A stretch of DNA of 64,000 nucleotides, taken from NCBI GenBank assembly GCA_022710975.1, contig JAKLGA010000010.1:186001-250000 (forward strand), read 5' to 3'. Shown piece by piece: positions 1 through 64,000 of the stretch. The notes under the pieces are model-generated. The model did not search any database. It saw only the letters and a program-made list of their open reading frames with translations, and had not been told where the DNA came from. Both the position numbers and the translations under genes were made by a program. The DNA is from Myxococcota bacterium (GTDB taxonomy: Bacteria > Myxococcota > B64-G9). Each line of letters begins with the position of its first letter. Positions within the stretch are counted from its first letter, which is position 1.

Positions 1-506
<506 letters not shown>

Positions 507-507
<1 letters not shown>

Positions 508-1202
508 CACAGCACCCCCTTGAGCACGAGCAGGGCCGGGATGCAGCCGAAGCCCAGGAGCACCAGCAGCGCGTAGGCCCAGCCGAGCTTCTTCAGCTTC
601 GGCGTCCAGCGCTCGTGGTTGAGGCCCAGGCTCTGGAAGGCGCTCTGGACGCCGTGGGACAGGTGCAGCATGAGCCCCAGCACGGCCAGGCCGTAGATGG
701 CGGCCCACAGCCCGTTCGACAGGGTGGCCACCACGAGCTCGTACATGCCGCGCGGCTCGCTCACGCCCGAGAAGCGGAAGTTCACCAGGTGGATCACCAG
801 GAACGCGCCGATGAAGCCCGCCCCGGTGTAGGGCATGGTGGCCGAGCCCCAGGTGCGGCCTCCCTCGGCCTTGTGCACCACGTAGCCCGGGCCGCGCGCC
901 CGGATGTTCTGGAACCACAGGGTCAGCCCGAGGGTGATGTGGGTCAGGAAGAGCGCGGCCAGCAGGATCTCGATCACCAGGAGCAGCGGCGGGATGTGGC
1001 CGTAGGCGGCCATCACCCCCTGGAAGAAGGCCCCGCCGTCCGCCTCCCCGATGCGCCAGGTCGGACTGCCGTCGTCCTTGAGCAGCAGGACCACGTTGCC
1101 GATGAGGTGCACCAGCAGGAAGGCGCACAGCAGCAACCCGGTGGTGGCCATGAGGGCCTTCCTGCCCACCGAGGACCCGAGGAACCGGTGCCGCTGGCTC
1201 AT
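507..1202 (-). CDS. sdhC: Succinate dehydrogenase cytochrome b subunit
   Basis: A 231-residue membrane anchor with about five hydrophobic helices and histidines inside them ([31 protein letters not shown]) suited to ligate two b hemes. This matches the b558 family that carries electrons between SdhA/SdhB and quinone. I chose the ATG at 1202 because GGAGAAG lies 7-8 bases upstream; a longer reading frame to 1307 would run over the promoter. It overlaps sdhA by one base. Confidence 0.93.
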
Positions 1203-1239
1203 GGAGCTTCTCCTTTGCGTGACCCGATTTTCGGCCTGT

Positions 1240-1268
1240 TGCGTAACACCGCGTCCGGGCCCCGTCAA
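1240..1268 (-). promoter_or_regulatory. Predicted promoter of sdhCA
   Basis: On the minus strand TTGACG (1268-1263) is followed by a 17-base spacer and TACGCA (1245-1240). The predicted transcript starts about 30 bases before the sdhC ATG and would include its ribosome-binding site. Confidence 0.5.
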
Positions 1269-1346
1269 GGCCGAACCCATCCTCCGAACTGCGGCACAAT
1301 GAGACATTAACTGGATGAAAGAAGAGAGGATTCTTCGAGGTGAAGA

Positions 1347-1757
1347 TCAAAGAGCCGATCCCATCGCCTGCGGGCGACGCCGGGACGAGCGCCACAGGAG
1401 GAATCCGAGGATGTTGGAGGAGAGGAAGAGAAGGGACGCGGCGCCGAAATGCCAGGGGTAGGTGGTGCCTGCTTCGAGAAGGATGGCGGGACCCACGCTC
1501 ACGTCCGCGAGCTCGAGCGAGATCGCGACGCCGTAGACAGAAAGAACCGCTGTGAGGGTGGGACCCAGCCACCAGCGGATGCGCCAGGCGCCGACCACAA
1601 GGACCGAAGAGATCGCCGCCCAGGCCCAGATCTCCCCGAGGGAGGCTTCCTTGTCCATGACCTCCGCGAGGGCTGTCGATGGAAGCGTCACCAAGGCCAG
1701 GGCAGCGCCCGCTGCGACGATGCACCGCATCGTGGCGATCCGGTGTGTCAATGCCAT
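1347..1757 (-). CDS. Small exported/membrane protein, unknown
   Basis: This 136-residue protein begins with a signal-like hydrophobic stretch ending in TALA (about residue 31), then has three further hydrophobic segments and ends in a basic tail (WRSSRRRP). I recognise no family. Its ATG at 1757 lies inside the end of the upstream gene (10-base overlap), so the two are probably co-translated. G+C content around it looks lower than in the rest of the window, which may mean recent acquisition. Confidence 0.6.
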
Positions 1758-2425
1758 CCGCGTCCTTGATCCTCCAGCCCAGGATCGAGGTCGGCTGGCA
1801 GAGCCTCGACAAAGACTGGTGTACCCTCCAGGGTCGCTTCGATACTGGCGCCGGAAGCCCGGAGCTCCCGGAAGTCGATCAGTTGTATCCAGACATGGAC
1901 GGGTTCGGAGAGCTTCCCTGGAACCCTCAGGAGATGCGCGTTGGATGCCTGCGGGGTCATGACTTTCCCGTCGGAGACCCGCACGGAGCCCGAGAACACC
2001 TCCTTGGCGGAGGAGGGGGCTGAAAGCTGCAGCCTCACCCGCTGGGTCCAGCCGGTCCCAACCCTGCGGCCAGCCCGGATTTCCCATCGGTGGATGTACC
2101 CGGACTCGAACACGATCTCTGCCCCGGCCGAACTCCCACCGACCCTCGCGAGCGTCGAGTCGTGGAACTCCAGCCAGGTGCGCACGGTCTTCGGATCCTC
2201 CGCCGCGAGCTCGTACGCGACGAGGCCGCGCGATCCATCTCCGAAGATCCTCTGGTGACAGCGAACCATTGAGCCTGGGGCGAACTCCCGGTGCTCGCTC
2301 TCAGGTGCAGGGTCGTCCACGATCCGGAAGAGGTCTGCGACCAGAGGAGTGGCGACCACGGGGCGCCAGACCTCGACACCCTCTTCGAGGAGCGCGACGT
2401 AGATTTGGGTTTCGCGATTCTTCAC
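1748..2425 (-). CDS. Conserved-looking hypothetical protein with VYVALLEEG-type start
   Basis: A 225-residue soluble protein without signal peptide. The first ~60 residues ([16 protein letters not shown], then a hydrophilic turn and GSMVRC) resemble a short all-beta module seen at the start of many unannotated bacterial proteins; the remainder is not recognised. It overlaps the downstream membrane-protein gene by 10 bases, suggesting a two-gene operon. The reading frame is intact, but product and role are unknown. Confidence 0.6.
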
Positions 2426-2490
2426 CTGATGACCCCTCGCTGAAGATGGCCGGTATCTTTCAGCGTAGCAAGCCTTCGTTGCTCGAGCCC

Positions 2491-2787
2491 CTAGCGGGCA
2501 CCGGGCTCGCGGCGGGCGTGCCAGACGCGCAGGATGATCACCCGTCGACCGCGGACCGTGTACACAATCCGGTACGGCGCCACGATCACCTCGCGGAGGT
2601 CGGTCCCGGGGAGCTCGGGCACCGGTCGTCCCGAGAGGGGATGCGCCTGGAGGCGCAGGACGCTCATGCGCAGGCGGCCTGCCAGGCGCTTCGCCGCGGC
2701 CGGGGCGTCCTGGGCGACGTACTCGCGGATCCCCTCGAGGTCGCGCAGCGCGGGACCGGTCCAGGAGATCGACAGACTAGTCGCCAT
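2491..2787 (-). CDS. ParE/RelE-family toxin
   Basis: A 98-residue protein with the compact RelE/ParE-fold layout: N-terminal SISWTGPALRDLEGIREYVA, a central SGRPVPELPGTDLREVIV and the terminal strand pair YRIVYTVRGRRVIILRVWHARR. The family either cleaves mRNA on the ribosome or poisons gyrase; I infer ParE-like from the helix-rich first half. I use the ATG at 2787, which overlaps the antitoxin gene by 11 bases, rather than an upstream TTG. The antitoxin-first order and the overlap are typical of type II toxin-antitoxin operons. Confidence 0.88.
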   Translation of the reverse strand: MATSLSISWTGPALRDLEGIREYVAQDAPAAAKRLAGRLRMSVLRLQAHPLSGRPVPELPGTDLREVIVAPYRIVYTVRGRRVIILRVWHARREPGAR

Positions 2788-3067
2788 CTCGCTCGCCAAA
2801 AGACTCGAGGATTCGTTCGGCCGCGGCGTGCGGATGCAGATCGCCGGCTTCGGCGGCCTGGACGCCTTCCTTGACCGCGGCCACGAACGCCGCCCGGTCG
2901 AGCAGACGCTCGTACTCCGCGAGATCGAGCAGCACGGCCACGCCTCGGCCGCGCCGGGTCAGCAGCATCGGGCGGCGGGAGCGGCGCACCTGCTCCACCA
3001 GCGCCGAGGTCCGGGTCTTCAGCTCGGTGAGCGGCCGGATGTCTTCGCTGAAACGGGTCGAGGCCAT
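2777..3067 (-). CDS. Phd/YefM-family antitoxin
   Basis: A 96-residue antitoxin beginning MASTRFSEDIRPLTELK, followed by the family's RRSRRPMLLTRRGRGVAVLLDLAEYERL segment (the DNA-binding Phd fold), with an acidic C-terminal helix expected to wrap the toxin. ATG at 3067 is preceded by GGAGGT. It should neutralise the overlapping toxin and repress the operon. Two copies of the palindrome GGTACC (3069-3074 and 3094-3099) bracket the probable promoter and are candidate operator half-sites. Confidence 0.88.
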   Translation of the reverse strand: MASTRFSEDIRPLTELKTRTSALVEQVRRSRRPMLLTRRGRGVAVLLDLAEYERLLDRAAFVAAVKEGVQAAEAGDLHPHAAAERILESFGERDGD

Positions 3068-3261
3068 AGGTACCTCCAATCGGTCCCTTGAAAGGTACCA
3101 CGAACAGGACCCGTTGGATAGCCGCCGATTCCGGACGTGCCACCCGCGTTGCAGGAGCCTGATGGCACCTAGGGGGACTCGCCCTTCGGTGGTGTCTCCC
3201 TTCCGGCCCTCGGAACTCCCGGCTTCGTCCCGCGCAGGCTTCGGCGTCCTTCGAGCAAGGC

Positions 3262-3531
3262 CGTTGGCAGACCTTCCGCGTGTGAATCGCTTCGGGCATT
3301 CATCGAGGAGGTGGGGAATGAACCTCGCGGAGCGCCTCGACGTCGCTCCGCGGTCCTCCTCCGTCGATGGCACCTGACACCAACTGCCAAGGTGCCATCT
3401 CCGGACGAGGACCGCTCCGCCTACGGCCTGTGCCATTCGCTGGTTCCGTAGGCATCGGGGGGGATCCCAGGCTCCTGGACTCCACTCCAAGAAATGCCCG
3501 GAGCGATTCGCACACGCAGGGTCTGCCAACG
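3262..3531. repeat. Long imperfect inverted repeat, possible MITE ends
   Basis: Bases 3262-3301 (CGTTGGCAGACC ... GAATCGCT ... CGGGCATT) reappear in inverted orientation at about 3491-3531, with about six mismatches over 40 bases. Between the arms lie two further perfect hairpins. The arrangement resembles the ends of a miniature inverted-repeat element. Confidence 0.6.
3366..3399. repeat. Perfect hairpin with GATGGCACCT arms
   Basis: GATGGCACCT (3366-3375) pairs with AGGTGCCATC (3390-3399) across a 14-base loop containing GACACC. A further direct copy of GATGGCACCT lies at 3161-3170. GGCACCTGACACC-type hairpins are typical of REP sequences associated with TnpA-REP transposases, though no transposase is present here. 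Confidence 0.55.
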
Positions 3532-3553
3532 TTCCCTGCCCGATCTCTGGAAA

Positions 3554-3925
3554 CTACTTGTCCCGCGCCTTCTTCGCCCGGTGGGCGTGGACGCGGTCGA
3601 GCACGGCCAGGGCGATGCACATCCCGGTAAGACCCATGAGGACGCCGAGGGTGATGGCCGCGCCGCCGAGCTCTCCGCGCTCCCCGAGCACCCACCGGAT
3701 CTCCGGCGCGAAGTAGACGGGGCTGGCACCCAGCAAGAAGCCGAAGAGGCCGGCCTCGATCTTCACCCAGACCTTGACCCCGCGAGGGTGGGTGGCGTCC
3801 CGGGGCTGGAAACCGGCCGCCCGGGCCGCCTCGGCCCCGGCCGGGTCGAACACGTGCCCGCAGTCACACAGGGCGGCCGACTCCGGGTTCACCAGCTTGC
3901 ACTTCGGGCAGACGCGCGTGGCCAT
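3554..3925 (-). CDS. Zinc-ribbon protein with two transmembrane segments
   Basis: This 123-residue protein opens with a CPKCKLVNPESAALCDCG zinc ribbon (CxxC ... CxCG, residues 5-22) in the cytosol, followed by a linker and two hydrophobic helices (FGFLLGASPVYF and ITLGVLMGLTGMCIALAVL), ending in a basic tail. The fold is common in bacteria but has no set function. It starts 32 bases after the long TSP3-repeat gene and is probably the last gene of the receptor operon. Confidence 0.75.
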   Translation of the reverse strand: MATRVCPKCKLVNPESAALCDCGHVFDPAGAEAARAAGFQPRDATHPRGVKVWVKIEAGLFGFLLGASPVYFAPEIRWVLGERGELGGAAITLGVLMGLTGMCIALAVLDRVHAHRAKKARDK

Positions 3926-3957
3926 CGTTCCCCCCCCCGGCGAGCTCCGGCCCCTCG

Positions 3958-6900
3958 TCACGGGCTGACGAACAGGATGAGCCGGTGGATCGAGGCGATC
4001 CTCTCCGGGTACCAGTCGGTCGCGCGCAGCGTCCAGGGGCCGTTGGGGTCCAGGCCGGCGAAGGCCGTGGCCAGGTCCTGGGCCGGGTCGTCGTCGGCGA
4101 GCTCGAGCCCGAACACGCCCCAGGCCTTGCCGGTGTGGTTGGCGAGCACCACGCTGCGGCCCCCGTGCTCCAGGGTGAGGTGCATGTCCGAGGGCGTGGG
4201 CGTCTGGATGTCGACCAGCAGGCGGACGCCGGAGGTGGTGGCCGGCAGGCCGGTCGCCTGGGTGCTGCACACGGCCTCCGTCCCCTCGACGTTGTAGTCC
4301 GGGGCGTCCAGGACGTCGTGGCAGGCGGGGTCGGCCGCGCCGCCGAGCAGCGTGCCGGGGAAGGGGACCGGGGCGCCGGGCACGTCGAACAGGTGGGCCT
4401 GCAGGGTGTAGAAGTAGGCCGCCCCGCTGCCGCCGCCGGCCGCAGCGTTCCGGATGCTCAGGCCCCAGGTGCCGCTCTGGTCGAGGATCTCCAGCAGGTC
4501 GGCCTCGCTCGTGTCCGCGGTGACGTTGTCGCTGGAGGCGAACACGCTGCCGTCCGGGGCCAGGAGCTCGATCCGCGGATCGAGCGCGGAGCCGTAGTCC
4601 GAGGACAGGCTGCGGGCGGACACCACCTGGCCGGCGGTGCCCTGGAACGAGTAGACGTCCACGTCGGCCGCCTGGTCGCGGAGGCCACAGCCGGTCGCCG
4701 CCGCGCCGGGCAGGAGCCCGAGCGGGTTGGCCGTGGCCAGGCTGTCGTTGCCCTCCGCCTCGTACACCCCGCAGCCGGGCAGCAGGTTGGCGAAGCCCTC
4801 CTGGATGAGGATCCCCGCGGCCTGGTAGGCCTTGCCCGCCACGCTGAACGAGCGCTCGACGGAGCGGGTGATTTGCAGGTAGGCGAGCGCCGGGGCGGGG
4901 AGCTGGGCGAGCTGCTCGGCGGTCAGGGTGACTGCGCCGGCCGCGTCGTCTGCCCACAGGCTGGCCACCTTGTGGCCGGCCTGGACCGTCACCACCATCT
5001 TGCTCTCGGGCTGGGTGCTGGGCGTCCAGTGGAAGGTGGAGTCGCTGTCCTGGTAGATGGTGAGCGTGGTGGTGAAGGCGTCCAGCGTCGGCGACACGGT
5101 GAAGTCCTGCGGGGTGCCCAGCCCGGCCGGGATGACGAACGGCGGCAAGGCCGGCGGCGCGGGTGTGGACCCGGGCGCGGAGATCTCGTAGTCGGCCTGA
5201 TCCACCCAGCGGTTCAGCGGGTAGTTGTTGTAGGAGGTGTACAGGGCGAGCGGCGGGTAGTGGCTGGTGTCCCACGGCACGCTCATGAAGGGCGTCCCGG
5301 CCGTGGTGAGCCGCAGCGCCGCGCCCGCGGAGTAGCTGGCGTAGGCGTCGTAGGCCGCCGGGGCAGGGATGTCGCGCACCTGCCACTCGCCCGGCGGGGC
5401 GGTGTGCAGCGGCACCACGTTGCCGAGCCACCCGACCATGGCCAGGTAGCTGAGGCCCGGCCAGTCCGCGAGCTCGCCGAACTGGGCCCAGGCGTCCACC
5501 CAGTCCCAGTCCTTGAACTTGCGCAGGAACAGGTAGCCGGCGTAGTTCGTCTCGCCGTCGCAGGCGTCGCCGAGCCCGTCCTGGTCGGCGTCCTGCTGGC
5601 CCGGGTTGGGGACGGCCGGGCAGTTGTCGCAGGCGTCGCCGCGGCCGTCGAGATCCGCGTCGGGGTGGCCAGGGTCGTCCAGGGCCGGGCAGGGGTCGCA
5701 GACGTCGCCCGCGCCGTCCAGGTCCTGGTCGCTCTGGGCCGGGTTGGCGAGGACCGGGCAGTTGTCGGCGGCGTTCGGCACGTTGTCCCCGTCGAGGTCG
5801 TCGTCGCAGGCGTCGCCGATCCCGTCCCCCTCGAGGTCCTCCTGGCCGGGGTTGGCCAGGGCGGGGCAGTTGTCACCGGCGTCGTCCACGCCGTCGCCGT
5901 CCCGGTCCGGGTCGCACGCGTCCCCGAGGCCGTCGAGATCGAGGTCGGCCTGGTCGGGGTTGGGCACGGCCGGGCAGTCGTCCGCGGCGTTGTCCACCCC
6001 GTCGCCGTCCTGGTCCGGGTCGCAGGCGTCGCCCTGGCCGTCCCCGTCCGTGTCGGCCTGGTCGGGGTTGGGCACGGCCGGGCAGTTGTCCACGCCGTCG
6101 TCGACGCCGTCCCCGTCGGTGTCCGTGTCCGTGTCGCAGGCGTTGCCCACCCCGTCGCCGTCGTTGTCCTGCTGGTTCGCGTTGGCGGTGTCGGGGCAGT
6201 TGTCCACGCCGTTGTCGACCCCGTCGCCGTCGCGGTCCGGGTCGCACACGTCGCCCGTCCCATCCCCGTCCGCGTCGGCCTGGTCCGGGTTGAAGGCGGT
6301 CGGGCAGTTGTCCGCGCCGGCGTCCAGTCCGTCCCCGTCCACGTCCCCGTCGCAGGCGTCGCCCAGTCCGTCCCCGTCGCCGTCCGCCTGGTCCGGGTTG
6401 GCCACGTCCGGGCAGTTGTCCGCGCCGTTGTCGAACCCGTCCCCGTCCAGGTCGCCGTCGCATGCGTCGCCGAGCGGGTCGAGGTCCTGGTTCTCCTGGC
6501 CCGGGTTGGGGGTCAGCGGGCAGTTGTCGGCGGTGTCGTCCAGGCCGTCGCCGTCCTGATCCGGATCGCAAGCGTCCCCGTCGCCGTCCCCGTCCATGTC
6601 GGCCTGGTCGGGGTTGGCGACCCCCGGGCAGTTGTCCTCCGCGTCCAGCCACCCGTCCCCATCGCCGTCCGAGGCCGTGTCGCAGGTGTCCCCCAGGCCG
6701 TCGCCGTCCGCGTCAGCCTGGTCCGGGTTCGGCACCAGCGGGCAGTTGTCCTCGCCCGCGCACACCCCGTCGCCGGCCCCGGGGTCGCACACCCCGTCGC
6801 CGTCCACGTCCGCGTCGCAGGCGTCGCCCAGCCCGTCCCCGTCCTGATCGGTCTGATCCGGGTTGGCCGCGCCCGGGCAGTTGTCGGCGCGGTCCTCCAC

Positions 6901-7308
6901 CTCGTCGAACTCCCCGTCGCAGGCGTCGCCCACGTGGGGCGCGAGATCCCAGAAGTCCGGGTTGTTCTGGTCGAGCTGGTCGGGGTTCGGGTCCAGCGGG
7001 CAGTCGTCGCAGGCGTCCGGCACGCCGTCGCCGTCCCCGTCCGCCTGGTCCGCGTTGGGCATGGCCGCGCAGCGCTGGCACCACTTGGCGGGGTTCTCCG
7101 GGCGCAGGCAGCCGTCGCAGGCGTCGCCCAGGCCGTCCCCGTCCCCGTCGAGCTGGTCCTCGTTGGGCGCGGACACGCAGTTGTCCAGGGCGTCGTCCAC
7201 GCCGTCCCCGTCCGTGTCGCTGCCCTTGGACGAGGAGCAGCCGCCCCCGAGGGCGAGGCAGAGGCACAGGCCGAGCGCCAGTCGCGGGACCCAGGTCTTC
7301 GGGCGCAT
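3958..7308 (-). CDS. Lipoprotein with ~17 thrombospondin type 3 repeats, PPC-like and P-domain
   Basis: A 1116-residue secreted protein. The N terminus is a lipoprotein signal (hydrophobic core, then ALGGGC at about residue 24). From about residue 30 to 585 it is built of about 17 Asp-rich repeats with the pattern DxDGDGxxDxxDNCPxxxNPDQ, which in thrombospondin-type repeats bind calcium and are cross-linked by the cysteines. Then come an unrecognised region, a pre-peptidase C-terminal-like segment (DVDVYSFQGTAGQVVSA) and a C-terminal proprotein-convertase P-domain-like fold (DIQTPTPSDMHLTLEHGG to WTLRATDWY). No catalytic domain is seen. It probably sits on the outer membrane as a rigid calcium-dependent rod displaying its C-terminal domains. 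It follows the small Asp-rich gene by 36 bases. Confidence 0.85.
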   Translation of the reverse strand: MRPKTWVPRLALGLCLCLALGGGCSSSKGSDTDGDGVDDALDNCVSAPNEDQLDGDGDGLGDACDGCLRPENPAKWCQRCAAMPNADQADGDGDGVPDACDDCPLDPNPDQLDQNNPDFWDLAPHVGDACDGEFDEVEDRADNCPGAANPDQTDQDGDGLGDACDADVDGDGVCDPGAGDGVCAGEDNCPLVPNPDQADADGDGLGDTCDTASDGDGDGWLDAEDNCPGVANPDQADMDGDGDGDACDPDQDGDGLDDTADNCPLTPNPGQENQDLDPLGDACDGDLDGDGFDNGADNCPDVANPDQADGDGDGLGDACDGDVDGDGLDAGADNCPTAFNPDQADADGDGTGDVCDPDRDGDGVDNGVDNCPDTANANQQDNDGDGVGNACDTDTDTDGDGVDDGVDNCPAVPNPDQADTDGDGQGDACDPDQDGDGVDNAADDCPAVPNPDQADLDLDGLGDACDPDRDGDGVDDAGDNCPALANPGQEDLEGDGIGDACDDDLDGDNVPNAADNCPVLANPAQSDQDLDGAGDVCDPCPALDDPGHPDADLDGRGDACDNCPAVPNPGQQDADQDGLGDACDGETNYAGYLFLRKFKDWDWVDAWAQFGELADWPGLSYLAMVGWLGNVVPLHTAPPGEWQVRDIPAPAAYDAYASYSAGAALRLTTAGTPFMSVPWDTSHYPPLALYTSYNNYPLNRWVDQADYEISAPGSTPAPPALPPFVIPAGLGTPQDFTVSPTLDAFTTTLTIYQDSDSTFHWTPSTQPESKMVVTVQAGHKVASLWADDAAGAVTLTAEQLAQLPAPALAYLQITRSVERSFSVAGKAYQAAGILIQEGFANLLPGCGVYEAEGNDSLATANPLGLLPGAAATGCGLRDQAADVDVYSFQGTAGQVVSARSLSSDYGSALDPRIELLAPDGSVFASSDNVTADTSEADLLEILDQSGTWGLSIRNAAAGGGSGAAYFYTLQAHLFDVPGAPVPFPGTLLGGAADPACHDVLDAPDYNVEGTEAVCSTQATGLPATTSGVRLLVDIQTPTPSDMHLTLEHGGRSVVLANHTGKAWGVFGLELADDDPAQDLATAFAGLDPNGPWTLRATDWYPERIASIHRLILFVSP
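5555..7226 (-). repeat. Tandem Asp/Cys-rich (TSP3-type) coding repeats
   Basis: About 17 copies of a ~36-39-codon unit encode DGDG and DNCP motifs. Copies differ by substitutions and small insertions, for example a longer unit near 6930-6990. DNA similarity between copies makes this stretch prone to recombination and to assembly collapse. Confidence 0.85.
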
Positions 7309-7320
7309 GGGACTCCTCCC

Positions 7321-7336
7321 GCCCCCGAGCGGGGGC
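7321..7336 (-). other. Intergenic GC hairpin
   Basis: GCCCCCGAGCGGGGGC forms a perfect 6-base stem in the 36-base gap between the two Asp-rich lipoprotein genes, just upstream of the GGGAGGAG ribosome-binding site. There is no T-run, so it is more likely an mRNA-processing or attenuation element than a terminator. Confidence 0.4.
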
Positions 7337-7344
7337 CGCGGGCG

Positions 7345-7908
7345 CTAGCTCCCGCTCTCCGAGTCGTCGTCGGCGTCCAGGCACTGCGGATCGCCCGGGA
7401 AGTCGGTCAGGCCGTCCAGGTCGTTGTCCTGCCCGTCCGCGCACTCGGGCGTCTCGCTCACGTCGTTGCGGTTCAGGCAGTTGGGATCGCCGAGATCGGT
7501 CAGCCCGTCCCCGTCGTTGTCCACCCGGTCGTTGCACTCCGGCAGGATCAGGTTCGCCTCGTCGTCGTCCGCGGCCGACTCGCAGCCGGGGTCCTCCGGG
7601 GCGTCGAGCTGCCCGTCGTGATCGGTGTCGAAGTCGGTGCGGCCGTCGCCGTCGTTGTCCAGGCCGTCGCTGCAGGCCGGCCGCACCCGGGGATCGCCCT
7701 CGGCCGGGTCCTGCGGGCTCTGGCAACCGGGGTCGGCGGGGAAGTCCGTGAGGCCGTCGCCGTCGTCGTCCTGTCCGTCGCCGCACGCCGCCAGGCTGTC
7801 GCCGGGGAGATCCGGCTGGTAGCCGAGCTCGCAGCCCAGGCCCCAGGCCAGGCAGCCGCCCGAGAGCCACGCCAGGGCGAGCACGAGCCTCTGCGCGTCA
7901 CCAGCCAT
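7345..7908 (-). CDS. Small exported protein with DNDGDGLTD repeats
   Basis: A 187-residue protein with an N-terminal hydrophobic signal (LALAWLSGGCLAWGLGC); a cysteine at about residue 19 or 26 could be lipidated. The rest consists of four repeats of the pattern CxDGxDNDxDGLTDxxxDPxC, Asp-rich loops like EF-hand or TSP3 calcium sites with paired cysteines. Its ATG overlaps the receptor stop by 11 bases, and the longer TSP3 lipoprotein follows. It is a candidate surface partner of the receptor. Confidence 0.75.
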   Translation of the reverse strand: MAGDAQRLVLALAWLSGGCLAWGLGCELGYQPDLPGDSLAACGDGQDDDGDGLTDFPADPGCQSPQDPAEGDPRVRPACSDGLDNDGDGRTDFDTDHDGQLDAPEDPGCESAADDDEANLILPECNDRVDNDGDGLTDLGDPNCLNRNDVSETPECADGQDNDLDGLTDFPGDPQCLDADDDSESGS

Positions 7909-10114
7909 AGCCCACCTTGCCTTGCACCGCGACGCCGTCCTGCGGGATGGCGTCCGGGATGGTCTCCGCGGAGCTGACCGGATCCCGGTAGGAGAAGTCG
8001 AGGAAGTTGGTGAGCGCCAGGCTGACCTGCAGGCCGCCCAGCACCCGCCGCAGCACCAGGGCCGCGTCCAGCCGCAGGTAGGGGTTCTCCGGGTTCGCGC
8101 TGTCCAGGGTCCAGTTCAGGCGCTCGGACACGAACTGCGCGCCGACGGACGCCAGCAGCTTGTCCTCCCACAGCGGCACCGAGGCGCCCAGGCTGACCAC
8201 CGCCAGCGGGGAGTTGGCCACCTCCTCGAGCGGCCGGGCCAGCGTCAGCGCGCCGGACAGCTGCAGCCCCCGCTCGTTCCGGTAGGCGATCTGCAGCTCG
8301 CCGCCCGCGATCTCGAGGGCGCCCTGGTTCTGGAACTGCTGGCGCGGCCCCGAGCCCTGGTAACACTCGTCGACGGGCAGGCGCTGCAGGAGATCGGTCA
8401 GCGAGGAGAAGAACACCGAGGCCCCGGCGGTCAGGCCGGGCCTCGGCTCCCACATGCCCGCCAGCTCGACGCTGCGGGTGCGCTCGGCGTGCAGGCGCGG
8501 GTTGCCGCACACCGCGGCCCCGTCGTCGAAGGACGCCTCGAAGAAGCTCGGGTTGCGGAAGGCCTCCCCGTACATCAGCTTCAGGTACAGGTCCGCGACC
8601 GGCTGGTAGATGAGCGCCGCCCGCGGCGAGAGCCACAGCAGCACGTCGGTCGCGCTGCCCGACTCGCTGAACCAGGAGTTGTAGTCGAAGCGCAGGCCGG
8701 CCACGACCTGCAGCTCGTCCAGCGGGCGCCAGTCGTTCTGCAGGTACACGCCGATGTTCCAGTAGCTGATGGGCGCGATGCTGCCGTCGGCCTCGACGCG
8801 CCCGCCGCGCCGCGACTCGGGGATGATGGCGCCGCTGACCGGGTCCAGCTCGTACATCGGCTGGGAGATGCTGTGGCGCTGGAACTCGACGCCGGCGGTC
8901 AGGCGATCGAGCTCGTGCAGCCGGAGGCTGGCCCGGGCCTCGGCGCCGAGCGTGTCGTCGTTGCCCTCGCCGACCGTGTGCGGGTCGAGGCTGAACCAGC
9001 GGCCCGCCTCCCAGTCGCTGGGATCGCGGTGCAGGTACTGCCGCTCCTCGAAACGGTCGTAGTAGGCCCGGGCCAGCAGCTGGTGGCCGTCGAGCTCGCG
9101 GGCGTAGGACAGCTCGAGGAAGCCGTGGGTCTGGCTCAGGCTGTTGTAGGGGTCGTCGAAGATGGAGTCGGCCGGGGCGCTGGGCAGGCCCTTGTAGCGG
9201 TGGCTCCACTGCGCCTGGAGCGCGAGGCCCTCCCAGCTCGCCCGGGCCCCCACGTTGTAGCCGCGCTCGAAGTCGGTGCCGTGGGTGATCCCGCCGCTCG
9301 GGGTGGGGAGGGGCAGGCTGAGCCGGGGGCGGGTCATGTCGGCGAAGCGCACCTCGGGGCCGCCGCCCTCGAGCACCAGCGCGTGCAGCCCGAGCTCCAG
9401 CCCGAAGCCGAAGCGGTAGGCGCCGCCGGCGTGGGCGCGGTAGCGCTCCAGGCTGCTGGCGCCCAGGCTGGCCGACATGAAGCTGTCCCCGGCCTGGACG
9501 CCCGGGCGCCTGGAGACGATGTTCACCACCGCGAAGAAGGCGTTCGAGCCGTACATGCTGGAGCTGGGGCCGCGCAGGATCTCCACCCGCTCGATGAGCT
9601 CCACCGGCAGGGTCTGCAGCTCGTCCAGGCCGCTGGCGGCGGACCAGGGGTTGTTCATGGTGTGGCCGTCGAGCAGCACCAGCACGTGCGTGCCTGCGTC
9701 GAGCGGGAAGCTCAGCCCCCGCACCCCCAGGTAGTAGTTGTCGCGCCCCGAGGAGACGTACAGCCCGGGCACGCTGCGGAGCGCCTCGGCCACGCTCGTC
9801 CAGGCGTGGCGCGCGAAGTCCTCCCGGGAGAGCACGCTCACCGTGGCGGGCGCTTCGGCCACGGTCTGGGCGTGCTTGCTCACCGCCGAGACCGGGGTCT
9901 GCAGGAGGTTCTCGAGGTCGATGTCGCCGAAGTCGGAGAACTCCTCCGGGAGGCTGGCCTTGCCCGCGGGCGGCGGCGGATCGGCCGGCTCGGCGCCGTC
10001 CTCGGCCAGCGCCGGGGCGGCCGCGAGGGCGGCCAGGAGCAACGCGAGGAGGCAGCGACCGTGCGTGGGGTGGTTCCCGAGTACGCCGTGCGAGGAAGAT
10101 GCCGTGGACGCCAT
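7898..10114 (-). CDS. TonB-dependent outer-membrane receptor
   Basis: A 738-residue receptor for energy-dependent uptake across the outer membrane. A signal peptide ends at about residue 35 (AAPALA). A Pro-rich linker precedes the plug domain (PVSAVSKHAQTVAEAPATVSVLSREDF, then LRSVPGLYV and VLVLLDGHTMNNPW), followed by a long beta-barrel region of alternating aromatic strands. The short C terminus ending in KVGYGW fits a terminal aromatic strand. The pattern VSxxxQxxxEAPA is common in receptors for siderophores, cobalamin or copper, so the substrate is open. I use ATG 10114; the frame extends to a TTG at 10123. It heads a four-gene operon. Confidence 0.92.
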   Translation of the reverse strand: MASTASSSHGVLGNHPTHGRCLLALLLAALAAAPALAEDGAEPADPPPPAGKASLPEEFSDFGDIDLENLLQTPVSAVSKHAQTVAEAPATVSVLSREDFARHAWTSVAEALRSVPGLYVSSGRDNYYLGVRGLSFPLDAGTHVLVLLDGHTMNNPWSAASGLDELQTLPVELIERVEILRGPSSSMYGSNAFFAVVNIVSRRPGVQAGDSFMSASLGASSLERYRAHAGGAYRFGFGLELGLHALVLEGGGPEVRFADMTRPRLSLPLPTPSGGITHGTDFERGYNVGARASWEGLALQAQWSHRYKGLPSAPADSIFDDPYNSLSQTHGFLELSYARELDGHQLLARAYYDRFEERQYLHRDPSDWEAGRWFSLDPHTVGEGNDDTLGAEARASLRLHELDRLTAGVEFQRHSISQPMYELDPVSGAIIPESRRGGRVEADGSIAPISYWNIGVYLQNDWRPLDELQVVAGLRFDYNSWFSESGSATDVLLWLSPRAALIYQPVADLYLKLMYGEAFRNPSFFEASFDDGAAVCGNPRLHAERTRSVELAGMWEPRPGLTAGASVFFSSLTDLLQRLPVDECYQGSGPRQQFQNQGALEIAGGELQIAYRNERGLQLSGALTLARPLEEVANSPLAVVSLGASVPLWEDKLLASVGAQFVSERLNWTLDSANPENPYLRLDAALVLRRVLGGLQVSLALTNFLDFSYRDPVSSAETIPDAIPQDGVAVQGKVGYGW

Positions 10115-10147
10115 GAAGTTCAATCACCTCGTCGTTGACTCGACTGT

Positions 10148-10164
10148 GGTAACAATCTGTTACC
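10148..10164. promoter_or_regulatory. Perfect palindrome, probable operator of the receptor operon
   Basis: GGTAACA-ATC-TGTTACC is a perfect 7-base inverted repeat. It lies directly downstream of the predicted receptor -10 box, at the expected transcription start, where a bound repressor would block initiation. I do not recognise the regulator. Confidence 0.55.
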
Positions 10165-10168
10165 TTTG

Positions 10169-10197
10169 TCACTATCAGGAATCCAGAGGGTTTTCAA
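10169..10197 (-). promoter_or_regulatory. Predicted promoter of the receptor operon
   Basis: On the minus strand TTGAAA (10197-10192), a 17-base spacer and TAGTGA (10174-10169). Transcription would start inside the palindrome at 10148-10164. Confidence 0.5.
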
Positions 10198-10291
10198 GGA
10201 ATGCTGGACGTCGGCCCGGGCGCGGAACCGCGGATAACCCCCGAATGGGTCATCAAACTCTGGCCCGACCGACCCATGGGTGGAGGGCCTC

Positions 10292-11707
10292 ATGGCAGAC
10301 GACAGGGTCGAGCGGGATTCCATGGGAGAGATGCAGGTACCGGGGGAGGCCCTGTACGGGGCCGAGACCGCCCGGGCCGTGCAGAACTTCCCCATCTCCG
10401 GCCAGCCCATCGGCCGCGAGCTGGTGCGGGCCCTGGGGCTCGTCAAGCAGGCGGCCGCGGAGGTCCACCGCGACCTCGGGCTGCTCGAGCCGCGCCTGGC
10501 CGAGGCCATCGCCGCGGCCGCCGCCGAGGTGGCCGCGGGCCGGCACGACGCCCACTTCCCGGTCGACGTGTTCCAGACCGGCTCGGGCACCTCCAGCCAC
10601 ATGAACGCCAACGAGGTGATCGCCAACCTGGCCAACCTGCGCCTGGGCGCCCGGCTCGGGGCGAAGGCGCCGGTCCACCCCCACGACCACGTGAACCTGG
10701 GGCAGTCCTCCAACGACGTGTTCCCCAGCGCCATCCACCTGGCCGCCGTGGACGGGCTCGAGGGGCGGCTCCTCCCGGCCCTTGCGGTTCTGGAGCAGAG
10801 GCTCGGGGAGAAGGCCGCGCGCTGGCGCGAGGTGATCAAGATCGGCCGCACCCACCTGCAGGACGCCACCCCGCTCAGCGTGGGCCAGCAGTTCTCGGGC
10901 TACGCCGCCCAGGTCCGGCAGGCCCGGCTCCAGCTGGAGTCCTGCCTGCCCGCGCTCCGGGAGCTGGCGCTGGGAGGCACGGCCGTGGGCACGGGCCTGA
11001 ACACCCACCCCGAGTTCGGCCGGCGCGTGGCGGCTCGCCTGTCGGCGCTCACCGGGCGCACGTTCGTGGAGGCCTCGAACCACTTCGCCGCCCAGGCCGC
11101 CCCGGGCGCGGCCGTGGCCGCCTCGGGCGCGCTCCGGGCCACGGCGCTGGCGCTGACCAAGGTGGCCAACGACCTCCGCTTCCTGGGCAGCGGGCCCCGC
11201 CTGGGCTACGGCGAGCTGGTGCTCCCGGCCGTGCAGCCGGGCTCGAGCATGATGCCCGGGAAGGTCAACCCGGTCCTGGCCGAGGCCCTGCTCATGGTGG
11301 CCGGGCAGGTCGTGGGCAACGACGCGGCCGTGGCCTTCGCCGCCAGCCAGGGCAACTTCGAGCTCCACACCATGCTGCCGCTCGTGGCGCGCTCCCTGCT
11401 GGAGTCCATCCGCCTGCTGGCCGCGGGCGTGCGGGTGTTCGACGCCGGCCTGGTGCGGGGCCTGGCGCTCGACGAGGAGCGACTGCGGGCTCAGGCCGGG
11501 CGGGCGCTCACGCTGGTCACGGCCCTGGTGCCCCGCCTGGGCTACGACCGGGCGGCCTGGGTGGCCGGGGAGGCGCTGCGGACCGGGCGCACGCTGCGCG
11601 AGGTGGCGCTGACCCACGGGCTCCTGCCGGCCGAGGAGCTGGACGAGCTGCTCGATCCGGGGCGCATGCTGGCCCCGGGCGGTGGCCCGCCCCGCGGCGG
11701 GTCGTGA
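10292..11707 (+). CDS. fumC: Class II fumarate hydratase
   Basis: A 471-residue iron-independent fumarase of the TCA cycle that converts fumarate to malate. The family motifs are present: TGSGTSSHMNANEV, GQSSNDVFPS, GRTHLQDATPL and the signature GSSMMPGKVNP around residues 311-321, with the catalytic loop serine. The length is normal for FumC. ATG 10292 has TGGAGG 9 bases upstream and is preferred over the GTG at 10280. It is divergent from the receptor operon. Confidence 0.96.
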   Translation: MADDRVERDSMGEMQVPGEALYGAETARAVQNFPISGQPIGRELVRALGLVKQAAAEVHRDLGLLEPRLAEAIAAAAAEVAAGRHDAHFPVDVFQTGSGTSSHMNANEVIANLANLRLGARLGAKAPVHPHDHVNLGQSSNDVFPSAIHLAAVDGLEGRLLPALAVLEQRLGEKAARWREVIKIGRTHLQDATPLSVGQQFSGYAAQVRQARLQLESCLPALRELALGGTAVGTGLNTHPEFGRRVAARLSALTGRTFVEASNHFAAQAAPGAAVAASGALRATALALTKVANDLRFLGSGPRLGYGELVLPAVQPGSSMMPGKVNPVLAEALLMVAGQVVGNDAAVAFAASQGNFELHTMLPLVARSLLESIRLLAAGVRVFDAGLVRGLALDEERLRAQAGRALTLVTALVPRLGYDRAAWVAGEALRTGRTLREVALTHGLLPAEELDELLDPGRMLAPGGGPPRGGS

Positions 11708-11738
11708 CGCTCAGGCCCGTCCGCCTGCCGCGCACCTG

Positions 11739-11767
11739 TTGACAATTCCCGCGCCGCCAGCTACGAG
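11739..11767 (+). promoter_or_regulatory. Predicted promoter, leaderless type
   Basis: TTGACA (11739-11744), 17-base spacer, TACGAG (11762-11767). The -10 box ends six bases before the GTG of the YitT gene, so transcription is predicted to begin at the start codon. Confidence 0.5.
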
Positions 11768-11773
11768 CGCGTC

Positions 11774-12649
11774 GTGACCAGGCGAAGGTTCATCCTCAAG
11801 CTTCTCGGCGACGGCCTGCTGATGGTGGCCGGCTCGGCGGTCTGCGGCCTGGCCTTCACCCTGTTCCTCATCCCGCACAAGGTGGTGCCCGGCGGGGTGA
11901 GCGGCGTGGCCATGATCCTCAACCACCTGGCCGACCTGCCGGTGGGCCTGACCACCATCGTGCTCAACCTGCCGCTGTTCGCCCTGGGCGTGAAGGTGCT
12001 GGGCAAGCTGTACGGGTTGAAGTCGTTCATCGGCATGCTGCTGTCGTCCCTGGCCATCGACTTCTTCACCTACGTGGTGCCGACCGGCCAGGCCACGGAC
12101 GATCCGATCATGGCGTGCCTGTTCGGCGGCATCGTGCTGGGGGCCGGGCTCGGGCTGGTGTTCCGCTCCGGGGGCTCCACGGGCGGCACGGACATCCTGG
12201 GCATGGTGCTCAGCCGCTGGACCAACCTGTCCCTGGGGAGCGCGCTGCTGCTGATCGACATCGTCATCATCTCCTGCGCCGGCTTCGCCTACGCCAACTT
12301 CGAGCTGGCGCTGTACGGCTTCCTGAACGTGTACGTGCAGGTCTGGATGATCGATCTGGTGCTCGAGGGCGTCAGCTACACCCGCGCCATGTTCGTGATC
12401 TCCGAGCGCGCCACGGCGGTGGGACAGGCCATCACCACGAAGATGGGCCGCGGCGCCACCGTGCTGTCTGGCAAGGGCGCCTGGACCGGCCTGGAGCGCC
12501 CGGTGCTGCTGGTGGTGATGTCCAAGAAGGAGGTCCCCGTGGCCCGCGAGCTGGTGCGGGAGGTGGACCCCCAGGCCTTCGTCATCATCACCGACGTGTA
12601 CGAGGTGCTGGGCGAGGGCTTCAAGCCGCGCGGCCAGTTCGGTCCTTGA
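11774..12649 (+). CDS. YitT family membrane protein
   Basis: A 291-residue inner-membrane protein with five or six helices in the first ~200 residues (GLAFTLFLIPHKVVPGGVSG, GGSTGGTDILGMVL) and a C-terminal soluble domain of the DUF2179 type (VISERATAVGQAITTKMGRGATVLSG ... VDPQAFVIITDVYEVLGEGF). This is the standard YitT architecture; the biochemical role is not established. The GTG start at 11774 has no ribosome-binding site, consistent with a leaderless mRNA. Confidence 0.9.
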   Translation: MTRRRFILKLLGDGLLMVAGSAVCGLAFTLFLIPHKVVPGGVSGVAMILNHLADLPVGLTTIVLNLPLFALGVKVLGKLYGLKSFIGMLLSSLAIDFFTYVVPTGQATDDPIMACLFGGIVLGAGLGLVFRSGGSTGGTDILGMVLSRWTNLSLGSALLLIDIVIISCAGFAYANFELALYGFLNVYVQVWMIDLVLEGVSYTRAMFVISERATAVGQAITTKMGRGATVLSGKGAWTGLERPVLLVVMSKKEVPVARELVREVDPQAFVIITDVYEVLGEGFKPRGQFGP

Positions 12650-12675
12650 CAGGCCCGGAGCGGGGGCCCGACAAT
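12646..12675 (+). promoter_or_regulatory. Predicted promoter, leaderless type
   Basis: TTGACA (12646-12651) overlaps the stop codon of the YitT gene; after 18 bases comes GACAAT (12670-12675), ending nine bases before the ATG of the next gene. No ribosome-binding site is present. Confidence 0.5.
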
Positions 12676-12684
12676 CCGACCCCC

Positions 12685-14787
12685 ATGCGATGGACCTTCC
12701 CGGCCGCGATCTTCCTGGGCGCCTGCCTGCTCTTCCTGGTCCAGCCCATGGTCGCCAAGGCCCTGCTGCCCTGGTTCGGCGGCTCGGCCGCGGTGTGGAC
12801 CACCTGCCTGGTCTTCTTCCAGGTGCTGCTGCTGGCCGGCTACCTGTACGCCCACGCGCTGGCCACCCGCGTGGCGCCGCGGCGCCAGGCCTGGGTGCAC
12901 GGCGGGCTGGTGGCCCTGGCGCTGGCCGGCCTGGCGGTGGCCGCGCTGGGGTTCGGCTCGCCGGCCGTGCCCGGGCCGGCCCTCGCCCCGCAGGAGGTGA
13001 CCGGGCCGGTGCCGCGCATCCTGGTCATCCTGGCGCTGGTGATCGGGCTGCCCTACCTGGTGCTGGCGGCCAACGGCCCGCTGCTGCAGGCCTGGTATGC
13101 GCGCTGCTTCCCCGGCCGTTCGCCCTACCGCCTGTACGCGCTCTCCAACGCGGGCTCCCTGCTGGGGCTGCTGGGCTATCCCTTCGGGCTCGAGCCGGCC
13201 CTCGAGCTCGAGGCGCAGGGCTGGTTGTGGATGGCCCTGTTCGCCGGCGGGCTGGGGACCTGCCAGCTGCTGGCCGCACGGCGCAGCCTGCGCGCGGCCG
13301 GCCCGGCGCCCGCCTCCGCCGGACCTCCACCGCCGCCCGCCGCGCCGGGCCCGGCACCCGGGGTTCGCCTGGGGTGGCTGGTCCTGGCCGCCGGCTCGAC
13401 CGGTTTGCTGATGGCGGTCAGCAACCAGCTCGGCCTGGACGTGGCCGCCGTGCCGTTCCTGTGGGTGCTGCCGCTGTCGGTCTACCTGCTGACCTTCGTG
13501 CTGTGCTTCGAGCGCGAGCGGCTCTACGTGCGGTGGCTCTGCCTGCTGCTGTGGGCCGCGCTCGCCCTGGCGGCCGGGGCCCGGATCGCCGGCTCGACCT
13601 GGGCTCAGGTCGCGCTGCAGCTCGGCCTGCTGGGGACGGGCTGCATGCTGTGCCACGGCGAGCTGGCGCGCGCCAAGCCGGGCCCGGAGCGGCTCACCTC
13701 CTTCTACGCGTACGTGGCCCTGGGCGGCGCCCTGGGCGGGGCGCTGGTCGGCCTGGCCGCGCCCGCCCTGCTGGACGGCCCCTGGGAGCACTCCCTGTCG
13801 CTGCTGTGGGTGTCCCTGGTCGCCCTGGGCGCGCTCCGCCTCCAGGCGCTCGCCGCGCTCCAGCGCGGCCCGGTCCGCGGGCTGGTCTGGGCGGCCGGCT
13901 GCCTGTGGCTGCTCGCCCTGGTGTTCACCCTGGCGCTCGAGCGCCAGGTCGCGCTCGAGGGCTCGGTCTTCCTCGACCGGAGCTTCTTCGGGGTGCTGCG
14001 GGTCGACCACGACGACCCGGGTGACCCGCTCCGCGAGCGCATGGTGATGGTCCACGGGGAGACCGTGCACGGGTACCAGTTCGCCGCCCCGGAGCGCCGC
14101 CGGCTGGCCACGGCCTACTACGGGGAGACCTCCGGCGTCGGCCGGTGCCTGCGCGGGCACCCGGCCTTGCACCCCTCGCGCCCCATGCGGATCGGGGTGA
14201 TCGGCCTGGGCGTCGGCACCCTGAGCGCCTACGCCCGGCCCGGGGACCTGGTCCGGTACTACGAGATCGATCCCCTGGTGGTGCGCCTGGCCCAGGGCGA
14301 GGGCGGGTGGTTCTCCTTCCTGGCGGACTCCGAGGGCCAGGTCGAGGTGCGCGTCGGCGACGGCCGCCTGCTGCTCGAGGCGGAGCTCCGGCGCGGCGAG
14401 CCGGGGCGCTTCGACCTGCTGGTCGTGGACGCCTTCGGCTCGGACGCCATCCCCGTGCACCTGCTCACGGCGGAGGCCTTCGCCCTCTACGCGGCCCACC
14501 TCGAACCGGAGAACGGCGTGCTGGCCCTGCACCTGTCCAACAAGGCGCTCGACCTGCGCTCGCTCGCCTGGGCGCAGGGGCGGGCGCGGGGGCTCCACGC
14601 CCGGCTGGCGGTCGATCCGGGCGACGGCCTGGCGCGCCAGCGCTCGACCTGGATGCTGCTGGCCCGGCGGCCGGAGCCCCTGGAGCTCCCCACCTTCGCC
14701 GGCCTGGAAGGGGCTGGCTGGCGGCCGCCGAGCACGCCGCGCCTCTGGACCGATCGCTTCAGCAACCTGCTGGATGTGCTGCGATAG
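12685..14787 (+). CDS. Polytopic membrane protein fused to spermidine-synthase-like domain
   Basis: A 700-residue protein whose first ~460 residues are strongly hydrophobic with about a dozen helices, starting FLGACLLFLVQPMVAKALLP. From about residue 495 a Rossmann methyltransferase-like domain of the spermidine-synthase family follows (IGVIGLGVGTLSAYA, then YYEIDPLVV, and LLVVDAFGSDAIPVHLLT with the DAF and E motifs). Such fusions are widespread but uncharacterised; whether they make polyamines is unknown. The ATG has no ribosome-binding site and a promoter immediately upstream. Confidence 0.85.
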   Translation: MRWTFPAAIFLGACLLFLVQPMVAKALLPWFGGSAAVWTTCLVFFQVLLLAGYLYAHALATRVAPRRQAWVHGGLVALALAGLAVAALGFGSPAVPGPALAPQEVTGPVPRILVILALVIGLPYLVLAANGPLLQAWYARCFPGRSPYRLYALSNAGSLLGLLGYPFGLEPALELEAQGWLWMALFAGGLGTCQLLAARRSLRAAGPAPASAGPPPPPAAPGPAPGVRLGWLVLAAGSTGLLMAVSNQLGLDVAAVPFLWVLPLSVYLLTFVLCFERERLYVRWLCLLLWAALALAAGARIAGSTWAQVALQLGLLGTGCMLCHGELARAKPGPERLTSFYAYVALGGALGGALVGLAAPALLDGPWEHSLSLLWVSLVALGALRLQALAALQRGPVRGLVWAAGCLWLLALVFTLALERQVALEGSVFLDRSFFGVLRVDHDDPGDPLRERMVMVHGETVHGYQFAAPERRRLATAYYGETSGVGRCLRGHPALHPSRPMRIGVIGLGVGTLSAYARPGDLVRYYEIDPLVVRLAQGEGGWFSFLADSEGQVEVRVGDGRLLLEAELRRGEPGRFDLLVVDAFGSDAIPVHLLTAEAFALYAAHLEPENGVLALHLSNKALDLRSLAWAQGRARGLHARLAVDPGDGLARQRSTWMLLARRPEPLELPTFAGLEGAGWRPPSTPRLWTDRFSNLLDVLR

Positions 14788-14812
14788 GCTCCCGGGCCGC
14801 CCGACGCCTGCC

Positions 14813-14840
14813 TTGACAGGCAGGGGACGGGGGCTAAACT
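14813..14840 (+). promoter_or_regulatory. Predicted promoter of the TPR/KPAEKP protein
   Basis: TTGACA (14813-14818), 16-base spacer, TAAACT (14835-14840). A ~28-base leader with GAGGAGGGA precedes ATG 14875. Confidence 0.6.
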
Positions 14841-14874
14841 GGGGTCGCGCCGCGAGGGCCACCGAGGAGGGACC

Positions 14875-16869
14875 ATGATCCGCACCTGCACGTTGCTGCT
14901 GGGATTCGCGATTTGCCTGCCGCTGTCGCCCGTCCAGGCCGGCACGCGAGGGATCCTCCTGGCCGAGGCCAAGGGCCGCGAGGTGGCGGAGAAGCTCAAG
15001 CAGGACGGGGACGCCCTGCTCAAGGCCGGCAAGCGCGACGAGGCCGAGCAGGCGTTCCGCAAGGCGATCGAGGCGGACCCGGCCTGGTACGTGACGTACG
15101 AGGCGCTGGGCAACCTCCAGTTCGCCGCCAAGCGCTACGCCGAGGCCGTGGCCACCTTCGAGAAGGCGATCGAGGTGGAGCCGCGCTACCACACCGGTCT
15201 GTACAACATCGCCTTCGCCGAGCGGAAGGCCGGCGCCTTCGAGAAGGCGGTGACCTACTACAAGAAGTACATCGACAAGCAGCCGCAGGATCCGGACGCC
15301 TACTACGGCCTGGCGTCGGCCTACGACTCCCTGGGCAGGAAGGCCGAGGCCATGCAGGCCTTCCAGACGTACGCCGACAAGGAGACCCGCCCGGCGGAGC
15401 GCCAGTACGTGGCCAAGGCCCGCACCCGGGTGGCCGAGCTGCAGGCCGAGCTGGGCAAGTCCGCGGTCGCGGCGAAACCGGTGGAGAAGCCGGCGGAGAA
15501 ACCCGCGGAGAAACCCGCGGTCGCCGACAAGCCCGCCGAGAAGCCGGCCGACAAACCGGCCGACAAACCGGCCGACAAGCCGGCCGAGAAGCCCGCCGAC
15601 AAGCCCGCCACCACCGGCCCGGTCGCGATGGTCGAAAAGCCTGTCGCGGGCTCCGAGAAGGTCGCCGAGCTCCTGGCCAAGGGCGACCGCGCCATGGCCG
15701 AGGGCTCGTTCACCCTGGCGCTCAAGTCCTACTTCGACGCGGTGCAGATCGAGCCCAAGAACACCGAGGCCCTCTACAAGCTCGGGTTGGTCTACCAGCA
15801 GGCCGGGAACAACAAGGCCGCCCGGCTGAAGTGGGAGAGCGTGCTCAAGCTGCAGCCCGGACACCCCGGGGCGACCCAGGCGATCGCGGCCCTGGACGCG
15901 GCTGGCAAGCCAGCCAAGGGCGCCGAGAAACCCGCGGACAAACCCGCGGACAAACCTGCGGACAAACCTGCGGCCCCCGGAGGACCGGGGACTGCGAAAG
16001 GCGCTGACAAACCCGTCGTGGCGGACAAGCCTGCGGCCGGGCCCGTCGAGAAGCCCGCGGAGAAGCCTGCCGAGAAACCCGTCGAGAAGCCCGCGGACAA
16101 GCCCGCGGACAAGCCCGCGGAGAAACCCGTGGAGAAACCGGCCGAGAAGCCCGCCGTGGCCATGGCCTCCAAGGTCGCGGGTCCGAGCGCGGACCAGATG
16201 ACGAAGATCCTCGCCGAAGGCGACGCCTTCTTCCAGCAGAAGGCCTACACCAAGGCGATCACCGCCTACACCCACGCCACCCAGCTCATGCCGAGCCACG
16301 AGGAGGCCCTGTTCAAGCTGGGCGTGGCCTACGCCATGAGCGGCAACTTCAAGGTGGCGGTGTTCAAGTGGGAGCAGGTGCTGAAGCTCAACCCGAACAA
16401 CCAGTCCGCCCTCAGGAACATCGAGAAGGCCCGCGCCAAGCTCGGGACGGGCGGCGCCCCGGCGCCGGGTCCGGCCGCCGCGCCCGGGCGTCCGGCTGCC
16501 GGCGCCGATCCGCAGGTCGAGGCCTGCCTGGCCCGGGCCCAGAAGGCCAAGGCCGCCGGGAACGCCCAGGAGGTGCTGGACGCGGCCGAGGATGCCCTCA
16601 GGCACCGGAAGGACGCCCGGGCCCTGGTGCTCAAGGGCGAGGCGCTGGTCGTGCTGCAGCGCCACGCGGAGGCCAAGCGGGTGTTCTCGGACGCCATGGT
16701 AGCCGACCCGACCCTGGCCGCGCCCTTCTACGGGCTGGGCGAGGCCTCCCGCATGAGCGGGGACCTGGAGCGCGCCCGGTACTACTTCCAGATGTACCTG
16801 AAGTCCAACTCCCCCGACGTGAGCCCGGAGCTCTCCCAGCGCGCCAAGGCCTTCCTGGATCAGAAGTGA
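14875..16869 (+). CDS. Exported TPR protein with two Lys-Pro-rich linkers
   Basis: A 664-residue protein with a signal peptide (cleavage near SPVQAG, residue 22) and three blocks of tetratricopeptide repeats (residues ~35-190, ~250-340, ~440-520) plus a C-terminal TPR pair. The blocks are joined by two low-complexity linkers made of KPAEKPADKP units (about residues 200-245 and 347-428). TPR blocks bind protein partners, and the extended charged linkers resemble those of periplasm-spanning proteins such as TonB, although no TonB domain is present. It ends 10 bases inside the convergent downstream gene. Confidence 0.75.
   Translation: MIRTCTLLLGFAICLPLSPVQAGTRGILLAEAKGREVAEKLKQDGDALLKAGKRDEAEQAFRKAIEADPAWYVTYEALGNLQFAAKRYAEAVATFEKAIEVEPRYHTGLYNIAFAERKAGAFEKAVTYYKKYIDKQPQDPDAYYGLASAYDSLGRKAEAMQAFQTYADKETRPAERQYVAKARTRVAELQAELGKSAVAAKPVEKPAEKPAEKPAVADKPAEKPADKPADKPADKPAEKPADKPATTGPVAMVEKPVAGSEKVAELLAKGDRAMAEGSFTLALKSYFDAVQIEPKNTEALYKLGLVYQQAGNNKAARLKWESVLKLQPGHPGATQAIAALDAAGKPAKGAEKPADKPADKPADKPAAPGGPGTAKGADKPVVADKPAAGPVEKPAEKPAEKPVEKPADKPADKPAEKPVEKPAEKPAVAMASKVAGPSADQMTKILAEGDAFFQQKAYTKAITAYTHATQLMPSHEEALFKLGVAYAMSGNFKVAVFKWEQVLKLNPNNQSALRNIEKARAKLGTGGAPAPGPAAAPGRPAAGADPQVEACLARAQKAKAAGNAQEVLDAAEDALRHRKDARALVLKGEALVVLQRHAEAKRVFSDAMVADPTLAAPFYGLGEASRMSGDLERARYYFQMYLKSNSPDVSPELSQRAKAFLDQK
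15475..15609 (+). repeat. KPAEKPADKP-coding repeat, first block
   Basis: About ten tandem 12-base units encode (A)EKP or (A)DKP. Near-identical DNA copies could vary in number between strains. Confidence 0.8.
15922..16158 (+). repeat. KPAEKPADKP-coding repeat, second block
   Basis: A second run of 12-base EKPA/DKPA units, interrupted near 15970-16030 by a Gly/Ala-rich insert. Confidence 0.8.
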
Positions 16870-18485
16870 TCGGGCAGCGGGAGCAGCTCCTCGTACTCCT
16901 CCTCGGCGGGCTCCGCGGGGGGCGGCAGGCGCTCGAACAGCACGGCCTGGTCGTCCTGGTAGGTCACCGTCCAGCCGGGCTCGTCGCGCAGCGCTCGCGC
17001 CAGGCGTGAGTCCGGCGGGTAGGCGATCTGCTCGATGCCCCAGCGCTCCAGCACCGCACGCCAGTCGGGCTCCAGGTCGTGCACCGCGAAGTAATCCACG
17101 AACACGTCGAGCGGGTAGCAGTCGTTGCGCTGGTCGATGAACACCTGCTGGCGCGGGTACAGGCGCCAGATGAAGGCGCCGCCCCAATTGAAGTAGTTGA
17201 ACGTCCGGCGCGGGCTGGCCTGACGCTCGAGCACGGCCAGCAGGCCGGCGGGGTAGAAGTCGGGCGAGAGGTCGGACAGCTCCTCCACGCCGGTGCGGCC
17301 CTGGTAGCCCACGAGCGGGGCCGTGGGCGCCAGGAAGCCGACCAGCAGGACGAGCGCGGCCAGGGCCGGCAGGCTGCTCTTCCAAGCGCGGCGCTCCGCC
17401 GCCACGCAGCGCCGGTGGAAGCGCGCGAGCAGGCCCGGCTCCTCGCCCGCCTGGCCGAACAGCCGGCCCACGCGACCGATCGCCTTCGGCAGGTGCCGGG
17501 CCAGGGCGGGCGCGGCCGCGATGCCCAGCAGCGGGATGTTGCGCACGGTCGAGTAGGCGAAGATGGTGAAGGCCACCAGCAGCCCGATGTGGGCGGGGGT
17601 CGGGCTGGCCATCGAGCCGGCGATGGCGAAGAGGCAGAACAGCACGAAGAAGGTGATCATGCGCCCCAGCGGCGTGTCGAAGCCTGCCGGCTGCCACTCG
17701 GAGATGTTCGTCAGGAAGCTGAGTTGCCCGGTGAAGGCGTTCTTCAGGTACATGAAGGGGAACAGGAAGCCGTACACGTGGTGGGGGGTGACCATGCAGG
17801 CCGCGATGCCCACGGCCAGATCGATCCCCAGCGCGCGCAGCGGCGCGAAGGTGCGGCGGGGCGCGCGCAGCTGGGCCACCAGGCTGGCGGCCATGTACAG
17901 CAGCATGAGCGACAGGCCCAGGATGAAGCTGCCGTGGAAGTTGGCCCAGGCGGTGAACAGCAGGAAGACCAGCACCGGCCGGAGCCGGCCGCCGGCCGAG
18001 GGCTCCTCCACCAGGTGCAGCGCGCCCAGGAAGAACAGGTTGCCGAACAGGTAGGGGCGCAGGCTGTAGTTGCCCATCATCATCAGGGCGACCATGAAGG
18101 TGATGAGCGCCGAGGCGAACGGGGACTCGGTGTAGCGGGTGGTGAGCCTGTAGACCAGCGCGCAGGCGAGCGTGTTCAGCAGCGTGCCCAGGGCCACCAG
18201 CCCGAACGTGCCCAGGTGGGCGTAGGTGACGTAGAAGACCACCTCCGAGAGCCACTCGTGCGGCAGCCAGGGGTGCGCCGGGGCGGTGAAGCTGAAGATG
18301 TTGAGGTCGGGCAGCGTGAGCGTGGTCCAGATGTACTCCCCGGCCTCGAGGTGCCACCAGATGTCGTCGGCCTTGATGTGCAGCGAGTGGGTCGAGGCGA
18401 GGGCGACCAGGGCCACCACCAGCCCGAAGATGGAGGGGATCCAGGGAGAGCGGCCCGGCGGGGCGGGGGCGGCCTCAGGCGACAT
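16860..18485 (-). CDS. Polytopic membrane protein, GT-C-like
   Basis: A 541-residue protein with about ten transmembrane helices and a soluble C-terminal third. Recognisable features are the early loop HIKADDIWWHLEAGEYI, with acidic residues where GT-C glycosyltransferases keep their catalytic aspartate, then LRPYLFGNLFF, WANFHGSFILG and TVRNIPLLGIAAAP. I infer a lipid-linked glycosyl- or similar transferase; the substrate is unknown. The ATG at 18485 is preferred over an upstream TTG (18521) because a promoter -10 box ends seven bases before it. It ends inside the convergent TPR gene (10-base overlap, no terminator visible). Confidence 0.65.
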   Translation of the reverse strand: MSPEAAPAPPGRSPWIPSIFGLVVALVALASTHSLHIKADDIWWHLEAGEYIWTTLTLPDLNIFSFTAPAHPWLPHEWLSEVVFYVTYAHLGTFGLVALGTLLNTLACALVYRLTTRYTESPFASALITFMVALMMMGNYSLRPYLFGNLFFLGALHLVEEPSAGGRLRPVLVFLLFTAWANFHGSFILGLSLMLLYMAASLVAQLRAPRRTFAPLRALGIDLAVGIAACMVTPHHVYGFLFPFMYLKNAFTGQLSFLTNISEWQPAGFDTPLGRMITFFVLFCLFAIAGSMASPTPAHIGLLVAFTIFAYSTVRNIPLLGIAAAPALARHLPKAIGRVGRLFGQAGEEPGLLARFHRRCVAAERRAWKSSLPALAALVLLVGFLAPTAPLVGYQGRTGVEELSDLSPDFYPAGLLAVLERQASPRRTFNYFNWGGAFIWRLYPRQQVFIDQRNDCYPLDVFVDYFAVHDLEPDWRAVLERWGIEQIAYPPDSRLARALRDEPGWTVTYQDDQAVLFERLPPPAEPAEEEYEELLPLPDHF

Positions 18486-18492
18486 GGGGGGA

Positions 18493-18521
18493 ACAATACC
18501 CAAGGACTCCGGGGACGGCAA
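18493..18521 (-). promoter_or_regulatory. Predicted promoter, leaderless type
   Basis: Minus-strand TTGCCG (18521-18516), 17-base spacer, TATTGT (18498-18493), ending seven bases before ATG 18485. Confidence 0.45.
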
Positions 18522-18534
18522 GGACCGCAGGGGG

Positions 18535-20898
18535 CTACGGAGCGGGCAGAGCGGACAGGGCCTGGCGGGCGAGGTCGGCCCAGCCGGAGCGATCGTCGAG
18601 CGCCAGGTAGGCGAGCAGCTCCCGGCGCGCGCCGGCCGCGTCGCCGGCCGCCGCCAAGGCCTGCCCGAGGTTGAAGCGCGCCTCGGGCAGCGCGGGCCAG
18701 CGCCGGACCAGCTCGGCGAGCTGCTTGCGCCCCGCCTCGGCCTGCCCGCCCAGCACCCGCGCCACGGCGAGATCGTTCTCCAGCCCGGGGCCGGGCGCGG
18801 CGCTCCTGGCCAGGCGCTCGAGCTCGGCCAGGGCCTGGTCCCTGCGCCCGAGGGCCAGCAGCGAGGCCGCCAGGTTCTGGCGCGCGCGGTCGGCGCCCGG
18901 ATCGCGGGCCACCACCCAGGCGAGCAGCTCCACCGACTCCTGCATGCGCGCGCGGTCCAGGGCCTGGACCGCGTCCGGGGAGAGGCCGCGCAGGCGGATG
19001 GGACGCAGGCCGTGCCTGGGCTCCACGTCGGTGCTCAGGCGGAAGCCGCCGCCGCGGGCCAGCCCCGGCGCGGCCAGCCGGTGGAGCGCCACGCCCAGGT
19101 TCGTGCGCGCCGGCAGGTTGTCCGGGAAGACCGCCAGGAAGGTCTCCAGCGCGGCCACCGCGGACTCCGGCCGGTCGCGGCCGAGCGCGTCCACGGCCAG
19201 GTCGAACTGGCGGGCGCGGGCGCGCAGGCCGAGCAGGTACTCCCGCAGCCGATCCGCGCGCTCTGCGTGGGTGGGGTGATCGAGATCGCTGGGCACCTCG
19301 CGGCCGGCGGCCTGCAGGGCCCGGTGGAAGCGGAAGGCCGCGGCCGGATCGAACCCGGCGCGCAGCGCGATCAGGCTGCCGAGCTGATCCGCCTCGAATT
19401 CGTGCTTCCGGCTCAGCCCGCGCATCAGCGTGCTCAGGCTGGTCACGTCGAAGGTCTTGCCCGCGGCCAGGTCCTGGGCGCCGCCCACCAGATCGAGCAT
19501 GCCCAGCCCGTGCCGGAGCTGCACGTGCACCAGCTCGTGGGCCAGCACGCTCGCCAGGGCGTCGTCGCTGTCGCCGAGCTCGGTGCGCACGAAGTCCACC
19601 AGCCCGCGGTAGACGTAGATGGTGCCGCCGGTCAGCGACAGGGCGTTCACCGCGTCCAGCGCCAGGACCCTGACCCGGTAGCGGCCCGGATCCGGCCGCC
19701 CGTCGGCGCTCTCCGCCAGGCGGGCGAGCAGGCGCTCCAGCCTGGCCTGGAGGACCGCGTCCTGGCCGAGGCCGAACTGGGCCTCCAGGGCGCGGGTCAG
19801 CTTGCGACCGAGCTCGAGCTCCTTGGCGCCGTCCAGGACCTCGCCCTCGTCGAGCGCGCGCACGTCGCCCGAGAGGAGCTGCAGCTTGGAGGCCGCGCGC
19901 CGGGCCAGCGGGCTGTCGGGCGCGAGCGACACCAGCTTCTCGAAGGCGCGGCGCGCCTCGGCGCGCGCGTGCTCGGCGTCCGCGCGCGGCTCCGTCTGCA
20001 ACTCCAGCCAGGTCAGCCCCAGGTGGTAGTAGGGCTCGCCGAAGGTCGGATCGAGCGCGATGGCGGCCTCCAGCCGGCGGCGGGCCTCCTCCAGCTCGCC
20101 CGCCTCCAGCTCGGCCAGGCCGAGCTGCAGCATGGCCTCCTTCACGTGGGGCGCGCGCCTGAAGGCCGCGGCCGCCTCCGCCTGGCGGTCGACGACCGGG
20201 CTGCTCAGGCACAGGCCCAGCAGGTAGTGGGCCTGCTCCAGGGACGGCTGGGCGGCGAGCAACGCCCGCAGGGTCTCCTCGGCCAGGCGGACCTTGCCCG
20301 CCGCGAGGGCGCTGCGGGCCTCTGCCAGCCGCGCTCCGGCCGCGCCCAGCCGCAGCTTCTCCAGCGCCTCGCGGGCGGCCAGGGCGTGGGCGCCCTGGGG
20401 GTGGGTTTCCAAGTAGACCTGCAGGCGGCCCTCGGCCTCGCGGATCGACTCCGGGGAGGCGCCACCCTCGGCCAGGGCCAGCGCGCACTCGGCGCGTCCG
20501 TACAGGCCGCGCTCCTGCCCGGGCTCGGCCCGCAGGGCCCGCTCGAAGGCCGCGCAGGCCTGCTGGCCCTGGCCCAGCTCCTGCCAGAGCGTGCCCACGG
20601 TGGACAGATCACCCGCGCCGAGCGAGGGCATCCCGGCCAGGACGCGCAGCTCGGCCAGCGCGGCCGGGCGCTCCCCGGTCCGGACCAGGGCCTGGGCCAG
20701 CCGCAGGTGGGCCGCACCCGAGCCGGGCTCCAGCCCCACGGCCTTGCGGAAGTGCTCGGCCGCCCGCCGCCAGTCGCCGAGATCGGCCCAGGCCCCACCC
20801 GTCTCGAGCTCGGCGCGGGCCGAGGCCACGGCGGCCGCCGGGGAGGTCCACAGCAGGACCGTCAGGGTCAGCCAGGGGATGAAGCCCGATCTCGGCAC
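18535..20898 (-). CDS. M48-family metalloprotease flanked by TPR repeats
   Basis: A 787-residue exported protein: signal peptide to about residue 24, TPR repeats (~35-330), an M48 zinc metallopeptidase core with HELVH at residues 454-458 and the third ligand in EFEADQLG near 502, then more TPRs to the C terminus. The combination resembles BepA/YfgC-type periplasmic proteases that handle outer-membrane assembly intermediates, but with TPRs on both sides and a longer N-terminal array. GTG 20898 has GGAGGAG at ideal spacing. It is divergent from the kinase gene. Confidence 0.88.
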   Translation of the reverse strand: MPRSGFIPWLTLTVLLWTSPAAAVASARAELETGGAWADLGDWRRAAEHFRKAVGLEPGSGAAHLRLAQALVRTGERPAALAELRVLAGMPSLGAGDLSTVGTLWQELGQGQQACAAFERALRAEPGQERGLYGRAECALALAEGGASPESIREAEGRLQVYLETHPQGAHALAAREALEKLRLGAAGARLAEARSALAAGKVRLAEETLRALLAAQPSLEQAHYLLGLCLSSPVVDRQAEAAAAFRRAPHVKEAMLQLGLAELEAGELEEARRRLEAAIALDPTFGEPYYHLGLTWLELQTEPRADAEHARAEARRAFEKLVSLAPDSPLARRAASKLQLLSGDVRALDEGEVLDGAKELELGRKLTRALEAQFGLGQDAVLQARLERLLARLAESADGRPDPGRYRVRVLALDAVNALSLTGGTIYVYRGLVDFVRTELGDSDDALASVLAHELVHVQLRHGLGMLDLVGGAQDLAAGKTFDVTSLSTLMRGLSRKHEFEADQLGSLIALRAGFDPAAAFRFHRALQAAGREVPSDLDHPTHAERADRLREYLLGLRARARQFDLAVDALGRDRPESAVAALETFLAVFPDNLPARTNLGVALHRLAAPGLARGGGFRLSTDVEPRHGLRPIRLRGLSPDAVQALDRARMQESVELLAWVVARDPGADRARQNLAASLLALGRRDQALAELERLARSAAPGPGLENDLAVARVLGGQAEAGRKQLAELVRRWPALPEARFNLGQALAAAGDAAGARRELLAYLALDDRSGWADLARQALSALPAP

Positions 20899-20937
20899 GC
20901 TGGATCTCCTCCCGGGGCACAGGCTGCCCGTGGCCCG

Positions 20938-20966
20938 AGTTTCGAGGGTCTGGTCGGGCCAGTCAA
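20938..20966 (-). promoter_or_regulatory. Predicted promoter of the M48-TPR gene
   Basis: Minus-strand TTGACT (20966-20961), 17-base spacer, GAAACT (20943-20938). A leader of ~35 bases carries the GGAGGAG site. Confidence 0.45.
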
Positions 20967-21017
20967 CTCCGGTCTGGCCGTCCGGGTCCGGCCGTGGTAG
21001 ATCCTGCGCCCGTGGAA

Positions 21018-22739
21018 ATGGGACGGAGCGTTCCCGGTTTCTCTTCTCCGGGAGGCTCCGGGTCCCGGGTTGTGGGGTGGTCGGTGGGGCGCAGGTTCGG
21101 CAAGTACGAGCTGCTTCATCGCCTGGGCGGCGGCGGCATGGCGGAGGTCTTCCGCGCCCGGATCCACGGCCCCGAGGGGTTCGCCAAGGACCTGGCGCTC
21201 AAGCTGATTCTCCCGCATTTCTCGGACGATCCGGAGTTCAGGCGCATGTTCGCCAACGAGGCCGCCCTGGCGGCTCGCCTGGACCACGTCAACATCGTCC
21301 GCATCCACGAGTTCGAGCAGATCGAGGGCAGGTACTGCATCGCCATGGAGCTGGTGGACGGCCGCGATCTGCGTCAGCTCCTGGCCCGGGCGAACCAGCT
21401 CGGGCGACACCTCAGCCCGGCGGAGGCCGTGGTCATCGGCGCCGAGATGTGCCGGGGGCTGGCCTACGCCCACGGGGAGCTCACCCCCGGAGCCCCGGTC
21501 ATCATCCACCGGGACATCAGCCCGCACAACGTGATCATCTCCCGGGCCGGCGAGGTGAAGCTCGCCGATCTCGGCATCGCCAAGCTCGCCTCGGGCGGCG
21601 GATCGACCCTGCCTGGGGTCGTCAAGGGCAAGGTGGCCTACATGTCGCCGGAGCAGGCGGCGGGCTTGCCGCTCGATCCGCGCACGGATCTGTTCTCCCT
21701 GGGCTGCGTCCTGTGGGAGATGCTCACGGGCCAGCGGCTGTTCACCGGCCCCAACGATCTGGCGGTGCTCGAGCGCCTGCGCAGCGAGCCCATCCTGCCG
21801 CCCAGCGCGCACAACCGGGCGGTGCCTGCGCGCCTGGATGCCCTCGTGCTCAAGGCCCTGGCGCGCGATCGGGAGCAGCGCACGGCCAGCGCCTCCGGTC
21901 TGGGCCGGGAGCTCGAGCGGGTCCAGCGGGAGCTGCCCGAGTTCGATCGGGCCGGGCTGATCGGCGACCTGGTGCGGGCGTTGTGGCCCGACCTCGAGCG
22001 GCGCGGCGGCACGGACGTGATGCCCTTGCCGGCCGGCACGCCGGTCGAGGCCAGCGCCCAGGCCCTCGAGGCAGCCGCCGGTCCCGCGGCCGAGCCCGCG
22101 GCCCTCATGCCCGAGCCCGTGCCCGAGCCCGGCACCGACGAGCCCACCGAGGTCGAGCCCGTCACCGAGCCCGCCAGCGCTCCGCCGGCTCCGGGCCCCG
22201 CCCGGTCGACCCGGCGCGTCTGGCCCGCGCTGCTCGGCCTGGCGCTGCTGGCCGGGCTGCTGGCCGGGCTGCTGGCTGCCTGGCCATTGCTGGCGCCCGG
22301 GTCGCCGGGAGATGAGGTCGCAGATGCGGGTCCGGCGGGCGATCTCGGGGGTGGAGCCGGGGCAGGGGAGGCGGCCGGGTCGTCGCCCCGGCCCGTCCTG
22401 GCCTCACCCACCGGGCCGGGGACCGGCGGGCCGGCCGTGGCCGGACCCGCGCTCGCGGCGCTCGCCTCCGCGGCCAGGCAGAGCGCCGGCGCGGGGGTGG
22501 TGCCCGCGCCCAGCGCGGAGCGCCGCCCTGCGACCGGCCGGCTCGATCTCAACGTGATCCCCTGGGCGCGGGTCTACCTGAACCGGCGGCTGCTCGGGGA
22601 CACCCCGCTGCAGGGGCTGGTGCTGCCGGTCGGTGAGCACCAGCTCCGGCTCGAGAACCCCATGACGGGCCGCGTGAAACTGCACCGCGTCCGGATCCAG
22701 GCCAACCAGACCTCGAAGGAAATCGTCGAGTTGCGCTGA
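21018..22739 (+). CDS. Serine/threonine protein kinase with C-terminal PEGA domain
   Basis: A Hanks-type kinase of about 573 residues. The kinase domain begins at GKYELLHRLGGGGMAEVF (Gly-rich loop), with the lysine in LALKLIL, the catalytic loop HRDISPHN, DLG in place of DFG, and SPEQ. Then follow a Pro/Glu-rich linker, one transmembrane helix (LGLALLAGLLAGLLAAWPLL, near residue 410) and an extracytoplasmic PEGA-like domain (VIPWARVYLNRRLLGDTPLQ). It probably senses an envelope signal. HRDISPHN kinases are common in myxobacteria. The start is uncertain: GTG 20994, GTG 21012 and ATG 21018 are all in frame and none has a clear ribosome-binding site. Confidence 0.92.
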   Translation: MGRSVPGFSSPGGSGSRVVGWSVGRRFGKYELLHRLGGGGMAEVFRARIHGPEGFAKDLALKLILPHFSDDPEFRRMFANEAALAARLDHVNIVRIHEFEQIEGRYCIAMELVDGRDLRQLLARANQLGRHLSPAEAVVIGAEMCRGLAYAHGELTPGAPVIIHRDISPHNVIISRAGEVKLADLGIAKLASGGGSTLPGVVKGKVAYMSPEQAAGLPLDPRTDLFSLGCVLWEMLTGQRLFTGPNDLAVLERLRSEPILPPSAHNRAVPARLDALVLKALARDREQRTASASGLGRELERVQRELPEFDRAGLIGDLVRALWPDLERRGGTDVMPLPAGTPVEASAQALEAAAGPAAEPAALMPEPVPEPGTDEPTEVEPVTEPASAPPAPGPARSTRRVWPALLGLALLAGLLAGLLAAWPLLAPGSPGDEVADAGPAGDLGGGAGAGEAAGSSPRPVLASPTGPGTGGPAVAGPALAALASAARQSAGAGVVPAPSAERRPATGRLDLNVIPWARVYLNRRLLGDTPLQGLVLPVGEHQLRLENPMTGRVKLHRVRIQANQTSKEIVELR

Positions 22740-22804
22740 GGGCGAGGTCGCCCTCGACCCGCTCGCCTGCGCGCCGCGGCGCCGCCGGTGCGCGGCCTCC
22801 ACTT

Positions 22805-22833
22805 TTCACTTGACAAAATACAGTGAATATAAT
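22805..22833 (+). promoter_or_regulatory. AT-rich promoter with inverted repeat in the spacer
   Basis: A perfect TATAAT lies at 22828-22833. A weak -35 (TTCACT, 22805-22810) sits 17 bases upstream and is also the left arm of an inverted repeat TTCACT-N11-AGTGAA (22805-22827). TTGACA at 22810-22815 is too close to TATAAT (12 bases) to be its -35. A palindrome spanning the -35 to -10 interval is the usual layout for MerR-family operators. Confidence 0.5.
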
Positions 22834-22868
22834 ACATCAAGAATACGACATGAAAAAGACATCAAGAA
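22834..22868 (+). repeat. Three direct repeats ACATSAARAA in the leader
   Basis: ACATCAAGAA (22834-22843), ACATGAAAAA (22848-22857) and ACATCAAGAA (22859-22868) stand in a strikingly AT-rich ~110-base stretch between two G+C-rich genes. They are candidate binding sites for the encoded regulators. Confidence 0.5.
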
Positions 22869-22914
22869 ATATAGACCAATGAAAATAGTATTTCAAATGG
22901 ATTCTACTGAATAG

Positions 22915-23466
22915 ATGACTGGGCGAGAGGACACACGCGTGCTGTTCGAGTCCGGCGAGCTGGAGCGGCTGGAGCGCGCTCACGCCGACGGCATCAGCGC
23001 GCAGGAGGTCATCGCGCTGTTCCAGGCGCGCGGCCTGCGCCTGTCGGAGGCGAACTTCCGCAAGTACGTCCAGCTCGGCCTGCTGCCCACGTCGCGGCGC
23101 GTCGGGCGCAAGGGCAAGCACCGCGGCTCGCGCGGACTGTACCCCGTGTCCGTGGTCCGCAGCATCAACCTGATCAAGCGGTTGATGGATCGCGGCCTGA
23201 CCCTGGAGGAGATCCGCGACTCCTTCGTCTCGATCCAGAACGACATCGAGCGCGTCGGGGAGGCCCTCGACTCGCTGTTCGCGCGCATCGAGGAGCGCCT
23301 GACACGGCTCCACGAGACCCCCGAAGCGTTGCGCCCCCTGGCCAAGGACGTGGAGGCGTCCCGGCGGGGAGCGTCCAGCCTCTTGGAGAGCCTGGAGAAG
23401 ATCGGCAGCCGGTTGGCGGTGACCGGCCCCACCCCAGCAGGAATCGTGCAAGGAGGGATGTCATGA
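22915..23466 (+). CDS. MerR-type transcriptional regulator
   Basis: A protein of up to 183 residues with a winged-helix MerR-like DNA-binding region ([26 protein letters not shown], then [22 protein letters not shown] and [20 protein letters not shown]), followed by a helical segment suited to dimerisation. The linker between the first helices and the wing is longer than in classic MerR. No effector domain is evident. ATG 22915 has no ribosome-binding site; GTG 22939, with GAGAGG 8-9 bases upstream, is a good alternative. Its stop overlaps the next gene (ATGA), so both are probably made together. Confidence 0.8.
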
Positions 23467-23927
23467 TGGGACCCAGCGCAGGCGACCATCCCGGCGATCG
23501 GGAAGAGGCCAGGCGCAAGGGCAGGCGCCGCTCGAAGACCATCGCGCGCAAGCAGATGCTCCGCGAGCGGAAGTACCTCGAGGTGGACAGCGAGCTGCTC
23601 GAGCTGGCCAACCAGATCCGGCCCCGCGTGAGGCGGGACTGCCAGAACGCGGAGCGTCCCTGCCTGTTCGTCTCCTGCAAGCACCACCTGTACCTCGACG
23701 TCAATCCGGTCACCGGGTCGATCAAGCTGAACTTCCCGGACCGGGAGGTGTGGGAGCTGCACGAGACCTGCGCCCTCGACCTGGCCGAGCGCGGGGGCAT
23801 GACGCTGGAGGAGGTGGGGGAGATCCTGAACCTCACCCGCGAGCGCATCCGGCAGGTGGAGGCCACCGGCCTGCAGAAGCTGCTCGAGCTGGGCGGCGGC
23901 GACGAGCTGAAGGACCTCATCGGCTGA
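23463..23927 (+). CDS. Small sigma-70 region 4-like DNA-binding protein with four cysteines
   Basis: A 154-residue protein. Residues ~113-141 ([21 protein letters not shown]) match the -35-recognising region 4.2 helix-turn-helix of primary sigma factors, but regions 2 and 3 are absent, so it cannot act as an ordinary sigma factor. The N terminus is strongly basic ([11 protein letters not shown]). Cysteines at 60, 67, 72 and 103 with His74, His75 and His100 could bind zinc or an iron-sulfur cluster. GGAGGG precedes the start codon, which overlaps the MerR-type gene. I infer a regulator that binds -35-like DNA or competes with sigma; the function is not known to me. Confidence 0.8.
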
Positions 23928-23961
23928 CCCGGCCGGCGATCTCCCCGCACGCACGCCGGGC

Positions 23962-23991
23962 TTGACTGGGCCGCGGATTCCCTGGTACGCA
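23962..23991 (+). promoter_or_regulatory. Predicted promoter of the purH-like operon
   Basis: TTGACT (23962-23967), 18-base spacer, TACGCA (23986-23991). The predicted ~70-base leader begins just before a strong stem-loop. Confidence 0.45.
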
Positions 23992-24006
23992 CCTGGGGGG
24001 GTGTCC

Positions 24007-24049
24007 CGCAACCTGCGAGTCGAACCCCTTTTCCGCTCGCCGGGTTGCG
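24007..24049 (+). other. Stem-loop in the leader of the purH-like gene
   Basis: CGCAACC-T-GCGAG (24007-24019) pairs with CTCGC-CG-GGTTGCG (24036-24049), giving 12 base pairs with a small internal bulge and a 16-base pyrimidine-rich loop. It ends 20 bases before the start codon. It may be a leader regulatory structure; no known riboswitch consensus is recognised. Confidence 0.45.
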
Positions 24050-24068
24050 TGCGGTCCGAGGACGAGAC

Positions 24069-25580
24069 ATGAGCCTGGTTCGACGGTGCCTGCTGCACGC
24101 CCCGGGGACCGATCGGTTCCATGACCTCGCCAGGGAGATCGTGGCTGCGGGCGCGGAGGTGATGGCCGTGGGCGAGACGGCCGACCGCCTGACGCGCGCT
24201 GGCATCCCCGTCGACAACCCCGCCTCGGGGCGCGCCGCGGACGAGACCTTCCACCTGCTGCACCCCCGCCTCCTGCAGGGCATCCTGGGCGACTGGGAGC
24301 AGCCCGAGGGCCGCTCGGCGCTCGAGCGCCAGGGGGTCAAGCGCATCGACATGCTGGTGGCCGAGCTGCCCGCCGAGGTCGAGGACCCCGGCCGGAACGG
24401 GGCTCGAGCGTCCGTCGAGGCGCTCACCATCCTGCGCGCGGCGGCCTGGGTCCCCCAGCAGGTGCTGGTGGTCAGCGATCCCGCCGATGTGCCCACGGTG
24501 ATCGAGCTGCTCGGCGCGGCCGACCCCGGGGCCCTGGAGCGGCTGCGCTGGCGCATGGCGGGCAAGGCCCTGGTGGCCATCTCGCGCCTGGACGCCGCGC
24601 GCGCCGGGCGCACCGCCACCGCGGGGGGACTGCCGAGCGCCTGGTCCCTGCAGGTGGACGTCCTGGACTCCCTGCCGCTGATCGGGGAGCGCACGGCCGC
24701 CGTCGGGCTGTACGAGGTGGCGCGCTCCCTCGGTGGCGCGCCTGCGCTGCAGCTCGTGTGCGGGGAGCCCCTGACCGCCGCCGGCCTGCAGGCCGCCGGC
24801 CTGGCCTGGACGGCCGTGGAGGACGGACCCCGGGCGTCCGCGGCCCTGGCCCACCGCACGGGCCTGGTGGGCTACGCCGCCCCGCGCCAGGGCCCGCTGG
24901 CCGCGGCCTTCGAGGCCGCGCGTGCGCTGGACCCGCGCGGCGCGTTCGGGGCGGTGGCCGCCTTCAACCGCGAGGTCGACGACGCGGCCGGGCGGTCCGT
25001 GGCGGACGCGTTCCTGGAGGCCGTGGTCGCCCCGGCCTTCTCGCCCGACGCGCTGGCCCGGGCGCGGCGCCAGCGCCTGCGCCTGCTCCAGGTGCGCCGG
25101 TCCCCGCGGCCCGCGCTCCAGGTCACCGGGACCCGCTGGGGGCTGGTGCTGGAGTGGAGCCCCGCCGCGCCGGAAGGGGTCTGCCGCACGCTCACGGCCC
25201 GGACCCTGGAGGCGACGGAGCTGGAGGCCCTGGAGCGGGCCTGGCGCCTGCTGCAGGCCTTGCCGCCCGGGGCGGCGCTGGTGTGCGACGGTGAGCGCCT
25301 CCTCGGGGCCGCCGGGGCCCAGGCCAGCGCGCGGGAGGCGATCCGCCTGGCCCTGGCCAAGGCCGGAACCAGCGCCCGCGGGGCCGTGGCGGCCCTGTCG
25401 CTGCCGTTGCGCATGGTGGAGGACCTCCAGACCCTGGCCGAGGCGGGCGTGAGCGCCGTGCGGCAGCCCGAGGGGTCCCCGCGGATGGAGGAGATCCTGG
25501 CCCGCGCCGCACAGGTGGGCGTGGCGGTCCAGGTGGTGGCGGGACCGCCCGCGGCTGGCGGCCCGAGAGGTGAAACGTGA
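24069..25580 (+). CDS. Degenerate PurH-like protein (AICAR transformylase/IMP cyclohydrolase fold)
   Basis: A 503-residue protein that follows PurH from end to end: a methylglyoxal-synthase-like N-terminal part ([32 protein letters not shown] at ~63-73), then [18 protein letters not shown] (~288-304), [15 protein letters not shown] (~315-329) and [14 protein letters not shown] near the C terminus. PurH performs the last two steps of IMP synthesis, but the key residues here look lost: KTLHP has become HLLHP, the KHxxPCG active-site loop has become AHRTGLVG (~261-268), and the terminal RHFRH is missing. It may be a pseudoenzyme or a strongly diverged enzyme. ATG 24069 follows GAGGACGAG. It is upstream of purD and purE. 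Confidence 0.75.
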
Positions 25581-28315
25581 AGATCACCTGTGGCAAGTGC
25601 CAGGCCGTCTACAGCATCGACGACTCCCTGCTGAGCATCGGGGGCATCAAGGCGCAGTGCCCGGCCTGCGGTGACATCCAGGTCATACGGGCTGGCGAGC
25701 CGGCCGCGCCGGCCGCGCCCGCCTCGCCCCCTCCGCTGCCCCGGCCGGCCGCGCCCGCCTCGCCCCCTCCGCTGCCTCGACCGGCTGCGCCCGCGCCCGC
25801 TCCTGCGCCCGGGCCGCTGGACGACCCCTTCGACAGCCTGCTGAACCTGGGCCCGGCGCCCGCTGCTCCGGCCGTCCAGGCCAAGCCGGCCGCTGGCGCG
25901 TCGCTCGACCCCTTTCACGAGATCCCCGACCTGTCCGACAACCTGCCGCCGGCGAGGGCCTCCAGCCAGGACCTGTCCGAGCTGATCGCCACCGCCGCCT
26001 CGGCCACCTCGAGGCCGCCCGCGGACCTGGCGCCGCTGCCCGAGCTGCCCGAGCTGGGCGCCAAGGCCGGGCCCGCCGCGGCGCCGGAGAGCCGCTGCGG
26101 GCGGTGCGGCGGGAAGCTGACAGGCGCGCCCAGCGCCAGCGGCCTGTGCGAGCGCTGCCAGAAGCTCGCCTCGCTGGAGGGCCAGGAGCCGGAGGCCGAG
26201 CGCGAGTGGCGCGTGCAGACCGCCAGCGGCGTCATCCTCGGGCCGCTCACCCTCCAGGAGGTCCGGCAGAAGTTCCGCCAGAACGAGATCACCGCGGCCG
26301 ACAAGGTCGCCCGGGGCGAGGGGGAGTTCAGGCTGATCTCCAGCTACCCCGAGTTCGCGCAGTTCTTCCGCCGGCCCGGCGACGCCTACCAGCCCGTCTT
26401 CCGCCAGCCGCCCGCCTCGGGTGGCCTGAAGATCGCGCTGGTCGTCGTGGGCGTGCTGATCCTGGGCGGCGGCCTCGTGGCCTTCCTCCAGTGGGACCGC
26501 ATCAAGGCCTGGCTGGGAGCGAGCGACAAGACCACCACCGTGGTCGAGGACATCCTGGACGGCTTCGGCGCGGAGATCCCCAACCCCACCGGGAGCGCCG
26601 CCGACGCGATCCGCAAGGGCCGCGAGCTGATGCTGCGCGACGAGCGCCTGGCCTACCTCGAGGCCGATCGGGCCCTCAAGGCCGCCGTGCTGCTCGATCC
26701 CTCCAACCCGGAGGCCATCGCCGGCTGGGTGCAGAACCGGGCCCTGCTCGATCGCGGCTCGCCGAACGTGAACGCCCGCAAGACCGCCCTGGATCTCGTG
26801 GACTACGCGCTGGAGCGCTCCCCCAACCTGGCCGCGCTGCTGCGCGCCAAGGCCTACCTGCTGTTCAGCCTGGGACGCTCCAAGGACGCGCAGGACATCG
26901 CCACCGCCCTCATGGCCGGTCCGGGCGATCCCGATCCGGAGGTCCAGCTCGTGCTGGGGGCCACCTACCTGGAGACCAACACCGAGCTGGCCGTAGACCT
27001 GGTGAAGAAGTCCGTGGCCGCCAAGCCGGAGCTCATCCTGGCCTACCACCTGCTGGGCGAGGCGCACGTGCGGCTGGCCCGCTTCCGGGCCGCGTTCGAC
27101 TTCTTCGACACCCGGCTGCAGAAGGATCCGGGCCAGGTGGACGCGCTGGTGGCCGTGGCCGATCTGTACCTGGCGACCGGCAAGTTCGAGAAGGCCCGCG
27201 AGGTGCTGGAGACCATCCTGGCGGCGGAGCCCGCGCGCACCAGCGCGGTGATCACCCTGGCACGCGTCCACTACCAGGCGCTCGGCCAGCTCAAGGCGGC
27301 GCGCGACCTGCTGGAGGCCGCGCTGAAGTCGGCCGACAAGCTGGACCCCACGGACCGGGCGGCCTTGCTGGCCGAGCACAGCAGCGTGCTGCGCCTGCTC
27401 GGCCAGCCCGGCCCGGCCCGGGAGGCGGCCGAGGAGGCGCTGCGCCTGGATCCCTCGAACCTGCTGGCCCAGTACGGGCGGGCCGCCTCGGCCCAGGACG
27501 GCGGCGATCTGGCCGCGGCCCTGGGCATGCTGCGGGCGCTGCGCGAGACCATGTCGGACTCCCCCGAGCTGCTCGGCCGCCTGGCCGAGGCCGAGGCGCA
27601 GATCCCGGACTTCGAGACGGCCACCCGCCTGCTCGCCCAGGCCATCGAGCGCACCCGGCAGCCGTTCGATTCGGTGCTCATGCTGTCGAGCCTGCACCTC
27701 GATCTCGACAACTCCGTGCAGGCCTTCGCCGCCCTGCGGAAGCTCACCCGCATGGATCCGTTCTACGGACGGAACCACCGCGCGCTGGTGGAGATCTACG
27801 AGGGGCCCACCCTGCTCAGGCAGGCGGCCGAGCGGGCGCAGCGCGCGGCGGCCAAGAACGGGGAAGACGCCCTGGCGCTGTCGCTGTGCGGCATCGTCAT
27901 GTGGCGCACCGGCCAGCTCGACAAGGCGCGCAGCCTGCTGAGCCAGGCCATCGGCCAGGACGAGGAAAGCTTCCCGGCCAACCTGTACCTGGGCCTGCTG
28001 CTGCAGGCCGAGGGCCAGCAGCGCCGGGCCCTGAGCTACCTGGAGAAGGCCCACGAGGCCGAGGCCCTCAACCCGATCGCCAGCCAGCTCCTGGCCAGCG
28101 CTTCCATGGAGGCGGGCAAGCTGCCCAAGGCGGAGGCCCTGCTCCGCGCGGTGCTCAAGGCCGACCCGGGCGATCTGTCCGCGCGCCTGCGGCTGGCGGA
28201 GGTGCTGCTGGCCAAGCGCAAGCGCGAGGCCGCCATCGAGGAGCTCAAGCGGGTGTACGAGGGCGACAACGAGAACGTGCGGGCCAAGCAGCTGCTGTTC
28301 GATCTCGGCTACTAG
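25577..28315 (+). CDS. Zinc-ribbon, GYF-like, TPR membrane protein
   Basis: A 912-residue protein. Residues 1-38 form an MJ0042-type zinc ribbon (CGKCQAVY ... CPACGD). A Pro/Ala-rich linker follows, then a second CxxC pair (CGRCGGKL ... CERCQK, ~175-195), a GYF_2-like module (WRVQTASGVILGPLTLQEVRQKF), one transmembrane helix near residue 290 (KIALVVVGVLILGGGLVAFLQW) and some 15 TPR-like repeats to the end. Similar proteins occur widely in Myxococcota and may scaffold envelope complexes. The GTG start overlaps the purH-like stop (GTGA), implying coupled translation. Confidence 0.85.
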   Translation: MKITCGKCQAVYSIDDSLLSIGGIKAQCPACGDIQVIRAGEPAAPAAPASPPPLPRPAAPASPPPLPRPAAPAPAPAPGPLDDPFDSLLNLGPAPAAPAVQAKPAAGASLDPFHEIPDLSDNLPPARASSQDLSELIATAASATSRPPADLAPLPELPELGAKAGPAAAPESRCGRCGGKLTGAPSASGLCERCQKLASLEGQEPEAEREWRVQTASGVILGPLTLQEVRQKFRQNEITAADKVARGEGEFRLISSYPEFAQFFRRPGDAYQPVFRQPPASGGLKIALVVVGVLILGGGLVAFLQWDRIKAWLGASDKTTTVVEDILDGFGAEIPNPTGSAADAIRKGRELMLRDERLAYLEADRALKAAVLLDPSNPEAIAGWVQNRALLDRGSPNVNARKTALDLVDYALERSPNLAALLRAKAYLLFSLGRSKDAQDIATALMAGPGDPDPEVQLVLGATYLETNTELAVDLVKKSVAAKPELILAYHLLGEAHVRLARFRAAFDFFDTRLQKDPGQVDALVAVADLYLATGKFEKAREVLETILAAEPARTSAVITLARVHYQALGQLKAARDLLEAALKSADKLDPTDRAALLAEHSSVLRLLGQPGPAREAAEEALRLDPSNLLAQYGRAASAQDGGDLAAALGMLRALRETMSDSPELLGRLAEAEAQIPDFETATRLLAQAIERTRQPFDSVLMLSSLHLDLDNSVQAFAALRKLTRMDPFYGRNHRALVEIYEGPTLLRQAAERAQRAAAKNGEDALALSLCGIVMWRTGQLDKARSLLSQAIGQDEESFPANLYLGLLLQAEGQQRRALSYLEKAHEAEALNPIASQLLASASMEAGKLPKAEALLRAVLKADPGDLSARLRLAEVLLAKRKREAAIEELKRVYEGDNENVRAKQLLFDLGY

Positions 28316-28338
28316 ACACCTCGGAGGACGCGGCGGGC

Positions 28339-29622
28339 ATGAGACTCCTGGTGGTCGGCGGTGGCGGGCGGGAGCACGCCCTGGCGTGGAAGCTGGCCCG
28401 CAGCCCCGAGGTGCGCGAGGTGCTGTGCGCCCCGGGCAACGCCGGCGTGGCCGGGGAGCCCAAGGCGCGCTGCGTGCCCGTGGCGGACACGGACGTGGAC
28501 GGGCTCGTCCGCCTGGCCCTGGCGGAGCGCGTCGACCTGGTGGTGGTCGGGCCGGAGGCGCCGCTGGTGTCCGGGCTGGTGGACCGCCTGGGCGAGCGCG
28601 GCGTGCCGGCCGTGGGCCCCAACCGCCTGGCGGCCAGGCTGGAGGGCAGCAAGGCCTTCGCCAAGGAGCTGATGGCCAGGCAGGGCATCCCCACCGCGGC
28701 CTTCGAGGTCTTCGAGCGCCTGGATGACGCCCTCGGCCACGTGCGCACCAGCCCGGGTCCGTGGGTGGTCAAGGCCGACGGCCTGGCCGCGGGCAAGGGC
28801 GTGCTGCTGTGCCACACCCGGGACGAGGCCGAGCAGGCCCTGCGGCGCATGCTGCTCGAGGGGGCCTTCGGCGAGGCCGGCCGGCGCGTGGTGATCGAGG
28901 AGCTGCTCGAGGGCGAGGAGGCCTCCTGCATCGGGCTGACCGACGGGGAGCGCATCCTGCTGCTGGCCTCGTCCCAGGACCACAAGCGGCTCGGCGACGG
29001 CGATCGCGGGCCCAACACCGGCGGCATGGGCGCCTACTCGCCGGCCCCGGTGCTGGACGCGGCCGCCGAGCGCGAGGTGCGCACGCGGGTGTTCGAGCCC
29101 GCGGTGCGCGGCCTGGCCGCGGCGGGCTGCCCCTTCCGCGGCATCCTGTACGCCGGGCTGATGCTCGGCCCCCGGGGGCCCCAGGTGCTGGAGTTCAACG
29201 TGCGCCTGGGCGATCCGGAGACCCAGGCGCTGCTGCCCCGGCTGCGCTCGGATCTCGCCCCCGCGCTCCTGGCCGTGGCCCGGGGCGATCTGCGCGGCGT
29301 CGAGCTCGACTGGGATCCGCGCCCGGCGGTGTGCGTGGTGATGGCCGCCGCCGGCTACCCTGGCCCGGTCGAGCGCGGCCGGCCCATCTCCGGGCTGGAG
29401 CGGGCCGCGGCCCTCGCGGACGTGGCCGTGTTCCACGCCGGCACCGCCCGCGAGGGCGACCGGGTGGTCACCCGCGGCGGCCGGGTGCTGGGCGTGGTGG
29501 GCCTGGGGAGCGACGTGCGCGCGGCGGCGGTCCGCGCCTACCAGGCGGTGGACGTGATCCACTTCGAGGGCGCCCAAGTGCGGCGGGACATCGCCCACCG
29601 GGCCCTGGGGAGGCGAGCATGA
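28339..29622 (+). CDS. purD: Phosphoribosylamine-glycine ligase
   Basis: A 427-residue ATP-grasp enzyme for the second step of purine synthesis (GAR formation). Motifs: VVGGGGREHALAW at the N terminus, VVGPEAPLVSGL, WVVKADGLAAGKGV, then DHKRLGDGDRGPNTGGMGAYSPAP and VLEFNVRLGDPETQ. All ATP-grasp elements look intact and the length is normal. It begins 23 bases after the TPR gene and overlaps purE by four bases. Confidence 0.97.
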   Translation: MRLLVVGGGGREHALAWKLARSPEVREVLCAPGNAGVAGEPKARCVPVADTDVDGLVRLALAERVDLVVVGPEAPLVSGLVDRLGERGVPAVGPNRLAARLEGSKAFAKELMARQGIPTAAFEVFERLDDALGHVRTSPGPWVVKADGLAAGKGVLLCHTRDEAEQALRRMLLEGAFGEAGRRVVIEELLEGEEASCIGLTDGERILLLASSQDHKRLGDGDRGPNTGGMGAYSPAPVLDAAAEREVRTRVFEPAVRGLAAAGCPFRGILYAGLMLGPRGPQVLEFNVRLGDPETQALLPRLRSDLAPALLAVARGDLRGVELDWDPRPAVCVVMAAAGYPGPVERGRPISGLERAAALADVAVFHAGTAREGDRVVTRGGRVLGVVGLGSDVRAAAVRAYQAVDVIHFEGAQVRRDIAHRALGRRA

Positions 29623-30119
29623 GCGACAGGCGGGTCCTCATCCTGATGGGCTCGGACAGCGACTTCGACGCGATGAAGGAGGTCGGCCTGGCGCTCGACA
29701 AGATGGGCATCGGCCACGACATGCACGTGGCCTCCGCCCACCGCACCCCCGAGCGGGTGGCCAGGCTGGCCCGCGAGGCGCGCGGGCAAGGCTTCGGGGT
29801 GATCGTGGCCGGGGCCGGCATGGCGGCGCACCTGGCCGGGGTGGTGGCCTCCTACACCACGCTGCCGGTGATCGGGGTGCCGCTGGCCTCCGGCACGATG
29901 GCCGGCGCCGACGCGCTCTTCTCCACCATCCAGATGCCGCGCGGCATCCCGGTGGCCACGGTGGGCATCGGGCCGGCCGGGTGCTTCAACGCCGGCCTGC
30001 TGGCCGCTGCCATGCTGGCGGTCCAGGACCCCGACGTGCAGCAGCGGCTCGAGGCGTACCGGGCCGATCTGTCCCGGCAGGTCGAGGAGAAGGACGCGGC
30101 CCTGCAGCGCCGTCGATGA
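29619..30119 (+). CDS. purE: 5-(carboxyamino)imidazole ribonucleotide mutase
   Basis: A 166-residue PurE: MGSDSDFDAM phosphate loop, SAHRTPERV with the catalytic histidine, AGAGMAAHLAGVVAS and IQMPRGIPVATVGIG. It rearranges N5-CAIR to CAIR in purine synthesis. The pattern is that of class I PurE, which normally needs PurK; purK is not in this window. ATGA overlaps exist both upstream (purD) and downstream (lptF-like). Confidence 0.95.
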   Translation: MSDRRVLILMGSDSDFDAMKEVGLALDKMGIGHDMHVASAHRTPERVARLAREARGQGFGVIVAGAGMAAHLAGVVASYTTLPVIGVPLASGTMAGADALFSTIQMPRGIPVATVGIGPAGCFNAGLLAAAMLAVQDPDVQQRLEAYRADLSRQVEEKDAALQRRR

Positions 30120-31216
30120 GGCTCCACGCCTACATCCTGCGCCAGGTGCTCGGCCCCTGCCTGGGCGCGCTCGTGGCCCTCAACCTGATCCTGCTGGTGC
30201 TCGAGCTGGTCCAGGCCGGGGAGGTGACCTTCGGCGCCGCCCTGGGGCTGGGCGACCTGCTGTCCCTGGCCGCGCTCGGCCTGCCCGCCCTGGCCGTGCT
30301 GACCGTGCCGGTGGCGCTGCTGACCGGCGTGCTGCTGGGCCTGGGCCGCATGGCCGAGGACCACGAGCTGGCCGCCCTGGCCGCGGCCGGGGTGCCGCTG
30401 CCTCGGGTGGCGGTGGCGCCGGTCTGCCTCGGCTTGCTCGCCGCCCTGGGTTGCCTCGGGCTGGCCGGCTGGGCCGCGCCGGCCGCGCACCAGCGCCTGC
30501 ACACCAGCCTGGTGGAGCTGGCCAAGCGCCAGGTGGTGGCCGCCCTGGTGCCCGGGCGCTTCTTCGAGGAGATCCCGCGGGTGGTCCTGTACCCGGGCCG
30601 GCCCGGGCCGGACGCGGGCAGCTTCCAGGACTTCCTGCTGTTCGACCACCGCCCGGGGCGGGTGCGCCAGCTGCTGATGGCCCGGCGGGCCGTGGTCGCG
30701 CCCATGCCGGGCAGCAACGCCCTCGAGCTGCAGCTCGAGGACGGCGAGGTGCACGTACGCGGCGCCGGGCAGGACTACTCGGTGGCCCGCTTCGAGCGCG
30801 CCTCGGTCGGGCTGGACATCGATCGCCTGGTCTACGACCGGACCCGGAGGCTGTCTCCGCTCGAGCGCCTGGACCTGGGGGCGCTGGAGGCGGCCGCGGC
30901 CGAGCCGGCCCGCCCGGCCCTGGAGCGCCGGCGGCTGCGGGCCGCCTGGCACCGGCGCCTGGCCTTCCCGGCCGCCGCGGTGCTGTTCGCCGGGCTGGGC
31001 GTGGCGCTGGTGGGGGCCGGGCGTCTGCGCGGGCGGCGCCGCACGCTGCTGGCCGCCGTGGCTGTGGTGACCGCCTACTACCTGCTCATGCGCCTGGGCG
31101 ACACCCTGGTGGACCGGGACGCGCTTCCGGGCTGGCTCGCGGCCTGGGCCCCGGCGCTGGGGCTGGCGGGCCTGGTGGCCGCCTGGTCCGCCTGGGCCAG
31201 CCGGAGGCCGGCGTGA
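30116..31216 (+). CDS. LptF/LptG family permease, first copy
   Basis: A 366-residue inner-membrane protein of the YjgP/YjgQ family. Three helices at the N terminus (LGALVALNLILLVLELVQ, LPALAVLTVPVALLTGVLLGLGRMAED with the typical E/D coupling region) and three at the C terminus enclose a periplasmic jellyroll. The RMAEDHELAALAAAGVP segment is characteristic. With the next gene it should form the heterodimer that extracts lipopolysaccharide with ATPase LptB. Which copy is LptF or LptG cannot be settled by eye; first-gene position suggests LptF. Confidence 0.85.
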   Translation: MRLHAYILRQVLGPCLGALVALNLILLVLELVQAGEVTFGAALGLGDLLSLAALGLPALAVLTVPVALLTGVLLGLGRMAEDHELAALAAAGVPLPRVAVAPVCLGLLAALGCLGLAGWAAPAAHQRLHTSLVELAKRQVVAALVPGRFFEEIPRVVLYPGRPGPDAGSFQDFLLFDHRPGRVRQLLMARRAVVAPMPGSNALELQLEDGEVHVRGAGQDYSVARFERASVGLDIDRLVYDRTRRLSPLERLDLGALEAAAAEPARPALERRRLRAAWHRRLAFPAAAVLFAGLGVALVGAGRLRGRRRTLLAAVAVVTAYYLLMRLGDTLVDRDALPGWLAAWAPALGLAGLVAAWSAWASRRPA

Positions 31217-32325
31217 GGATCGTCGATCGGATGCTGCTGCGGGTGCTCGGGCGCAGCCTGCTCGGGGCCTGCGGGGCGCTGCTCGCGCTCGGCCTGGTGG
31301 TCGACTTCCTGGACAGCGCCCGCCACCTGCTGGGCGGGCGGGCCAGCGCCTGGGAGGTGGGCCTGTACTACCTGTGCAAGGCCCCGGTGCTCCTGTACCT
31401 GCTGCTGCCGCTGGCGCTGGCGGTGGCCGTGTCCGCCGGGCTGGCGAGCCTGGGGCGGGGGAGGGAGCTTCGGGCGCTCGCGGCCGCCGGCTGGAGCCCG
31501 GGCCGGCTGGCGCTGCCGGCCCTGGCCCTGGCGCTGGCCTGCGCGTTCGGGCACTTCGCGCTGGGGGAGTGGCTGGTGCCGCCCGCCCTCGACCGGCAGG
31601 AGCGCCTGATGGCCGAGCGCCTGGGGCGCATCGACTCGTCCTGGCGCTTCTTCCGCCGCCACATGTGGGCGGCGGGCGACGAGGGCAGGCTGGTGCGCAG
31701 CTCGGCCCAGTCGGCCGACGGGCAGCGGCTGGACGGGGTGATGGCGCTCACCCCGGCGGCGGGCGGGGGGCTGGCCGAGCGCCTGGACGCCCGGCAGCTG
31801 GTCTGGTCCGGCGGAGGCTGGCTGGCGCGGGAGGTGGAGCTCCAGCGGTTCGAGGGCGGCCGGCTGGTGGAGCGCCGCCAGGCGCGCGAGCTCGCGCTGC
31901 CCTGGAGCGAGGGGCCCGCGCGCTTCCGCGATCTGTCCGGCCGCCCGCAGCAGCACGCGCTCGGGGCCCTGTCCGAGACGGCCGCGGCGCTCGAGGCCCG
32001 CGGCCTGGGCGCGGCCGAGCACCGCCTGGAGTGGCACGCCCGCTTCTCCCGGCCGCTGGTGGGGATCCTGCTGGTGCTGCTGCTGCTGCCCTTCGCCCTG
32101 GCGCCGGAGCGCGCGCACTCCCTGGCGCGCGCCATCCTGCTGGCGGCCGGCCTGGGGGCCCTGGCCTTCTTCCTGTTCGCCGCCGGCCAGTCGGCGGTGG
32201 CCACCGGCGCGCTGGCCCCGGCGCTGGGCGCCTGGCTGCCCGCCGGCGCGCTGGGGCTGGCCGCGCTCGCCGTCTGGCTGCGCCAGGCCCGGCGCGGCCG
32301 CGGCCGCGCGGCGGAGGCCGCGTGA
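31213..32325 (+). CDS. LptF/LptG family permease, second copy
   Basis: A 370-residue paralogue of the preceding gene (N-terminal LLRVLGRSLLGACGALLALGLVVDFLD, then LGRGRELRALAAAGWSPGRL, and C-terminal HARFSRPLVGILLVLLLLPF). The GTG start overlaps the previous stop (GTGA). Presumed to be the LptG-type partner of the lipopolysaccharide transporter. Confidence 0.85.
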   Translation: MRIVDRMLLRVLGRSLLGACGALLALGLVVDFLDSARHLLGGRASAWEVGLYYLCKAPVLLYLLLPLALAVAVSAGLASLGRGRELRALAAAGWSPGRLALPALALALACAFGHFALGEWLVPPALDRQERLMAERLGRIDSSWRFFRRHMWAAGDEGRLVRSSAQSADGQRLDGVMALTPAAGGGLAERLDARQLVWSGGGWLAREVELQRFEGGRLVERRQARELALPWSEGPARFRDLSGRPQQHALGALSETAAALEARGLGAAEHRLEWHARFSRPLVGILLVLLLLPFALAPERAHSLARAILLAAGLGALAFFLFAAGQSAVATGALAPALGAWLPAGALGLAALAVWLRQARRGRGRAAEAA

Positions 32326-33593
32326 GCTCCCCGGCGCCGCCGGCCCTGCGCAGGGGCGCGGCCTGGCTGGCCGTGGCGCTGGCCTGGAGCCTGCCGGTCT
32401 CGCTCTTCGGCATGCAGGCGGCCGCGATCGCCGGCGGGCTGCTCGTGCTCTGGGGCGTGGCCCGCCACCGCGGGGCGGCGCTCGAGCCGAGCCCGCTCGA
32501 TCTCCCCATGCTGGCCCTGCTCGCGGCCTACGGCCTGTCGCTGCTGCTCGCCCCCCGGCCGCCGACCTCGCTCCAGACCGCCACCTCGTTCTGGGTCATG
32601 TCGGCCTGCCTGGTGGCCCGGGCCGGCCTCACCCGCAGCGTCGATCTCCGCCGGGCGCTGGTGGGCCTCCTGGGGCTGGCCTCGCTGGCCGGGCTGTTCG
32701 GGCTGTTCCAGTGCCTGACCGGCCTGTACCCGGGGGCGGGCTGGCTGCACCCGCAGGTGGCCGCGCCGCTGCAGCCGGCCCCGGGCGCGCCCGGCCTCTC
32801 CGGCGCGGTGGGGCTCTTCTTCAGCCGCTTGACCTTCGCCCACGCGCTGCTCTTCCCGCTGTGCTGGTCCGTGGCCCTGTGTCTGTGGCCACCCACGCCG
32901 CGCTGGCGCTGGCCCTGCGCGCTCGCCGCCCTGGCCTCGGCCGCGGGCCTCGGCGCGAGCTTCACCCGGGCGGCCTGGGTGGCCGGCGCGCTGGCGCTCA
33001 TGGGGCTGGGGCTCGCCCGCCTGCGGGCCGGCCGCTCGCGCCGCTGGGCCCTGGGCGCCGCCGCGGCGCTGCTGCTCGCCGGCGCGGCCGCGCTGCCCTT
33101 CCTGCCCGCCCGGCTGACCAGCGCCTTCGCCGGCTCCCACGACTGGGGCCGGCTGGCCCTGTGGCACACGGCCCTGGATCTCGCCGCCGAGCGCCCCCTG
33201 ACCGGGGTGGGCTACGGCAACTTCCAGCGCGACGCGGCCGAGCGCATCGAGGCCCGGCGGGTGGAGGTGGGCGCCAGGCGTTTCCCGGGCACGATCGCCT
33301 GGGCGCACTCCCACGGGCTCACCTTCCTGGCCGAGACCGGGCTGCTCGGGCTGGCGGCCTGGGTGTGGCTGTTCGTGGCCTACTTCCGGGCGGCGCGGGC
33401 CCGCCTGCGGGCGGGGGCCGGCGGGGATCCGCTCCGGGCCGCGTTCCTGCGCGGCAGCCTGGCCGCGGTGGCGGCCTTCCTGGTGATCGGCCTGGCCCAC
33501 GACGCCTTCTTCGACGGAGAGGTGGCCTTCGCCCTGTGGTTCTGCCTGGGCGCGTCGCTGGCCGGCGGGCGGGCGGGGGAGGGCGCATGCTGA
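32322..33593 (+). CDS. O-antigen ligase-like (Wzy_C) membrane protein
   Basis: A 423-residue protein with about ten helices and, near residues 275-340, the periplasmic loop typical of the O-antigen ligase/polymerase superfamily (WHTALDLAAERPLTGVGYGNF ... AHSHGLTFLAETGLLGLAAW). The GVGxGNF and AHS/HNxxLxxLAETGxxG motifs are diagnostic. It would ligate or polymerise lipid-linked glycans. The neighbouring LPS-export permeases support a role in lipopolysaccharide. The GTG start overlaps the previous stop. Confidence 0.88.
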   Translation: MSSPAPPALRRGAAWLAVALAWSLPVSLFGMQAAAIAGGLLVLWGVARHRGAALEPSPLDLPMLALLAAYGLSLLLAPRPPTSLQTATSFWVMSACLVARAGLTRSVDLRRALVGLLGLASLAGLFGLFQCLTGLYPGAGWLHPQVAAPLQPAPGAPGLSGAVGLFFSRLTFAHALLFPLCWSVALCLWPPTPRWRWPCALAALASAAGLGASFTRAAWVAGALALMGLGLARLRAGRSRRWALGAAAALLLAGAAALPFLPARLTSAFAGSHDWGRLALWHTALDLAAERPLTGVGYGNFQRDAAERIEARRVEVGARRFPGTIAWAHSHGLTFLAETGLLGLAAWVWLFVAYFRAARARLRAGAGGDPLRAAFLRGSLAAVAAFLVIGLAHDAFFDGEVAFALWFCLGASLAGGRAGEGAC

Positions 33594-34219
33594 GCCCGGC
33601 CCGCCACCTGGTCGCGCTGGCCTGGGCGGGCTGCCTGGTGGGGCTCGGCCTGCTGCCCGTCCCCCGGCCCTGGGCCCTGCAGGCCGTGTGCGCCGCGCTC
33701 GCGCTGGGCGCGCTCCTCCGCCCGGGGCTGCACGGGCTGTTCCTGCTGGCCGCGGCCCTGTGGGCGGGCGGCGCGCGGGTGGACCCCGCGCTGGGCGTGC
33801 TCGGGTGGTGGCCGGCGCTGCCAACCGCCGTCGCCCTCCTGGCCGGAGGCTGGCTGCTCCTCCGCGCTCCGGACCGGCCGGGGGGACGCCTGGCGCGGGA
33901 GGTGCCGCTGGCCGTCGGGCTGGCCATCGTCCTGGCGCTGCTCTCGGCCGGGGCGGCCTGGGTGTTGCTCGGGCTCCGCTCCAGCGCGGCCATGAGCCCG
34001 GGCTCGGCGGCCTGGATCGCCCCCGGGCTGCTGGCCGCGGCGCTGGCGCTCGGGCTGTGGGCGGCCCGGGAACCCTCACCCCCGGCGGCCGCGCCGGCCC
34101 GCGGCCCGCTCGCCTGGGCCTGGGCGCGCCGGCTCGAGCTAGCGCTCCTCCTGGCCATCGCCTGGGAAGCAATACGGCTGGCCACTACCCATCTCTCGAC
34201 ATTCTTGTTGACAGGCTAG
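33587..34219 (+). CDS. Small polytopic membrane protein, possibly truncated
   Basis: A 210-residue protein with five or six hydrophobic helices and no recognised domain. It overlaps the ligase-like gene by seven bases. The last ~20 codons (LATTHLSTFLLTG) are richer in A+T than the rest, and the stop lies where a lower-G+C islet begins, so the original C terminus may have been replaced by the islet insertion. Confidence 0.6.
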   Translation: MLSPARHLVALAWAGCLVGLGLLPVPRPWALQAVCAALALGALLRPGLHGLFLLAAALWAGGARVDPALGVLGWWPALPTAVALLAGGWLLLRAPDRPGGRLAREVPLAVGLAIVLALLSAGAAWVLLGLRSSAAMSPGSAAWIAPGLLAAALALGLWAAREPSPPAAAPARGPLAWAWARRLELALLLAIAWEAIRLATTHLSTFLLTG

Positions 34220-34501
34220 CGAACGAAGTGGCGGTGGAGCCCCAACAAGAAGGACAAGCGAGACCGTTGGAAGGAGGCGGCGTCGGAGGCGCAAGGTGCT
34301 GGCCCGCCAGGGCCAGACCGGCCTGCCTGAGGATGGAGCCCGAATTCGGGTTATCCAGAGGCGTCGAGCTCGCCCTGTAGGATACAATTCTTGAGATAAG
34401 TTACGTTGCGTGTTATCTTGCCAGAGAAACGTCTTGTTCTTGACGAGACGATTCACGGCGAGGACCACTGTTGGCGTGCTCTTTCAGGAGAACCGTAACA
34501 C
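34220..34501. other. Intergenic region, left border of the AbiE islet
   Basis: No gene is seen in these ~280 bases. Composition drops in G+C, with AT-rich tracts, and the AbiE promoter lies at 34391-34419. No flanking direct repeats or integrase were found. Confidence 0.5.
34391..34419 (+). promoter_or_regulatory. Predicted promoter and operator of the AbiE pair
   Basis: TTGAGA (34391-34396), 17-base spacer, TATCTT (34414-34419). An inverted repeat GATAA-N13-TTATC (34395-34417) covers the spacer and both boxes, as expected for an autorepressed toxin-antitoxin promoter. AbiEi antitoxins are known to repress their own operon by binding inverted repeats. Confidence 0.5.
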
Positions 34502-35284
34502 ATGCTCGCCCGAGCCTACATCGAAGACCTGGTCGCAAGCGGGCGCTACAGCTTCACCTCCACCGAGGCCTTTCGGGAAATTGGCAGCAGCCAGGCAGCG
34601 GTGCGAGCCCAGCTTCGTCGGCTGAAGGAGAAGGGGCTCATCGCCGAGCCCGTGCGGAGCTTCCATGTGATCGTGCCGCCCGAGTACCGTCGCCTGGGCT
34701 GTCTGCCCGCGGAGCAGTTCGTCGATCAGCTCATGAAGGTCTGGGAGGAGCCGTACTACCTCGGGTTGCTGTCCGCAGCCGAGAGGCACGGAGCGGCGCA
34801 CCAGCGTCCGCAGGCCTGCCAGGTGATGGTGCGCAAAAATCGGGAAGCGCTTGGGTGTCGGGAGGTCCGGATCGAGTTCATCGCCCGCGGCGACCTGGAG
34901 AAGATGCCCGTCTCCAGGGTCAACACTCTCCGTGGCGTCGTTCGTTGTGCAACCCCGGAGGTTACCGCCCTGGAGCTCGTGGGCTATCCCAACCATGCTG
35001 GGGGCTTGAGCAACGTCGCCACGGTCGTGGCCGAGCTCGCCGAGAACCTGGACGCGGGCAAGCTGCTCGAGGCCGCACGGCTCTCACCGATCAGCTGGTC
35101 GCAGCGACTTGGGTATCTCCTCGATCGGGTCGGCCAGGAGGACCTCGCCAAGGGGCTCGCGCCCTTTGTCGAGGAGCGAGCGCGGAGCTACACGCCGCTA
35201 CGCCGAGCTGCAGCCGTTGCTCCGGCGAAGCGAAGCGCGAGGTGGAAGCTCATCATCAACGCCGAGGTGGAGCCCGAAGCATGA
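34502..35284 (+). CDS. abiEi: AbiEi-family antitoxin (type IV toxin-antitoxin)
   Basis: A 260-residue protein with an N-terminal winged helix (FTSTEAFREIGSSQAAVRAQL ... LKEKGLI) and a C-terminal antitoxin domain (WEEPYYLGLLSAAERHGA, VNTLRGVVRCATPEVTALEL, MVRKNREALG). AbiEi neutralises AbiEii without direct contact and represses the operon. AGGAG lies 11 bases before ATG 34502. The stop overlaps the toxin start (ATGA). The gene is less G+C-rich than its neighbours and interrupts a run of lipopolysaccharide genes. Confidence 0.85.
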   Translation: MLARAYIEDLVASGRYSFTSTEAFREIGSSQAAVRAQLRRLKEKGLIAEPVRSFHVIVPPEYRRLGCLPAEQFVDQLMKVWEEPYYLGLLSAAERHGAAHQRPQACQVMVRKNREALGCREVRIEFIARGDLEKMPVSRVNTLRGVVRCATPEVTALELVGYPNHAGGLSNVATVVAELAENLDAGKLLEAARLSPISWSQRLGYLLDRVGQEDLAKGLAPFVEERARSYTPLRRAAAVAPAKRSARWKLIINAEVEPEA

Positions 35285-36129
35285 TCCCGAGGGCCAACAT
35301 CACCGGCTGGCGGGCGAGGGCCCCATGGCTTCTCGACGCGCAGGTCGAGCAGGACCTGGTCATCAGCCGGGCGATCGTCGAGCTGTTCCGGGTCCCGGAG
35401 CTCGCAGACTGCCTCATCTTCCGCGGCGGCACCGCGCTCTACAAGCTCTACATCGACCCGCCGGCCAGGTACTCCGAGGACATCGATCTGGTGCAGGCAC
35501 GCCCCGGGCCCATCGGCGACACGCTCGACCGGGCTCGGGCGGCGCTCGATCCCTGGCTCGGCGTCCCGCGCCGTCAGCTCAAGGAAGGCCGGGCCAACCT
35601 CGTCTACCGCTTCGACTCGGAGGACGCCCCGCCGCTGAAACTGCGGCTCAAGGTCGAGATCAACACCCGCGAACACTTCACGGAGCTTGGCGCTGTGCGC
35701 GTGCCGTTCCGGATCGACAACCCCTGGTTCACAGGCGCCGCCGACGTCGCCACGTACGCACTCGACGAGCTGCTCTGCACCAAGCTCCGCGCGCTGTACC
35801 AGAGGAAGAAGGGTCGGGACCTGTTCGACCTCTGGCTCGGGCTGGAATCGGGTCGGCTCGACCCGACCGTGCTTCTTTCGTGCTTCCGGCGCTACCTGTC
35901 GGAAGAGGGTCGTGCTGTCACTCGCGCGCAGTTCGAGGAGAACCTCGCCAGCAAGCGAGCAGATCCCGACTTCAGAGACGACGTGACCCCGCTGCTTCGG
36001 CCGGGCTTCTCCTGGGACTTCGACACCGCGCTCGATGACGTCCTCCGAGAGGTCGTGGCACTGCTGGCCGGGGAGCCGTGGAAGGGCGCGGGGGACGGAG
36101 GCGCCAGACCGGAAGGTCACGGCGCATGA
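35281..36129 (+). CDS. abiEii: AbiEii-family nucleotidyltransferase toxin
   Basis: A 282-residue toxin of the nucleotidyltransferase superfamily: FRGGTALYKLYI (GG motif plus helix), YSEDIDLVQ (catalytic DxD) at about residues 62-77, KVEINTR and KLRALYQRKKGRDLFDLW (motif with the basic/acidic pairs). AbiEii-type enzymes halt growth, and the family gives phage resistance by abortive infection; some act by adding nucleotides to tRNA. The motifs are intact, so the gene should be active. Confidence 0.9.
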   Translation: MIPRANITGWRARAPWLLDAQVEQDLVISRAIVELFRVPELADCLIFRGGTALYKLYIDPPARYSEDIDLVQARPGPIGDTLDRARAALDPWLGVPRRQLKEGRANLVYRFDSEDAPPLKLRLKVEINTREHFTELGAVRVPFRIDNPWFTGAADVATYALDELLCTKLRALYQRKKGRDLFDLWLGLESGRLDPTVLLSCFRRYLSEEGRAVTRAQFEENLASKRADPDFRDDVTPLLRPGFSWDFDTALDDVLREVVALLAGEPWKGAGDGGARPEGHGA

Positions 36130-36420
36130 CCGGCCCGCCCACCGAGGCCCGCACCTCCGCACTCGTCTGAGCTCGCATCACCGGGTGGATCCCTGGCGGG
36201 GCAGGGCAGGGGACGCAGAAGGTCGAGGGGAGCCAGGGCGAACCTCCACGTGGTCCGGACATCAAGACGATTTTGGGCACACGCCGTGGCACCGGATGCG
36301 GTACCACATGCCTGTCGCGCAATCCCGAGGTCTGGCCAGGCGGGTCCTCCTGGATGCGCTCGAGGCCCTCGGCCCGCATCGGGGCGCGCTGGTCACGGGA
36401 GCGAGGCCGGGGCGGCGCGC
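36130..36420. other. Intergenic region, right border of the AbiE islet
   Basis: No complete gene. Around 36330-36400 one frame reads VLLDALEALGPHRGALV, reminiscent of the start of unrelated nucleotidyltransferase-like genes (ALxPHRDALVLVG), then breaks off into the convergent gene. It could be a gene remnant, but the evidence is slight. Confidence 0.35.
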
Positions 36421-37317
36421 TCAGGGCTCCAGGCGGTAGGCCACCACGCGGTTGTCGGTGAAGGTGGGGATGAGCAGGGTGCGGGTCGCCTCGACGTACT
36501 CGAGGTCGGCCGCGCGGATCTTCTGCGCCGTGGTGTCCAGCAGCGGGGTGGCCGGGCCGCCCGGGCGGACGAGCTGGGTGCGGCCAGCCCAGTTGCTCAC
36601 CAGGTAGGCGCCCTGGCCGTAGGCCCGGAGCCCGTCGATCATGCCGAAGCCCTCCACGGGGACCGCGATCTCCGCCCGGCCGCTCCCGACGTCGACCCGG
36701 GCGATCCCCGTGGCCGTGCCCACCAGCAGGGCGCCGGCCTGCATCAGCATGCCGTTCGAACCCTTGAGCCCGGACAGGTCCGCCAGCACCGGGAGCGCGT
36801 CGCCCCTGAGGACGTGGATCCGGCCGGTGGTCATGTCCGAGACGTACACCTCGCCGCCCGGGCCCACGGCGATGTCGTTGAGGAACTCCGCGCCCGGCGC
36901 GGGCACGGTCTTGACGATGCGCCCGCTGGCGGTGTCGATGGCGTGCAGGCGATCGATGTCGGTCACCCACAGGGTGCCGCCCACGAGCCCCATGCCCTTG
37001 GGAGCGTCCATGCCCCTGGCCCACCCGCGGGCGAGCACCTCGCCCTGGGCGGAGAGCCGGGCGATGGTCCCGTCGCCGTCCTTCCCGGTGGGCTGCCCGC
37101 CGATGCAGGAGACGTAGAACACCTGCCGGCCGGGGTCCCACAGGACCGACTCGGGCACCGGGAGCCCCGAGGCGATCCACAGCGGCACCAGCCGGGGAGG
37201 GGTGACCGCGGGCGCCTCCGCCCCCGGGGCCGGGGCCGAGGCGAGGGCGGCCAGGACGGCGAGGACGGCGGGCGTGACGGGCTTCGTCTGCGGGGTACCG
37301 GCGTGGCGTGGGTGCAT
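36421..37317 (-). CDS. Exported SMP-30/NHL-like beta-propeller protein
   Basis: A 298-residue protein with a signal peptide (cleavage near PGAEA, ~residue 34) and a six-bladed propeller pattern of the SMP-30/gluconolactonase type (PESVLWDPGRQVFYVSC, MDAPKGMGLVGGTLWVTD, LNDIAVGPGGEVYVSDM, YVEATRTLLIPTFTDNRVVAYRL). The conserved ligands of the active lactonases are only partly recognisable, so enzyme activity is uncertain; many homologues are simply exported propellers. ATG 37317 has GGAG at suitable spacing. Confidence 0.75.
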   Translation of the reverse strand: MHPRHAGTPQTKPVTPAVLAVLAALASAPAPGAEAPAVTPPRLVPLWIASGLPVPESVLWDPGRQVFYVSCIGGQPTGKDGDGTIARLSAQGEVLARGWARGMDAPKGMGLVGGTLWVTDIDRLHAIDTASGRIVKTVPAPGAEFLNDIAVGPGGEVYVSDMTTGRIHVLRGDALPVLADLSGLKGSNGMLMQAGALLVGTATGIARVDVGSGRAEIAVPVEGFGMIDGLRAYGQGAYLVSNWAGRTQLVRPGGPATPLLDTTAQKIRAADLEYVEATRTLLIPTFTDNRVVAYRLEP

Positions 37318-37341
37318 GGCGAGATCTCCTGGGATGGGCCG

Positions 37342-37369
37342 AGTATAGCCCGCCGCGCGCGCCGGACAA
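37342..37369 (-). promoter_or_regulatory. Predicted promoter of the beta-propeller gene
   Basis: Minus-strand TTGTCC (37369-37364), 16-base spacer, TATACT (37347-37342), about 25 bases before ATG 37317. Confidence 0.5.
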
Positions 37370-37393
37370 GGGCCGGTCGCAGGAACCGGGCGC

Positions 37394-37422
37394 TTGACGC
37401 GGCGCGGGGGGCCTGGTAGCAG
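37394..37422 (+). promoter_or_regulatory. Predicted promoter of the polysaccharide export cluster
   Basis: TTGACG (37394-37399), 17-base spacer, TAGCAG (37417-37422), ending nine bases before the ATG at 37432; little or no leader is predicted. Confidence 0.45.
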
Positions 37423-37431
37423 CAGGGTGGA

Positions 37432-38229
37432 ATGCGCTCCTCCCCGGCCAACCTGTGGGCCCGGCGGCACCTGCTGGGGGTGCTGACGGTCTCCAACCTC
37501 AAGCGCCAGAACAAGAGCTCGGCGCTCGGCTACCTGTGGTGGCTGCTCGACCCGCTGCTGATGACCGGGGTGTACTACCTGGTGGTGGCGGTGCTGTTCC
37601 ACCGCCGCGGCGGGCCGGAGCAGCCCTACCTCCTGTTCCTGCTGTGCGGGCTGCTGCCCTGGAAGGCGTTCTCCGACTCGATCGGCCAGAGCGTGCTCAG
37701 CATCCGCGGCCAGGCCTCGATCGTCAAGGCCATCTCCTTCCCCAAGGCGGTGCTGCCGCTGGCGGTGGTGCTGTCGAACACCATCTACTTCCTGGTCGCC
37801 CTCCTGGTGGCCATCGGCCTGGCGCTCTACTACGGCCCGGAGCACGGCACCTGGCCGAGCGTCTACTACCTGCTGCTGCCCGTGGTGGTGCTGCTGCAGG
37901 TGCTGGTCACGGCCGGCCTGGCCCTGCTGGTGGCCGCGCTGGGTGTGCTGTTCCTGGACACCGGCAACATCACCGGGCACCTCCTGCGGATGTGGTACTT
38001 CCTGTCGCCCGGGCTCTACAGCCTGGACATGGTGCCCGAGCGCTACCGGCCCCTGTTCCGGCTGAACCCGTTCGCCGAGCTGATGACCGCCTACCGCGAC
38101 ATCCTCATGCACCACCGGGCTCCGGCCTGGGAGGATCTGGGGCTGGCCGCGGGGCTGGGGCTGGCGGCGCTGCTGGCGGGCTACCTCGTGTTCCGGCGCC
38201 TCGAGGGCCGGCTGGTGCAGCGGCTGTGA
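37432..38229 (+). CDS. ABC-2 type polysaccharide exporter permease (Wzm-like)
   Basis: A 265-residue permease with six helices and the ABC2 polysaccharide signature: N-terminal amphipathic start RRHLLGVLTVSNLKRQNKSSALGYLWWLLDPLL, then LLPWKAFSDSIGQSVLSI, PKAVLPLAVVLSN and the terminal LNPFAELMTAYRDILM. It would form the membrane channel for a lipid-linked glycan, working with the adjacent ATPase. Its stop overlaps the ATPase start (GTGA). Confidence 0.92.
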   Translation: MRSSPANLWARRHLLGVLTVSNLKRQNKSSALGYLWWLLDPLLMTGVYYLVVAVLFHRRGGPEQPYLLFLLCGLLPWKAFSDSIGQSVLSIRGQASIVKAISFPKAVLPLAVVLSNTIYFLVALLVAIGLALYYGPEHGTWPSVYYLLLPVVVLLQVLVTAGLALLVAALGVLFLDTGNITGHLLRMWYFLSPGLYSLDMVPERYRPLFRLNPFAELMTAYRDILMHHRAPAWEDLGLAAGLGLAALLAGYLVFRRLEGRLVQRL

Positions 38230-38960
38230 AGCCCGAGAACGTCATCGAGGCCGCGGGCCTCAGCATGCTCTACCGCGTGCCACGCTCGCGGCGCCGGAGC
38301 CTGCGCGAGGCGCTCTTCCGCTCGCTGCTGCACCGGGACGAGATCATGGAGGTGTGGGCGCTCAGGGACGTCAGCTTCGAGCTCCGGCGCGGGGAGAGCC
38401 TGGGGGTGGTGGGCGACAACGGGGCGGGCAAGAGCACGCTGTGCCTGCTGCTGTCGCAGATCATGGAGCCGACCCACGGCCGGGTGGAGGTGGCCGGGCG
38501 GGTCTCGGCGCTGCTCAGCCTGGGGGCCGGGTTCCAGCCCGACCTCACCGGCCGCGACAACATCTTCCTGCAGGGCATCTACCTGGGCCACTCGCGCGAG
38601 GCGGTCGAGTCCCTGCTGGAGGACATCGTCGCCTTCGCCGAGCTGGGCGACTTCATCGACGTCCCGGTGCGCACCTACTCCTCGGGCATGCGCGCCCGGC
38701 TGGCCTTCGCCATCGCGGCCTCGATCCAGCCCGAGATCCTGATCCTGGACGAGCTCATGGGGGTGGGCGACCAGCGTTTCCAGAAGAAGAGCGCGGCCCG
38801 CATGCGCGAGCTGATCGCCGAGTCCCGGGCCCTGGTGGTCGTGTCCCACAGCCTGGCCACGGTGCGCGCCCTGTGCACCCGGACCCTGTGGCTGGAGAAG
38901 GGGCGCGTGCTGGCCGACGGCCCGACCGAGGAGGTCCTGGCCCGCTATGCGTCCCGCTGA
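38226..38960 (+). CDS. ABC transporter ATPase for polysaccharide export (Wzt-like)
   Basis: A 244-residue ATPase: Walker A GDNGAGKST, signature YSSGMRARL, Walker B ILILDELMG and an H-loop VVSHS. The N-terminal segment (IEAAGLSMLYRVPRSRRRSLREALF) is the hallmark of TagH/Wzt-type exporters. It lacks the extra C-terminal carbohydrate-binding domain found in some Wzt proteins, so recognition of the glycan end is probably not its job. Confidence 0.93.
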   Translation: MKPENVIEAAGLSMLYRVPRSRRRSLREALFRSLLHRDEIMEVWALRDVSFELRRGESLGVVGDNGAGKSTLCLLLSQIMEPTHGRVEVAGRVSALLSLGAGFQPDLTGRDNIFLQGIYLGHSREAVESLLEDIVAFAELGDFIDVPVRTYSSGMRARLAFAIAASIQPEILILDELMGVGDQRFQKKSAARMRELIAESRALVVVSHSLATVRALCTRTLWLEKGRVLADGPTEEVLARYASR

Positions 38961-39870
38961 GGCCGATCGCCCGCTGGTGCTGGTCTCGCCGGTGCGCGAC
39001 GAGGCCGCCGGGCTGCCGTGCGCCGTGGCCTCGGTGCTGGCCCAGCGGGTGCGGCCGCTGGCCTGGGCGGTGGTGGACGACGGCTCCACGGACGGCACCT
39101 GGGAGCTCCTGGGCGAGCTGGCCCGGCGGGTGCCCGGCCTGCGCCCGGTGCGGCTCGAGCGCCGGGGAGCGCGCCAGCCGGGCCCGGCCGTGGTGCGCGC
39201 CTTCCAGGCCGGTCTGGAGGCGCTCCGGGACCTGCCCTGGGGCTACGTCGGCAAGCTGGACGGGGACGTGCTCCTGCCCGGCGACTACTACGCCCGGCTG
39301 CTCGAGGCCTTCGGGCGCGAGCCCCGCCTGGGCATCGCCGGGGGCGCCTGCCTGGCGCCGCGCTCCGCCCGCCCCGGCCGCTTCCGCCTGGAGCCGAACG
39401 CCCCCCAGCACACCCGCGGCCCGTGCAAGGTCTGGCGGCGGGAGTGCCTCGAGGAGATCGGGGGCTTGCGGCCGGTGCTGGGCTGGGACGGGCTGGACGG
39501 CTCCGAGGCGCGGCGCCTGGGCTGGCACACGCGCACGCTCCCGGGGCTCTACGCGCTGCACCTGCGGCCGACCCACGCGGGCGACGGCCCGCTGCGCGGG
39601 GCCCGGCGGGCCGGCCGCGGCGCCTGGCAGCTCCACCACGGGCCGGTCTACCTGGCCGCCCGGGCGCTGGCGGCGCTCCTGCGGCCGCCCCACCTGCTCG
39701 GCCCGCTGGGCCTGCTGGCCGGCTACCTGGAGGCGGCCCTGCGGGGCGAGCGGCAGGCGCTGCCGCCGGAGCTGGTGCGGCATCTGCGGCGGGAGCAGCG
39801 GGCCCGGCTGCTGGGCGCGCTGGCCGACCTGCTCGGCCGGGCCGGGGGGCGGGGAGGGGAGCCCGCGTGA
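38947..39870 (+). CDS. Family 2 glycosyltransferase
   Basis: A 307-residue GT-A enzyme: PLVLVSPVRDEAAGLPCAV, AVVDDGSTDGTWELL and the metal-binding GKLDGDVLL (DxD). A conserved C-terminal half contains CKVWRRECLEEIGGLRPVLGWDGLD. The fold transfers a sugar from a nucleotide-activated donor. It starts inside the ATPase gene (14-base overlap) and overlaps the next gene by four bases, so it belongs to the polysaccharide operon. Confidence 0.88.
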   Translation: MRPAEADRPLVLVSPVRDEAAGLPCAVASVLAQRVRPLAWAVVDDGSTDGTWELLGELARRVPGLRPVRLERRGARQPGPAVVRAFQAGLEALRDLPWGYVGKLDGDVLLPGDYYARLLEAFGREPRLGIAGGACLAPRSARPGRFRLEPNAPQHTRGPCKVWRRECLEEIGGLRPVLGWDGLDGSEARRLGWHTRTLPGLYALHLRPTHAGDGPLRGARRAGRGAWQLHHGPVYLAARALAALLRPPHLLGPLGLLAGYLEAALRGERQALPPELVRHLRREQRARLLGALADLLGRAGGRGGEPA

Positions 39871-41045
39871 GCCGCGTGTGCATGCTGGTGCACCACTACT
39901 TCCCGCGCGACGTGCGGGTGCGGCGCGAGGCGCGCGCGCTCGCGGCGGCCGGCCTCGAGGTGAGCGTGATCGCCCTCAGGCAGCGCGGCGAGCAGGCCCG
40001 CGAGCGCTGGCAGGGCATCGAGGTGCTGCGCCTGCCGGTGCGGCGCCACCGGGGCAGCCCGCTGCCGGTCTACCTGGCCGAGTACTCCGCCTTCGCCGCG
40101 GCGGCGGGCCTGGCCGTGCGCGCGCTCGCCCGCGCGGCGCCCTTCGACGTGATCCACGTGCACACCCCGCCGGACTTCCTGGTGGCCGCGGCCGGCCCGG
40201 CCCGGGCCCGCGGGGCGCGCCTGGTGGTGGACATCCACGACCTCACCCCGGAGCTGTACGGCGCGCGCTTCCGCGGGCTGGGGGGGCGCGCGGCCCTGGG
40301 CCTGCTGGCGCGCATGGAGCAGCGCGCCTGCCGGGTGGCCGACCGGGTGCTGACGGTGACCGACGCCTTCCGCCGGCTGCTCGTCGCGCGCGGGGCGGAG
40401 CCCGGCAAGGTGGGCGTGCTGCACAACTGCCCGGACGAGGAGATCTTCGATCCCGCCCGCCTGGGCCCGCGGGCCCAGGGCCAGGGGTTCCGCGTGGTGC
40501 ACCACGGCACCCTGGTCACCCGCTACGGGCTCGGCACCCTGCTGGACGCCTTCGCCCTGGTGGCCGCCCGCCGGGCGGACGCCTGCCTGGACATCTACGG
40601 CGAGGGCGACCTGCTGCCCGGGCTCCAGCGCCGGAGCGCGGAGCCGCCGCTCCTCGGCCGGGTGCGGCTGCTCGGTGACCGGCCGCAGGAGGAGGTGGCC
40701 CGGGCGGTCGCGGCCGCCGACCTGTGCGTGGTGCCCAACCTGGCCGACGCCTTCACCGATCTGCTGCTGCCCACCAAGCTGCTCGAGGCGCTGAGGCTCG
40801 GGCGGCCGGCGGTGGCCTCCGCCACCACCGCGATCCGCGAGGCCTTCCCCCGCGGGGTCCGGCTCGTGCCCCCCGGCGACCCCGCGGCCCTGGCCGAGGC
40901 CATCCTGGCGCTGGCCGCGGACCCGGCCGCGCGCGCGGCGCTGGCCGCCGAGGGCCGCGCGGCGGTCGAGCGCTTCTCCTGGCGGCTGGAGAAGCTGAAG
41001 CTCCTCGACCTGTACCGCGAGCTGGGCGCCCGCCGCCCGGCCTGA
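39867..41045 (+). CDS. Family 4 glycosyltransferase
   Basis: A 392-residue GT-B glycosyltransferase with FPRDVRVRREARALAAAGLEV near the start, FDVIHVHTPPDFLVA, a donor-binding half with VHHGTLVTRYGLGTLLDAF and, near residue 300, PTKLLEALRLGRPAVAS, which holds the conserved glutamate of the EX7E motif. It acts in the cytoplasm on a lipid-linked glycan. The GTG start overlaps the previous stop. Confidence 0.9.
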   Translation: MSRVCMLVHHYFPRDVRVRREARALAAAGLEVSVIALRQRGEQARERWQGIEVLRLPVRRHRGSPLPVYLAEYSAFAAAAGLAVRALARAAPFDVIHVHTPPDFLVAAAGPARARGARLVVDIHDLTPELYGARFRGLGGRAALGLLARMEQRACRVADRVLTVTDAFRRLLVARGAEPGKVGVLHNCPDEEIFDPARLGPRAQGQGFRVVHHGTLVTRYGLGTLLDAFALVAARRADACLDIYGEGDLLPGLQRRSAEPPLLGRVRLLGDRPQEEVARAVAAADLCVVPNLADAFTDLLLPTKLLEALRLGRPAVASATTAIREAFPRGVRLVPPGDPAALAEAILALAADPAARAALAAEGRAAVERFSWRLEKLKLLDLYRELGARRPA

Positions 41046-41058
41046 GGCGCGGCCGGTT

Positions 41059-41087
41059 TTGATCCGCCCGGCCGCTTGCGGTAGGAA
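41059..41087 (+). promoter_or_regulatory. Predicted promoter, leaderless type
   Basis: TTGATC (41059-41064), 17-base spacer, TAGGAA (41082-41087). The -10 box ends six bases before the GTG at 41094, so transcription should begin at the start codon. Confidence 0.5.
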
Positions 41088-41093
41088 TGGGGC

Positions 41094-42533
41094 GTGCTCC
41101 GACAGCCCGACAGCGCCGTGGAGCGGGGCCTCAAGCTCCTGGTGGATCTGCTGGCCTTCTTCCTGGCCGCCAACCTGGCCTTCGATCTGCGCTACTACGT
41201 GGAGTGGGGCGATCTGCTGAGGACCGGCCCGGCGCCCTGGGGCGAGCTCTACCGCGGGCTGCCCTACATGCTGCTCGGCTACGCGGCCATCCTGGCCGTG
41301 TTCGGCCTGTACCGGCCGAACCTCAAGCGGCGCCAGGAGGTGGCGCTGCTCGTCAAGGCCCAGGCCACCGCCTTCACCCTCATCTTCGCCACCGCCTTCT
41401 TCTACCGGGGCTTCTCCTACTCCCGGGCGGCGGCGCTGCTGATGATCCCCTTCGCCCTGGTGATCAACCTGGCCTTCCGCCTGCTGTACCGCGCCGCCCG
41501 CGCGCGCCTGCTCAGGCTCGAGGTGGTGCAGGAGCGCCTGATCATCGTGGGCTACTCCGAGGAGACCCCGACCCTCATCCGCCGCCTGCTCCGCCCGGGC
41601 CACGCGCACGCGCTGCTGGGCGTGGTGGCCCACCCCAGGCAGCCGCTGCCCGAGGGGGTGAGCCGGCTCGGCGCGCGGGTGGAGGACCTGCGCGCCATCC
41701 TGGCCGCCCAGCCGGTCGACCGGGTGCTGCTCATCTCGGGCGCGCTCAGCCACGCCGAGCTCATCCAGGCCATCGAGGCCTGCGACGAGGGCCACGTGGC
41801 CTGGGGGGTGGTGCCCGATCTGTACGACCTGCTGCTCGACAGGCTGCACCTCGATCAGGTGGTGGGCATCCCGGTCATGGGCCCGGCGGGCACCAACATC
41901 GTGGGCATGAACCGGGTGCTGAAGCGCGCGGTGGACCTGGTGATGGCCGCGCTGCTCGGGCTGGCGCTCGCGCCCGTGTGGCTGCTGACGGCGCTGCTGG
42001 TGAAGCTCAGCTCGCCCGGCCCGGCCCTGTTCGTCCAGGAGCGGGTCGGGCGCCACGGGCGCACCTTCCGCATCCTCAAGTTCCGCACCATGCGGGTCGG
42101 CGCCGGCGATCAGCTCCACCGGGAGACCATGGCCCGGGTGATCGAGGGCGGCCAGCCGGGCGACCAGGACGGCAAGATCCCCATCTTCAAGCTCAAGGAC
42201 GACCCGCGCGTCACCGGCGTGGGGCGCTGGCTCAGGCGCTTCTCGCTCGACGAGCTGCCGCAGCTGTGGAACGTGCTCAAGGGCGACATGAGCCTGGTCG
42301 GGCCGCGCCCGGCCGTGCCGCACGAGGTGGCCCGCTACCGCGAGCGGCACCGGCGCCGGCTGGAGGCCCAGCCGGGCATCACCGGCCTGTGGCAGGTCTC
42401 GGGCCGCAACCGGCTGTCCTTCGACGAGATGGTCGAGCTCGACATCCAGTACCTGGAGAACTGGTCGCTCGGGCTGGACGTGCGCATCGTGCTGAAGACC
42501 GTGGCGGCCGTGGTGCTCAGCCGCGGCTACTAG
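41094..42533 (+). CDS. Polyprenyl-phosphate sugar phosphotransferase (WbaP/EpsZ type)
   Basis: A 479-residue enzyme that starts a polysaccharide by transferring sugar-1-phosphate to undecaprenyl phosphate. The first ~150 residues hold four helices, then a CoA-binding-like domain (IIVGYSEETPTLIRRLL). From residue ~280 the bacterial sugar-transferase catalytic domain follows (KRAVDLVMAALLGL, SSPGPALFVQERVGRHG, ILKFRTM, DELPQLWNVLKGDMSLVGPRP). The GTG start has no ribosome-binding site, consistent with its leaderless promoter. It completes the polysaccharide cluster. Confidence 0.94.
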   Translation: MLRQPDSAVERGLKLLVDLLAFFLAANLAFDLRYYVEWGDLLRTGPAPWGELYRGLPYMLLGYAAILAVFGLYRPNLKRRQEVALLVKAQATAFTLIFATAFFYRGFSYSRAAALLMIPFALVINLAFRLLYRAARARLLRLEVVQERLIIVGYSEETPTLIRRLLRPGHAHALLGVVAHPRQPLPEGVSRLGARVEDLRAILAAQPVDRVLLISGALSHAELIQAIEACDEGHVAWGVVPDLYDLLLDRLHLDQVVGIPVMGPAGTNIVGMNRVLKRAVDLVMAALLGLALAPVWLLTALLVKLSSPGPALFVQERVGRHGRTFRILKFRTMRVGAGDQLHRETMARVIEGGQPGDQDGKIPIFKLKDDPRVTGVGRWLRRFSLDELPQLWNVLKGDMSLVGPRPAVPHEVARYRERHRRRLEAQPGITGLWQVSGRNRLSFDEMVELDIQYLENWSLGLDVRIVLKTVAAVVLSRGY

Positions 42534-42542
42534 GACGCAGGC

Positions 42543-43298
42543 ATGCCGGACGAGCTCGAGCCCCTGGCCGACGAGACCCTCGACCGCATCTGCGGCGTGC
42601 TGCAGGTCCTGCAGGCCCGCCGGGGCTACCGCTTCGGGCTGGAGGCGCTCTTGCTGCCGGCCTTCGCGCGGCCGGGCGCCCGGTCGGCGGTGGATCTGGG
42701 CACCGGCAGCGGGGTGATGGCTCTCCTGCTGGCGCGTTTCGGCGGCGCCGCGCGGGTCACCGGCGTGGAGCTGCAGCCCCGCCTGGCCGCGCGGGCCCGC
42801 CGCTCGGTGGCGCTCAACCAGCTCGGCCAGCGCGTCGAGATCGTCGAGGCGGATCTGCGCGCGCTCCCCCGCGCGGTGCCGGCCGGGGCCCACGACCTGG
42901 TGCTCTCGAACCCGCCCTACGGCAAGCAGGGCGAGGGCCAGGCCTGCCGGACCTCCGAGCGCGCGCTGGCGCGGCAGGAGCTCGGTTGCCGGCTCGGCGA
43001 CGTGGTGGCCGCGGCCCGGCGCCTGCTCGCCTTCCGCGGCCGCTTCGCGGTGGTGCTGCCGCCGGCCCGGCTGCCCGAGCTGCTGGGGCTGTGCCAGGAG
43101 CACGGGCTGCGGCCCGCCCGCCTGCGCCTGGTGCACGGGCGGATCGAGCTGCCGGCCTGCCACGCGCTGGTGGAGTGCGTCCGCGGCGGCCGGACGGCGC
43201 TCACGGTCGAGCCGCCGCTCGTGGTATATGCCCGTCCCGAGGTGTACACGGCCGAGGTGGAGGCCATGCTCTACCCCGCGGGCCGCCCGGGGGAGTGA
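42543..43298 (+). CDS. TrmN6-like methyltransferase (tRNA1-Val A37 type)
   Basis: A 251-residue SAM-dependent methyltransferase: SAVDLGTGSGVMALLLARF (motif I), VELQPRLA and the catalytic NPPYGKQGEG (NPPY) near residue 122, the signature of adenine-N6 methyltransferases of the TrmN6/YfiC group. The start (DRICGVLQVLQARRGYRFGLEALLLPAFA) resembles that family's substrate-binding region, so tRNA adenine methylation is inferred. It lies 9 bases after the sugar-transferase stop and 8 bases before the next gene. Confidence 0.85.
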   Translation: MPDELEPLADETLDRICGVLQVLQARRGYRFGLEALLLPAFARPGARSAVDLGTGSGVMALLLARFGGAARVTGVELQPRLAARARRSVALNQLGQRVEIVEADLRALPRAVPAGAHDLVLSNPPYGKQGEGQACRTSERALARQELGCRLGDVVAAARRLLAFRGRFAVVLPPARLPELLGLCQEHGLRPARLRLVHGRIELPACHALVECVRGGRTALTVEPPLVVYARPEVYTAEVEAMLYPAGRPGE

Positions 43299-43306
43299 GG
43301 ACGCCC

Positions 43307-44059
43307 ATGCTGTTCGAACTGCTGCACCAGAGCCTGAAGCGCATCTCCGACCTGGATCCGCGCCGGGACGCGCCCGCCTTCGCCCGGGCCATGCTGGCGC
43401 TCCGGCCCGAGCTGGCCCAGCGCTGGGCCGGGGCGGAGCTCGAGCGGCTGGCCCAGGCCGTGGCCGGGGTGCAGATCGGGCTCATCCGCGAGCTGCCCGA
43501 CGTGGCCCGCGCGGCGGAGGCGGCCGTGTTCGACCGCTCGACCTTCCCGGCCGCGCGCTGCGCGCTGGTGGGGGCGCTCGGCTACCTGGTGCGGCCGCGC
43601 GATCTGCTGCCCGACGATCTGCCGGGCGGGCTGGGCTTCCTGGACGACTCGCTGGTGCTGCGCACGGTGACCACGGGCTTCTTCGGCGAGGTTCACGGGC
43701 GGCTGGAGTGCCTGGACCAGGAGCGGCGGAAGCTCCGCTTCCACGCCCTGTGCCTGCCGGCGGAGCGGCTGCCGGAGTTCGCCCGCGCGCTGGACGAGGT
43801 GTGGGCGCTCTTCCACCGGCTGCTGGGGGTGCCGCGCGAGGCGGCCGAGGCCACCACCAAGGCCATCATCGAGGATCCCTTCGGCCGGCTGCTGCCCGAC
43901 GGGCTCGCCCCCACGCCGCCGGCGCCGATCGGCCCGGCCGGGTGGTTGACCATGCCCGGGCCGTCGGTGCGCCTGGTGGCCGGCAAGCTGCACGCGCTGT
44001 TCGCGGGCGATCTCCAGCCCCGCGAGCGCGAGCTCGGCGAGGCCGGGCAGGGGTTCTAG
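43307..44059 (+). CDS. DUF1232 (YkvA-like) domain protein
   Basis: A 250-residue soluble protein. The middle (LGYLVRPRDLLPDDLPGGLGFLDDSLVL, ~residues 85-112) matches the DUF1232 core, RPxDLxPDxxPxxGxLDD. The domain has no proven biochemical role. It follows the methyltransferase by 8 bases, suggesting co-transcription. Its stop overlaps the stop of the convergent lipoprotein gene within a single CTAG. Confidence 0.8.
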   Translation: MLFELLHQSLKRISDLDPRRDAPAFARAMLALRPELAQRWAGAELERLAQAVAGVQIGLIRELPDVARAAEAAVFDRSTFPAARCALVGALGYLVRPRDLLPDDLPGGLGFLDDSLVLRTVTTGFFGEVHGRLECLDQERRKLRFHALCLPAERLPEFARALDEVWALFHRLLGVPREAAEATTKAIIEDPFGRLLPDGLAPTPPAPIGPAGWLTMPGPSVRLVAGKLHALFAGDLQPRERELGEAGQGF

Positions 44060-45003
44060 GGTCCGGCGGGCTCGTCTGTGCAGTAGGCACGACCGTACGT
44101 GACCGCGCAGCCCGCGTAGCCATAGTCCCTGCAGTCCAGGTGAGTGAGCTCGCCCTCCAGGCAGAAGATGACCACGCCGAGCTGGCAGGTCACCCCGGAG
44201 GGGTTCTCACAGCCTCCGATGACCTCCGGGAAGCAGGTGATCCCTCCATCGAGGAGGTACATGCAGGTGTGCTGGCGTTGGTAGCTCCGGCAGTCCAGGC
44301 GGCCCACCCGGCCGCTGTTGCAGGCCACGATGAAGTCGCCGTCGCAGCGCTCCTCGAAGGTGGCCTCCTCGCAGGGTGCTCCTGCCCCGATGCATCCCAG
44401 CAGGCCCGCCTCGGTCTCGCCGCAGGTCTCCCCGCCGCTGGGCCAGACGCTGCAGTCCTTGCGCACGATTCCGCCGTCCACACAGGTGACGAGCTGGGAA
44501 CCCTCGCAGCGCGGCTGGAACGTGTCAGGATCGCAGATCGCTTCTCCGCAGACGACACGCGCGAACGCCCCGGCCTGCTCGATGCATGACAGCCCAGCAG
44601 CCTGGCAGTGGAATACCATGGAACTGTAGTAATCGTAGCCGCAGATGAACGCGTCGCCGTCGATGCACTCCTCGTGATTGGACCCATCCGTGGGACACAC
44701 GGCCTGGTAGGACGCATCGCCGTACCAGCACGCGTCCAGCTCGGCGCAGGTCGTGGCGCGCCCGACGCACTCGAACTCGGCGCGCATCAACTGACGCTCG
44801 GTGCTCGCGGCGGGAGGGAAGAGGTCGATCAGGGTCTGCAAGAGACAGGCCCTCCTCACCCCGATCGGCGTACCGTACTCGTCGAGGCAGGCGGAGAGCC
44901 GTGCGCAGCGGGCGAGGTCGATCCCGGTATTCTTCTTGCACGCAGTGAGCCCCAGGCTCATTGCCAGGCAGAGGATCGCGACGGCGCTTGCTGAATTTCT
45001 CAT
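44056..45003 (-). CDS. Cys-rich lipoprotein, paralogue A
   Basis: A 315-residue lipoprotein (lipobox LTAC, Cys ~22). The mature part holds some 30 cysteines in a repeated pattern RC(E/D)GxxxVxCxxGxxxxxDC (FQPRCEGSQLVTC, FEERCDGDFIVACNSG, GVTCQLGVVIFCLEG). It aligns block for block with the upstream neighbour, including CARLSAC and AELxxC, so they arose by tandem duplication. Function is unknown; disulfide-stabilised surface protein is inferred. Confidence 0.8.
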   Translation of the reverse strand: MRNSASAVAILCLAMSLGLTACKKNTGIDLARCARLSACLDEYGTPIGVRRACLLQTLIDLFPPAASTERQLMRAEFECVGRATTCAELDACWYGDASYQAVCPTDGSNHEECIDGDAFICGYDYYSSMVFHCQAAGLSCIEQAGAFARVVCGEAICDPDTFQPRCEGSQLVTCVDGGIVRKDCSVWPSGGETCGETEAGLLGCIGAGAPCEEATFEERCDGDFIVACNSGRVGRLDCRSYQRQHTCMYLLDGGITCFPEVIGGCENPSGVTCQLGVVIFCLEGELTHLDCRDYGYAGCAVTYGRAYCTDEPAGP

Positions 45004-45052
45004 GGCGGCTTCGCCTCGATGCTTCTGATCCTGCATCCCGGCTGCTGCCAGG

Positions 45053-46036
45053 CTAGGGCAAGTCCGGCTCATCCGTGCAGTAGGCGACTGTTCCGAACTG
45101 CGAGTCGCCTGTGGCACAGCCAGCAAAGCCATAGTCTGTGCAGTCCAGCCAGGCCACCTGGCCTTCGAGGCAGTAGGTGACGAGGCCGTTGAAGCAGATC
45201 GGCTCCGTGCTCGCGGTGCACTCATCCTCGTCATCATCAAGGTCGCAGTGGCTCGCGTCCTCGCAGGTATACCTGTCGTGGTATCTCCGGCAGTCCACCC
45301 GGCCCTCGCGGCCGTGGTTGCAGGTCACAAGCACGTCCCCCTCGCAGCGCGCCGTGAAGGTCAGCGGGTCACAGGGTGGGCCTGCGCCCACGCAGCCCAC
45401 CTCGCCCGGAGAGGTCTCGCCGCAGGTCTCTCCGGCGATTGGCCGGCAGGGATTCACGCCGTCGCATTCCGTCCCCCAGTAGATGTTGCAGTCCTGCCGG
45501 TCCACGCCGCACTGGGGTTTGCAGGAGACCAACTCTGTACCCTCGCAGCGTGGCTGGAAGCTCGCCTGATCGCATTCGGCTTCTCCGCAGAAGATCACCC
45601 CTGCCTGCTCGTCGCACATGAGCCCCGCGGCCACGCAGTCGTAGAATTCGGTAACCTGCCCAAAACCGCAAACCACACTCCCACCCTCGACGCAGTGGAA
45701 AATGTCGCCTCCGGTGGCACACACGGATTGCTGTTCTGGCGTACCGCTCAGGCAGGTTTCGAGCTCGGCGCAGTTTGTCGCTCGAGCAACGCAGAGTCCT
45801 TGCGCGCGCAAGACGCGCTGGAGGATGGTCTGGTTGTACGGGTAGTTCTCGTGCATCATCAACAAGTTGCAGGCGCTCTTGATGCCTAGCTTCTCATCGT
45901 TGCGATCGCACGCGGACAGGCGCGCGCAAAGGGCCTTGTCCAGCCCGGTAGGCTCCTCATCCCGGCAGCTGGAAACCAGGGTTGAACCGAGAAATAGCGC
46001 AGTGAATGCCGTCGTGCGTAGGAGCCCGACCCGCAT
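45053..46036 (-). CDS. Cys-rich lipoprotein, paralogue B
   Basis: A 327-residue lipoprotein (lipobox LVSSC, Cys ~24) and paralogue of the next gene downstream. Repeats read FQPRCEGTELVSC, FTARCEGDVLVTCNHGREGRVDC and PICFNGLVTYCLEGQ. It has an extra Asp/Glu-rich insertion (DLDDDEDEC). The two genes are 49 bases apart and probably co-transcribed. G+C appears lower than in neighbouring housekeeping genes. Confidence 0.8.
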   Translation of the reverse strand: MRVGLLRTTAFTALFLGSTLVSSCRDEEPTGLDKALCARLSACDRNDEKLGIKSACNLLMMHENYPYNQTILQRVLRAQGLCVARATNCAELETCLSGTPEQQSVCATGGDIFHCVEGGSVVCGFGQVTEFYDCVAAGLMCDEQAGVIFCGEAECDQASFQPRCEGTELVSCKPQCGVDRQDCNIYWGTECDGVNPCRPIAGETCGETSPGEVGCVGAGPPCDPLTFTARCEGDVLVTCNHGREGRVDCRRYHDRYTCEDASHCDLDDDEDECTASTEPICFNGLVTYCLEGQVAWLDCTDYGFAGCATGDSQFGTVAYCTDEPDLP

Positions 46037-46119
46037 GACCCATCCTCCTCCGAGGCTCCCCCTCGGTCGTGTTCTTCCGGATCGCCGCGCGCAGGCGGCC
46101 CAGGCTCATCGCCCGGGCG

Positions 46120-47244
46120 TCACAGCCCGGGGTGCCAGTCCATGTTCACGATGCTGACCGCGCCGCTGAACACCTTCACGCTGTGCTTGCCGATCAGCAC
46201 GCACTCGCCCGCCGCGTTCTGGCCCATGCAGGCCACGGTGTGCGTGCCCTCGGGCAGCCCGATGGCGGCGAAGATGCCGTTGACGTTGGTCGCGTCGCGG
46301 TTGCGCTCGGGGCGCGGGTTCTCGGCGTTGGTGAAGTAGGTCAGCACGCTGGCGTCCTGCCACACCCCGCAGCGCACGTGCTGCAGCTCGCGGTACTGGC
46401 AGTCGCGCATCGTCCCGGCGATGCCGCCCTGGCCGTCCGGGAGGCTGGAGATGCCCACCGCCAGCAGGATCACGCTGAAGGTGGGCTGGCTGATGGCGTA
46501 GCCGCGCCAGGGGTGCAGGGTGGTGGTCAGCCCGGTGCGCGGATCGCTGACGGCGCTGGCCCGGGTGTCGAACACGAAGGTGCCGCCCTCGTCCGCGGCC
46601 AGATCGGCGTACAGCACCAGGTTGTGCTTGTAGGTGGTGATGAAGCCGCCGCTGGGGTCGTAGGACTTGAGGATGAGCGGGGTGTTGGTGGGCACCTCGG
46701 TGAACTCGAAGGCGCCCCAGTACTCGCAGCCCGCCTCGTCCTTCACCGTGGCCATGTCCCAGGCGCTGGCGCCGGTGGGATCCTGGTCCGCGCGGTACAG
46801 CGCGACCCGCATGTTGTCGGTCACGTCCCCGATGCCGAAGGCGTCCACGCAGCCGCGGTAGGTGACGGTGGCCGGGCCGGCCGGGGCCGGGATGCCGCAC
46901 AGCCCCTGGCGGCAGGCGAGCTGCACCCCGGCGTGGTCCGTGGGGCAGTCGGTGTCCGCGGCGCAGGCGGCCGCGTTGTGGCAGGCGAGGTCCGCGTTCC
47001 CCTGGCAGGTGAACACGTTGTCCTCGTCCTCGACGCAGGCCTGGGCCGGGCGATCGGGGGTGGACACGCACACGCTCTCGGCCACGCAGGTCTGGCTGGC
47101 GGCGCAGTAGGTCGCCCCGCACTCCCCGCCGGTGTTGCCGTCGGCGCCGCCGTCGGTGGGACCGCCGTTGCCGTCCGAGCAGCCACCCAGCGCGAGCGCG
47201 GCGCAGGCCAGGAACACGCAAACCGGAAGCAGCCCCTTCTTCAT
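46120..47244 (-). CDS. Cys-rich lipoprotein, unknown
   Basis: A 374-residue lipoprotein (LGGC, Cys ~21). A Gly/Asp-rich linker follows, then a Cys-rich segment to ~residue 115 (GATYCAASQTCVAESVCV ... CRQGLCG) and a ~250-residue beta-rich domain (VTYRGCVDAFGIGDVTDNMRVALY to VSIVNMDWHPGL) that resembles carboxypeptidase-regulatory-like or Ig-like folds. Its start has AGGAGGAAGG. It is not a clear paralogue of the two neighbouring lipoproteins. Confidence 0.75.
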   Translation of the reverse strand: MKKGLLPVCVFLACAALALGGCSDGNGGPTDGGADGNTGGECGATYCAASQTCVAESVCVSTPDRPAQACVEDEDNVFTCQGNADLACHNAAACAADTDCPTDHAGVQLACRQGLCGIPAPAGPATVTYRGCVDAFGIGDVTDNMRVALYRADQDPTGASAWDMATVKDEAGCEYWGAFEFTEVPTNTPLILKSYDPSGGFITTYKHNLVLYADLAADEGGTFVFDTRASAVSDPRTGLTTTLHPWRGYAISQPTFSVILLAVGISSLPDGQGGIAGTMRDCQYRELQHVRCGVWQDASVLTYFTNAENPRPERNRDATNVNGIFAAIGLPEGTHTVACMGQNAAGECVLIGKHSVKVFSGAVSIVNMDWHPGL

Positions 47245-47272
47245 GGACCTTCCTCCTGGGGGATTTTCCGCT

Positions 47273-47302
47273 ACCCTAGCAGAGGGTTCCGCGGGCCGTC
47301 AA
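47273..47302 (-). promoter_or_regulatory. Predicted promoter of the 374-residue lipoprotein
   Basis: Minus-strand TTGACG (47302-47297), 18-base spacer, TAGGGT (47278-47273), about 28 bases before ATG 47244. The -35 box overlaps the stop of the upstream DUF721 gene. Confidence 0.5.
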
Positions 47303-47799
47303 TTCGGTTCTGCGCTGGCCCGCCGCCGCAGCCAGGCCAGGGCCGCGCGCTCCACCGCCGCGCGGAGCTGGGGCTCCTGCACGTCGGCGGCGAGCGCGGC
47401 CGCCTCGCGCGCCTGGGCGGGGCTGGCGGGCGGCAGCTCGAAGACTGGCGGGGGAGGGGGCAGGGGCTCGGCCGGCTCGCCCACCACCACCTTGAGCTCG
47501 TCGACCCAGTCGCCCCGCAGGCCCTCCTTGAGGCGCGCCAGGATCTCCGGCCCCAGGTAGGCCATCTCGGTCACCCAGGAGGAGTCGTCGGCCACCACCC
47601 GCAGCGTGCGGCGCACCAGGCGCGCCGGCACCACGTGCCTGGCCACGAACTCGCCGGCCGCCTCCCGCCAGGCGCCGCGCAGGACCTCCAGGCGGTGCAG
47701 GTGCTGGAAGCGCCAGCGCCGGGCGCTGGCGCCCACGAGATCGGCCACGGCCACCGGTCCCTTGCGGTGCTTGCGGAGGCGCCTGCGGCTGGGCTCCAT
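47299..47799 (-). CDS. DUF721/DciA-like protein
   Basis: A 166-residue protein with a basic N terminus (RRRLRKHRKG) and the DUF721 core (LEVLRGAWREAAGEFVARHVVPARLVRRTLRVVADDSSWVTEMAYLGPEIL, ~35-90), the fold of DciA, a replicative-helicase operator. The C-terminal half is Pro-rich and then helical, unlike short DciA proteins. Replication-linked function is inferred from the family. ATG 47799 is chosen; GTG 47817 is possible and neither has a clear ribosome-binding site. Confidence 0.75.
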   Translation of the reverse strand: MEPSRRRLRKHRKGPVAVADLVGASARRWRFQHLHRLEVLRGAWREAAGEFVARHVVPARLVRRTLRVVADDSSWVTEMAYLGPEILARLKEGLRGDWVDELKVVVGEPAEPLPPPPPVFELPPASPAQAREAAALAADVQEPQLRAAVERAALAWLRRRASAEPN

Positions 47800-47842
47800 G
47801 GGGCCGGAGGCTAGCACGACTGGCTGGCTCGCGCGAGCGGGC

Positions 47843-47871
47843 TTGCCGGCCGGGCCGCGCGGTGGTAGTCC
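47843..47871 (+). promoter_or_regulatory. Predicted promoter of the sirtuin gene
   Basis: TTGCCG (47843-47848), 17-base spacer, TAGTCC (47866-47871), followed by a ~17-base leader containing GGAGG. Confidence 0.35.
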
Positions 47872-47894
47872 GGGGGGGCCGTGGAGGCGAGGCG

Positions 47895-48698
47895 ATGGCC
47901 GTGGAGGCGAAGGCGATCGAGCAGGTCGCGCAGAAGCTGCTGGCGGGCGGCCGGAACGTCGCCTTCACCGGGGCCGGGGTGAGCGTGGAGAGCGGGGTGC
48001 CCGACTTCCGCAGCCCCGGCGGGCTGTGGGAGCGCTTCCCCCCCTTCGAGTACGCCACCGCCGACGCCTTCCGCGCCGATCCGGGCAAGGTCTGGCGCAT
48101 GTTCCGCGCCATGGGCGAGGTGCTGGAGCGGGTCGAGCCCAACCCGGCCCACCTGGCGCTGGCCCGGCTCGAGGCGCTCGGCCTGCTCGCGGCGGTGATC
48201 ACCCAGAACATCGACAACCTGCACCAGGCCGCCGGCTCCCGGCGGGTGATCGAGTTCCACGGCAACGCCCGGCGCATGGTGTGCTGCTGCGGGGCCTGGG
48301 AGGCGACCGACGCGGTCCGGGCCCGGATCCGCGCGGGCGAGGACCTGCCGCCCCGCTGCTCGAAATGCGGCTGCCCGGTCAAGCCGGACGTGGTGCTGTT
48401 CGGGGATCCCATCCCGCCCGAGGCCAGCCGGGAGGCCATGCGGCTGGCCCAGCAGCCGGGCGTGTTCCTGGTGGTGGGCACCTCCAACGTGGTGGCCCCG
48501 GCCTCCTACCTGCCGCTCATCGCCCACAAGACCGGCGCCTTCCTGGTCGAGGTGAACCCGGAGCGCACCGAGCTCTCGGAGGGCTTCGCCCACGTCTGCT
48601 TCCACGCCCGGGCCGGGCAGGTGCTGCCCGCGCTCGTGGACGAGGTGGCGCGCCAGCAGGCTGCGCACGGCGCGGGCCCGACGCGGCGCGGCGGCTGA
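47895..48698 (+). CDS. NAD-dependent protein deacylase (Sir2 family)
   Basis: A 267-residue sirtuin: FTGAGVSVESGVPDFRS (NAD-binding), TQNIDNLHQAAG, the catalytic histidine in EFHGN, four zinc-type cysteines (CCC ... CSKCGC) and VVGTSNVVAPA, with the C-terminal VEVNPE. It removes acyl groups from protein lysines using NAD. GGAGG is 9 bases before ATG 47895. Domain composition and length are typical for bacterial CobB. Confidence 0.93.
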   Translation: MAVEAKAIEQVAQKLLAGGRNVAFTGAGVSVESGVPDFRSPGGLWERFPPFEYATADAFRADPGKVWRMFRAMGEVLERVEPNPAHLALARLEALGLLAAVITQNIDNLHQAAGSRRVIEFHGNARRMVCCCGAWEATDAVRARIRAGEDLPPRCSKCGCPVKPDVVLFGDPIPPEASREAMRLAQQPGVFLVVGTSNVVAPASYLPLIAHKTGAFLVEVNPERTELSEGFAHVCFHARAGQVLPALVDEVARQQAAHGAGPTRRGG

Positions 48699-48730
48699 CA
48701 ACCTTCCGGAAGTCGGGGGCTTTCCTCTGC

Positions 48731-48759
48731 TTGACAAGCCGATCGTCCTGGCCTAGAAA
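48731..48759 (+). promoter_or_regulatory. Predicted promoter of the 752-residue lipoprotein
   Basis: TTGACA (48731-48736), 17-base spacer, TAGAAA (48754-48759). The leader of ~87 bases ends in GGAGAAGGA before ATG 48853. The -35 box is the exact consensus. Confidence 0.6.
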
Positions 48760-48852
48760 TTGGGCAGTCCGACGGCAACGTCAGAATCGGCCTGGCCGCT
48801 AGGCAAGGGGTTCGAGCAACCTTCCACAGCCGTGACAAAGGAGAAGGAAACG

Positions 48853-51111
48853 ATGATCAAGCTGTCCAAGAACGCGTTCCTGCTCGGGTTGGCCCTGCTG
48901 GCCGCCAGCGCCTTCGGCCTGGCCGCCTGCGACAGCGGCGGCGGTGGCCTGGACTGCGAGGCCACGGGCGAGTACGAGTGCAACGACAATGCCTGCCACG
49001 AGTGCTGCCTGAACGATCACTGCGCGGCCGACGAGGAGTGCAGCGACGCGTTCGTGTGCGAGAAGGTCTGCCTGCAGGAGAACGCCGACTGCTCCGCGGA
49101 TCGCGGCGCATGCTGCGACGGCCTGGTGTGCGACGTGTTCGACGCCACCTGCGTGGCGGACTGCACGGACGCCGCGGGCTGCGCCGCGGCCCACGCGGGT
49201 CTGCCTTACGCTGAGAACCTCGAGTGCAACAACGGCGTGTGCGACTTCCGGCACTGCACCAACGATGGTCCCTGCCTGCCTGGAACGCTCTGCTACAACG
49301 GCGACTGCGTGTCTCCGCCGGATTGTGATGAGATCACCTCGTGCAAGCTGGTGCCCGGCTCGGCCGTGACCCAGCAGGGCACGGCGGTCGACTTCTCCGC
49401 GACCGCGTTCCTGCATTCCGGCGCCCTGGCCCCCGGCGTGACCTTCACCTGGGCGTCCAGCGATGACGCCATCGCCGCGGTGGATGCGGGCGAGGTGACC
49501 GGCGGCGCCAACACCGGCACCGCCACCATCACCGCCACGGTGGCCTCCTGCACCGTGACCTGCGACGCGAGCGTGATGAACTACGGCGCCGTGGCCGCCG
49601 CCGACACCCGCGTGGTGGTGATCGACGAGCTGGCCGGCACCCCGGTCGAGGGCGCCACCGTCATCCTGCACACCGACCCCGTGACCACCGCGACCACCGA
49701 CGCCCAGGGCGTGGTGACCTTCACCGGCGTGGCCCCCGCGGCCGGCAGCGCGCTGGACGTGACGGTGGCCGACCAGGGCTACGGCTACGTGACCCTGGTG
49801 GGCATCGAGCGCAACGATCTCATCGTGCACGTCGGCAAGATGTTCGACGACAGCATGGCCGGCGGCTACCGCGGCGAGATGGACTTCTCCAAGATCATCT
49901 GCGCCCCGGGCAACCCCTGCGAGGCCAAGCTCGGCCTGACCGGCCCGTCCATCCCCGGCAACCTGTTCAACCTGAACATCGACGTGCTGATCGGCGAGCT
50001 CATCCAAACTGACATCGTTCTGGGAAGCACCGCGGTGACCGCCCCCCTGCCCGGCGGCCTGGTGCTCGGGCTGAACGCCACCTGGTTCAAGCAGTACTAC
50101 AACCCGACCGGCGTGCCCGGCGCCCGCGTGGCCTGGGGCCTGGGCGGCAAGCTGAACCTGTCGAAAATCATCGAGATCGCCGGCCCGATCATCTCCGGCG
50201 GCACCGAGAACATCGACATCGGCGCGCTGGTGGTGGCCATCCTGCCGCTGTTCGGCAACTTCTACACCTCGCTGGTCCCGGGCGTGACCGTGACCCCGAT
50301 CGCCAAGGTCGCGGACGTGGGCGATCTCAACGGCGACGGCAGCGAGGCTGACCTGCGCCCGAATTACGACGCCTTCCCGGGCCTGCCGGGCGGCGACATG
50401 GTCCTCAAGGTGCCCATGGACAAGGAGCACCCGCTGACGGTGAACGTGCCCAACATGACCGCGCCGTACCCCTTCGACGCGGTGATCGTGGTGGCCGGCG
50501 CGCTGGTGCGCGACGCGGGCCTGGTGCCCCTGGGCATCGCCGCGGGCGTGGACGCCGAGAGCCAGGAGGAGAGCCCGGACGGCGTGATCGACCCGATCAG
50601 CATGGCGGCCTCCGACGTGGCCGGCCGCCTGCCCGAGGGGCAGTACCAGCGCGTGGTGGTGGCGCTGGCGCTCTCCATCGCCTCCCTGACCGCCGAGGAC
50701 AGCGCCGGCATGAACCTGGCCGGCCAGGTGTACTTCGTGGAGGACTTCACCGGGACCCTCAACCTGTCCGCGTTCATGGCCCCGGCCACCGTCAACTACG
50801 ATCCGGCCACCCGCGCGGTGACCTTCAGCGGGCTGACCGGGATCGACTACCTGCACATGATCTTCTCCGGCGACGGGGACTCGACCTGGCAGGTGCTCGC
50901 CCCGGCGGGCCAGACCAGCCCCTACACCCTGCCGGACGCCGCCCTGGTGGGCACCGACCGCTCGGCCGGCGCGGCCGTGGTGGGCATCAAGCTCATCGAC
51001 GGCGTGACCTACCAGGACATCCCGGCCTTCGACGACCAGAACATGGCGGACCTGGTGAGCCTGGTGAAGGAGTTCGTGTTCACCACCGCCATCCTGCCCG
51101 ACGTGCCCTGA
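48853..51111 (+). CDS. Large lipoprotein with Cys-rich head and Ig-like domains
   Basis: A 752-residue lipoprotein (LAAC, Cys ~26). Residues ~35-160 are Cys-rich (YECNDNACHECCLNDHCAADEECSD ...). Next come a BIG2-like Ig domain (VTFTWASSDDAIAAVDAGEVTG ... TATITATVASC), a carboxypeptidase-regulatory-like domain (ADTRVVVIDELAGTPVEGATVILHTD) and a ~350-residue C-terminal part with no recognised fold. It is probably a surface-anchored protein. It ends in a strong terminator and has its own promoter, so it is a single-gene unit. Confidence 0.85.
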   Translation: MIKLSKNAFLLGLALLAASAFGLAACDSGGGGLDCEATGEYECNDNACHECCLNDHCAADEECSDAFVCEKVCLQENADCSADRGACCDGLVCDVFDATCVADCTDAAGCAAAHAGLPYAENLECNNGVCDFRHCTNDGPCLPGTLCYNGDCVSPPDCDEITSCKLVPGSAVTQQGTAVDFSATAFLHSGALAPGVTFTWASSDDAIAAVDAGEVTGGANTGTATITATVASCTVTCDASVMNYGAVAAADTRVVVIDELAGTPVEGATVILHTDPVTTATTDAQGVVTFTGVAPAAGSALDVTVADQGYGYVTLVGIERNDLIVHVGKMFDDSMAGGYRGEMDFSKIICAPGNPCEAKLGLTGPSIPGNLFNLNIDVLIGELIQTDIVLGSTAVTAPLPGGLVLGLNATWFKQYYNPTGVPGARVAWGLGGKLNLSKIIEIAGPIISGGTENIDIGALVVAILPLFGNFYTSLVPGVTVTPIAKVADVGDLNGDGSEADLRPNYDAFPGLPGGDMVLKVPMDKEHPLTVNVPNMTAPYPFDAVIVVAGALVRDAGLVPLGIAAGVDAESQEESPDGVIDPISMAASDVAGRLPEGQYQRVVVALALSIASLTAEDSAGMNLAGQVYFVEDFTGTLNLSAFMAPATVNYDPATRAVTFSGLTGIDYLHMIFSGDGDSTWQVLAPAGQTSPYTLPDAALVGTDRSAGAAVVGIKLIDGVTYQDIPAFDDQNMADLVSLVKEFVFTTAILPDVP

Positions 51112-51134
51112 GCCTGAGCTGATCCGGTCCTGAC

Positions 51135-51169
51135 GGCCCCGCCCCTCGCGGAGGGGGGCGGGGCTTTTT
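51135..51169 (+). terminator. Intrinsic terminator
   Basis: The hairpin formed by GGCCCCGCCCCTC and GAGGGGGGCGGGGC is followed by TTTTTC; the second arm carries two extra G residues, which would bulge. It follows the lipoprotein stop by about 24 bases. Confidence 0.85.
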
Positions 51170-51186
51170 CGTGCCCGCCCGCCTTC

Positions 51187-51217
51187 TTGACCTCGGGAGC
51201 GCGACCGGGGTTAGAAT
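51187..51217 (+). promoter_or_regulatory. Predicted promoter of the FHA-GGDEF gene
   Basis: TTGACC (51187-51192) and TAGAAT (51212-51217) are 19 bases apart; the spacer is one or two bases longer than the best spacing, so this is a weaker call. Confidence 0.35.
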
Positions 51218-51267
51218 GCCCCCACGGTGGCGAGGAGCTCGGAGCAGGCGAGAGGAGGCCGTTCCCC

Positions 51268-52145
<878 letters not shown>

Positions 52146-52149
<4 letters not shown>

Positions 52150-53528
52150 GGAGATTTCTGCGCCCCCAGGAACGGGTGGCCGCGCTCCTCCAGCAGATCG
52201 TTGGTCATGTCCTGGATCTGGTTGCGGACCGCCTCGGCCTGCGCCATGGCCTGGACCGCGTCCTCGGGCGCGCCCGGGGCGAGCTGGCGGGTGGGCTGCG
52301 GGCGGCCGAAGCGGACCAGCCATTTGCTGGGCAGGGGCAGCGCGCCCAGGGGCCCCAGCCAGGGGAAGGTCGGGGTGACGGGCAGGAAGCTCAGGCCCAC
52401 CTGGCGGGCCAGCCAGGCCAGGTTGGCCAGCATGGGGTGGACCTCCTCCGAGCCCACCATGGCGACCGGCACCAGGGTCGCGCCGGTGCGCGCGGCCAGG
52501 CGCACGAACCCGCCCCGCCCGAAGCGCTGCAGGCGGTAGCGGTCGCGGTACAGCTTGGTGGCCCCCTTGGTGCCCTCGGGGAACACGATCACCGGCCGCC
52601 CGGCCTCGAGCAGGCGCTGGGCGTTCTCCTGGCAGGCCCGCACCGCGCCCAGGCGGTTCAGGCTCGGGCCCAGGAAGGGCGCGTGGAAGAACAGGTCCTC
52701 CAGCAGGAAGCGCACCTCGGGCAGCCCGGCCCGGACGAGCGCCTGGCGCAGCATGAGCGCGTCCCAGGGGACCAGGCCGGCGTGGTTGGAGACCAGCAGC
52801 ACCCGCCCGCCCCGGGGCAGGTGCTCGGTCCCGCTGACCTCGACGCGCCAGTAGCGCTCGAACAGGAGATCGAGCGCCGGCGCCAGCTTGGCGGCGAAGA
52901 CCGGGTCGAAGCCGAACGGGTCGACCTCGTCCGAGCGCCAGCGCATGGCGAGATCGCCCCACCAGCGGCCGTAGGTGGCCGGGCGGAGGGCCTCGGACAC
53001 GGCCTCGGCCAGCATGAAGAGCGGGCCGCGCTCCCCGGGCGAGGGCGCGAGCAGCTCCTGCCGGTCCAGCTCCCCCGCCTCCTTCCCGGTACCAGGATCA
53101 GGGCCAGGAACAGGGCCAGGAACAGGGCCAGGAAGAGGATTCTTAAAGGGTGAAGCTGGAGAGGCCTTGGAAGCGGCGGGCGGGGCAGGGGGGGCCTCTT
53201 CTTTGTCCTGCCCAACCCTCGAAGAAGTCTTTCCTTCTTCCTCCTGATGTTCCTGCCCCACCCTCACAGAAGCCTTTTCTTTTTCCTTGCCTTCCTGCCC
53301 GACCCTCGAGGAAACCTTTCCTCTTTCTTCCTGCTGTTCCTGCCTCACCCTAAGAGAATCCTCTCCTGTTTCCTGCCCTTCCTGCCTCTTCCTCACCCCC
53401 GAAGGGGGCCTCCTGGCCTTCTTCTTCGGGGCTGGTCCGGGGGTCGGCTGGGCCGGGCTGGCGGGCTGGTCCTGGGCCGCCGGGCTCGGCCGGGAGAAGG
53501 GGTCGCGTCCTAGGACGGATGAGCTCAT
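52146..53528 (-). CDS. Lysophospholipid acyltransferase-like protein with repetitive N-terminal extension
   Basis: A 460-residue protein. The acyltransferase domain occupies ~230-430: VLLVSNHAGLVPWD (NH ... D motif, as in the HSGGLP variant of the family), FPEGTKG (motif III) and LVPVAMVGSEE. It would acylate a lipid such as lysophosphatidate. The first ~160 residues are unrelated, Pro/Lys/Gln/Glu-rich and repetitive, with four copies of a 14-16-residue unit xRVGQExxEEEGKxS. ATG 53528 is chosen; the extension has no known function. Confidence 0.75.
53196..53360 (-). repeat. Degenerate 42-48-base coding repeats (polypurine coding strand)
   Basis: Four imperfect units (SLRVRQEQQEERGKVS, SRVGQEGKEKEKAS, VRVGQEHQEEEGKTS, SRVGQDKEEAP). 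On the plus strand this is a long pyrimidine-rich run of TTCCT and CTTTC, a strong strand bias not seen elsewhere in the window. Confidence 0.75.
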
Positions 53529-53547
53529 GGGCGTGTCTCCCTCGGCC

Positions 53548-54561
53548 TCAGGCCTCGGCGTCGGCCAGGTTGTCCTCGAGCCCGCGCAGCCGGACGAAGT
53601 TGCGCAGCGCCTCCCGGGTGGTGTAGCGGGGCTGGAAGCCCAGGGCCCGCCGGGCGCGGGAGGCGTCCGCCACGCACGGGTAGCGCAGGTAGTCGAGGAA
53701 GCTCGGGGGCACGGTCACCGCCTGGGCCGCCCACAGCATGCCCAGCAGCCGGTCCGCCAGCCAGGGCGGCAGCGGCAGCGGCAGGCAGCCCGCCACCCGG
53801 GTCAGGCTGGACAGCGGCAGCACCCCCTCGGCCGCGATGTTGTACGCCCCGGGCCGGGGCTCGTCCACCGCCAGCTTGAGGGCCTCCAGCGCGTCCAGCT
53901 CGTGCACCGTCTGGAACAGCGGGTCGTGGCCGAGCACGGCCGGCGCCAGGCTGGAGCGCAGCAGGCGGCTGAGCATCGTGTCGATGTGCGGGCCGAGGGC
54001 CGAGGCCATGCGCAGCACGCAGGTGACCACCCGGGGGTGGCTGCGGGCGAAGTCCTCCACCAGCTTCTCCGACTCCACCAGGTCGTCGATGAACGGGCAG
54101 CGGGCCGTGCCTCGCAGCGGGCTCGCCTCCCCGAGGTAGGCGGGGTTGTCGGGCCGGGCGCCGTAGGTGAGCGTGCTGCCCACCACGAGGAAGTGCGCCA
54201 GCTGCGAGGCCGCGGCCGCGCCCAGCATGTGCATCGTGCCGGCCACGTGCAGCTCGTGGGCGTACGAGGCGTCGTGGCTGGGGTTGGACATGATGGCCAG
54301 GTGGACGGCCGTGTCCACGCCCTGGGCCCGGAACAGCTCGGCCAGCTCCTGGCCGGCGGAGGGGTGGGTGAGGTCCACGTGCCGGAAGGCCGACTTCGGC
54401 CCCAGCCGCTCGGGCTCGCGCACGTCGAGCGCCAGGATCTTCCTGAAGCGCGGATCCGACTCCATCAGGCCGATCAGCCGCTGGCCCAGGAACTCGCTGA
54501 TCCCGGTGACCGCCACCACCCGGCCCGCGCCGCCGGCCCGCTCGGACTTGCTCGTGGACAT
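53548..54561 (-). CDS. NAD-dependent epimerase/dehydratase family protein
   Basis: A 337-residue short-chain-dehydrogenase-fold protein with VVAVTGISEFLGQRLI (a TGxxxFLG variant of the NAD loop), ILALDVREPERLG and HVDLTHPS at the N terminus. The catalytic tyrosine of a YxxxK motif is not obvious (YGARPDN follows GSTLT), so the enzyme may be atypical or a sugar-nucleotide or lipid oxidoreductase. It follows no clear operon partner, being 19 bases upstream of the acyltransferase gene. Confidence 0.8.
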   Translation of the reverse strand: MSTSKSERAGGAGRVVAVTGISEFLGQRLIGLMESDPRFRKILALDVREPERLGPKSAFRHVDLTHPSAGQELAELFRAQGVDTAVHLAIMSNPSHDASYAHELHVAGTMHMLGAAAASQLAHFLVVGSTLTYGARPDNPAYLGEASPLRGTARCPFIDDLVESEKLVEDFARSHPRVVTCVLRMASALGPHIDTMLSRLLRSSLAPAVLGHDPLFQTVHELDALEALKLAVDEPRPGAYNIAAEGVLPLSSLTRVAGCLPLPLPPWLADRLLGMLWAAQAVTVPPSFLDYLRYPCVADASRARRALGFQPRYTTREALRNFVRLRGLEDNLADAEA

Positions 54562-54599
54562 GGAGACACCCTCCCGAGAAGCTCCCTCGGACAGAGCGC

Positions 54600-54629
54600 A
54601 GCCTAGCAGAGGGCCCGGGTCCCGGACAA
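54600..54629 (-). promoter_or_regulatory. Predicted promoter of the epimerase gene
   Basis: Minus-strand TTGTCC (54629-54624), 18-base spacer, TAGGCT (54605-54600), about 38 bases before ATG 54561. Confidence 0.4.
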
Positions 54630-54705
54630 GGCCGACCGCCCGGCGCGCCTGGCTTCCGGCCCCGCCGCATTCGTGCTAGCTTCGCCCGGCCGAAGGGAGG
54701 GAGCC

Positions 54706-56528
<1,823 letters not shown>

Positions 56529-56547
<19 letters not shown>

Positions 56548-57458
56548 CCCCCCGCCCGCGCCTGGTGGTGGTGTGCGGGCCGACCGCCTCGGGCAAGGGC
56601 GCCCTGGCCCGGGCCCTGGCCGCGCGCTTCGCCGGCGAGCTCGTCTCGGCCGACTCCCGCAAGATCTACCGCGGCCTCGACATCGGCACCGCCAAGCCGG
56701 ACGCGGCGGCGCGCGCGGATCTGCCGCACCACCTGCTGGACGTGTGCGCGCCCGGGGAGGCCTTCTCCGCGGCGCGCTTCGTGGAGCTCGCCGACGCCGC
56801 CATCGGGCAGATCGCCGCCCGGGGGCACGTGCCCGTGGTGGTCGGCGGCACGGGCCTGTACGTGAAGGCGCTGCTGCGCGGCATCATCGACACCCCGCCC
56901 CGCGACCCGGCCCTGCGGGCCCGCCTGGAGGCCGAGGAGCGCGCCCAGCCGGGCAGCCTGCACGCGCGCCTGCGGAGCGTGGACCCGGCCTGCGCGGCCC
57001 GGCTCGGGCCGGGCGATCGCCTGCGGCTCGTCCGGGCGCTCGAGGTCCACGCGCTGACCGGACGGAGGCTGTCGGAGCTGCAGGCGGCTCACGCCTTCGG
57101 GCAGCGGCGCTACCCGGCCCTGCTGCTGGCCCCCGACTGGCCCCGCGCCGAGCTCGACGAGCGCATCGGCCGCCGGGTCGCCGCCATGCTGGCGGCGGGC
57201 TGGCTGGACGAGGTGGCCGCCCTGCGGCGCGCGGGCGAGCGGGCCGGGCTGGACGTGGTCGGCTACCGCGAGCTCGATCGGCACCTGGCCGGCGAGCTCA
57301 GCCTGCCCGAGGCCGTGGAGGCCGTGCGCCGGGCCCACCGCCGCTACGCGCGCTACCAGCTCGGGCTGTTCGGCAAGCTCCCGGACCTGCGCTGGCTGCC
57401 CGCGCCCGTGGAGCTGGAGGCCGTGGCCGCGGAGGTGGGCGCGTTCCTGGGGCGCTAG
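56529..57458 (+). CDS. miaA: tRNA dimethylallyltransferase
   Basis: A 309-residue enzyme that adds an isopentenyl group to A37 of tRNAs. Motifs: VVVCGPTASGKGALA (P-loop), SADSRKIYRGLDIGTAKP, HHLLDVCAPGEAFSAARF, VVVGGTGLYVKALLRG and YARYQLGLF. The P-loop is unusual: the residue after the lysine is Gly where the family normally has Ser or Thr. The GTG at 56529, with GAGG 8 bases upstream, overlaps mutL by 19 bases; mutL-miaA order is common. Confidence 0.92.
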
Positions 57459-57464
57459 CAGCGG

Positions 57465-58859
57465 CTAGTAGTAGGTGTAGCCGACGCGCAGGAAGGCCGA
57501 CTGGAAGGTGTCCGAGTAGCTGCCCATGCCGCCGGTCGAGCCGTCCTCCATCATGTACTGGGTGAGGTCGTAGCCCAGGCCGAGGGTCAGGTAGTCGGTC
57601 ACGTTCACGTCGAAGCCGGCGTACACGCCGAAGCCCAGCCCGCTCCCGGCCACCTCCTCGCCGGGCTGGACGGCGAATTGGAAGACCCCCGAGGCGAAGA
57701 TGCGCAGGTACGGCTTCCACAGGAACATGAAGAAGTCGAGCCCGACGTAGGGCGCCATGTAGCTGGCCGAGGTGGCCAGCGCGTCGCCCGCGTCCTCGAT
57801 GGTGTTGGAGGTGGCGCCGTAGCCGAAGCGCAGGATGAGGGCCGGGGCCACGCTCGCCTTGAAGGCGAGCCGGTACATGAGCTCCGCGCGCCACTGGTAC
57901 TGGCTGGCGCTGAAGGTCTGATCGTTGTCCGAGCGGGCGTACTCCAGCCCCAGGCCCATGTCGAACATCCCGCCCAGGCCCAGGCCGCCCAGCCACTCGT
58001 TGTCCACGAAGGCGCCCAGGAAGAGCCGGCCGTCGATGCGGAAACCGGGGTAGAAGGTGGCCTCGTGACGCGGGCTCAGGCCGTGGCGGAAGTGCATGGA
58101 GGCGCCCGCGGTGACCAGCGCCTCGTTGGAGGAGCCGACCTCGCGGGGCTCGCCCTCCTTGGCCGGGGCCTCGGCGCGGGCCCCGGCCTCCGGCTCCGCG
58201 GCGGCGCGCGGCGCGGGCTCGTCGGCCGGCCTGGCGCCGCCGGCGGCGGGCTCCTCGCCGGGCTTGGCGCGGGCCCAGGCGGGCAGGAAGGCGTCGTTGG
58301 CCGGCTTGGGCTTGGGCTCGGCCGCGGGCGCCGGCTCGACCTTGGCCACCGGCTCGGCCGGCTGGAGCGCGACCCTCTTCCCCCCGAGCTTCTCCTGGAT
58401 CTGGTCGGCCAGCTCCGAGGCGTTCTCGGCCGGGAGCTTGGGCTGGCGCAGCTTGTAGGTCTTCTTGAGCACCTGCTTGCCGCGCGGGTCGTACAGCACC
58501 ACGGTCACCAGCATGGCCCCGGCCTTGGCGGGCAGGGCGGAGCCGGTCACCACGCCGTCGAGCGGGATGGCCTTGGCCGCGGCGGCGATGCCCTTCGGGG
58601 TGAGGGCCTTGCCGCCCTTGAAGCGCAGCTTGGCGGCGCGCTTGAGGTAGTCGTCGTAGGACACCAGCTTGAAGCCCCGCTCGCCCAGCGCGGCCGTCAG
58701 CGCCTTGCGGGCGGCCTCGCCGGCCCCGCGCTTGGTCTTGTCCACGAACTTGGCCACGACCACGTCCTGGGCCCGCGCGGGCGGGGCGGTGAACAGCAGG
58801 CCGCAGGCCAGGCCGAGCAGGCCGGCCACGAGGACGGTGGGGCGATGCCTGGGTTGCAT
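57465..58859 (-). CDS. Exported protein with C-terminal outer-membrane beta-barrel-like domain
   Basis: A 464-residue protein with a signal peptide (cleavage near PPARAQ, ~residue 31). Residues ~32-155 form an alpha/beta domain (VVAKFVDKTKRGAGEAARKALTAAL), perhaps TolB-N-like; a Pro/Ala/Glu-rich linker follows; the last ~220 residues alternate aromatic beta strands and end in VGYTYY, as expected for an outer-membrane barrel. No specific family is recognised. It ends 6 bases from miaA, tail to tail. Confidence 0.7.
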   Translation of the reverse strand: MQPRHRPTVLVAGLLGLACGLLFTAPPARAQDVVVAKFVDKTKRGAGEAARKALTAALGERGFKLVSYDDYLKRAAKLRFKGGKALTPKGIAAAAKAIPLDGVVTGSALPAKAGAMLVTVVLYDPRGKQVLKKTYKLRQPKLPAENASELADQIQEKLGGKRVALQPAEPVAKVEPAPAAEPKPKPANDAFLPAWARAKPGEEPAAGGARPADEPAPRAAAEPEAGARAEAPAKEGEPREVGSSNEALVTAGASMHFRHGLSPRHEATFYPGFRIDGRLFLGAFVDNEWLGGLGLGGMFDMGLGLEYARSDNDQTFSASQYQWRAELMYRLAFKASVAPALILRFGYGATSNTIEDAGDALATSASYMAPYVGLDFFMFLWKPYLRIFASGVFQFAVQPGEEVAGSGLGFGVYAGFDVNVTDYLTLGLGYDLTQYMMEDGSTGGMGSYSDTFQSAFLRVGYTYY

Positions 58860-58891
58860 CCGGGCCTCCCTGGTTGGGTGATACCAGGGGC

Positions 58892-58921
58892 ATTATCGAG
58901 GGCCGCGCGGTTGGGTGTCAA
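58892..58921 (-). promoter_or_regulatory. Predicted promoter of the barrel-protein gene
   Basis: Minus-strand TTGACA (58921-58916), 18-base spacer, GATAAT (58897-58892), about 33 bases before ATG 58859. Both boxes are close to consensus. Confidence 0.6.
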
Positions 58922-58938
58922 ACATCCGGGGCGCGGCG

Positions 58939-58967
58939 TTGACAGGTCGAGGCAGGTTGTCACACAT
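58939..58967 (+). promoter_or_regulatory. Predicted promoter of the tyrA-like/cmk/ispH operon
   Basis: TTGACA (58939-58944), 17-base spacer, ACACAT (58962-58967); the -10 box is weak. It is divergent from the barrel-protein promoter, with 17 bases between their -35 boxes. Confidence 0.4.
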
Positions 58968-58991
58968 TGGGCCTGCGATGGAGGTTCGAGC

Positions 58992-59870
58992 ATGACCCAG
59001 ACCACGGGACCTGCATTCCGGCGCATCACCGTCCTGGGGCTCGGCGCCATGGGCGGCTCCGTGGCCGCCCTGGCCAAGGCCCGGGGCCTGGCCGAGGAGG
59101 TGGTGGGCGTCGATCGCAACCCGCTGCACCTCGAGACCGCCCGCCAGCTCGGCCTGGTGGATCGCGCCTCCGACCACGCCGCCCGGGCCGTCATGGGGGC
59201 CGAGCGGGTGGTGCTGGCCGTGCCCCTGGACGAGGTCTTCAAGCTGGTCGAGGAGATCGGGCCCGACGTGAAGCCCGGCGTGGTGCTCACCTGCACCGCC
59301 GGCACGACCGAGAAGCTGCGGGTGCAGCTCGTGCGCACGGTGCGGTCGGCCGAGAACTTCGTGCCGGCCTTCCCCCTGGTGCACACCCGCGCCGCCGGTC
59401 CGTCCGCGGCCAGCCCGGAGGCCGTGCAGGGCCGGCGCTGCCTGGTGTCCGCCGGGCCCGTCTCCAGCGTGGCGCTCGGCGAGGCCATCCGCTTCTGGGC
59501 CGATCTCGGGCTCCGGCCCGTGGACCTGCCGCCCGATCGCTTCGCCGCCTCGGTGGCCGGCCACCACGACTGGCCGCGCCTGGTGGCTGCGGCGGCGGCC
59601 CGGGTGGCACGGCGCGGGGCCTGGCCCTCGGGCCGCTCGGCGCTGGCCGCCTGGATGGAGGCGGTCGGGGACGACCAGACCCTCGGCCGGCGGGAGCAGC
59701 TCTACGCCGGTCCGCTGTGCGGCCTGCTGGGGGAGCTGCTCGAGGAGCTGCAGGCCGATCTGCGCGCCCTGGGCGGCTGCCCCGGCGGCCCGGGTGCGCC
59801 GGCCGAGGCGGCGGGCAAGGGCGCGGAGGCGGTCCGCACCCGGACCGGGCCAGGCGAGGGCCAGGCATGA
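58992..59870 (+). CDS. TyrA/prephenate dehydrogenase-like protein, diverged
   Basis: A 292-residue protein with an intact Rossmann loop (ITVLGLGAMGGSVAALAKARGLAEEVVGVDRN). The layout follows prephenate dehydrogenase, but hallmark motifs are altered: DVGSVK reads TAGTTEK (~102-108), the GHPMAG histidine motif reads AFPLVHTRAAG (~126-136), and the HD...HLPH region reads AGHHDWPRL. Activity in tyrosine synthesis is therefore doubtful. GGAGG precedes ATG 58992. It is directly upstream of cmk, where tyrA and aroA are often found; aroA is absent. Confidence 0.75.
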   Translation: MTQTTGPAFRRITVLGLGAMGGSVAALAKARGLAEEVVGVDRNPLHLETARQLGLVDRASDHAARAVMGAERVVLAVPLDEVFKLVEEIGPDVKPGVVLTCTAGTTEKLRVQLVRTVRSAENFVPAFPLVHTRAAGPSAASPEAVQGRRCLVSAGPVSSVALGEAIRFWADLGLRPVDLPPDRFAASVAGHHDWPRLVAAAAARVARRGAWPSGRSALAAWMEAVGDDQTLGRREQLYAGPLCGLLGELLEELQADLRALGGCPGGPGAPAEAAGKGAEAVRTRTGPGEGQA

Positions 59871-60559
59871 GCGCCCGGGCGCGCCCGGTGGTGGCCATCG
59901 ACGGCCCGGCCGGCACGGGCAAGTCCACGGTCGCCCGCCGCGTGGCCGCGGGGCTGGGCTTCACCCTGGTGGACACGGGCGCCATCTACCGCTGCGCCGC
60001 GCTGGCGGCCGTCCGGGCCGGCCTGGCGCTGGACGACACGCCGCGGGCCCGCCAGGCCCTGGGCGAGCTGGCGGCGGCGCTGCGCATCTCGTTCCGCCCC
60101 GGACCGGAGGGGCAGCGGGTGTTCCTCGGGCCCGACGAGGTGACCCTCGAGCTCCGCAGCCCGGCCATGTCCCAGGCCGCCTCGCGGGTCAGCGCGCTGC
60201 CGGAGGTCCGGGCCGCGCTGCTCGCGCTGCAGCGCGGGCTGGGCCAGGACGGCGGGGTGGTGCTGGAGGGGCGCGACATCGGCACGGTGGTCTTCCCGGA
60301 CGCCGAGGTGAAGGTCTTCCTGACCGCCTCGGCCGAGGTGCGCGCCCGGCGGCGCCACGCGGAGCTCCTGGCGCGCGGGCTGCAGGTCAGCCTCGAGGAC
60401 ACCCTGCGCGAGCAGGCCGAGCGCGATCGGCGGGACGAGGGGCGCGCCGTGGCGCCGCTCAAGGCCGCGGCGGACGCGGTGGTGATCGACACCGGCCCGC
60501 TGAGCCTGGACGAGGTCGTGGCGCGGGTGCTGGCGCTGGCACGCGAGGTCCGCCGGTGA
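59867..60559 (+). CDS. cmk: Cytidylate kinase
   Basis: A 230-residue CMP kinase: VVAIDGPAGTGKSTVARRVA (P-loop), LVDTGAIYRCAALAA, SRVSALPEVRAALLALQR and LEGRDIGTVVFPDAEVKVFLTAS, then RDRRDEGRAVAPLKAAADAVVIDT. The residues match the family; it phosphorylates CMP and dCMP for nucleotide supply. The ATG overlaps the tyrA-like stop (ATGA) and its stop overlaps ispH. Confidence 0.97.
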   Translation: MSARARPVVAIDGPAGTGKSTVARRVAAGLGFTLVDTGAIYRCAALAAVRAGLALDDTPRARQALGELAAALRISFRPGPEGQRVFLGPDEVTLELRSPAMSQAASRVSALPEVRAALLALQRGLGQDGGVVLEGRDIGTVVFPDAEVKVFLTASAEVRARRRHAELLARGLQVSLEDTLREQAERDRRDEGRAVAPLKAAADAVVIDTGPLSLDEVVARVLALAREVRR

Positions 60560-61443
60560 AGGTGCGGCGCCTCGCGCGGTCGGGCTTCTGCTACGGGGTG
60601 CGGCGCGCCACCGGGCTCGCGATCCGGCTGCGCCAGCGGCACGCGCGGGTGTGGACCCTGGGGCCGCTGATGCACAACCCGCAAGAGGTGGCCCGCCTGG
60701 CCTCCCAGGGCATCCTGCCCTGCGGGCGGGTGGAGGAGTGCGGCCCGGGCCCGCTCCTGGTCCGCACCCACGGCGTCGCGCGCGAGGAGGAGGAGGCCGC
60801 CAGGCGCCTGGGGCTCGAGCTCGTGGACGGCACCTGCCCGCACGTGCTGGGCGCGCGCAGGGATCTCGCGCTGTTCGGGCGCGAGGGCCGCACGGTCATC
60901 CTGGCGGGGGACGCGGCCCACCCCGAGGTGAGCGCCCAGGTCAGCCACGCCGAGGGGCCTGTCCACGTGGTGGGCTCGCGGGCCGGGCTGCCCGCGCTGC
61001 CACCCGCCACCCGGGTGGGGGTGGTGGCCCAGACCACGCTGGCCCCGGCCGAGTTCGAGGCGCTGGTGGCGGAGATCCGCGCCCGGCACGCGGACACGCG
61101 CGTGTCCGCGGCCCTGTGCGACGATGCCCGGGTCAGGCAGGCCGAGGCCGCGCGGCTGGCCGCCGAGGTGGACGCCGTGGTGGTGGTGGGAGGCCGCAAC
61201 AGCGCCAACACCTCGCGCCTGGCCGAGATCTGCCGCCGCGTGCAGCCGCGCTGCTTCCACGTCGAGGTCGCCGAGGAGCTGCGGGCGGCCGACTTCGCGG
61301 GGGTGGCCGTGGTCGGGCTGGCCGCCGGCGCCTCGACCCCCGACTGGCTCATCGAGCAGGTGGCGGGCTGGCTCGCGCGCCTCCCGGGCCAAGCCTCCGA
61401 CAGCAAAGAAAAATCGTTTGACACCGGGGGGCAAAGCCAGTAG
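60556..61443 (+). CDS. ispH: 4-hydroxy-3-methylbut-2-enyl diphosphate reductase
   Basis: A 295-residue iron-sulfur enzyme for the last step of the MEP isoprenoid pathway. Cluster ligands are seen in ARSGFCYGVRRA (Cys12), DGTCPHV and ALCDDARVRQ; other motifs are HNPQEV, RTHGVA, AHPEV, GGRNSANTSRLAEIC and GASTPDWLI. The GTG start overlaps the cmk stop (GTGA). The last codons lie over the rpsA promoter -35 box. Confidence 0.95.
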   Translation: MKVRRLARSGFCYGVRRATGLAIRLRQRHARVWTLGPLMHNPQEVARLASQGILPCGRVEECGPGPLLVRTHGVAREEEEAARRLGLELVDGTCPHVLGARRDLALFGREGRTVILAGDAAHPEVSAQVSHAEGPVHVVGSRAGLPALPPATRVGVVAQTTLAPAEFEALVAEIRARHADTRVSAALCDDARVRQAEAARLAAEVDAVVVVGGRNSANTSRLAEICRRVQPRCFHVEVAEELRAADFAGVAVVGLAAGASTPDWLIEQVAGWLARLPGQASDSKEKSFDTGGQSQ

Positions 61444-61446
61444 CTT
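61418..61446 (+). promoter_or_regulatory. Predicted promoter of rpsA
   Basis: TTGACA (61418-61423), 17-base spacer, TAGCTT (61441-61446). It overlaps the end of ispH and would give a leader of about 180 bases. Confidence 0.6.
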
Positions 61447-61570
61447 GTGTCCCGCTTTGCAATGGGGCAGAGCGAGCGCAGGGCCGCGATCACCTCCATC
61501 GGGTCCGCGCGTGGCCGCAGCAGGAGAGGTTTTCTCGCCAGCATCCCGCAGGAACAGGGTACAGGCGAAC

Positions 61571-61611
61571 CCGATCCCGACGCCGCCAGAGCGCGAAGCG
61601 TCGGCGATCGG
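61571..61611 (+). other. Stem-loop in the rpsA leader
   Basis: CCGATC-C-CGACGC (61571-61583) pairs with GCGTCG-GC-GATCGG (61598-61611), a 12-base-pair stem with a small internal bulge. It ends a few bases before the GGGAG ribosome-binding site and could serve the autoregulation known for S1. Confidence 0.45.
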
Positions 61612-61633
61612 CCCAGGGAGTCAGGGTATCGTG

Positions 61634-63439
61634 ATGGACAAGGAGCCGACCAAGGTGAACGGTGACGAGGCGATGGGCAAGGCCGAGGAGGGCGAGGAGA
61701 ACTTCGCCCGCATGTTCGAGGCCAGCCTGAACGAGCAGGACAAGCGCGAGGGCGAGATCGTCAAGGGCGAGATCATCGACATCCGCCCGGATCACGTGGT
61801 GGTGGACATCGGCTTCAAGTCCGAGGGCACCATCCAGATCGGCGAGTTCGGCCGCAAGCCCGACGGCACGCCCGACGTGAAGGTCGGCGACCGCATCGAC
61901 GTGCTGCTCGAGCGCTGGGAGGACGAGGACGGGCTGATCGTGCTCTCCAAGGAGAAGGCCGACAAGCTCAAGGTCTGGGACGAGATCAGCGACGCGGTCG
62001 AGAAGGACCAGCTCGTCAAGGGCGTCATCGTGGCCCGGGTGAAGGGCGGCCTGAGCGTGGACATCGGGGTCAAGGCCTTCCTGCCCGGCTCCCAGGTGGA
62101 TCTGCGGCCCATCCGGAACCTGGAGAAGCTGATCGGCCAGACCTTCGACTTCAAGATCATCAAGTTCAACAAGCGCCGGGGCAACATCGTGCTCAGCCGC
62201 CGCGTGCTCCTGGAGAAGGAGCGCGAGGCGCTGAAGACCGAGACCCTGAAGAAGCTCAAGGCCGGCGCGGTGCTCCCGGGCATCGTGAAGAACATCACCG
62301 AGTACGGCGCCTTCATCGATCTCGGCGGCATCGACGGCCTGCTGCACATCACCGACATGTCCTGGGGCCGCGTCAGCCACCCGAGCCAGGTGTTCTCGGT
62401 GGGCGACGAGATCAACGTGATGGTGCTCAAGTTCGACCCCGAGACCGAGCGCGTCAGCCTGGGCCTGAAGCAGATCAACGAGGACCCCTGGACCCACGCC
62501 GACGAGCGCTACCCGGTCGGCAACAAGGTCAAGGGCAAGGTGGTCTCGCTGACCGACTACGGCGCCTTCGTGGAGCTCGAGGAGGGCATCGAGGGCCTGA
62601 TCCACATCTCCGAGATGTCGTGGACCAAGCGCGTCAAGCACCCCTCCAAGGTGGTGACCGTGGGCGACGAGGTCGAGGCCATCGTGCTCGACATCGACTC
62701 CACCAACAAGCGCATCTCGCTCGGCATGAAGCAGGTCGAGCCGAACCCCTGGACCACGCTGGAGGAGAAGTACCCCATCGGCTCGGTCATCCGGGGCCGC
62801 ATCCGCAACATCACCGACTTCGGCGTGTTCATCGGGATCGAGGAGGGCATCGACGGCCTGGTGCACATCTCCGACATCTCCTGGACCCAGCGCATCAAGC
62901 ACCCCAGCCAGCTCTACAAGAAGGGCGACGAGGTGGAGGCCATGGTGCTCCACATCGACCCCGAGAACGAGCGCTTCTCGCTGGGCATCAAGCAGCTCCT
63001 GGACGACCCCTGGACCAAGATCCCCGAGCGCTTCCCGCCCGGCACCCGGGTGAAGGGCAAGGTCATCAAGGTCACCGAGTTCGGCGCCTTCGTGGAGATC
63101 GACCAGGGCATCGAGGGCCTGATCCACATCTCCGAGCTCAGCCAGGACCGTGTCGAGGATCCCCGCTCGGTGGTCAACGAGAACGACACCATCGAGGTCA
63201 TGGTGCTGGACGTGGATCCCGAGGAGCGCCGCATCGCGCTCAGCGTCAAGAGCCTGCAGCTCAGCAAGGGCGAGGAGGACTACCAGGAGTACCTGCGCCG
63301 CCAGGGCAACGCCAGCGTGACCCTCGGCGACGCGCTGGCCTCCAGCGGCCTCCTGCCCAAGCCCGAGGGCGAGCGCGGCAAGAAGGCCAAGAAGACCCGC
63401 GAGGACACGGACGACACGGACGAGGAAGAAGAGGAATGA
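61634..63439 (+). CDS. rpsA: 30S ribosomal protein S1
   Basis: A 601-residue S1 with six S1 RNA-binding domains. The first two are ribosome-binding and more diverged (GEIIDIRPDHVVVDIGFKSEGTI and GVIVARVKGGLSVDIGVKAFLPGSQVD); four near-identical repeats follow (YGAFIDLGGIDGLLHITDMSW, YGAFVELEEGIEGLIHISEMSW, FGVFIGIEEGIDGLVHISDISW, FGAFVEIDQGIEGLIHISELS). It recruits mRNA to the ribosome. The C-terminal tail is acidic (DTDDTDEEEEE). ATG 61634 is used; GTG 61631 lies in frame directly upstream. Confidence 0.97.
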   Translation: MDKEPTKVNGDEAMGKAEEGEENFARMFEASLNEQDKREGEIVKGEIIDIRPDHVVVDIGFKSEGTIQIGEFGRKPDGTPDVKVGDRIDVLLERWEDEDGLIVLSKEKADKLKVWDEISDAVEKDQLVKGVIVARVKGGLSVDIGVKAFLPGSQVDLRPIRNLEKLIGQTFDFKIIKFNKRRGNIVLSRRVLLEKEREALKTETLKKLKAGAVLPGIVKNITEYGAFIDLGGIDGLLHITDMSWGRVSHPSQVFSVGDEINVMVLKFDPETERVSLGLKQINEDPWTHADERYPVGNKVKGKVVSLTDYGAFVELEEGIEGLIHISEMSWTKRVKHPSKVVTVGDEVEAIVLDIDSTNKRISLGMKQVEPNPWTTLEEKYPIGSVIRGRIRNITDFGVFIGIEEGIDGLVHISDISWTQRIKHPSQLYKKGDEVEAMVLHIDPENERFSLGIKQLLDDPWTKIPERFPPGTRVKGKVIKVTEFGAFVEIDQGIEGLIHISELSQDRVEDPRSVVNENDTIEVMVLDVDPEERRIALSVKSLQLSKGEEDYQEYLRRQGNASVTLGDALASSGLLPKPEGERGKKAKKTREDTDDTDEEEEE

Positions 63440-63562
63440 GCAGGCGGGGGCACCCGTCGAACCACTTGATCTCTCTGGGTTGTTGTGATTTCCATGGGGC
63501 GTGGGGGCGCGCTCGCCCCCCGGCCCCGTGACGAAGACGACGAAGGAAAGGAGCCGAGCGCC

Positions 63563-63892
63563 GTGACCAAGAGCCAACTGATCGAGGCGGTGGCCACCAA
63601 GCTGGAGAACGTGTCCAAGAAAGACGTCGAGATCATCGTGGACACCATCTTCAACTGCATGACCGACGCCTTGACCCGCGACGAGCGCATCGAGATCCGC
63701 GGGTTCGGCAGCTTCGTCTCCAAGATCCGCGACGCCCGGGACGGCCGGAACCCCAAGACCGGTGACAAGGTCTCGGTGCCCAAGAAGCGCACGCCCTTCT
63801 TCACCGTCGGCAAGGAGCTCAAGGAGCGGGTGAACGTGGACGAGGAGGAGGGCGCCCCGGCCCCCGCGCCCGGCACCCTCCCGACCCCCTGA
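63563..63892 (+). CDS. ihfB: HU/IHF-family DNA-binding protein, IHF-beta-like
   Basis: A 109-residue nucleoid protein with TKSQLIEAVATKL at the start, IEIRGFGSFVSKIRDARDGRNPKTG and the IHF-beta-type tail PFFTVGKELKERVN. It bends DNA. Position right after rpsA is where ihfB sits in many proteobacteria, which favours IHF-beta over HU. The GTG start follows AAAGGAG by 11 bases. The tail adds an acidic/Pro-rich stretch of about 15 residues. Confidence 0.82.
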   Translation: MTKSQLIEAVATKLENVSKKDVEIIVDTIFNCMTDALTRDERIEIRGFGSFVSKIRDARDGRNPKTGDKVSVPKKRTPFFTVGKELKERVNVDEEEGAPAPAPGTLPTP

Positions 63893-63917
63893 GCGCCCGC
63901 GTCCTCGGCCACCCCCG

Positions 63918-64000
63918 ATGAACCGCATCTGGGCCCCCTGGCGGATGGAGTACATCCTCGCTCCCAAGGAGGGGGGGTGCATCTTCTGCTTCGAGCCGGC
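63918..64000 (+). CDS. HIT-family protein, 5' end only
   Basis: The ATG at 63918 opens MNRIWAPWRMEYI ... GGCIFCFEP, the typical start of HIT-domain (Ap4A-phosphorylase/hydrolase-like) proteins, with the CIFC zinc pair. The frame is open to the window end at residue 27; the catalytic HxHxH lies outside. Confidence 0.85.
   Translation, partial: MNRIWAPWRMEYILAPKEGGCIFCFEP

Follow-up and report, generated by a model that had tools for sequence, protein, structure and literature searches.

A conserved three-gene module of a TonB-dependent receptor and two calcium-type repeat proteins in a Myxococcota bacterium

The window, the whole stretch of 64,000 nucleotides that was analysed, lies on contig C2 of a Myxococcota genome (G000) of 7.1 Mb in 29 contigs, and positions are given in window coordinates unless another contig is named. 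It carries on its minus strand a run of four genes encoding, in order, a TonB-dependent receptor, a small acidic-repeat protein, a large apparent lipoprotein with thrombospondin-type (TSP3) repeats and a small membrane protein. The features of this locus are as follows.

7898..10114, minus strand: TonB-dependent receptor (P0001), 738 amino acids from the ATG at 10114, with Plug and barrel
9533-9862, minus strand: Plug domain of the receptor, by Pfam
7345..7908, minus strand: acidic-repeat protein (P0002), 187 amino acids, with a match to NF033662 and orthologues at the matching place
3958..7308, minus strand: TSP3-rod lipoprotein (P0003), 1116 amino acids, TSP_3 at 340 bits, with an orthologue in genome G023
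5554..7218, minus strand: TSP3 rod of P0003, residues 31-585, with 18 canonical calcium-type loops
4714..5550, minus strand: uncharacterised domain of P0003, about residues 587-865, conserved in both orthologues
4456..4665, minus strand: PPC (pre-peptidase C-terminal) domain of P0003, about residues 882-951, by Pfam and fold matches
3985..4227, minus strand: P-domain (proprotein convertase type) at the C-terminus of P0003, by Pfam
3554..3925, minus strand: zinc-ribbon membrane protein (P0004), 123 amino acids, with a weak PF10571 match
10148..10164, no strand assigned: perfect 7+3+7 inverted repeat GGTAACA-GAT-TGTTACC, 33 bp upstream of the receptor start

All four genes lie where the original prediction had placed them, joined by the overlaps and short gaps that it described: the receptor and P0002 genes overlap by 11 nt, and gaps of 36 nt and 32 nt separate P0002 from P0003 and P0003 from P0004. 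At third codon positions, GC stands at 0.94-0.98 in each of the four frames, which are therefore coding. An in-frame TTG at 10123 lies ahead of the ATG at 10114, the latter being the likely start of the receptor. The only two terminator-like matches both fall within coding sequence and are no more than shuffled sequences give. Downstream of the operon, at 2491-3094 on the minus strand, there is a type II toxin-antitoxin pair (ParE-type toxin, Phd/YefM antitoxin).

The inverted repeat sits between the receptor operon and a divergent fumarase gene and is a candidate operator. A regulon built on this 17-bp element was considered and rejected, as it is the genome's sole copy at fewer than two mismatches and no such repeat was seen upstream of the receptor orthologues in G023 and G024; because it is single in the genome and not conserved in the orthologues, it also gives no hint of the ligand. 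Rfam contained no match to a riboswitch or other RNA in the upstream region, one sub-threshold microRNA match being due to chance.

The receptor has a Plug (PF07715; 82 bits, E 4.6e-23) followed by a TonB-dependent barrel (TonB_dep_Rec, PF00593; 112 bits, E 9.4e-32), the arrangement that defines a TonB-dependent receptor. It scores best against the NCBIfam models of heme, CirA-like and B12 receptors, and among solved chains CirA and BtuB come nearest; the ligand is nonetheless unreadable from the family because the score lies under every curated subfamily cut-off. Pfam finds no N-terminal CarboxypepD_reg domain of the Oar class, and the structure model has a pLDDT of 42. A comparison with SusC/SusD-type systems had been drawn for this locus, and a family link is unsupported: the SusC/RagA model TIGR04056 gives the receptor 32 bits against a cut-off of 368, the CarboxypepD_reg domain is missing, and neither Pfam nor NCBIfam reports a SusD family for P0003.

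The second gene encodes, as predicted, a 187-residue protein with loops of the DNDGDGLTD type, four in number, and NF033662 (acidic double-disulfide repeat) matches it over four stretches with 70 bits against a cut-off of 41. Two orthologues, 56% and 51% identical, stand at the matching place in the other two triad loci, the counterpart in G024 being lengthened to 502 amino acids by TSP3 repeats. The lipobox of P0002 is atypical (GLGC), those of the orthologues read LLAC and IARC, and a Cys near residues 22-26 is conserved; the protein is secreted and probably lipid-anchored.

P0003 is by far the larger of the two partners. Its rod of about 555 residues, of which 30% are acidic and 1% basic, holds 14 significant TSP_3 units and 18 canonical D-x-[DN]-x-DG-x-x-D loops, so that the "about 17" repeats first counted were a fair estimate, and with 39 Cys in residues 1-585 it shows the tandem units, calcium-type loops and paired Cys of TSP3 repeats. 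The P-domain foreseen at the other end is there: the C-terminal part of P0003 scanned alone gives 21.7 bits against the Pfam cut-off of 21, and the domain is clear in the orthologue (41.5 bits, E 1.5e-10). Between rod and P-domain lie two domains that had been missed, a PPC domain (E 0.002 in P0003, 8.5e-6 in the orthologue) and, upstream of it, an uncharacterised domain of about 280 amino acids with no Pfam match, no PDB relative and a low-confidence model. The structure model of the C-terminal part has a pLDDT of 52 and yields usable fold matches from the PPC domain only, which as modelled resembles the collagen-binding domains of collagenase as well as PPC domains (TM 0.7-0.75 over the target).

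P0003 begins with a signal peptide and Cys24 and appears to be N-terminally lipidated; its lipobox GGGC is imperfect, and the orthologues have AAGC and LSGC. Lipid anchoring would extend to all of the partners, as judged from lipoboxes that are imperfect in the window proteins and good in some orthologues. In M. xanthus, a Lys at position +2 sorts lipoproteins to the inner membrane (PMC3222651). P0003 has Ser at +2 and therefore would not be kept in the inner membrane under this rule, which comes from another family; lacking the Lys, it may well stand at the outer-membrane surface. Calcium binding by the rod is likewise suggested by the TSP3 consensus and by solved OmpA and thrombospondin relatives. 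The terms "surface" and "calcium-stiffened", as they were originally applied to P0003, are reasonable readings.

The case for these proteins belonging together rests on their conservation. Among 195 genomes of the phylum, searched with the receptor and with the C-terminal part of P0003, receptor orthologues occur in two other genomes only, G024 and G023 (52% and 51% identity; 773 and 763 bits), the next relative falling to 33% and 233 bits, and exactly these two genomes have full-length matches to the C-terminal part of P0003. The P0003 orthologue in G023 is 41% identical over 922 amino acids, and the C-terminal part is 41% and 32% identical in the two orthologues. In all three genomes, which belong to three families, the triad of receptor, P0002 and P0003 has the same order and the same 11-nt overlap, the receptor and lipoprotein genes being kept together at every orthologous locus as befits dedicated-partner genes. 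In G024 the large TSP3 gene is broken near its 3' end by a frameshift, which may be a sequence error. Around the triad the genes change, from fumarase, the ParE/Phd-type pair and the zinc-ribbon gene in the window to a protein kinase and a different neighbour set in G024, and because the outer neighbours differ between loci the linkage goes beyond mere synteny.

Receptor, P0002 and P0003 are, then, a real conserved three-gene module, and the two repeat proteins are probably the receptor's dedicated surface partners. Co-occurrence, gene order and junction geometry all speak for the original prediction that the receptor has a dedicated, Asp-rich lipoprotein as its partner. Receptor orthologues that stand alone would have refuted it, but none was found, the partners lying beside the receptor in three of three loci. 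The prediction's inclusion of the zinc-ribbon gene in the same system did not hold up. P0004 has a ribbon-like start (CxxC...CDCG) and one clear hydrophobic helix, and it was rejected as a fourth member for want of relatives in the other two triad genomes, two weak ones being found elsewhere in the phylum.

At the G023 locus (L056 4456-6615), a chemoreceptor gene with HAMP and MCP signalling domains overlaps the P0003-orthologue gene by 4 nt, which suggests that sensing is coupled to the module there; the gene is absent from the triad loci of the window and of G024.

A scan of about 85,000 species genomes, relying on two short peptide patterns that can miss relatives, gave close receptor relatives at two loci only, the same as those of G023 and G024, in MAGs named Deltaproteobacteria, and neither repeat type was found near any of 47 more distant receptor loci. 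Within the window's own family the module is present in one of nine genomes searched. This patchy distribution suggests the transfer or loss of an accessory trait.

The same genome holds a second pairing of this kind. All 18 of its Plug-bearing receptors were examined with their neighbourhoods, and one other adjoins a TSP3 protein, at the following locus.

G000:C1:658000-675000: second locus (L149), lipoprotein gene P0010 with receptor gene P0011 directly downstream

P0011 is an Oar-like receptor with a CarboxypepD_reg domain, to which the window's receptor has short local similarity only, and P0010 is a lipoprotein of 1538 amino acids with TSP3 repeats and, by eye from the sequence, PPC-like C-terminal repeats. 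Genes for a TPR lipoprotein, TonB, ExbB and two ExbD proteins run divergently from the pair. The two genes of the pair stand intact and next to each other in 16 genomes from six families (G000-G004, G006-G008, G017, G023, G028, G041, G044, G054, G056 and G189), the lipoprotein gene overrunning the contig end in several; in G005 both genes are present on separate short contigs. Because it is found with two different receptor classes, the pairing is recurrent in myxobacteria. This recurrence speaks for a partnership of receptor and TSP3 lipoprotein; the pairing is also less isolated than had been thought, and the L149 pair is probably the more important of the two.

TSP3 and acidic repeats are so abundant in this genome (24 TSP3 places, more than 100 acidic repeats) that a single adjacency of receptor and TSP3 gene is weak evidence. 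Two immediate neighbours were seen where about 0.14 would be expected by chance, given 24 TSP3 places, 18 receptors and an assumed total of about 6000 genes; the argument for partnership rests on conservation and not on this estimate.

Several further observations concern the same protein families. Distant Oar-like receptors (28-33% identity) in other families (L196-L205) mostly have directly upstream a non-TSP3 lipoprotein of about 320-400 amino acids, some with TonB nearby; no homology was found between these short lipoproteins and the TSP3 lipoproteins of the Oar-like loci, and they are a candidate for another partner family. Two TSP3 proteins about 21 kb apart on contig C1 (205175-205735 and 226008-226568) have identical scores at every repeat and are probably a recent duplication. 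A TonB-dependent receptor of about 950-1200 amino acids (L058, L060 and others) is widespread in myxobacteria, most genomes having one strong match, and the two copies examined carry an N-terminal extension of TPR-like appearance.

The reading that we favour, with confidence that falls just short of calling it probable, is a TonB-powered capture-and-import machine composed of the receptor and two dedicated lipoprotein partners, one of which carries a binding head on a rod. The first three genes would encode one outer-membrane machine, with P0003 anchored in that membrane by its N-terminal lipid. Calcium bound to the TSP3 repeats would make a long, stiff rod, holding the head (the uncharacterised domain, PPC and P-domain) away from the membrane, where it could capture a scarce or polymeric ligand and hand it to the receptor for TonB-driven import. 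P0002 might act as an adaptor or a lid at the mouth of the receptor. A physical complex, an inward direction of transport and the existence of a ligand are what we infer from this arrangement; the nature of such a ligand finds no hint in the module because it comes with no gene for a periplasmic binding protein, an ABC transporter or an enzyme.

It is unlikely, but not without precedent, that the rod instead crosses the periplasm and connects the receptor with peptidoglycan or the Ton machinery. The precedent exists because TSP3 repeats link to OmpA domains in OmpA proteins and in TraB (5wtl; PMC12045341): the TSP3 repeats of TraB are linkers to its OmpA-like domain, and the OmpA-family chain 5wtl matches by sequence. 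The lipoproteins of the second system, moreover, begin with C-D, and Asp at +2 means inner-membrane retention in E. coli (a rule cited in PMC3222651). That rule, however, does not describe M. xanthus, where the signal is Lys, and P0003 has Ser; it also lacks a peptidoglycan-binding domain, and its PPC and P-domain ends are of a kind usual in secreted proteins.

A surface device for adhesion or cohesion is quite unlikely; here rod and head would bind other cells or matrix, and the receptor, instead of importing, would act as an anchor, a signal transducer or a Ton-driven remodeller. This reading draws on the best NCBIfam name for the rod, cell-cell cohesion protein MtsC (NF047638; 458 bits against a cut-off of 350), a name whose source paper was not traced in the open-access literature, and on the overlapping chemotaxis-type gene of G023. 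That gene, however, is missing at the other two loci, and the MtsC match is confined to the TSP3 repeats that the proteins share, for which reason a transfer of the cohesion function by name was rejected. P0003 resembles MtsC and other TSP3 surface proteins in its long array but differs from them in appearing N-terminally lipidated, in ending in a P-domain with no NCBIfam match to the MYXO-CTERM sorting tail and in being encoded with a receptor.

Secretion through the receptor, with the lipoproteins receiving or displaying cargo outside, would have a model in the same phylum, where M. xanthus uses Oar and its Ton system to secrete PopC, a protease (PMC6434023), and such receptor-dependent secretion is thus established; the main text of that paper does not mention a TSP3 partner. 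The second TSP3-paired receptor is Oar-like and stands beside TonB, ExbB and ExbD. The window's receptor differs from Oar, and from P0011, in having no CarboxypepD_reg domain, its likeness to P0011 is short and local, and no candidate cargo gene lies in the operon, so that export is improbable here. Equally improbable is co-transcription without interaction, the repeat proteins being general surface decorations of a kind common enough in the genome to make a lone adjacency unremarkable, since, across families whose receptors are 51-52% identical, order and overlap persist amid scrambled surroundings and the partners never occur without each other.

Returning to capture and import, the module is best read as working like SusCD, BtuBG or TbpAB without being SusCD, as a rod-shaped variant of the receptor-plus-lipoprotein principle familiar from gut bacteria, with a function that we infer. 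Among the lipoproteins that partner TonB-dependent receptors, those of Bacteroidota and of some pathogens are the best characterised. Like SusC/SusD, the glycan importers of Bacteroidota, the module has a receptor and a lipoprotein in a single operon, and the lipoprotein is probably what captures the ligand; it differs in having no SusD fold or domain, a receptor outside the SusC class, a partner in the form of a long TSP3 rod that ends in PPC and P-domain, and an additional acidic-repeat partner. BtuB/BtuG (vitamin B12), HmuR/HmuY (heme) and TbpA/TbpB (transferrin) likewise join a BtuB-, CirA- or heme-like receptor to one dedicated lipoprotein, but the domain content of BtuG, HmuY and TbpB is, from general knowledge rather than alignment, unrelated to that of the partners here, and we know of no calcium-type rod among them. 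The TraAB system of outer-membrane exchange also combines a myxobacterial beta-barrel protein with TSP3 repeats, but in TraB these lie between its own barrel and the OmpA domain, and no TonB-dependent receptor takes part. The open-access literature describes no system of a TonB-dependent receptor with a TSP3 lipoprotein, which is weak evidence of novelty as subscription journals lie mostly outside it.

More speculatively, TSP3-rod lipoproteins may be a general class of TonB-receptor partner in Myxococcota, taken up separately in at least two receptor families that are unrelated, one CirA/BtuB-like and one Oar-like with its own Ton motor; they would make ligand capture or cargo hand-over at the outer membrane long-reaching and dependent on calcium. 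We regard this as a tentative and somewhat doubtful generalisation. The connection of TSP3 rods with Oar-like receptors and a Ton system comes from the second locus, and secretion of a protein has been shown for a related receptor, Oar. If a calcium-rod partner is indeed kept across Myxococcota families, the principle of the partner lipoprotein would reach into a phylum of predatory and social bacteria, and a testable role would be found for the many TSP3 lipoproteins in their genomes.
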